IMG/VR virus record: IMGVR_UViG_3300031539_000392
Location: 1-20,449 of that record
From: a virus
Reading direction: 5' to 3' (one strand)
DNA length: 20,449 nt
Shown here: in pieces, positions 1 to 20,449 of the stretch
Layout: each line of letters opens with the position of its first letter
Position numbering within the stretch: position 1 is the stretch's first letter
Notes under the pieces: generated by a model
Database searches by the model: none
The model's input: only the letters and a program-made list of their open reading frames with translations
What the model was told of the DNA's origin: nothing
Position numbers and translations under genes: made by a program

Positions 1-870
1 ATGACGTCTCGCGTACTCTATAGGTTGCTCTATTTCCTCAAAAACCAGGTGCCCGCATTTGGGGCAGGGCGGTTTAGGCGGCGACATTTCATAGCCGCAA
101 CCCCTACACTCGTACCATGAAATAACCGGACCTCTCAGTTTGATTATCTCTGCCTCTGCGATCTCCCGGTGCCCGCGGTCCTCGGCTGCTTGCTTTTCGA
201 TTCTCTTTTTAAGTTTAAGCTGAAATTGCTGCTTTTTCGCCCGCTCTGCTCGGCGTCGCCTGCAGGTCTTTTTGAGATTGCGTATTGCCTTTTTCCTGTG
301 GCCTGGATTGTTTTTTCTCATCAGGTTAATAAGCCCGCCGCGGTCAACCAGTATCAGGTTCTCCGGCCCGTCGTCCATCGAATCGCCGTTGGCATGAGCC
401 ACCAGCTTGCCTGACGGTACATTGCCGTGCGCCTGCTCCCATAGATATTTTGCGTATGAAATCCATTGATGTTTTCCCTGGGCACTGCCGGAGATTTTGA
501 TTCTACGATACGGATTGCCGGTTTTGCTTTTACAGACAAGGATGGTTCCGACTTCCTGACAATTTGCCGGCAGGTGGCCTTTGCGAAACTCGGTTGCCGG
601 TGAAGGGCGTAGACCTTTCATGTTCTTATTCCACGTCTCGTGTCCCTTTTTGAATTGCGTGGACTCGGCGCCCTTCACGATTTTGCGTACAGCGATTTGC
701 CTGTATTGCTCCTTCGGCATTCGCGAATAGATGGCCCTCATTATCGTCGGGTACGCGCAATTATATTCTCGCATTAGTGTGGTTAAGGCTACGTCGGTAG
801 TTTCAAGCCGTTCGACGATCCTTTCAGCATCCGCCATAACCACGTCCGCGTTTCCTCTGTATGCTCCCAT
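1..870 (-). CDS. HNH endonuclease, 3' end cut by window edge
   Basis: My translation is open for 290 codons from ATG at 870 to the left edge with no stop, so the C-terminus is missing. Residues 74-82 (KKGHETWNK) and 135-172 (LWEQAHGNVPSGKLVAHANG, then ENL) match the HNH_3-type family of phage homing endonucleases, which nick DNA. The first histidine of the usual HR-x-VWE motif is replaced (YAKYLWE), so activity is uncertain. A basic stretch (about 185-230) is followed by a zinc ribbon with CxxC pairs at 255-258 and 269-272. The start has AAGGA three bases before ATG and lies 14 bases after the previous stop. It ends the ParB-methyltransferase gene string. Such genes are often selfish elements, but a packaging role is also possible. 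Confidence 0.8.
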   Translation of the reverse strand, partial: MGAYRGNADVVMADAERIVERLETTDVALTTLMREYNCAYPTIMRAIYSRMPKEQYRQIAVRKIVKGAESTQFKKGHETWNKNMKGLRPSPATEFRKGHLPANCQEVGTILVCKSKTGNPYRRIKISGSAQGKHQWISYAKYLWEQAHGNVPSGKLVAHANGDSMDDGPENLILVDRGGLINLMRKNNPGHRKKAIRNLKKTCRRRRAERAKKQQFQLKLKKRIEKQAAEDRGHREIAEAEIIKLRGPVISWYECRGCGYEMSPPKPPCPKCGHLVFEEIEQPIEYARRH

Positions 871-884
871 GCTTCCTTGCTCTT

Positions 885-1205
885 TTAACGCATTATTATT
901 TCGGAGAATCCTGAAACTGTTTTTCTTACCAAGTATTCTGCCTGTGTCTTTGGCTTCGGACAAACCTGTGCTTTGCCGGCCTTTATTACAACCATGCAAA
1001 AATCCTCATCCTCCGCAGGAACGGGAACCGGCAGCGGGGCAAACCAGAACCGCTCGAAACATTCGGCACAGTACCAACAGCGACAATCATGGCCGGAATC
1101 GTCCGATATGGCCGTTAAGATCTCACCGATCACGAACCGCTTACCGCAATGAATGCACGGCTTCCACTCATGCCCGGTAGCGATGATTTGCTTAAAAATC
1201 TTCAT
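885..1205 (-). CDS. Small zinc-motif protein, unknown function
   Basis: This 106-residue protein is not recognised. It has a CxxC pair near residue 17 (CIHCGKRF) and a second cluster around 41-48 (CRCWYCAEC), which together could hold one or two zinc ions. No membrane segment or signal peptide is visible. Its ATG overlaps the stop of the upstream gene as ATGA, so it is probably translated by coupling, and the HNH gene follows after 14 bases. The short zinc-binding layout is typical of accessory phage proteins that bind nucleic acid or a host protein, but no specific job can be inferred. Confidence 0.7.
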   Translation of the reverse strand: MKIFKQIIATGHEWKPCIHCGKRFVIGEILTAISDDSGHDCRCWYCAECFERFWFAPLPVPVPAEDEDFCMVVIKAGKAQVCPKPKTQAEYLVRKTVSGFSEIIMR

Positions 1206-1726
1206 TCGATTACAATCTCACCATCCGGAAATATCTTGCGAATGGCTTCTTTTGCTTTACACTTCTGCTCTTCGATCTGCTCTTCTTTTGAACGAAATTT
1301 GTCGCCCGACCCGTAAACAGGAACGCCTTCTTTAGCCGCCCGGTCCAGCTCAGCCTGGTTTACCGGATTGACGGCCGATGATTTTAGTTTTGTCGGGAAC
1401 GGCAGATCCCAGTTATCAATTATAGCCTGCCATGAGATCTCATCGGGCATCGCATCGCTTAATCTCGATCTCATAATCCCGGCAAACTGCTCCTGTATAT
1501 GTGGCAATGCAAGTCCCCGCGGCCCCGACTGGGCCAATAGAAGATTCACCGGATACGTATTGCGAAGGAAGTCATGCACCGCACAACTTATACACAGCCC
1601 TTTGGGAATCTCGCTTCGCTTGAGCATCTTTGCCTGCGATCCGGCCACGGGATCGACTTTGCACCGAGCCCCGCACCGGGAGCAGTCACATTTTTGTTCT
1701 GTTTCAAAAAGGTTAGGCTGATTCAT
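1202..1726 (-). CDS. Hypothetical zinc-motif phage protein
   Basis: This 174-residue protein has a cysteine cluster near its N-terminus (CDCSRCGARC at about 13-22) and a later CISC (about 46-49), consistent with a treble-clef or ribbon zinc site. The rest is predicted mixed helix, ending in a lysine- and glutamate-rich helix (about 145-165). The family is not recognised. It lies 28 bases after the methyltransferase stop. The spacer holds a tandem ATATTCAGG repeat whose second copy gives a weak CAGG ribosome site eight bases from the ATG. It is coupled to the next gene by an ATGA overlap. A DNA- or RNA-binding accessory role is a guess. Confidence 0.65.
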   Translation of the reverse strand: MNQPNLFETEQKCDCSRCGARCKVDPVAGSQAKMLKRSEIPKGLCISCAVHDFLRNTYPVNLLLAQSGPRGLALPHIQEQFAGIMRSRLSDAMPDEISWQAIIDNWDLPFPTKLKSSAVNPVNQAELDRAAKEGVPVYGSGDKFRSKEEQIEEQKCKAKEAIRKIFPDGEIVIE

Positions 1727-1754
1727 ATTTAAACCTGAATATTTTCCTGAATAT

Positions 1755-2564
1755 TTAAGCCCTCTTTTGCGCTTCCTGTTTCATCAAACCCTCAATCAGT
1801 ATCATCCTGACAGCCTGTTCTACATTTTCCGCAGCCGTTTTTTTAATCATCAGGATATCGAGTTTTGTATTCCACCAGACGTCAAACACCTGGTCTTTGG
1901 TGAATCCGTTGACAGAAAAACATTTCAACGCCACTAAACTTTTGGGTGGAATGGCGTTGTCTTTATCCAGATCGAAATGCGTCGGCTCGGGGTATGCAGG
2001 CAGTATCTTCAAGTCATTTCTCGCCCCATCGATTAATACCCTTAACCTTCGCTGTGGAACGCCATAGCTGCAAGCGTCGAGCATATTGAATCGAACCGTA
2101 TAACCTTTGCCTTCGAGCGACTCCAACAGTATGACAAAAAAGTCTTTGAAACTATGCAGCAGGCCGGGTACGTTTTCGATTACGAAATAACGGGGCTTCA
2201 TTTCGCCTACCAGCCTGATAAAATGCCACATCAGCTTCGAGCGGGGATCGTCTATCGAGCGATTATTGTTCGCAATACTGAAACCCTGGCAGGGCGGCCC
2301 GCCGCTCAATAAATCGAGCTTCCCTTTTTTGATTCCGGTCCTTCCCAAAAGCCATCTGCCCGATATTTTCGATATGTCCGCCTTGATGATTTCCGCTTTA
2401 GGGAACGCTTTTTTTTGATTTGCTCCAAGAGTATGAAGACAGGATTCGTTCATCTCGACAAGTCCGACCACATCGATACCCGATTGCTGGAGTCCCAGTG
2501 CCATCCCACCGGCGCCGGCAAATAATTCTATGGCTTTGAGTTTTTTTCTTTTAGGCCTGGTCAT
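1755..2564 (-). CDS. DNA (cytosine-5) methyltransferase, shortened C-terminus
   Basis: Transfers a methyl group from S-adenosylmethionine to cytosine C5 in DNA. Motif I (ELFAGAGG, 13-20), motif IV with the catalytic cysteine (GGPPCQGFS, Cys92), motif VI (ENV, 130-132) and motif VIII (GVPQRRLRV, 168-176) are all present and intact. The protein is only 269 residues. About 96 follow motif VIII, where typical enzymes have 150 or more, and I see no canonical motif IX or GNxVPP-type motif X. The tail instead holds WWNTKLDILMIKKTAAENVE (about 230-249). It starts directly after the ParB-like stop (TAA ATG), so the two are co-expressed. Probable role: protecting phage DNA from restriction or marking it. 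Class is sure; activity is not. Confidence 0.88.
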   Translation of the reverse strand: MTRPKRKKLKAIELFAGAGGMALGLQQSGIDVVGLVEMNESCLHTLGANQKKAFPKAEIIKADISKISGRWLLGRTGIKKGKLDLLSGGPPCQGFSIANNNRSIDDPRSKLMWHFIRLVGEMKPRYFVIENVPGLLHSFKDFFVILLESLEGKGYTVRFNMLDACSYGVPQRRLRVLIDGARNDLKILPAYPEPTHFDLDKDNAIPPKSLVALKCFSVNGFTKDQVFDVWWNTKLDILMIKKTAAENVEQAVRMILIEGLMKQEAQKRA

Positions 2565-4340
2565 TTACGCCACGCTATTGTTTTTAATGTTTTCATGGCA
2601 ATTCGAGCACAGATCCTTTTCTACCCAGTGACAGGGCTCCCCGGTCTTTTCGTAAAGGCACGCCTTATCGTCCGTACACCCGCACATCCGGCAGCTTTGA
2701 ACCTTGTCTTTTTTGCCGGTCTTTTTGGGCTTCGCTTTCTCTGCTTTTGCCTTCTTTGCGGGCTTAGCTTTTTTCGCCGGCTTTGCCTTCTTCGGCGTAC
2801 CATCTTCTTTGAGGCCGGCCCATGACTTCGGCTCGGTGAAACCCTTGCACCCCGAAACGTCCTTGAACATCGCCTTGACGTCCACCTTGATAAGCGAGGC
2901 AATCCGCTCAGCTTCCTCTGCCTTATCTACCGGCGTCTGCGTGATCGCGCCTGACCAAATAAGATGCCGGACAAGCGTGGGCTTGAAACTTTCCCATAGC
3001 AGCTCCAGGGCCTTGTCTGGACCCTCCTTGATCGCGGATTTGATTGTTTTCAACTGATCCTGCTGACTTAGTGGCAAGTTTGAGTTTCCATAGACAGCAA
3101 CCAGCACCATCAAAGCGGTTATGGGGTCTTTGTGATTGATAGCCTTGACCCCGGAGGCCTCTACTTTTTCCTGCAAATCAAGCAGCACCTGTGCCCATCT
3201 TTTGGCATCGAGCATTTTCCGCCTCACCGTCAACGTCGTAGGCTTGCCCGTACTTGCCTTCGTGGACGAACCCGACCTTTTCGTCGTGACATAAGTGAGA
3301 TTGCCCATGCCTTTTCCGTACACACAAAGCGCCGGCAGGGCACCCTTCACGCCTTTGGACGCAGAGGTATGATCCCACTTAGACAAGTAAGTTCCAAAGC
3401 TGCCCTGTAAACATTGCGCATCGAGCTGGTTTGGGTAGTCATTCGCTATCAAGACGAGATTCGGATGCTTTTCCTTTAGTGACGCAAACGTGCGCTTCAG
3501 CCATTCACTCAGCTTGTTTTTCCAGCAGGCCGAATCGATGCACTTGTCGCCCGCGGCCGTCTGCGTCTTTGCATCTTCCCACAACAGCGGCTGCGAGCCT
3601 GTCCGCTTGTTACATTTCGAGCAGGCCCCGGCCTTCGGAACAAGCGTCTGATCGTCGAGATCCCACTTTGCCTTAGAGAGCAGCTTGAGGTATTCTGCAA
3701 TCAACTCGTTAAGCTGGCTTATCGGCATACTCTCGGGCTCGAAAATGCTATCCATGATCTCGTCTTGTACGGTCTCCGGAAGCCTCGCAATAATCGTCAG
3801 GTGCGCTATCGTCCAGGAACGAAACTCACTGTTCTCGTCGATGTCCTTGAAAATCGCCTTCCATTTTTTGGACAGGTTGGCCCAAACGTTTGCTCTTTGC
3901 CTGACCCACCCTTCCGGCTTGCCAATCCTCTTTGCGATCGCAGCCGCGTCACCGCCAAGCCGCTCGATGCAGTTTGCGATTTCCTCCGCTTCTTCCATCG
4001 GCGACAGGTCCATGCGGAACTTGTTCCCAACGAACGTCATGTCGAGAGCATCTTCATCGCCCATTTTGTCGTGAACGATAGCCGGGATCGTTTTGACCTT
4101 TGCCGCTACCGATGCCCGGTACCGCCTTTCCCCGTCCCTCAGCTCGAACTTGCCCGGCTTCTCGGGATGGACTCTGACGTGAACAGGGTCACGCACGCCC
4201 CCGGCCCTGATACTGGCTACCAGTTCGGGGAAGTCCTCAGACTTCTCGATATTCTTTCGCTTGTTGTCCTTCGTCGGGACAATCTGATCGAGCGGGATCA
4301 ACTGAAATCCTGTAGTGCTCATTAGGTTTGTGTTACTCAT
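2565..4340 (-). CDS. ParB-like DNA-binding protein with C-terminal zinc cluster
   Basis: The N-terminus is a ParB/Spo0J nuclease-fold domain (about 12-115) with the GERRYRA motif at 70-76, followed by a helix-turn-helix (AAIAKRIGKPEGWVRQRA, about 133-150). The middle carries CSKC and further cysteines (about 240-275). A lysine-alanine-proline linker (about 512-540), resembling histone H1 tails, leads to a cysteine cluster (CRMCGCTDDKAC, then CHWV and CSNC), a module I associate with phage ParB-like proteins. At 591 residues it is about twice the length of chromosomal ParB and no ParA is visible, so plasmid-style partition is not assured. DNA binding or CTP-dependent regulation fits better. 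AGGAG precedes the ATG by seven bases. The methyltransferase follows with no gap. Confidence 0.8.
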   Translation of the reverse strand: MSNTNLMSTTGFQLIPLDQIVPTKDNKRKNIEKSEDFPELVASIRAGGVRDPVHVRVHPEKPGKFELRDGERRYRASVAAKVKTIPAIVHDKMGDEDALDMTFVGNKFRMDLSPMEEAEEIANCIERLGGDAAAIAKRIGKPEGWVRQRANVWANLSKKWKAIFKDIDENSEFRSWTIAHLTIIARLPETVQDEIMDSIFEPESMPISQLNELIAEYLKLLSKAKWDLDDQTLVPKAGACSKCNKRTGSQPLLWEDAKTQTAAGDKCIDSACWKNKLSEWLKRTFASLKEKHPNLVLIANDYPNQLDAQCLQGSFGTYLSKWDHTSASKGVKGALPALCVYGKGMGNLTYVTTKRSGSSTKASTGKPTTLTVRRKMLDAKRWAQVLLDLQEKVEASGVKAINHKDPITALMVLVAVYGNSNLPLSQQDQLKTIKSAIKEGPDKALELLWESFKPTLVRHLIWSGAITQTPVDKAEEAERIASLIKVDVKAMFKDVSGCKGFTEPKSWAGLKEDGTPKKAKPAKKAKPAKKAKAEKAKPKKTGKKDKVQSCRMCGCTDDKACLYEKTGEPCHWVEKDLCSNCHENIKNNSVA

Positions 4341-4500
4341 GATTTTCTCCTTTCTTTATGTGATTTTCAAAAAATACCTACCAACTTTTTCCTTCAACTG
4401 TAAAACCAGCATGGGGCAACCGTTTTCAAAGCACAATCCAGAGGGTAAATCCAATATCACGCCCGGCCAAGGCTGCCCATGCTGGGGTTATTTAGTTTTC
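4341..4500 (-). promoter_or_regulatory. Leader of the ParB-like gene with long inverted repeat
   Basis: The 160-base leader holds an imperfect inverted repeat: CCAGCATGGGGCA (4406-4418) against TGCCCATGCTGG (4474-4485), 12 pairs with one bulged G and a loop of about 55 bases. On the minus strand the second arm is followed by TTTTA. A TTTTCAAA motif recurs near 4365, 4423 and 4496. The strong AGGAG site and start codon lie downstream. This could be an operator for the ParB-like protein or an RNA fold, and nothing here decides between them. No clear -35/-10 pair was found. Confidence 0.5.
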
Positions 4501-4544
4501 AAAAATAAGGCGGAGCGGCCATAAGGACGAAAAGACCGCCCGCC
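4501..4544 (-). terminator. Intrinsic terminator after the recombination operon
   Basis: On the minus strand GGCGGGCGG (4536-4544) pairs with CCGCTCCGCC (4509-4518) with one extra base. The hairpin is followed directly by TTATTTTT. It lies 12 bases past the AP2 half-domain stop and would end the operon running from about 9361 before the ParB leader. Confidence 0.6.
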
Positions 4545-4555
4545 TATGGAGAAAA

Positions 4556-4657
4556 TCATGACTTGTTAATACAAGCGAATTCTCCAAAATAAAATTTAGC
4601 CGCCTCGTCGTAGGCGTGTGCAGCTTTCTTCCCTTGTGTCAGTGATATCTGTTTCAT
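4556..4657 (-). CDS. 33-residue AP2 half-domain protein
   Basis: This short frame begins at an ATG overlapping the MBL-hydrolase stop as ATGA and ends in TGA at 4556. Its 33 residues include KKAAHAYDEAAKFYFGEFAC, which matches the C-terminal helix and end of AP2 DNA-binding domains (typical form AARAYDxAAxxxFGEFARLN). The three-stranded sheet that contacts DNA is absent. A fuller AP2 protein is encoded at 6717-6938 and is similar in residues but well diverged in bases, so this is not a recent copy. It may be a degraded gene end, or a real small protein that mimics or pairs with the AP2 helix. Coupling and a clean hydrophobic/polar pattern favour expression. Confidence 0.55.
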   Translation of the reverse strand: MKQISLTQGKKAAHAYDEAAKFYFGEFACINKS

Positions 4658-5361
4658 GCTATTACCGTCCTTGTGAAGAATTCACTTTCGATTTCAGCTC
4701 TTATTTTCTCTGCATCAAGATTATCTCGGCTGCAATGCAGTAGATGGATCTCCGTGCATTTGTCCAGGCAGCAATAGTCACGGAGATACGTCTTTGTGGT
4801 TTCCTGCTCCATGTGGCTTGTCAGTAGCCTTTTAGCAAGCGTGTGGTCAATCGTTCCCGCCGTCTCTCTTTGACGCAGCACAGCCACGTCGTAGCTACAG
4901 CATATAGCGATTATGTCGAAGGCTATGCTGAACTTCGGCTTGATGCTCCGCGTGTCGGTAACGAATAATAAAGACTCACCATCTGCTTGGATGATATACC
5001 CAAACGGCTGTGCCGCATCATGGTTTACTTCAAACGGAAATACCCTAAATTCATCAGCGATGATGATTCCTTTTAATTCCTCAATCACATGGGCCTTGCG
5101 ATGCAATACGCCAAGAGCTTCGAAAGTGCAGGCACTGGCGTAAACGTCAATGCCTGCGTCCAGAACGTTCTCTACGGCCTTGCTGTGGTCCTTGTGCTCG
5201 TGCGTGAGCAGACAGCCGGCGATATTGCCAAGCTTGTAATTCAGGGCCTTCTGGAGCTTGGCCCAGGTAACTCCGCACTCGATGAGTAACCGCTGGCCGT
5301 TTGCTGCGGTCACGACGTACATGTTGCCCATGCTGCTACTGTAGAAGGATTGGAATTTCAT
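4654..5361 (-). CDS. MBL-fold metallohydrolase (YycJ/WalJ-like)
   Basis: A 235-residue metallo-beta-lactamase-fold enzyme. The metal-binding motif HEHKDH is at 54-59, with a later histidine (VNHDAA), the bridging aspartate (VTDTR) and a last histidine (LLHCSRDN), so the two-metal site looks complete. The start MKFQSFYSSSMGN is typical of the YycJ/WalJ branch, linked to DNA repair or nuclease activity, and phages often carry this branch next to recT. The start overlaps the upstream small gene by 26 bases and the stop overlaps the AP2 half-domain gene by ATGA. No RecE, lambda-Exo or YqaJ nuclease is seen in the window, so this enzyme may be the nuclease partner of the annealing protein. That is inference. 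Confidence 0.82.
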   Translation of the reverse strand: MKFQSFYSSSMGNMYVVTAANGQRLLIECGVTWAKLQKALNYKLGNIAGCLLTHEHKDHSKAVENVLDAGIDVYASACTFEALGVLHRKAHVIEELKGIIIADEFRVFPFEVNHDAAQPFGYIIQADGESLLFVTDTRSIKPKFSIAFDIIAICCSYDVAVLRQRETAGTIDHTLAKRLLTSHMEQETTKTYLRDYCCLDKCTEIHLLHCSRDNLDAEKIRAEIESEFFTRTVIA

Positions 5362-5503
5362 TACTCGCTTTCAATAACGCTTTTTGATTTTCTCTTAAAT
5401 TCATAACTTCCTGCACAAGGTCAGCCGGTGACGCAGATTCAAGTTCGTGTATATAATCTCGTAGATGCTTTGGAAGCTTGTTTATTTCTTCGCTTATAGT
5501 CAT
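5336..5503 (-). CDS. Small helical protein, unknown function
   Basis: A longer start at 5554 is open, but I choose ATG at 5503 because it overlaps the upstream stop as ATGA, the pattern used repeatedly in this operon. That gives 55 residues, nearly all predicted helix (KLPKHLRDYIHELESASPAD, then EVMNLRENQK). It is not recognised. It overlaps the MBL-hydrolase start by 26 bases, so the two are tightly coupled. A structural or inhibitory partner of a neighbour is possible but not shown. Confidence 0.6.
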   Translation of the reverse strand: MTISEEINKLPKHLRDYIHELESASPADLVQEVMNLRENQKALLKASNEIPILLQ

Positions 5504-5682
5504 ATCGCTGCTTTCACGTCTTTGGGTACTTTTTCTTCCGAGACACTTATCCATCCGTATCGTGGCGTAGTATCTCTGGGACTAAATACACCAAATGCCA
5601 AAGCAGACCAGCTTCCGTCAGCATTCAATCTCCAGTGCTGCTTGCCATATCGTATCGTTTTTGAAACAACTTTAGTTTCCAT
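5500..5682 (-). CDS. Small hypothetical protein
   Basis: The frame is open from 5712, but the ATG at 5682 has GAGGA seven bases upstream and avoids overlap with the RecT-like gene, so a 60-residue protein beginning METKVVSK is preferred. It is basic and beta-rich (KTIRYGKQHWRLNADGSWSA), with no cysteine motif or membrane segment. Not recognised. It begins 13 bases after the RecT-like stop and is coupled by ATGA to the next small gene. Confidence 0.6.
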   Translation of the reverse strand: METKVVSKTIRYGKQHWRLNADGSWSALAFGVFSPRDTTPRYGWISVSEEKVPKDVKAAI

Positions 5683-5695
5683 GTTAGTCCTCAGT

Positions 5696-6688
5696 TCATT
5701 CTGGCGCGCCACTTTTTGCCTCTTCCTTCGCCGGATGATTCAAGCTGACGTTCCAGCACAGGCATTTCGGGCATTGCCAGCCCTTGACGGGATCTTCTGC
5801 ATTAAGCTCGTCGAAGTCCTTGCCACATTTGCTACAGTGGTATTTCGGCTCCGCTTCTCTGAGCTTCTTCTTTGCGGCTTCGACTTTGGCCTGGGTGGTG
5901 TCTTCCGGGTCCTCGGCGGTTTCCGTAGGCGTCTCCAGTGGCGTCTCGATGATTTCACTGCCGGATTCCTTCTTTATCGTCTCGGCGGCTTCGGCCTGGG
6001 CCTCGTCGAAGGTAACGGGCTCGACGTGCTCGCGTGGGATTTCCGCAGCCTCATCAGTCGTCAGCATACCCATCTTGACCTCTGGGCAATGCCTGCTCAC
6101 GAACCACGACGCCGCCCGGTAGTGGAACATCTGCTCAGGCATTGTCATCCACTTCGAGCCTTTCTTGTCGTGCCAGCCTTCACTCTTAACGAGAGGCCAG
6201 TCAATCCACGGCCCATACAGCACAGCACTAGTACTCTTTCGCGTGGCGAATGCCCGGACAGAGAAATCAGGCTTGCGTGCATCGTCCCCTCGCACTTCAT
6301 ATTCGAGCGGATCGACAAACATCTTCGACTGGTTAGTCAGCGCTATAACCAGCACGGCTTCCATACTTATGCGGCCATACACACTGTAGACGTGTTGCAT
6401 GACCGCCAGCCAGGAACACTTCAATCGCTTAGCTAAATCCAATACCACCAGGCAATCTCGTGGCTTGCCTATGTACTTGTCGGGAACCATTCCCGACCCG
6501 GCTAACGCTTGTGCGAACCGCCACGCTTCGTCCATGTTCGTCGGCTCGAAGCCATTTTGATTCATTGCCAGATTTGATTTCTTTTCGAGCAACTCTTCGA
6601 ATAATTTTTTGAGCCGATCTTCCTGAACTTCCTGAACTCCGTCGGGAGCATTATTGTTTTGTTGTATTTCCTTCTGTGTCTCAGCCAT
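5696..6688 (-). CDS. recT: RecT-like single-strand annealing protein with zinc ribbon
   Basis: The core (about 45-215) carries the pattern of phage RecT proteins: FAQALAGSGMVPDKYIGKPR, then a long helix (LAVMQHVYSVYGRISMEAVL) and MFHYRAASWFVSRHCPE near the domain end. The family binds single-stranded DNA and promotes strand annealing in phage recombination. A charged linker rich in E, T and P (about 235-280) leads to a zinc ribbon (CSKCGKDF, then CPKCLCW) and a short tail. A GTG at 6703 is open, but ATG at 6688 has GAGGA eight to nine bases upstream and is chosen (330 residues). It sits between the SbcC-like/AP2 genes and the MBL hydrolase. The added zinc ribbon is unusual for classical RecT. 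Confidence 0.75.
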   Translation of the reverse strand: MAETQKEIQQNNNAPDGVQEVQEDRLKKLFEELLEKKSNLAMNQNGFEPTNMDEAWRFAQALAGSGMVPDKYIGKPRDCLVVLDLAKRLKCSWLAVMQHVYSVYGRISMEAVLVIALTNQSKMFVDPLEYEVRGDDARKPDFSVRAFATRKSTSAVLYGPWIDWPLVKSEGWHDKKGSKWMTMPEQMFHYRAASWFVSRHCPEVKMGMLTTDEAAEIPREHVEPVTFDEAQAEAAETIKKESGSEIIETPLETPTETAEDPEDTTQAKVEAAKKKLREAEPKYHCSKCGKDFDELNAEDPVKGWQCPKCLCWNVSLNHPAKEEAKSGAPE

Positions 6689-6716
6689 GATTTTGTTCCT
6701 CACAATCTTTGTTTTG

Positions 6717-6938
6717 TTAAATAGTGTTTAGTCTTGCAAACTCTCCAAACAATTCCTTCGCGGCTTTGTTGTAGGCTTTAGCTGCCTTGTGTTCAGACTC
6801 AAAGTAACCAAGATGGATCTGTCTTCTTTTTACCACAATATATGCTCGCCATTTCTTATCTCTGCGACTTCCTGTAGCTTGGGTTCTGATTGCAATTCTA
6901 CCTTTAGTTCCTTTAATCCTTTGGTGGCTTCGAGGCAT
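6717..6938 (-). CDS. AP2-domain DNA-binding protein
   Basis: 73 residues. From about residue 28, KKWRAYIVVKRRQIHLGYFE and KAAKAYNKAAKELFGEFARL form a full AP2 domain, the fold known from plant ERF factors and from bacterial and phage homing endonucleases. No HNH domain is attached. The only ATG (6938) lies inside the 3' end of the SbcC-like gene, giving a 109-base overlap in another frame, and it has no visible Shine-Dalgarno site. A GTG near residue 35 would remove the first strand, so the long overlap is probably real or marks an AP2 cassette that landed on the ATPase gene end. It may regulate the operon, or be what remains of a homing endonuclease. Confidence 0.65.
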   Translation of the reverse strand: MPRSHQRIKGTKGRIAIRTQATGSRRDKKWRAYIVVKRRQIHLGYFESEHKAAKAYNKAAKELFGEFARLNTI

Positions 6939-8818
6939 ATAGTTTGTGATTCTGATTCTAATGGTAGGGTTAGGGACTCAGAATGGTCCACAAACAACGG
7001 AACTTCGACTCTGTAGTGATTTGATAGCGTGTTGATGCAGTCAATGGCGCAATAGAGTTGCTGGCCGGCCGATATATCAGGATACGGCACGCCGTTAAGT
7101 AATGCCTCGCAGGTGTCCTCTACGCTGCCGTTAAGATTGTACTTGAACAGCTTCCAGGTAACGTGCTCGAATTTGCCGTTGACCGCGGCCTCGACCATCT
7201 TGCTCTGCTCGACTTTGAACCTGCCGATTTCTTCCAACTTGCTCTCGACTTCAGCGATCAGTTGTGCCAGTTCCTTTTCCCTGCTTTCGAGTTCGGCGAT
7301 ACGTTCCTTTGACCCTTTGATGTTGTCGTACTGGGCCAATGCCTTATTGATCTCGGCGATTTGCTCTGCTTTGGCGTCCCTGTCGGCTTGATTCTTATCG
7401 AGTTGCTGTGACACCGGCTCGCCGAGTTCGGCCTTAATCTTCTCTATCTCGGCTGTCAGTTCCTGCCATTCTTCGTCGTCGGCATAATTGGCCTTCGGCC
7501 GGTTCTTGACCTGCTCGGCGATCTCGGCGAGGCGTTTGTCTTTGGCGGCTTTGTCAATAGTGAGTTCTTCGACAAGGGCGTTTGACTTGGCTATATGTTC
7601 GCCAAATGCTTCTTGCTGTTTGTTCAATTCGTCTTTATGTTCTTCGATTGCCTTTTGAGTCTGGTTGCTCCTTGCCTCGATATTGCCGAGAGCCGTCTGT
7701 CTCTTGTTCTCAGCGTCGGCGATCTGATCAGCGGGAAGTCTCTGCCCGCAATTGAAGCAGGTTTCATCAGCAGGCTTATTCTTCGCCTTTTGGTATTCAG
7801 CCTTAATTCCGGCCAGTGTTAGTAATGACGCTGCAATCGCATTCTTGACCGAATCGATTGCCGAGCTGTCAGAATGTATTACGTGCCGCAATATGACCAA
7901 CTCCCGCGTCCGGTCGGTGTGGTCCTGCTCAAGCTTCGCGCGTTCATCGTTCAGTTCTTCAATCGGTCCCTGCTGATTCCTGACGCAGTTCTCACGGTGC
8001 AGCAGTTTTTCATTGAGGTCGTTGATTTTCTCAAAACCTTCCTGCCTCGTTTTTTCACTGTCCCGTAGTACTTGAATATACGTATCAAGCTTTACAACAT
8101 CCTCCTGGGCGTTCTCGCGCTTGGCGATAAGCTCGACTTCGCTGTCGCTGGCGGCCTGTGCGTAGTCTTTAAGTCCACGCTGCAATTCATCTATTCTGGG
8201 ATTGATACCATCGCGTTCTTTCTTGTGAGCTTTACGCTGTTCGCCGAGAACTTTCGAGTATTCGTCAATCGTCCTGCCCTTGAGCAGTTCCAGCAGTCCG
8301 TCGAATCCCGCCGGCATCGGTATCTTTCCGGCAATCTCCAGAAGTTCACGCCGCCGATCCGTCCAGTGCATTTTCGTATTGAACTGCGACAAATCACTGA
8401 GCATTTTGAAGATGGTCTCGGGAATGACGTTGGCGATCCAGTCCTGATACTCGCCGACCTTCTTCGGCACTTCGTCGATTGTGCAGATTACCGAGTAGCC
8501 GCGTAGCTGGCCCTTGACGACGTTCTCGTGCTGCTCTTTGCGCAGGATATGCTCGACGCCGCTGACTTCAATCGAAGCTTCCACCGCTACCACCAGTCCC
8601 TTGATTACCTCATTGAAGTCGTCAAGTGGCCTGACTTCAAAGTCTGTCCGGCCGGTACTGTCCTTACCGGAAAACAGCCACAGATAGGCATCGAGAACCG
8701 TAGTCTTACCCACGCCGTTCTCTGCCCGGATTTTGGCGTTCCTGCCGAAGAACTTGGCCTCAAACGATTTGAGTCCCTTGAAATTCTCCAGCTTGATTGA
8801 GTTTAGTTTGATTCTCAT
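6830..8818 (-). CDS. SbcC/Rad50-like ATPase with zinc hook
   Basis: 662 residues, shorter than cellular SbcC (about 1,000). Walker A is at 32-40 (AENGVGKTT; the usual first Gly is Ala). Long coiled coils flank a zinc hook, CFNC, at about 352-356. The C-terminal lobe has the ABC signature (SAGQQ, about 584) and Walker B (PLFVDHSESL, about 612), where the usual LDE is replaced by VDHSE. The family tethers and remodels DNA ends with a nuclease partner. No SbcD is present, so the partner could be the nearby MBL enzyme or a host SbcD. GGAGA precedes the ATG. The last 36 residues share DNA with the AP2 gene. Confidence 0.85.
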   Translation of the reverse strand: MRIKLNSIKLENFKGLKSFEAKFFGRNAKIRAENGVGKTTVLDAYLWLFSGKDSTGRTDFEVRPLDDFNEVIKGLVVAVEASIEVSGVEHILRKEQHENVVKGQLRGYSVICTIDEVPKKVGEYQDWIANVIPETIFKMLSDLSQFNTKMHWTDRRRELLEIAGKIPMPAGFDGLLELLKGRTIDEYSKVLGEQRKAHKKERDGINPRIDELQRGLKDYAQAASDSEVELIAKRENAQEDVVKLDTYIQVLRDSEKTRQEGFEKINDLNEKLLHRENCVRNQQGPIEELNDERAKLEQDHTDRTRELVILRHVIHSDSSAIDSVKNAIAASLLTLAGIKAEYQKAKNKPADETCFNCGQRLPADQIADAENKRQTALGNIEARSNQTQKAIEEHKDELNKQQEAFGEHIAKSNALVEELTIDKAAKDKRLAEIAEQVKNRPKANYADDEEWQELTAEIEKIKAELGEPVSQQLDKNQADRDAKAEQIAEINKALAQYDNIKGSKERIAELESREKELAQLIAEVESKLEEIGRFKVEQSKMVEAAVNGKFEHVTWKLFKYNLNGSVEDTCEALLNGVPYPDISAGQQLYCAIDCINTLSNHYRVEVPLFVDHSESLTLPLESESQTICLEATKGLKELKVELQSEPKLQEVAEIRNGEHILW

Positions 8819-8912
8819 GATTTTCTCCGTTTCTTTCGATTTCCCACATGCCTTTACCGGGCATACGAAAAGTAATTATCATCCAAACCACCGCAACGAT
8901 TATTCGATTCAT
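8760..8912 (-). CDS. Possible 50-residue coupled membrane peptide
   Basis: An ATG overlaps the stop of the 3D-domain gene as ATGA and opens a 50-codon frame. Residues 3-15 (RIIVAVVWMIITF) are hydrophobic enough for a short membrane segment. The second half is polar and shares DNA with the first 59 bases of the SbcC-like gene in another frame. It may be a real small membrane protein, or a coupling frame carrying ribosomes from the 3D gene to the ATPase start. No family is recognised. Confidence 0.35.
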   Translation of the reverse strand: MNRIIVAVVWMIITFRMPGKGMWEIERNGENHENQTKLNQAGEFQGTQIV

Positions 8913-9361
8913 GGCTTACTTCCTTTTATGAAAACAACAACATTTCGAACGCCCCATTCCAGGGCGGCCTTGTGAGTAGAAAAATAAACATCAAGGCGAC
9001 CGGAAGTGATAGCCCCGCCTCTGTCCAGAACCTTGACGGGCTTTCCGTTGTTATATCCCGGAACAGTAAGCAAAGTGCCGAAGGGAATATTTTTAGGAGC
9101 CGCCACAAAAACATCGCCCGGCCTGATTATGTGCCCACTGGCCGTGACGCCATCGGCATATTTTCCGCAGCAGCACTTGCCGGGACAGTAAGCAGTCACT
9201 CGCATTGAAAAAGAAGATCCCGGCGAACTGGCCACGCTGGCCGGCGGAATTGTCTCGCCGGAATCCTTGGCATGAACGTTTTCAAGATAGCAAATGTGAG
9301 ACGTGAAACCGATTACCGTCCCACAGATTACCGTCAAAATGAATTCAATTATATCTCTCAT
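8909..9361 (-). CDS. 3D-domain cell-wall protein (MltA/RlpA-like fold)
   Basis: An N-terminal membrane segment (about 4-22) is followed by a linker and a 3D (Asp-Asp-Asp) domain: VTAYCPGKCCCGKYADGVTA (55-74), the aspartates in VLDRGG (113) and GRLDVYF (124), and a closing helix KAALEWG. The domain is shared by MltA-type lytic transglycosylases and Bacillus YuiC-like enzymes, which cut peptidoglycan. With a signal anchor and no holin or endolysin near, it may act in lysis or wall remodelling. AGGAG stands eight bases before the ATG. It is the first gene after the tRNA region and probably begins the operon. Confidence 0.78.
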   Translation of the reverse strand: MRDIIEFILTVICGTVIGFTSHICYLENVHAKDSGETIPPASVASSPGSSFSMRVTAYCPGKCCCGKYADGVTASGHIIRPGDVFVAAPKNIPFGTLLTVPGYNNGKPVKVLDRGGAITSGRLDVYFSTHKAALEWGVRNVVVFIKGSKP

Positions 9362-9383
9362 CTTCTATCTCCTAAGAAATTCC

Positions 9384-9413
9384 CAGTCCCCGCCCTTGTG
9401 GGCTAAGGGACTG
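9384..9413 (-). other. Stable hairpin in the 5' leader of the 3D gene
   Basis: CAGTCCC (9384-9390) pairs with GGGACTG (9407-9413), and inside it GCCC (9392-9395) pairs with GGGC (9400-9403) around a TTGT loop. No T-run follows on either strand, so it is not a classic terminator. It ends about 23 bases before the 3D gene ATG and could influence its translation or protect RNA ends. Confidence 0.5.
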
Positions 9414-9435
9414 AGATAAAAGATTCAAAAAGTCA

Positions 9436-9505
9436 GGCGCTGAGGACATCCTTAACACATGTTGTCCCTTCCTAACTTGCCATCCAACGGATTAGCATCA
9501 GCGCC
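9436..9505 (-). ncRNA. Candidate three-way-junction RNA
   Basis: A perfect 8-bp closing stem, GGCGCTGA (9436-9443) with TCAGCGCC (9498-9505), encloses two further pairings: GGACA (9444-9448) with TGTCC (9463-9467), and on the minus strand CTAAT with GTTAG around a CCGTTGG core. The minus strand continues as TGACTTTTTGA, a terminator-like tail. It lies between the tRNAs and the 3D gene, in a stretch with no coding frame. It matches no RNA family I can name. Confidence 0.4.
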
Positions 9506-9545
9506 CTTGAAGTAACACAACCATGAGGAGATTGTGATGGAATCT

Positions 9546-9587
9546 GCTGGGCCTGAGTGCGGAGGAGGGAGATGGGTTCGGCCCAGC
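9546..9587. repeat. Hairpin repeat with GGAGGAGGG, copy 1
   Basis: A perfect 8-bp stem GCTGGGCC/GGCCCAGC closes a 26-base loop containing GGAGGAGGG (9561-9569) followed by AGATG. Read on the minus strand the loop shows CCCTCCTCC, which resembles the anti-Shine-Dalgarno tail of 16S rRNA. On the plus strand it is a strong ribosome site before a six-codon frame. Confidence 0.5.
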
Positions 9588-9606
9588 ATTAGATAAAGAT
9601 TGCAAT

Positions 9607-9680
9607 GTGCCCGGCGGGGATTTGAACCCGCGACCTCCAGGTTATGGGCCTGGCGAGCTGCCGAACTGCTCCACCCCGCG
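9607..9680 (-). tRNA. Initiator-like tRNA-Met (CAT), 3' side mispaired
   Basis: The 5' acceptor strand is CGCGGGG. The D arm (GAGC/GCTC, with the A11-U24 initiator feature) and the anticodon arm (CCAGG, loop CCCATAA, CCTGG) are well formed, and the T-loop is TTCAAAT. Initiator marks include C1 opposite A72. The 3' side reads CCCCG then CCGGGCA: two T-stem pairs and two acceptor pairs do not form. The stretch CCCCGC could pair with either the T-stem 5' strand or the acceptor 5' strand, as if one 3' strand had been lost. No CCA is encoded. Either a decayed tRNA or an unusual tRNA-like RNA. Confidence 0.7.
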
Positions 9681-9712
9681 ATGTCATTTATTATTTACTA
9701 TTTACTATTTAA

Positions 9713-9809
9713 CGAAAGGGGCAGGACTCGAACCTGCATCGGTCTGTTAAAATCAGACTGTTTTGCCTGCGGAGCGAGGCGCCTCCCTTCGCAGTTAAAC
9801 TACCCTTTC
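9713..9809 (-). tRNA. tRNA-Lys (TTT) with long D-loop insertion
   Basis: The acceptor GAAAGGG/CCCTTTC pairs perfectly. The anticodon arm is GTCTG, loop ATTTTAA, CAGAC, giving anticodon TTT (Lys). The T-arm is GCAGG, TTCGAGT, CCTGC, and the discriminator is G. No CCA is encoded. The D-stem GTTT/AAAC is present, but the D-loop is 33 bases instead of about 8-10, making the gene 97 bases. The extra bases form a palindrome (listed separately). Without the insert the D region would read as an ordinary GTTTAACTGGCAAAAC arm. Confidence 0.85.
9768..9793. repeat. 26-nt palindrome inserted in the tRNA-Lys D-loop
   Basis: The 26 bases fold on themselves with 11 of 13 possible pairs and no loop, centred on the perfect palindrome GAGGCGCCTC (9776-9785). 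The ends TGCG and CGCA pair. The segment separates the bases that would be G18 and G19. It is GC-rich compared with the tRNA around it. No second copy was noticed in this window. Confidence 0.8.
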
Positions 9810-9837
9810 AAAATGTTGCCGGTCTCTCCCGGCTTGT

Positions 9838-9895
9838 CACGCCTTGATCTTTGAACCCGTATGGTCTAACGCGCGTTTACTCTACCCCGGCGTTC
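9838..9895 (-). pseudogene. tRNA-like remnant
   Basis: Minus-strand bases contain ACGCC...GGCGT ends, a GGGGTAGAGT start resembling a D-arm, GTTAGACCATA resembling a Met-type anticodon loop, and GGGTTCAAA resembling a T-loop. The arms do not pair into a cloverleaf. It may be a deleted tRNA next to the Lys gene. Low confidence. Confidence 0.25.
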
Positions 9896-9911
9896 GGATC
9901 GACTATCGTGA

Positions 9912-9945
9912 CCGACCATTTTATCGATCCCATTAAAATGGTCGG
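9912..9945. repeat. Perfect 12-bp inverted repeat
   Basis: CCGACCATTTTA (9912-9923) and TAAAATGGTCGG (9934-9945) are exact reverse complements around a 10-base loop. No T-run follows on either strand, so a terminator is unlikely. It could be a protein-binding site or a processing hairpin between the tRNA remnants and the attachment region. Confidence 0.7.
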
Positions 9946-9969
9946 ATGTTCTTAAAAATGAGGTCAAGG

Positions 9970-10002
9970 TCATCCCTGACCCCATTCGGAGGAGGGTGAT
10001 GA
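9970..10002. repeat. Hairpin repeat with GGAGGAGGG, copy 2
   Basis: TCATCCC (9970-9976) pairs with GGG-T-GATGA (9994-10002) with one bulged T. GGAGGAGGG (9988-9996) overlaps the 3' arm and is followed by TGATG, giving a three-codon plus-strand frame. On the minus strand it reads ATCACCCTCCTCC, close to the 16S rRNA tail. Confidence 0.45.
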
Positions 10003-10019
10003 AAAGCTGATAATACCGG

Positions 10020-10068
10020 CCGGGCTGCCGTCAGGAGGAGGGGAGTGATTAATTTCCGACAGCTCCGG
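10020..10068. repeat. Hairpin repeat with GGAGGAGGG, copy 3
   Basis: CCGGGCTG-c-CG (10020-10030) pairs with CG-a-CAGC-t-CCGG (10057-10068), ten pairs with one mismatch and one bulge. The 26-base loop contains GGAGGAGGG (10034-10042), followed by GAGTGATTAA. The loop has the same size as in copy 1. Confidence 0.45.
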
Positions 10069-10087
10069 CGTTTCCCTTAGAAAGTCT

Positions 10088-10096
10088 TGTGGCTCG
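10088..10096 (+). promoter_or_regulatory. Candidate integrase arm site 1
   Basis: TGTGGCTCG, one of four exact copies around int and attP. It is preceded by CTTAGAAAGTC, also found (with one base fewer) before the copy at 11178-11186 on the other strand. Confidence 0.6.
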
Positions 10097-10132
10097 TTAA
10101 AATAGATGACTTATTACAAACATTTCTCGGCG

Positions 10133-10179
10133 CCTGCTTTACACGCAGGAAGTCATCAGTTCAAATCTGATATCGCCCA
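10133..10179 (+). other. attP core: 3' half of tRNA-Val (TAC)
   Basis: Plus-strand bases form a perfect anticodon arm (CCTGC, loop TTTACAC, GCAGG; anticodon TAC), variable loop AAGTC, perfect T-arm (ATCAG, TTCAAAT, CTGAT), then ATCGCCC and discriminator A. The matching 5' half (it should begin GGGCGAT) is absent. Upstream sequence is unrelated. A tRNA 3' half beside an integrase is the usual form of attP for phages that integrate in tRNA genes, since it restores the host tRNA. It ends 12 bases from the int stop and is flanked by two TGTGGCTCG sites. Confidence 0.85.
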
Positions 10180-10188
10180 TGTGGCTCG
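10180..10188 (+). promoter_or_regulatory. Candidate integrase arm site 2
   Basis: TGTGGCTCG immediately after the tRNA-Val 3' end, in direct orientation with site 1 and 92 bases from it, so the two sites bracket the crossover region. Confidence 0.6.
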
Positions 10189-10191
10189 AGG

Positions 10192-11151
10192 TCATACGAC
10201 CTCCTTAAATTGGGTCTCTGTTTCTGGCAGAGACCCTTTTTTGAGCCTGTCCGATGCGATTTTTCGGGCCTGAGCAAAGAATGACTTCCTTACACCAGTG
10301 TAATAGGTCAGCGTCTTTCTGCATTTATGACCGGTCAGGGACATTACAATGTGGTCCGGCAACTGCTCGATCATGTTGGTCGTATACGTTTTTCTGAGCC
10401 GATGGAAATCGCCGATCTGACAGCCGAACGCCTTTCGCTGGATCCCGACAAACGTCCGGCGGAAATTTTCTTCCGGACATTTCCGCTTCCGGAAATTCAA
10501 TAATCCCGACCGCTGCATGTACAGCATGTGGGCGTATCTGCGATGATTCAAAAACGGATAGTGACATCCGAGCAATTTAATTATCCCATCGAGCTGCTCG
10601 ATTATCGGGACCTGCCGGACCTCCTTTGTCTTTGGCTCCCACGGCCAGGTCCGCTCGCTCTTTCGCTTGGCCTCGACGTGAACGTAGCCCTTGCGAATGT
10701 TGTCCATCGTCAGATTCAAAATCGCTCCACGGCGAAGCCCGGTTGTCCATGCACAGAGTATGATCCCCTTCCACCGGAGATCCGAAGCAAAACGCAGCAT
10801 CCTTTCGACCTGCCAGTCCTCGTAAAACGCAACAGGATTGCGGGTGATACGAAACTGCCTGGTCCGCTTTAACGGATTGACCGGCAAAATCTCTTTGTCC
10901 TCGACCGACCAGCTAAATATCCTGCTGATCGACCGAAGCCACATATTGGCGGAGTTCCTGGATCTTCCGGTTTCCATCAGATAACTCTTGAACTTCTCGC
11001 CGTCGGCCGGCTTGACCTTGTCGATACGCTTGTTGCCGATCGCCGCGACAAAGTGTTTAAAGGCAAGCACGAACGTATCGATCGACGACGGCTCGTAGTT
11101 CCAACGGTTCTCCTCTATAAATAGTTGACATAACGTGTGGCTCGTAATCAT
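10192..11151 (-). CDS. int: Tyrosine-recombinase integrase
   Basis: Catalyses site-specific integration and excision at the adjacent tRNA-Val attP. An N-terminal SAM-like core-binding domain (about 1-95) precedes the catalytic domain. Active-site residues are visible: Arg in TTGLRRG (R140), Lys in KTKEVRQV (about 174-176), His250 and Arg253 in FHRLRKT, His275 in LTGHK, and the nucleophile Tyr in LTYYTGV (283/284). A TTG start at 11187 is open, but ATG at 11151 has GGAGG eight bases upstream (with GTGGCCAA between), giving 319 residues. The start region lies between inverted TGTGGCTCG sites, suggesting self-regulation. It is last in its transcription unit, ending at attP. Confidence 0.93.
   Translation of the reverse strand: MITSHTLCQLFIEENRWNYEPSSIDTFVLAFKHFVAAIGNKRIDKVKPADGEKFKSYLMETGRSRNSANMWLRSISRIFSWSVEDKEILPVNPLKRTRQFRITRNPVAFYEDWQVERMLRFASDLRWKGIILCAWTTGLRRGAILNLTMDNIRKGYVHVEAKRKSERTWPWEPKTKEVRQVPIIEQLDGIIKLLGCHYPFLNHRRYAHMLYMQRSGLLNFRKRKCPEENFRRTFVGIQRKAFGCQIGDFHRLRKTYTTNMIEQLPDHIVMSLTGHKCRKTLTYYTGVRKSFFAQARKIASDRLKKGSLPETETQFKEVV
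11136..11144 (+). promoter_or_regulatory. Candidate integrase arm site 3, inside int start
   Basis: TGTGGCTCG on the plus strand, lying within codons 3-6 of int. It forms an inverted pair with site 4, 33 bases away. Confidence 0.6.
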
Positions 11152-11177
11152 TTGGCCACCTCCTTTCTTTCTAAGGG

Positions 11178-11186
11178 CGAGCCACA
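11178..11186 (-). promoter_or_regulatory. Candidate integrase arm site 4, upstream of int
   Basis: TGTGGCTCG on the minus strand. The longer form CTTAGAAATTTTGTGGCTCG (11178-11197) matches the plus-strand sequence at 10076-10096 with one base fewer, so int is bracketed by about 20-bp inverted repeats. Confidence 0.6.
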
Positions 11187-11206
11187 AAATTTCTAAGGTT
11201 CGCCCA

Positions 11207-11246
11207 TCTTAACAGAAAGCAGCCGCTACGTCAACTGAGCTATTCA
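11207..11246 (-). pseudogene. tRNA 5'-half-like fragment upstream of int
   Basis: The minus strand reads TAGCTCAGTTGACGTAGC, like a tRNA D-arm, then GGCTGC and TTTCTGTTAAGA, like an Asn-type (GTT) anticodon loop. The stems pair poorly and no T-arm follows. It could be tRNA debris from an earlier integration site. Low confidence. Confidence 0.25.
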
Positions 11247-11269
11247 ACCATTGCCACTGTCTTTACTTT

Positions 11270-11301
11270 TAAAAGTGTGGCCTCGCTCATTCGCCGCGAG
11301 G
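11270..11301 (-). terminator. Probable terminator after the HNH/NinG-like gene
   Basis: On the minus strand CCTCGC (11296-11301) and GCGAGG (11281-11286) form a six-pair stem followed by CCACACTTTT. The T-run is short and set back, so termination is probably partial. Confidence 0.4.
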
Positions 11302-11305
11302 GCTT

Positions 11306-11872
11306 CTATTCTTTATCCGAATCCGCCGGGCCGTCGCCTTGGCGAACTGACTCCGGTCCTTGATTCGTTTCAATTTCCAATAAAGTCAAATCCAGCTTGC
11401 CGGTCAAAATCATTGATATGGCGTAAGCAGCGCCAAGCCGCACCCCTTTGATGAACGGCATTACCTCGGATGGCAGGTCAACGTGATCGTAGATTAACCC
11501 CTGCAGCGGGCCTTCAAGGAAATCGTCGTCAACAAGCTGCCTGCTCAAGACCGCGATGGCTTCGGCTACCGATGTTCTATTTTCCTTTTCTTGGTCCATT
11601 ATCGAGTTACCCCTGACCACCCAACGCCAACGGGCCGGGTGATTGGCTATCAGCCAGGCCTTGATCTTACTATCGTTATGGCAGCTCGGGCACAGACCCA
11701 ACCCGTTACGCAGCCGCCAGCGTGTCCACATCGCCGCCCTGCCGATGATATGGGCCGCTTGCAAGCCTTTACTGCCCGAGCCGCACATCTCGCACCGCCA
11801 GCCCGCCAGGCTCTTAATCAGGTACTCCCACATCTTGTCGAGACTGTGAATGGTTATGGACATCTTTTTCAT
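11306..11872 (-). CDS. HNH nuclease (NinG-like) with fused helical tail
   Basis: The first 85 residues hold an HNH/NinG-like zinc nuclease core: CEMC (27-30), LQAAHIIGR with His41, TRWRLRNGL (Asn56) and CPSCHND (61-67). Related phage proteins act in recombination or resolve branched DNA. From about residue 92 the frame continues into an unrelated-looking helical segment starting MDQEKENRTS and ending in an acidic tail. An internal ATG there has AGGGG 11 bases upstream, so the second half could also be made alone. This may be a fusion after loss of a stop. The first ATG has no Shine-Dalgarno site; the leader is an AT-rich repeat shared with the YopX gene. Confidence 0.75.
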   Translation of the reverse strand: MKKMSITIHSLDKMWEYLIKSLAGWRCEMCGSGSKGLQAAHIIGRAAMWTRWRLRNGLGLCPSCHNDSKIKAWLIANHPARWRWVVRGNSIMDQEKENRTSVAEAIAVLSRQLVDDDFLEGPLQGLIYDHVDLPSEVMPFIKGVRLGAAYAISMILTGKLDLTLLEIETNQGPESVRQGDGPADSDKE

Positions 11873-11903
11873 TTTCGATTTATGATTTATTATTGATTAT
11901 TTC
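11873..11903 (-). repeat. AT-rich leader repeat, copy at the HNH gene
   Basis: The minus strand reads AATCATAAATCGAAA directly before ATGAAAA. The same arrangement stands before the YopX gene. It replaces a Shine-Dalgarno site and overlaps the end of the YopX frame. Confidence 0.55.
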
Positions 11904-12305
11904 CGGGTTGTCGTGGATTACCTCGGTACACTCCGCTTCTTCTTTTGTCAGTCTGAACATGAAATTACCATCAGGATCATAGATTCCCCACCATGCACCG
12001 TCATGCCATACAACTTCAATAGGCTTTCCACTATTTCTGCCACGATGGATGAATTTGTTTTTGTCGTATATCTCCTTGCCGTCCTTGTCGCGGAGGCCGG
12101 TGAACTGGCCTACGGTTTCGGGAATGACTTCGATAAAAATATCTTTAACTTTTGTAAAACGACCGGGGTGTTTTGTAGCATCGGCTATAATAAACGATTT
12201 TCCAGTGGTATAGCTTTTGTAATACCACCCATAAACCCGCTTACCTTCTCTTGTCATGCCCCTGTATGGTCTCATATCGATTTGCCCCTGATTAGCCCTT
12301 TTCAT
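11880..12305 (-). CDS. YopX family phage protein
   Basis: 141 residues. The middle holds the YopX-family pattern: VIPETVGQFTGLRDKDGKEI (about 80-99), then YDKN and a WHDGAWWGIY stretch, followed by a short acidic end. YopX proteins are common in temperate phages and prophages of many bacteria. Their function is unknown. The first residues (KRANQGQIDMRPYRGMTREG) agree with the family start, supporting ATG at 12305. There is no Shine-Dalgarno site; the AT-rich leader repeat precedes the start. The HNH gene begins seven bases after the stop. Confidence 0.85.
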   Translation of the reverse strand: MKRANQGQIDMRPYRGMTREGKRVYGWYYKSYTTGKSFIIADATKHPGRFTKVKDIFIEVIPETVGQFTGLRDKDGKEIYDKNKFIHRGRNSGKPIEVVWHDGAWWGIYDPDGNFMFRLTKEEAECTEVIHDNPEIINNKS

Positions 12306-12336
12306 TTTCGATTTATTATTTATGATTTACGATTTA
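12303..12336 (-). repeat. AT-rich leader repeat, copy at the YopX gene
   Basis: The minus strand reads AAATCGTAAATCATAAATAA then TAAATCGAAAATGAAAA, heptamer-like units of the type AAATCRT ending at the start codon. Related AT heptamers occur at 9685-9713, 12570-12592 and 14143-14168. Confidence 0.55.
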
Positions 12337-12549
12337 CTCCGCTCGCCGCGGGGGCACGTCTATATCCAACTTTTTCTTTATTTCCTCAAGATCCTCCAGG
12401 ACTTCATCCTGGCCACAATCAATGTCCGATAGTTTGAAAAACGGCCAAGTTACCAAATAAACTACAAATGAAAGGAACGCAATAACTCCTATGACCCCAA
12501 ACATACAAAATAACGCGTATGTGATTCTACTAATTATTATCGTTTCCAT
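12334..12549 (-). CDS. Small single-pass membrane protein
   Basis: 71 residues. Residues 5-34 (ISRITYALFCMFGVIGVIAF and onward) form one long or two tightly packed membrane segments. The rest is an acidic helix (EVLEDLEEIKKKLD) ending in PPRRAE. Not recognised. GGGAAGGGA lies a few bases before the ATG. Its position in the regulator-side gene block would fit a superinfection-exclusion or holin-like role, but nothing specific shows this. Confidence 0.65.
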   Translation of the reverse strand: METIIISRITYALFCMFGVIGVIAFLSFVVYLVTWPFFKLSDIDCGQDEVLEDLEEIKKKLDIDVPPRRAE

Positions 12550-12585
12550 TCCGGATCCCTTCCCTTAACATTGATTATTTCCTAT

Positions 12586-12723
12586 TTATCCTTGATTTGC
12601 CAGTTGGTCGCCGTTATTGCGAATACGTTCAATCTCTCTGGGCAATGTCTCAAGCAGATAATTTCGTATCGCCGCCCCGCCAACCTTCCATAAAGAGCAG
12701 GCGGGCAGGAAGCGATTCGGCTA
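12586..12723 (-). pseudogene. Coding-like fragment without a start codon
   Basis: Between a TAG at about 12721 and a TAA at 12586 one frame reads KVGGAAIRNYLLETLPREIE and ends RIRNNGDQLANQG, which looks like the C-terminal helix of a real protein. No ATG or GTG begins it. Another frame through the same DNA starts at 12914 but has poor composition. This may be a host-derived or decayed gene end next to the inverted-repeat element. Confidence 0.35.
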
Positions 12724-12788
12724 AGAAGGCTTGTTAACCCGCCCGTCCTGCTTGGTCTTTGTTTGGATTTGCCGAATCGCATTTTTTT
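12697..12788. repeat. Interleaved inverted-repeat element 1
   Basis: Arm A GCAGGCGGGC (12697-12706) pairs with GCCCGTCCTGC (12741-12751, one bulge). Arm B GCGATTCGGC (12712-12721) pairs perfectly with GCCGAATCGC (12771-12780). The order A, B, A', B' means the two stems form either a pseudoknot or alternatives. On the plus strand B' is followed by ATTTTTTT, a terminator signature, though the enclosed loop is long. It lies just past the regulator stop at 12799. Confidence 0.65.
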
Positions 12789-12798
12789 AACCCTTATG

Positions 12799-12990
12799 TT
12801 AAGTTGGAGAAGATTTTTCTTGACATTCATTGTTAAAGTTGGTAACTTGTTCGATAGCAGCACGGAGGCCCCCGGACAACGTTTGATGACCACGGACTGC
12901 CATCCATCTCTCAAACGCTGCCCACATTTTCACGGATGTTCTAACTTTGGTTGCTTTCGTTACCTGAGTTTCGGTTACTTCGTTTACCAT
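12799..12990 (-). CDS. Ribbon-helix-helix regulator
   Basis: 63 residues with a basic strand and two helices of the Arc/CopG pattern: KVRTSVKMWAAFERWMAVRG (15-34), then HQTLSGGLRAAIEQVTNF. Such dimers bind operator DNA. AGGAG stands about nine bases before the ATG. A near-consensus promoter with an inverted repeat in its spacer lies just upstream, and a plus-strand gene diverges from the same region, so it probably represses itself and its neighbour as a lysogeny or accessory switch. It could also be an antitoxin-type RHH, but no toxin is adjacent. Confidence 0.7.
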   Translation of the reverse strand: MVNEVTETQVTKATKVRTSVKMWAAFERWMAVRGHQTLSGGLRAAIEQVTNFNNECQEKSSPT

Positions 12991-13021
12991 GCCGAATTTC
13001 TCCTAATCAATGTACGTCTGT

Positions 13022-13050
13022 ATTATCGACAATCAGGGAGGAATTGTCAA
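13022..13050 (-). promoter_or_regulatory. Promoter and operator of the RHH gene
   Basis: On the minus strand TTGACA (13045-13050), a 17-base spacer and GATAAT (13022-13027) form a strong sigma-70-type promoter about 30 bases before the start. GACAAT (13028-13033) and ATTGTC (13043-13048) are perfect inverted repeats within the spacer and -35, the expected place for a self-repression operator. Confidence 0.75.
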
Positions 13051-13139
13051 CTAAAAAATAGGAAAAAAGTAAATATTTTCTCACTTATTAAGGGGAAATT
13101 ATTTACTAATTTCTCTAATTGACGGGAGGATAAAGGGTT

Positions 13140-13457
13140 ATGTATCATATCAATATGACAAAAATTTCCGAAAAAACTAAGCCGGGATGGGCAATTCCAG
13201 TAGATGTCAAAGAGAGTTTTGTTGAGTTTTGTGCGCATGTCGGCGCTATTGCTCAAGAAGATTGTGCCGGGGCATTGCTTCTTTGGCAGCACTTGCCGTC
13301 CCAACTAAGAGAGGTAGCTAAACTGGATGCAAAGGGATCGCCGGTTGTTGACCCAGATTTTTGGGAAGGCTTAAAAGACGGCATTGAAGTATCAATTCAA
13401 GCCCTGATCGAAAGCCAGAAACAAACGAAGCAGAAAAAGTCCTCAAAATCCGGCTGA
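13140..13457 (+). CDS. Divergent regulator-like protein
   Basis: 105 residues, first of the plus-strand block and divergent from the RHH regulator. Residues 16-60 (GWAIPVDVKESFVEFCAHVG, then CAGALLLWQHLPSQLREVAK) resemble RHH-like small phage proteins in which a strand is followed by two helices. The C-terminus is lysine- and serine-rich. GGGAGGA lies ten bases before the ATG at 13140; a second ATG follows five codons later. Probable DNA-binding protein controlled from the shared region. The similarity is weak, so this is a guess at class. Confidence 0.6.
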   Translation: MYHINMTKISEKTKPGWAIPVDVKESFVEFCAHVGAIAQEDCAGALLLWQHLPSQLREVAKLDAKGSPVVDPDFWEGLKDGIEVSIQALIESQKQTKQKKSSKSG

Positions 13458-13518
13458 TTTCCTGAATATCGCGCTCTTTGGCAAAATCTACGGTGCGGTG
13501 CGGTGATTCTTTTTTCAT
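13318..13518 (-). CDS. Possible convergent overlapping small gene
   Basis: A perfect ribosome site, AGGAGG six bases before ATG, opens a 66-codon frame. The first 20 residues (MKKESPHRTVDFAKERDIQE) are outside other genes, while the rest overlaps the 3' end of the plus-strand gene by 140 bases. The tail is low in predicted structure and looks like antisense reading. The strong start argues for translation, perhaps with a short functional N-terminus. Not recognised. Confidence 0.35.
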   Translation of the reverse strand: MKKESPHRTVDFAKERDIQEISRILRTFSASFVSGFRSGLELILQCRLLSLPKNLGQQPAIPLHPV

Positions 13519-13582
13519 CGTTTCCTCCTAAGTGTGGATACTGACAAGTCTTTACATATAGAAAAGCGTTTGATAATCGAAA

Positions 13583-14119
13583 ATGTTGTCTATAAAAAAA
13601 AATAAAAACATTCTATTTTGCATTATGGCCTTTTTGCCTGCATGTGCTATGCAACAGTCAGGGCGATATGGTTTTGACAAGGGTGGGTTGTATAATACTT
13701 CACGAGAAATCAGAGAATTCTTTGAGCCCAAATTATATAATTTTAATACCAATGAAGTTTATGAAAGAGCGGCTTCATTGAGGGCCGAAGAACAAGAAAT
13801 AGTTGAAGCAATCAATAAAGCCGAACAGGAAGGTTGGGTAATTGGCGACCAGACTCTTGATAAATTGCACGAACGTACTGAAGCGGTTAAGCGGCGACGC
13901 GAAGCCTTTAATCAAGAAATGCAGGGGCGCATTTACGTTGGTATGATAAAGGATGATTTTTATAAACTATGTGGTGCACCAGCAAACCGGTCCCGCTCTA
14001 CCTATGAAGATGAACGCGTAGAAATCTGGGAATATGGAAATCTCCGGACCGGCCTTCGTAGTTATATTCAATATTATTTTGTTTTTCAAAATGGAATCCT
14101 GAAAAGTTGGCATAACTAA
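13583..14119 (+). CDS. Phage-encoded lipoprotein, SmpA/BamE-like tail
   Basis: 178 residues. A basic N-terminus and hydrophobic core end in a lipobox, LPAC with Cys21, so the protein should be lipid-anchored outside the inner membrane. Residues about 55-115 are a charged coiled-coil-like helix. The end (GRIYVGMIKDDFYKLCGAPA, then EIWEYGN and VFQNGILKSW) resembles the SmpA/OmlA/BamE fold. Lipoproteins carried by temperate phages often block superinfection or change the host surface. The first ATG lacks a clear ribosome site. Base use is more AT-rich than the tail genes, suggesting a transferred accessory (moron) gene. Confidence 0.7.
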   Translation: MLSIKKNKNILFCIMAFLPACAMQQSGRYGFDKGGLYNTSREIREFFEPKLYNFNTNEVYERAASLRAEEQEIVEAINKAEQEGWVIGDQTLDKLHERTEAVKRRREAFNQEMQGRIYVGMIKDDFYKLCGAPANRSRSTYEDERVEIWEYGNLRTGLRSYIQYYFVFQNGILKSWHN

Positions 14120-14167
14120 GAAAAGAGAAAGAAGCACAAAAATAATCAATAGAAAATAGTAAATAAA

Positions 14168-14202
14168 AAGGCCCGATTCTTTTGCACGGGATATCGGGCC
14201 TT
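14168..14202. terminator. Bidirectional terminator hairpin
   Basis: AAGGCCCGAT (14168-14177) and ATCGGGCCTT (14193-14202) are perfect 10-bp inverted repeats around 15 bases. The minus strand continues as TTTTTATTTAC, a good T-run. The plus strand continues TTAAATTT, weaker. It separates the lipoprotein gene from the next plus-strand genes and would stop leftward transcription from 14709. Confidence 0.65.
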
Positions 14203-14225
14203 AAATTTGGGAAGGACTCCAAACG

Positions 14226-14426
14226 ATGGCTAAATTACGCAAAAAAGTTTTGAACGTCAAGAAAGAAATTGAAGAATTTGACGAAAGAGTACGCAAGCAG
14301 AATCGCAGGAGAGGGCCGTGGAAAGAATCGGGCATAGACTTGCCGCCCAAAGAACGTGACAAGCTGTTTGCCAAGCGGCTCATAGATGCTGTCGTTAATG
14401 CTAAGCCAAAGAAGAAAAAGAAATAA
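14226..14426 (+). CDS. Small basic protein
   Basis: 66 residues, very basic, with a helical first half (MAKLRKKVLNVKKEIEEFDE) and a lysine run at the end (KPKKKKK). Not recognised. GGAAGGA lies about nine bases before the ATG. The charge suggests nucleic-acid binding. It follows the terminator hairpin directly and precedes a membrane protein in the same direction. Confidence 0.6.
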   Translation: MAKLRKKVLNVKKEIEEFDERVRKQNRRRGPWKESGIDLPPKERDKLFAKRLIDAVVNAKPKKKKK

Positions 14427-14468
14427 CCCTCGTCAATTGATCGAGCGACAATTAAAAGGAGAGGTAAA

Positions 14469-14687
14469 ATGCGATGGATATTATTTATCTTGGCCGGCCT
14501 GGCCTTTCTTGGAGGTGCCGCCACTTATTTGGTTGCAGGACCGACCGGCTTTGTTATATTTGCGATACTTTTCACGGGAGCTGCGATCGTAGATGCAATA
14601 GTGAGCTTGAAACAAGAGATTCGCAAGATAACCGGACCTGCCGAAGAGCTTGCCGAGCTAAAGGATAAAATCAGAACGGGCCATTGA
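14469..14687 (+). CDS. Small two-segment membrane protein
   Basis: 72 residues with two hydrophobic segments (about 3-23 and 27-46) joined by a short turn (AGPTG), then a charged cytoplasmic helix (KQEIRKITGPAEELAELKDK). A strong AAGGAGAGG site precedes the ATG. The layout resembles small holin-like or immunity proteins, but no family is recognised. It is the last gene of the plus-strand block and faces the minus-strand genes with a 21-base gap. Confidence 0.65.
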   Translation: MRWILFILAGLAFLGGAATYLVAGPTGFVIFAILFTGAAIVDAIVSLKQEIRKITGPAEELAELKDKIRTGH

Positions 14688-14708
14688 ACCGCCTCACAGA
14701 ATCAAATC

Positions 14709-14984
14709 CTAAAAGATAACATTCTCGATTAGGCTTCTTATTATCCCGCCACTTTTAATATTGTCGGCAACCACGGCCACGATCCTGTCTCCATATTCCG
14801 AGTTCGATTCATGCGTTACCATCGTTACGCAACCATGTATAGTTACACCGGAGACCGTGATTTCAATTGCGGATATCTCGATCTGTTGTGTTTCGTTCGC
14901 TTCATACAACTTGACTTCAATCGGTGAATCGGGGTTGGCATTTTCGAGTTTGGCCATCAATTCTTTTACGGTCATTTTTTTCAT
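14709..14984 (-). CDS. Small phage protein of the MTVKELxxKL type
   Basis: 91 residues beginning MKKMTVKELMAKLENANPDS, the opening of a widespread group of short phage proteins of unknown function. A mostly beta remainder (VKLYEANETQQIEISAIEIT) follows. AAGGG lies seven to eight bases before the ATG. It is 38 bases downstream of the preceding minus-strand gene and closes that operon. No catalytic motif is visible. Confidence 0.65.
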   Translation of the reverse strand: MKKMTVKELMAKLENANPDSPIEVKLYEANETQQIEISAIEITVSGVTIHGCVTMVTHESNSEYGDRIVAVVADNIKSGGIIRSLIENVIF

Positions 14985-15022
14985 AGTTACCCTTCTTTCT
15001 CCGCCGACAGGGCGGGTTAAGG

Positions 15023-15472
15023 CTAATGGTCAAGGATAATAATATCTTCATCTGTACCTAGCATGACAATTAATTCGTCATACGGGTCTTTTTTGTCGTG
15101 GTCGTCCATTGGGATTTGCCCAATATCGTATTGGTCTTTGATTTTCGGTTCAAGCATTTTTAGCTCAGTCAGCCACATTTTAATGCCTTCTTCATTTGTT
15201 CCCGTCTTGTCTCTCATAATCCAACCGTCCAGATTACTTACGCAAGCATTGGCGATTTTCAATTCAGGGAACCACCTAAAAAGCCAAGGTTTGCATTCCT
15301 CGGCAAATCTTCCCAATTGATGAGTATATACCGAATCCCCGGTCATGTGATTTAATAAAACATAAATACGACCAATGCCATTGTCACGTGGCCCTTCCCT
15401 TTCTGTGAGAAGCCGTCCAGTCGTCACCGACAACACTGTTCCAAGTGCAAATGTTTTGATATTTTCACTCAT
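15023..15472 (-). CDS. Phage protein with TTGRLL-MTGD domain
   Basis: 149 residues. The N-terminal 70 match a recurring phage family: LGTVLSVTTGRLLTEREGP (11-29), VLLNHMTGDSVYTHQLGRFA, ECKPWLFRWFPEL. I recall this as DUF7736, function unknown, but the number is from memory. The C-terminus (DPYDELIVMLG, then IIILD) resembles a short appended beta-alpha unit. AAAGGG stands seven bases before the ATG. The gene lies behind a near-consensus promoter and a leader with switching inverted repeats, so it is probably regulated by attenuation. Confidence 0.7.
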   Translation of the reverse strand: MSENIKTFALGTVLSVTTGRLLTEREGPRDNGIGRIYVLLNHMTGDSVYTHQLGRFAEECKPWLFRWFPELKIANACVSNLDGWIMRDKTGTNEEGIKMWLTELKMLEPKIKDQYDIGQIPMDDHDKKDPYDELIVMLGTDEDIIILDH

Positions 15473-15483
15473 TTTTCAACCCT

Positions 15484-15588
15484 TTAAAAAGATGAGCCCC
15501 GCCGCAAACTCGGAACCTTGGCAGGAAGAGAGAAGCGACATTGGGGCTCATAATGTATTTTGATTTGTTGTTTTGATTCGTTTGTCAT
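15484..15588 (-). CDS. 34-residue leader peptide candidate
   Basis: Within the leader, AAGGA about nine bases before an ATG at 15588 opens a 34-codon frame ending TAA at 15484. The peptide begins MTNESKQQIKIHYE and ends basic (LRRGSSF). Translating ribosomes would cover arm A and the second strand of arm B, so its translation could decide which hairpin forms. It may also be chance. Confidence 0.4.
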   Translation of the reverse strand: MTNESKQQIKIHYEPQCRFSLPAKVPSLRRGSSF

Positions 15589-15600
15589 TGCCAAGGTTCC
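15492..15600 (-). promoter_or_regulatory. Attenuator-like leader with interleaved inverted repeats
   Basis: GGAACCTTGGCA pairs with TGCCAAGGTTCC (15589-15600 with 15512-15523, 12 bp perfect). ATGAGCCCC pairs with GGGGCTCAT (15543-15551 with 15492-15500, 9 bp perfect). The arms alternate, so the stems exclude each other unless a pseudoknot forms. On the minus strand the last arm is followed by CTTTTTAAA, a terminator tail. On the plus strand the other end has TTTTT. The promoter at 15623-15651 starts just upstream and the coding start is 20 bases after the last arm. Confidence 0.65.
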
Positions 15601-15622
15601 TTTTTAACTTTCAGTATATTAT

Positions 15623-15651
15623 ATTATACGCATGGGAACATTAAATGTCCA
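15623..15651 (-). promoter_or_regulatory. Sigma-70-type promoter
   Basis: On the minus strand TGGACA (15646-15651), a 17-base spacer and TATAAT (15623-15628), within a run TATAATATAATATA. It should start RNA near 15615, giving a leader of about 140 bases that contains the attenuator-like element. Confidence 0.7.
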
Positions 15652-15659
15652 TAAAAAAT

Positions 15660-15830
15660 ATGAATTATTCATATATATTTATCTCTACTAACGCCGTGCA
15701 AAGGCTGAGCCAATCGCCAGAATCAAATCCTACGCACTCAGCCGCCTTGTGGCTGGCCGATCTCGGTTTGAAGGTAGGTTGGGAGCGGACAGCGCCTCAA
15801 ACTGCCCGCCCCACCGGACAGAAAGGAATC
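15660..15830. other. Non-coding stretch with GGCTGAG/CTCAGCC repeat
   Basis: No convincing gene. GGCTGAG (about 15702-15708) and CTCAGCC (about 15736-15742) form a 7-bp inverted repeat. Frames open on both strands have unlikely composition and overlap the XRE gene. It separates the XRE gene end from the promoter. Confidence 0.4.
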
Positions 15831-16034
15831 TTAAGGCTTGGCCGAAAAAGTAATCGTCGCCCCGAGCTGATTGAGCAGGTCCTGCAGGTAGTTGGCGCCG
15901 AGTGCCTTGCGCCCGGCGAAGAAATCGTATAGCGTACCCGGATGACATTCCAGCTTACGCGCCATGACCGGGATGCTTATCTTTCGTCTTTTCATCTCTT
16001 TTTGAATCTGTTTGCGTAAATTTGTATTTGCCAT
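15831..16034 (-). CDS. XRE/Cro-like helix-turn-helix protein
   Basis: 67 residues with a helix-turn-helix: KISIPVMARKLECHPGTLYD (18-37) and FFAGRKALGANYLQDLLNQL. Such proteins bind operators as Cro or CI-type repressors or act as antitoxins. The start overlaps the stop of the upstream gene (TAATG), so the two are coupled. The toxin-first order of HigBA systems is the same, but the upstream protein does not look like HigB. Either a regulator of the accessory operon or the antitoxin of an undescribed pair. Confidence 0.72.
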   Translation of the reverse strand: MANTNLRKQIQKEMKRRKISIPVMARKLECHPGTLYDFFAGRKALGANYLQDLLNQLGATITFSAKP

Positions 16035-16384
16035 TAAACGAAATCCCTTAATTTAATCCTTTTTTCCCATTCTGATTTATTCAGTTTCATACGCTCTGCC
16101 AGCACCGCCGAACCGGCCGTCGGTTTGTCTCTGGTGTTTGCAATCAAAACCTTCGTCACAAACCGGTTATCGAATTTACGTACCGAATGCACCCATTTAC
16201 TGACCACATCGAGAGACATATAAACGTGAAATGCTGTAAAATAGTACGGATTACTGCCTTCCTTCGCCCATTTGACTTCGGCATCCAGCCATTGATCGAG
16301 CGTCACAATCCGCGAACCAGCCAGACCGTGGTATAGAAATTCGGGCCTGTTGTTCCGCGCGGAAAATACTTTATACGCCATCAT
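16034..16384 (-). CDS. Hypothetical protein coupled to the XRE regulator
   Basis: Up to 116 residues; two ATGs occur in a row and the second (16381) has the better distance from GGAAAG. The sequence is mixed alpha-beta (EFLYHGLAGSRIVTLDQWLD, then KWVHSVRKFDNRFVTKVLIA, then DKPTAGSAVLAERMKL). The YHG-x-GSR start and the conserved-looking RDKPTAGS stretch are features of an enzyme rather than a DNA-binding protein, but I do not recognise the family. It lies directly before an XRE protein, with a terminator-like hairpin upstream, so the pair may be a toxin-antitoxin or regulator-effector unit. Confidence 0.6.
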   Translation of the reverse strand: MMAYKVFSARNNRPEFLYHGLAGSRIVTLDQWLDAEVKWAKEGSNPYYFTAFHVYMSLDVVSKWVHSVRKFDNRFVTKVLIANTRDKPTAGSAVLAERMKLNKSEWEKRIKLRDFV

Positions 16385-16394
16385 ATCTTTCCAT

Positions 16395-16431
16395 TCTCAA
16401 AAACCCGGCCGCCCGGCGCAACCCGGAGGGC
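16395..16431 (-). terminator. Probable intrinsic terminator
   Basis: On the minus strand GCC-CT-CCGG (in 16422-16431) pairs with CCGG-GC-GGC (16408-16416) with a two-base internal loop, then CGGG and TTTTTGAG. It would end the short transcript of the 16447-16704 gene. Confidence 0.45.
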
Positions 16432-16446
16432 AGCGGGGAGGGTGTG

Positions 16447-16704
16447 TTAGGATTCTGTGATATTAGCGATTGCGTTGTTAATTTCCGTCTCAAAATCGTC
16501 GGGATTATCGCCACCCGCCTCAACGATTTCCGTTAATATCCGCCGCAATGCCGCTTCTGGCGAATGCTGAAAGTCTGCCACTTGGTATTGTGTCCCGATC
16601 CATTCACCATCGCCACCCAAGCAAAAAATAGAATCAGATGCCTGAGCAAAATTGGCCGATATTCCATATGTTTCGGCGAAAAATATTGTTGTATAGTCTG
16701 TCAT
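16447..16704 (-). CDS. Small acidic hypothetical protein
   Basis: 85 residues, acidic. A beta-rich first half (TTIFFAETYGISANFAQASD) leads to a helical end (AALRRILTEIVEAGGDNPDD). No family is recognised. AAGGGTGG lies just before the ATG. Its own promoter (16746-16780) and a following terminator make it a single-gene unit. Acidic small proteins of phages often mimic DNA or inhibit host enzymes, but no specific sign supports that here. Confidence 0.6.
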   Translation of the reverse strand: MTDYTTIFFAETYGISANFAQASDSIFCLGGDGEWIGTQYQVADFQHSPEAALRRILTEIVEAGGDNPDDFETEINNAIANITES

Positions 16705-16745
16705 TTTTCCACCCTTTCGAAATTGATTATTAACTTTTACTTTCC

Positions 16746-16780
16746 ATTATAAGCATACGGCTATTGTCGATGTTTGTCAA
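16746..16780 (-). promoter_or_regulatory. Promoter of the 16447-16704 gene
   Basis: On the minus strand TTGACA (16775-16780) is followed after 17 bases by TATGCT and directly by TATAAT (16746-16751). TTGACA with TATGCT at 17 bases is the standard spacing. The gene starts about 42 bases after the TATAAT. The rest of the 16705-16911 gap is AT-rich with no gene. Confidence 0.55.
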
Positions 16781-16911
16781 CAGTTATTTTGCTGGAAATA
16801 TGAAAAAAGTTGATATTTCGTGGTTTTTGGGCTAAAAACGACGATTTTAATGCAAATTATTTTTAATAAAAATTGGCGTTTTTTCGCGTCACTTATCGGT
16901 TTGTGATTCAA

Positions 16912-17823
16912 TTAGTATTTAATGCCTGCGTAATCCAACGGAACCGATAAGCCCATCTTTTCAATACAGTATTCGTGCAATTTCGGGTGCATTTTTTTCA
17001 TCAGTTCGAATCGGTTCGGAGAGCCTTCGAGGTGTGCTCCGAACATGCAGAACATGCAGCCGGTATTTTTAACGCCCGTATCGTAGATCGGGCAGTAATC
17101 AATTCCATTGCCTTTTGTGTATTCCCATATATCGGCGGTTTTCCAGAACGCCAGGGGTGTGCATTTCGGCAGGGACTTGTTCATAACGAAGCACCCGTTT
17201 TTGAGATACATCGCCGCCCGCTTATTGGAATCGTCCGCCATTGTCCCGACGATACCCACCCGCCCGGTCTGCCTGTGGTATTTCTGGACAGGCCTCATCT
17301 TCATTACATCGCAGCATTTGTCCGAAATCTTGAAAGGGGCATCAAGGAGAAATCGCCACTTGATGGGTAGTTTGCCATAACTACCCCTTTCATCACCGTA
17401 CATCGCCTTATTCTTTGTCCTCTGACTACAGCCGGTGCTGCGGATCCGCCGGACAGCATCGGCTACCGATTTACTTATCAGGGGAAACCCGTAATGCTCA
17501 ATCGTCTGCTTGAAGCTCTGGGTCGGCTTGAGCCAGATGACATTCTCCACAGACTTGACGAAACTCCTGATCTCCGGGTACTCCAGACCGGTATCGACAA
17601 AAACCGCCGGCACTTCTTTATAGAGCGATCTGACAAGGTGAAGCAGTACCGTACTGTCCTTGCCCCCGCTGAAGGCCACGTAAACATTTCCCTGCCATTG
17701 ATCGTACCAGTGTTTTATTCTCGAAAGTGAAAGGTTAACTTTACATTCGAGAGGAAGTGATTGTCTTTGTGCCAGTTGGTAAGCCTGCACTTTTAGTTTT
17801 TCGTTTACCGTATAAGATACCAT
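16912..17823 (-). CDS. PAPS/APS reductase-family protein with Fe-S cysteines
   Basis: 303 residues. The ATP-pyrophosphatase loop FSGGKDST is at 51-58. Cys170-Cys171 and a CxxC at 256-259 are spaced like the CC-x80-CxxC motif that holds the [4Fe-4S] cluster in assimilatory APS reductases. The C-terminal ECGLH that supplies the catalytic cysteine is absent; the protein ends shortly after the FCMFGAHLEGSPNR segment. Phage members of this family are common and of uncertain role; sulfur transfer to DNA or RNA, as in DndC-type enzymes, is one idea. GGAAG precedes the ATG at 17823. The upstream terminator at 17871-17912 isolates it from the tail operon. Confidence 0.85.
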   Translation of the reverse strand: MVSYTVNEKLKVQAYQLAQRQSLPLECKVNLSLSRIKHWYDQWQGNVYVAFSGGKDSTVLLHLVRSLYKEVPAVFVDTGLEYPEIRSFVKSVENVIWLKPTQSFKQTIEHYGFPLISKSVADAVRRIRSTGCSQRTKNKAMYGDERGSYGKLPIKWRFLLDAPFKISDKCCDVMKMRPVQKYHRQTGRVGIVGTMADDSNKRAAMYLKNGCFVMNKSLPKCTPLAFWKTADIWEYTKGNGIDYCPIYDTGVKNTGCMFCMFGAHLEGSPNRFELMKKMHPKLHEYCIEKMGLSVPLDYAGIKY

Positions 17824-17870
17824 AATTGTCTTCCTTGAAAAATAAACTTCTGTCTCCTTACTGCCAAATC

Positions 17871-17912
17871 AAAAAAGCGGGGATGGGCGGGGCCTTAAGC
17901 CGTCCACCCCCG
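17871..17912 (-). terminator. Strong intrinsic terminator of the tail operon
   Basis: On the minus strand CGGGGGTGGACGG (17900-17912) pairs with the GCGGGGATGGGCGG complement (17877-17890), 12 of 13 pairs counting one wobble, followed by TTTTTT (17871-17876). It ends rightward-started late transcription after the structural gene at 17961. Confidence 0.8.
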
Positions 17913-17960
17913 ACAGAAAGAAAATCAGTCCAGAGAAATGCCAATCCGGCCTTCCGAAAA

Positions 17961-18416
17961 CTACGGCTCCACAGCCCGCAACTCGCAATCTTGAAGCGTT
18001 ATTGCATGACCATCGGTTACTGACTTGCCAGATATCAAATCCCACGCAGCTATCACCTGCCTGTTTGCTACCGTTCCGTTGTCATCGGTCAATATCGCAT
18101 ATCTCGCATCATCGCCGGAATCAGGTATCGGGCCCCCGGAAGCCGTCCAGACAATGTCTTTTATTTGACACAGCGATTTATCACCGGCATCGTCCTCGGT
18201 AGTTGTGTCGAAGTCGGTATCGTTCGGAGTTAATTGATAACCGCCCGTCGTGTATCCGTTGCCGGCGGCGATTTCAGTAAGCTCACCGAAGGTATTTGTT
18301 TTCACCGTCGGGGCAACCGCGACAGTTACCAGGGCCACGTATAAATTGGTGGGCATTGCAACTCTGGGAAACGCCCAAGCCAGCAGCAAAAACTTTCCCC
18401 TGTTAGTCCAAATCAT
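17961..18416 (-). CDS. Phage structural protein, tail-module family
   Basis: 151 residues. The pattern NLYVALVTVAVAPTVKTNTF, ELTEIAAGNGYTTGGYQLTP, IVWTASGGPIPDSGDDARYA and AAWDL is a recurring phage structural-protein layout (predicted beta sandwich), usually encoded by the tail or receptor-binding genes. Exact role is unknown. AGGAG lies eight bases before the ATG. It follows the large tail protein with a 20-base gap and is the last gene before the operon terminator. Confidence 0.7.
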   Translation of the reverse strand: MIWTNRGKFLLLAWAFPRVAMPTNLYVALVTVAVAPTVKTNTFGELTEIAAGNGYTTGGYQLTPNDTDFDTTTEDDAGDKSLCQIKDIVWTASGGPIPDSGDDARYAILTDDNGTVANRQVIAAWDLISGKSVTDGHAITLQDCELRAVEP

Positions 18417-18436
18417 TTTTAAATCTCCTTTTTAGA

Positions 18437-20062
18437 TCATGTTATAATTACAGTTGGATCCACCCCAGTCAATGCCACTTCCGACGCTGCCGGTTCTATA
18501 GGTACGATCACGGTCGGATCGGCCCCGCTCATCGCCATCTCGGCTATCAGATAATCCTCATCGTACACGGGATCGGGCACATTATGGTTCCAATTATTTG
18601 GCGCCGGGGCGTAAAGAGCATCCTTCATTCCGAATATGTCCTCGACGCAGTCGAACGAAACCTCTCCGTCCGTCAATGTTCCGTAATGCGGCGTAAGTAC
18701 GCGAACGACCATCGATATAATGCCCAGCGGCGGCCAGGACATCTTGAATACATCGCCCGCCATGAGGTGCGCCATTGTCCGCTTGGCCTTGATTTTCATC
18801 ACTGCCGGGAATGCCGATATCTGATGCTGGTCGCGGGCCGCCAGTTGACCCGCCAAGTTGTCATTTACAACGCCCGTATAATCGACGTTATTGGGAATGA
18901 GCATTTCGTTCTGAACGGCGACTAATGCCATATCGTGATTCGGAATGGTTATCGGCAGGTTGTCGTACAGATTCCAGTATTTGACATAAGTCACATCGGG
19001 AACTTTATGAATAGTGCCCCGAGAATAGCCTTCGACGGCGTTAATGTCCGTCTCATCGAATTCTTCAAGGTCCCCTAAAACATAATCGTCCCGTATCAAT
19101 TTTATCTCGAACTGCCCGGTCGAATAGTCTTCCCGAATCACGGCGTTGATATATCTGAGAACATCCTTTACATGGTCCTCAAGTGTCTGGTCGCCTTCCC
19201 ATTTTATGCACAGGCCGAACCCTTCGTCGTATATAGCATCGGCGGCGGCCTCCAATGCGGTATTATCGAATATCGTAGTCGGATATCCCAATCCCCATTC
19301 GGTGTCCGTGTATATTTCCCGAAGCCAGTGGACAGGATTTATCTCGTAACTGCGAATAGTCGCCTTCGCCGGATACCATTGCTCCTCGCCGGTCGTCAGG
19401 TGCGCCGTCCGCTTGATGAGGTACTTCCATTGTTGAATAGAAGTAGACAACCCTATATAGGGTCGCCGCAATATCGCCGTTGTCAGTCCCCGGTTTGCTG
19501 AAATATAACTGCCCCTAACAGAGGTGAGATAATCATTCAGCACCTGGCCGGGCAGCCCGTACTGGAAATCGACCAACCCTGAAATCCCGCCCCGGCCGGT
19601 TATTTGCCCGTTGTGCTGGTGAATGCCGCCATAGAGTTCCGGCAGGGCGATGTAAGCCGAAGTGGCGGCGTCGGCGTTGAGCGATTTCTTGTCCGTACTG
19701 TCCGGCCAGATCACCAGGTCGCCGACCTTAACCTGCACGATACCGTCACAGAAGCCCTGCGCCAGGATGTGAATCGCCCCGTAATAATATAGGTTTAGAT
19801 AGACTTCTTGGGCTGTATGATCCAATCCGATTCTCATACTATAAATATAAATATCTCCGAACCACCCAACAACCGGGGCAGTCTGCCAGCATGTACCGGC
19901 GATAATAGGGTATTTCGTCCCCTCTTTTATCTGCGGAAAATCAAAGGTGTCCGGCTCGTACCTTATATCCTTGGGATCTTTTTTGGTGAGCTCGGCAATA
20001 GCGTAGTATATTGCCGTCATTATTGCTATTTTAACTATAGCCCAAAAAAGCACTTCAAACAT
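18437..20062 (-). CDS. Large tail protein (tail hub/tip type)
   Basis: 541 residues. After an N-terminal hydrophobic segment (about 5-23) comes a long domain resembling phage tail hub/tip proteins of the pfam13550 type (GTKYPIIAGTCWQTAPVVGW, NPVHWLREIYTDTEWGLGYP, then a region with LAARDQHQISAFPAVMKIKA and AGDVFKMSWPP). This class sits at the tail tip and joins the tube to adsorption fibres. Its position after the BR0599-like gene agrees. The C-terminus carries a two-unit repeat (MSGADPTVIV and LTGVDPTVII). GAGAGAATTGTT precedes the ATG. Function inferred from family memory and neighbours. Confidence 0.75.
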   Translation of the reverse strand: MFEVLFWAIVKIAIMTAIYYAIAELTKKDPKDIRYEPDTFDFPQIKEGTKYPIIAGTCWQTAPVVGWFGDIYIYSMRIGLDHTAQEVYLNLYYYGAIHILAQGFCDGIVQVKVGDLVIWPDSTDKKSLNADAATSAYIALPELYGGIHQHNGQITGRGGISGLVDFQYGLPGQVLNDYLTSVRGSYISANRGLTTAILRRPYIGLSTSIQQWKYLIKRTAHLTTGEEQWYPAKATIRSYEINPVHWLREIYTDTEWGLGYPTTIFDNTALEAAADAIYDEGFGLCIKWEGDQTLEDHVKDVLRYINAVIREDYSTGQFEIKLIRDDYVLGDLEEFDETDINAVEGYSRGTIHKVPDVTYVKYWNLYDNLPITIPNHDMALVAVQNEMLIPNNVDYTGVVNDNLAGQLAARDQHQISAFPAVMKIKAKRTMAHLMAGDVFKMSWPPLGIISMVVRVLTPHYGTLTDGEVSFDCVEDIFGMKDALYAPAPNNWNHNVPDPVYDEDYLIAEMAMSGADPTVIVPIEPAASEVALTGVDPTVIIT

Positions 20063-20072
20063 AACAATTCTC

Positions 20073-20449
20073 TCAGTAAATCAAATCGCCGGCGTAATGA
20101 TTCTTTACCGGCAGACCGTCCAGGGCTCCGCAATTGATGCCATTGCCGTACTTGATCCGGCAAGTGCTCGGCGTGTGATCGCAGCCGGGGTATGCGTCAA
20201 AGGAATCTCCCGCCGCCACCCCGGACCCGAATGGCCGGGTAATTGTAATCGCATTGCCGACCTGAGCTGTAATCGTTCGGTGTGCCGTGCCTATTATAAT
20301 TTCGCCTCCGGCGCCGAAATAATAGACCTCCATCGCATTGTCGGCTTCGATCATCTCCATTTCATTAACGACAACTGAATTCTCACCGCCCCAGTTATCA
20401 TATATCCAAACCCGGTAATAGGTATATGCAACAGCGTTATCCAGCATTA
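20073..20449 (-). CDS. BR0599-like tail protein, N-terminus beyond window
   Basis: The frame begins at an ATG at 20447, only two bases from the edge, so the gene very likely continues outside. The end (FGSGVAAGDSFDAYPGCDHT, CRIKYGNGINCGALDGLP) matches the C-terminal domain of the phage BR0599/DUF2163 family, a conserved tail-module protein next to the tail tip, with paired cysteines. The visible first part (YTYYRVWIYDNWGGENSVVV, then NEMEM) resembles the last strands of an F5/8-type (discoidin) sugar-binding domain, which would add a receptor-binding unit. The stop lies ten bases before the large tail protein start. Confidence 0.75.
   Translation of the reverse strand, partial: MLDNAVAYTYYRVWIYDNWGGENSVVVNEMEMIEADNAMEVYYFGAGGEIIIGTAHRTITAQVGNAITITRPFGSGVAAGDSFDAYPGCDHTPSTCRIKYGNGINCGALDGLPVKNHYAGDLIY

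What the first reader, a model, noticed from the sequence alone, without database searches (positions are those of the whole stretch)
15484..15651. Promoter, leader peptide and mutually exclusive hairpins before a phage gene of unknown function
A TGGACA-17-TATAAT promoter is followed by a 12-bp and a 9-bp perfect inverted repeat whose arms alternate, the second ending in CTTTTTAAA. A 34-codon frame with a ribosome site runs across the arms. This is the architecture of transcription attenuation or a riboswitch, or of a pseudoknot, but I match it to no known class. Attenuators in phage accessory operons are little described.
Basis: partly seen in the sequence, partly recalled or inferred. Interest (0 to 1): 0.65.

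Follow-up and report, generated by a model that had tools for sequence, protein, structure and literature searches.

The report
Phage leader RNA with crossing hairpins
In front of an accessory gene of an uncultured phage lies a short leader whose RNA can form two interlocked hairpins over a tiny reading frame, and a related phage has the same layout with entirely different letters, which suggests a real on/off switch that is not in the RNA family library searched.

Summary
On the minus strand a near-consensus promoter is followed by perfect inverted repeats in the order A-B-A'-B' (12 and 9 bp). A 34-codon frame spans them, and the DUF7736 gene follows. No shuffle of the region gave such a crossing pair (0 of 100,000). 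The reading needs one correction: the arms share no base, so the two stems are not mutually exclusive by sharing. They have the topology of an H-type pseudoknot. B:B' alone scores poorly as a terminator. The promoter, but not the leader, recurs in one relative (L007). Six other DUF7736 genes lack the leader. A related phage (L076 4412-4574), downstream of a 46%-identical HTH gene, has the same plan with unrelated arm sequences: stems 11 and 9, loops 36/15/13 against 37/19/11, a 41-codon frame over the arms, a U-rich tract, then the next gene's start. Both leaders show the same predicted folding order, A:A' first and B:B' later. No Rfam or literature match was found. Best explanation: a cis-acting leader in which A:A' closes the leader's own ribosome site and B:B' restrains the downstream gene, while translation of the leader opens both. 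That the architecture is real and recurs is well supported; the mechanism is inferred.

The parts
15831..16034 (-). HTH (Cro/C1-type, weak match) gene upstream of the leader; its homologue also lies upstream of the second leader, in L076
   Evidence: Weak Pfam HTH matches; 46% identity to the L076 HTH and 51% to the L013 HTH
15604..15688 (-). promoter block conserved in relative L007, ending just before arm A
   Evidence: 86% identity, E=1.4e-22
15653..15679 (.). A+T-rich palindrome (TATGAATAATTCATA core) upstream of the -35 box; possible operator or UP-like element
   Evidence: inverted repeat I2; kept in L007; found once in the window
15623..15651 (-). sigma-70-type promoter TGGACA-17-TATAAT; start of transcription expected near 15616 (inferred)
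15598..15602 (-). ribosome site AAGGA of the leader frame, its last three bases inside arm A
   Evidence: sequence
15589..15600 (-). arm A, GGAACCTTGGCA, ends at the base before the leader ATG
15484..15588 (-). leader frame, 34 codons, spans B, A', B'; stop overlaps the ribosome site of the next gene
   Evidence: no family match
15543..15551 (-). arm B, ATGAGCCCC
15535..15539 (-). GUCGC, 5' side of an optional inner helix (pairs with 15505-15501)
15512..15523 (-). arm A', TGCCAAGGTTCC, pairs with A
15501..15505 (-). GCGGC, 3' side of the optional inner helix
15492..15500 (-). arm B', GGGGCTCAT, pairs with B
15486..15490 (-). U5 tract after B' (within CUUUUUAAA)
   Evidence: sequence; poor terminator score
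15480..15485 (-). ribosome site AAAGGG of the DUF7736 gene
   Evidence: sequence
15023..15472 (-). controlled gene: DUF7736 protein (PF24875), 149 aa, function unknown
   Evidence: Pfam E=5e-19; mostly helical model, no PDB fold match
14709..14984 (-). 91-aa gene probably in the same operon
   Evidence: 38-nt gap after DUF7736; phrog_6161 E=2e-4

Best explanation
It is a cis-acting 5' leader of a phage accessory operon. Shown: the promoter, the A-B-A'-B' arms, the small frame across them, and the same plan with other letters in a related phage. Inferred: as RNA polymerase leaves the promoter, A pairs with A' as soon as A' is made. This blocks the ribosome site or start of the leader frame. B' then appears and pairs with B, either replacing the A:A' state or locking it as a pseudoknot. 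In that closed state the downstream gene is held back, by termination or pausing at the U-rich tract and by loss of ribosomes arriving from the leader frame. If a ribosome loads on the leader early enough, A:A' cannot form. The ribosome then runs through B, A' and B' to a stop codon on the doorstep of the next gene, keeps the stem open, and hands over to the next start. The leader thus acts as a self-closing, translation-opened gate. What tips the balance (phage or host factor, growth state, a trans RNA) is unknown.
For: Crossing arms far beyond chance. Second instance in a related phage: L076 A 4442-4452/A' 4513-4523 (11 bp), B 4489-4497/B' 4537-4545 (9 bp), loops 36/15/13 against 37/19/11, 41-codon frame with AGGA ribosome site, stop 5 nt before the next gene's ATG, TTTATTTTTAA after B'. 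0 of 3,915 shuffled gene starts have a weaker helix as strong as these two, and they rank first and second of 261 real gene starts. In both, arm A covers the leader's initiation region and the frame ends next to the next gene's ribosome site. Same predicted folding path: A:A' first (-21.0 and -22.8 kcal/mol when A' completes), B:B' dominant once B' is made (-33.3 final in both). A homologous HTH gene lies upstream in both. Ribosome-opened terminators under a leader frame (PMC3894217) and a prophage leader frame that is translationally silent through its own 3' end (PMC4825925) are precedents.
Against: Only two members. The arms cannot be aligned, so pair-by-pair covariation across homologous columns was not measured. 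B:B' is a weak terminator by score (-29 here, -5 in L076). L007 has the same promoter without the leader, and L013 has the HTH without an evident leader. Neither leader peptide has a relative, so its translation is unproven. The pseudoknot energy is a rough estimate (-30 to -38 against -33 nested). No expression data.
Confidence: 0.42

Rival explanations
1. Purely translational control by a pseudoknot. The leader RNA folds as an H-type pseudoknot that a phage or host protein recognises, and binding blocks the leader and downstream ribosome sites, as T4 gp32 does on its own mRNA. No termination is involved.
For: H-type order with feasible loops 37/19/11 and 36/15/13. Weak terminator scores. A/U-rich single-stranded stretch with the ribosome site follows the fold, as in T4 gene 32 (PMC535899).
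Against: The downstream ribosome site lies outside the stems. The downstream proteins in the two phages are unrelated (DUF7736 and a 132-aa orphan), so autogenous binding by the product is unlikely; the shared candidate would be the HTH protein.
Confidence: 0.24
2. Transcription attenuation proper: B:B' plus the U tract terminates transcription and A:A' is the antiterminator state, chosen by ribosome position or a ligand.
For: U-rich tract directly after B' in both members. Other genes of this phage group also have G+C-rich hairpins plus U runs just before their ribosome site (L070 15506, L071 9925, L073 16463). Predicted nested energies of the A:A' and B:B' states are within 5 kcal/mol.
Against: The arms share no strand, so A:A' does not compete with B:B' by sequence. 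Large loops, poor terminator scores. No run of one kind of codon in the leader frame that would sense an amino acid.
Confidence: 0.2
3. A small non-coding RNA (promoter, structured RNA, terminator) acting in trans, with the frame incidental, like the short IsrK RNA of Gifsy-1.
For: A compact unit of about 125 nt; a precedent with a dual sRNA/mRNA role (PMC4825925).
Against: In both members the frame has a ribosome site and spans the whole fold up to the next gene. No second copy of the arms (within 2 mismatches) beyond chance in the window.
Confidence: 0.08
4. DNA-level sites: arms A and A' are operators for the nearby HTH protein, giving a loop, and the RNA fold is a by-product.
For: HTH gene next door; arms 77 bp apart; GCCAAGGTT also at 15283.
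Against: The A motif is not enriched (18 found, 17.9 expected). In L076 a 46%-identical HTH lies beside arms of quite different sequence. It does not explain B:B' or the small frame.
Confidence: 0.04
5. Chance: two unrelated coincidences.
For: Only two cases; no alignable homologue; real genomes hold more repeats than shuffles do.
Against: 0 of 100,000 and 0 of 3,915 shuffles. No other gene start with such a pair in about 250 kb of further phage DNA, overlaps included. Matching loop sizes, frame, U tract and HTH neighbour.
Confidence: 0.06

Closest known systems
Streptococcus gallolyticus pil1 leader (PMC3894217)
   Same: Small leader frame whose ribosome opens a hairpin next to the downstream gene when its stop lies within or past the hairpin
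   Different: No A:A' stem closing the leader's own start, no crossing stems; pil1 varies by repeat number
Gifsy-1 isrK-orf45-anrP leader (PMC4825925)
   Same: Prophage promoter, structured leader, short frame (45 aa) whose 3' part pairs upstream; downstream translation depends on the short frame
   Different: Controlled in trans by a short RNA; arms and genes unrelated; the alternative structures there are nested and share strands
T4 gene 32 translational operator (PMC535899)
   Same: 5' pseudoknot followed by an unstructured A/U-rich ribosome site in a phage mRNA
   Different: T4 pseudoknot is about 28 nt with no leader frame across it; gp32 recognises it and represses its own gene
IncI/IncB/IncL/M repZ/repA pseudoknot with leader peptide (titles cited in PMC10724649; mechanism recalled)
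   Same: Leader peptide translation combined with a pseudoknot before the controlled gene
   Different: There the pseudoknot activates and an antisense RNA controls; short loop-loop contact, not 12+9 bp stems
SAM-II riboswitch (H-type pseudoknot; PMC9373788)
   Same: H-type pseudoknot near a ribosome site, sometimes with a terminator downstream
   Different: Conserved ligand-binding sequence core; none here, no Rfam match

Membership tests
Ribosome-mediated transcription attenuator (trp/pil1 kind) | promoter, leader frame with ribosome site, hairpin before the gene | tested here: met
   same in L076
Ribosome-mediated transcription attenuator (trp/pil1 kind) | alternative stems that share a strand | tested here: not met
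   arms A, B, A', B' do not overlap
Ribosome-mediated transcription attenuator (trp/pil1 kind) | credible intrinsic terminator | tested here: inconclusive
   U5 tract present, but score -29; L076 -5
Ribosome-mediated transcription attenuator (trp/pil1 kind) | termination in the leader that depends on leader translation | not testable with these tools
   needs term-seq and mutants
H-type pseudoknot leader | two stems in crossing order with loops able to span them | tested here: met
   37/19/11 and 36/15/13 nt loops for 12/9 and 11/9 bp stems
H-type pseudoknot leader | both stems formed at once | not testable with these tools
   rough energies do not decide
Rfam riboswitches and cis-regulatory families | match to a covariance model | tested here: not met
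   no relevant match at gathering or relaxed thresholds
A leader specific to DUF7736 genes | leader present before other DUF7736 genes | tested here: not met
   absent in L002, L003, L028, L030, L031, L032
Conserved structured RNA (covariation) | stems kept while sequence changes | tested here: inconclusive
   plan kept with unrelated arms in one relative; two members only, arms not alignable

The most novel reading that the evidence does not exclude
A new class of phage leader RNA: a self-closing pseudoknot gate in which one stem shuts the leader frame's own ribosome site and the other holds the downstream gene, kept by architecture and not by sequence, beside a conserved HTH gene and placed before exchangeable accessory genes.
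Probability: 0.3. Interest if true: 0.72.

Novelty: new variant of a known kind. Interest (0 to 1): 0.5.

Why it matters
Phage accessory genes must be kept quiet or timed without harming the host. A leader with fixed geometry and free sequence would be a portable switch that sequence searches and Rfam-style models miss, because nothing in the letters is conserved. It would show how such leaders can be found (by crossing arms, small frame and gene start), and it makes a direct test possible with two natural versions.

Tried and rejected
Exact arm patterns in viral contigs: none, or 18 unrelated coding matches. Promoter patterns in viral and genome collections: only L007 and chance A+T-rich sites. 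Leader DNA or peptide in phage and plasmid records: chance only. Rfam: no relevant match. Leader as a regular partner of DUF7736: rejected on six relatives. DUF7736 function by fold: AlphaFold model pLDDT 80, no PDB match; the named strong viral matches are other DUF7736 proteins. ArgR box at the palindrome: rejected, the half-sites are 1 nt apart and not 4 (consensus recalled). Frameshift fusion of leader and DUF7736: rejected, a stop lies two codons before the DUF7736 ATG in its frame and no slippery site was seen. DNA operator motif: not enriched. Host: not identified; the tail protein was absent from 297 and 295 genomes of two phyla reached through the few genome handles at hand. Weaker look-alikes (L071 9925, L073 16463, L070 15506) have hairpins but no strong A:A' and are not counted as members. 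High-G+C background hits of the detector were treated as chance.

Full report
What is there. The window is a 20,449-base virus record. On its minus strand, between an HTH gene (16034-15831) and a DUF7736 gene (15472-15023; PF24875, E=5e-19), lies a promoter TGGACA-17-TATAAT (15651-15623). It is followed by two perfect inverted repeats in the order A-B-A'-B': A 15600-15589 with A' 15523-15512 (12 bp) and B 15551-15543 with B' 15500-15492 (9 bp). A frame of 34 codons (15588-15484) with AAGGA upstream starts directly after A, runs through B, A' and B', and stops in CUUUUUAAAGGG, whose AAAGGG is the ribosome site of the DUF7736 gene.

More than chance. No crossing 12/9 pair appeared in 100,000 dinucleotide-preserving shuffles of 15484-15620 or in 300 shuffles of the whole window. 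A lone 12-bp repeat appeared in 50 of 100,000 region shuffles. In 375 kb of other phage loci one comparable place was seen, in L035.

The four arms share no base. In trp-like attenuators the rival stems share a strand; here they do not, so the order is that of an H-type pseudoknot with loops 37/19/11. RNAfold, which cannot draw pseudoknots, prefers B:B' (-33.3 kcal/mol) to A:A' (-28.5). On a growing transcript A:A' is the best fold until B' is complete, after which B:B' takes over. A rough sum puts the pseudoknot at -30 to -38, so energies do not decide. B:B' plus U5 has a d'Aubenton-Carafa-type score of -29, with formula and weights applied from memory. It is not a convincing terminator by itself.

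Promoter conserved, leader not. In relative L007 (tail protein 74% identical) the block 15688-15604 recurs at 86% identity, E=1.4e-22, including the palindrome TATGAATAATTCATA, most of the spacer and AAAGTTAA after the start. Similarity ends just before arm A. L007 continues with another small frame, which begins METLIF and is 43 codons by my count, and with no crossing arms. Six other DUF7736 genes, from 69% to 39% identity, have no such leader. So the leader is not tied to DUF7736.

A second member. Scanning 185 kb of the tail-related phages, window included, for crossing arms gave one place besides the window: L076 4442-4545, in the record of L017 (tail 78% identical). There A is TGAGAAGTCGG/CCGACTTCTCA (11 bp), B is CCCGCCCTC/GAGGGCGGG (9 bp), and the loops are 36/15/13. 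A 41-codon frame with AGGA starts at 4441 and spans the arms. TTTATTTTTAAGAAAGG follows B'. The frame ends 5 nt before the ATG of a 132-aa gene. Upstream lies an HTH gene 46% identical to the window's. A TTGATT-17-TAAGAT promoter can be read before it, by eye. The two leaders rank first and second of 261 gene starts, and 0 of 3,915 shuffled gene starts reach their weaker-helix strength. Folding is parallel: A:A' at -22.8 when A' is complete, then B:B' at -33.3. Some 250 kb of further phage DNA (overlaps included) gave no other case before a gene. The arms cannot be aligned, so this is conservation of plan, not measured covariation. The L013 contig has the HTH gene (51%) without an evident leader.

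How it most likely works. In both phages A covers the initiation region of the small frame (ribosome site and spacer here, start codon and first codons in L076). B' stands directly before the U-rich tract and the next ribosome site, and the small frame ends at the next gene's door. The simplest reading is a gate that closes itself co-transcriptionally through A:A' and is opened by a ribosome that loads early and then holds B:B' open and hands over to the next gene. Shown: the sequence, statistics, recurrence and predicted order of folding. Inferred: translation of the frame, the closed state, termination or translational block, and the signal. Precedents for single steps are the pil1 leader, where the ribosome opens a terminator (PMC3894217), the isrK-orf45-anrP prophage leader (PMC4825925) and the T4 gene 32 pseudoknot (PMC535899). 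None of these has this combination. Rfam has no relevant match, and the searches of open papers gave no phage case of this kind.

The controlled gene. DUF7736 is unnamed in function. No paper in the open library mentions it. A seven-sequence AlphaFold model (pLDDT 80) is mostly helical and matches no solved fold; the strongest viral matches include other DUF7736 proteins.

Verdict. It is a new variant of known leader control. Two members and no experiment keep the mechanism at moderate confidence.

Noticed in passing
window about 9435-9361 (-) and L071 8787 (-): A hairpin conserved in two phages before a 3D-domain protein gene, TCTTTTATCTC...GAGATARAAGA, pairs the gene's own ribosome site.
   Followed up: partly
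L070 15506 (-): Strong ribosome site with a two-codon frame (ATGGACTAA), then a 13-bp hairpin (with G-U pairs) and U8 before the next gene: looks like an attenuator.
   Followed up: no
L071 9925 (-), L073 16463 (+), window 17823 (-): G+C-rich hairpin plus U-rich tract directly before the ribosome site of other accessory genes in the same phage group.
   Followed up: no
L007 9390-9680 (+): About 290 nt of highly structured non-coding sequence (-95.9 kcal/mol) ending in a tRNA-like T arm, behind the conserved promoter; no Rfam match.
   Followed up: partly
L007 9923-9999 (+): tRNA-like gene that ARAGORN gives a four-base anticodon, taga.
   Followed up: no
window 9713-9809 (-) and 9613-9674 (-): Two tRNA matches by Rfam, the first with an insertion in the D-loop region, close to the integrase gene 10192-11187; ARAGORN calls none.
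   Followed up: partly
window 16912-17823 (-): PAPS-reductase-like gene in the tail-side accessory region; also matches BrxP, SspD and DndC defence models.
   Followed up: no
window 15283-15304 (-): Terminator-like hairpin GCCGAGG...CCTTGGC TTTTT inside the DUF7736 gene repeats nine bases of arm A; the codons are conserved in protein (KPW), so probably chance.
   Followed up: partly
L035 3584-3785: Three chained crossing inverted repeats of 9-14 bp in an unrelated phage contig.
   Followed up: no
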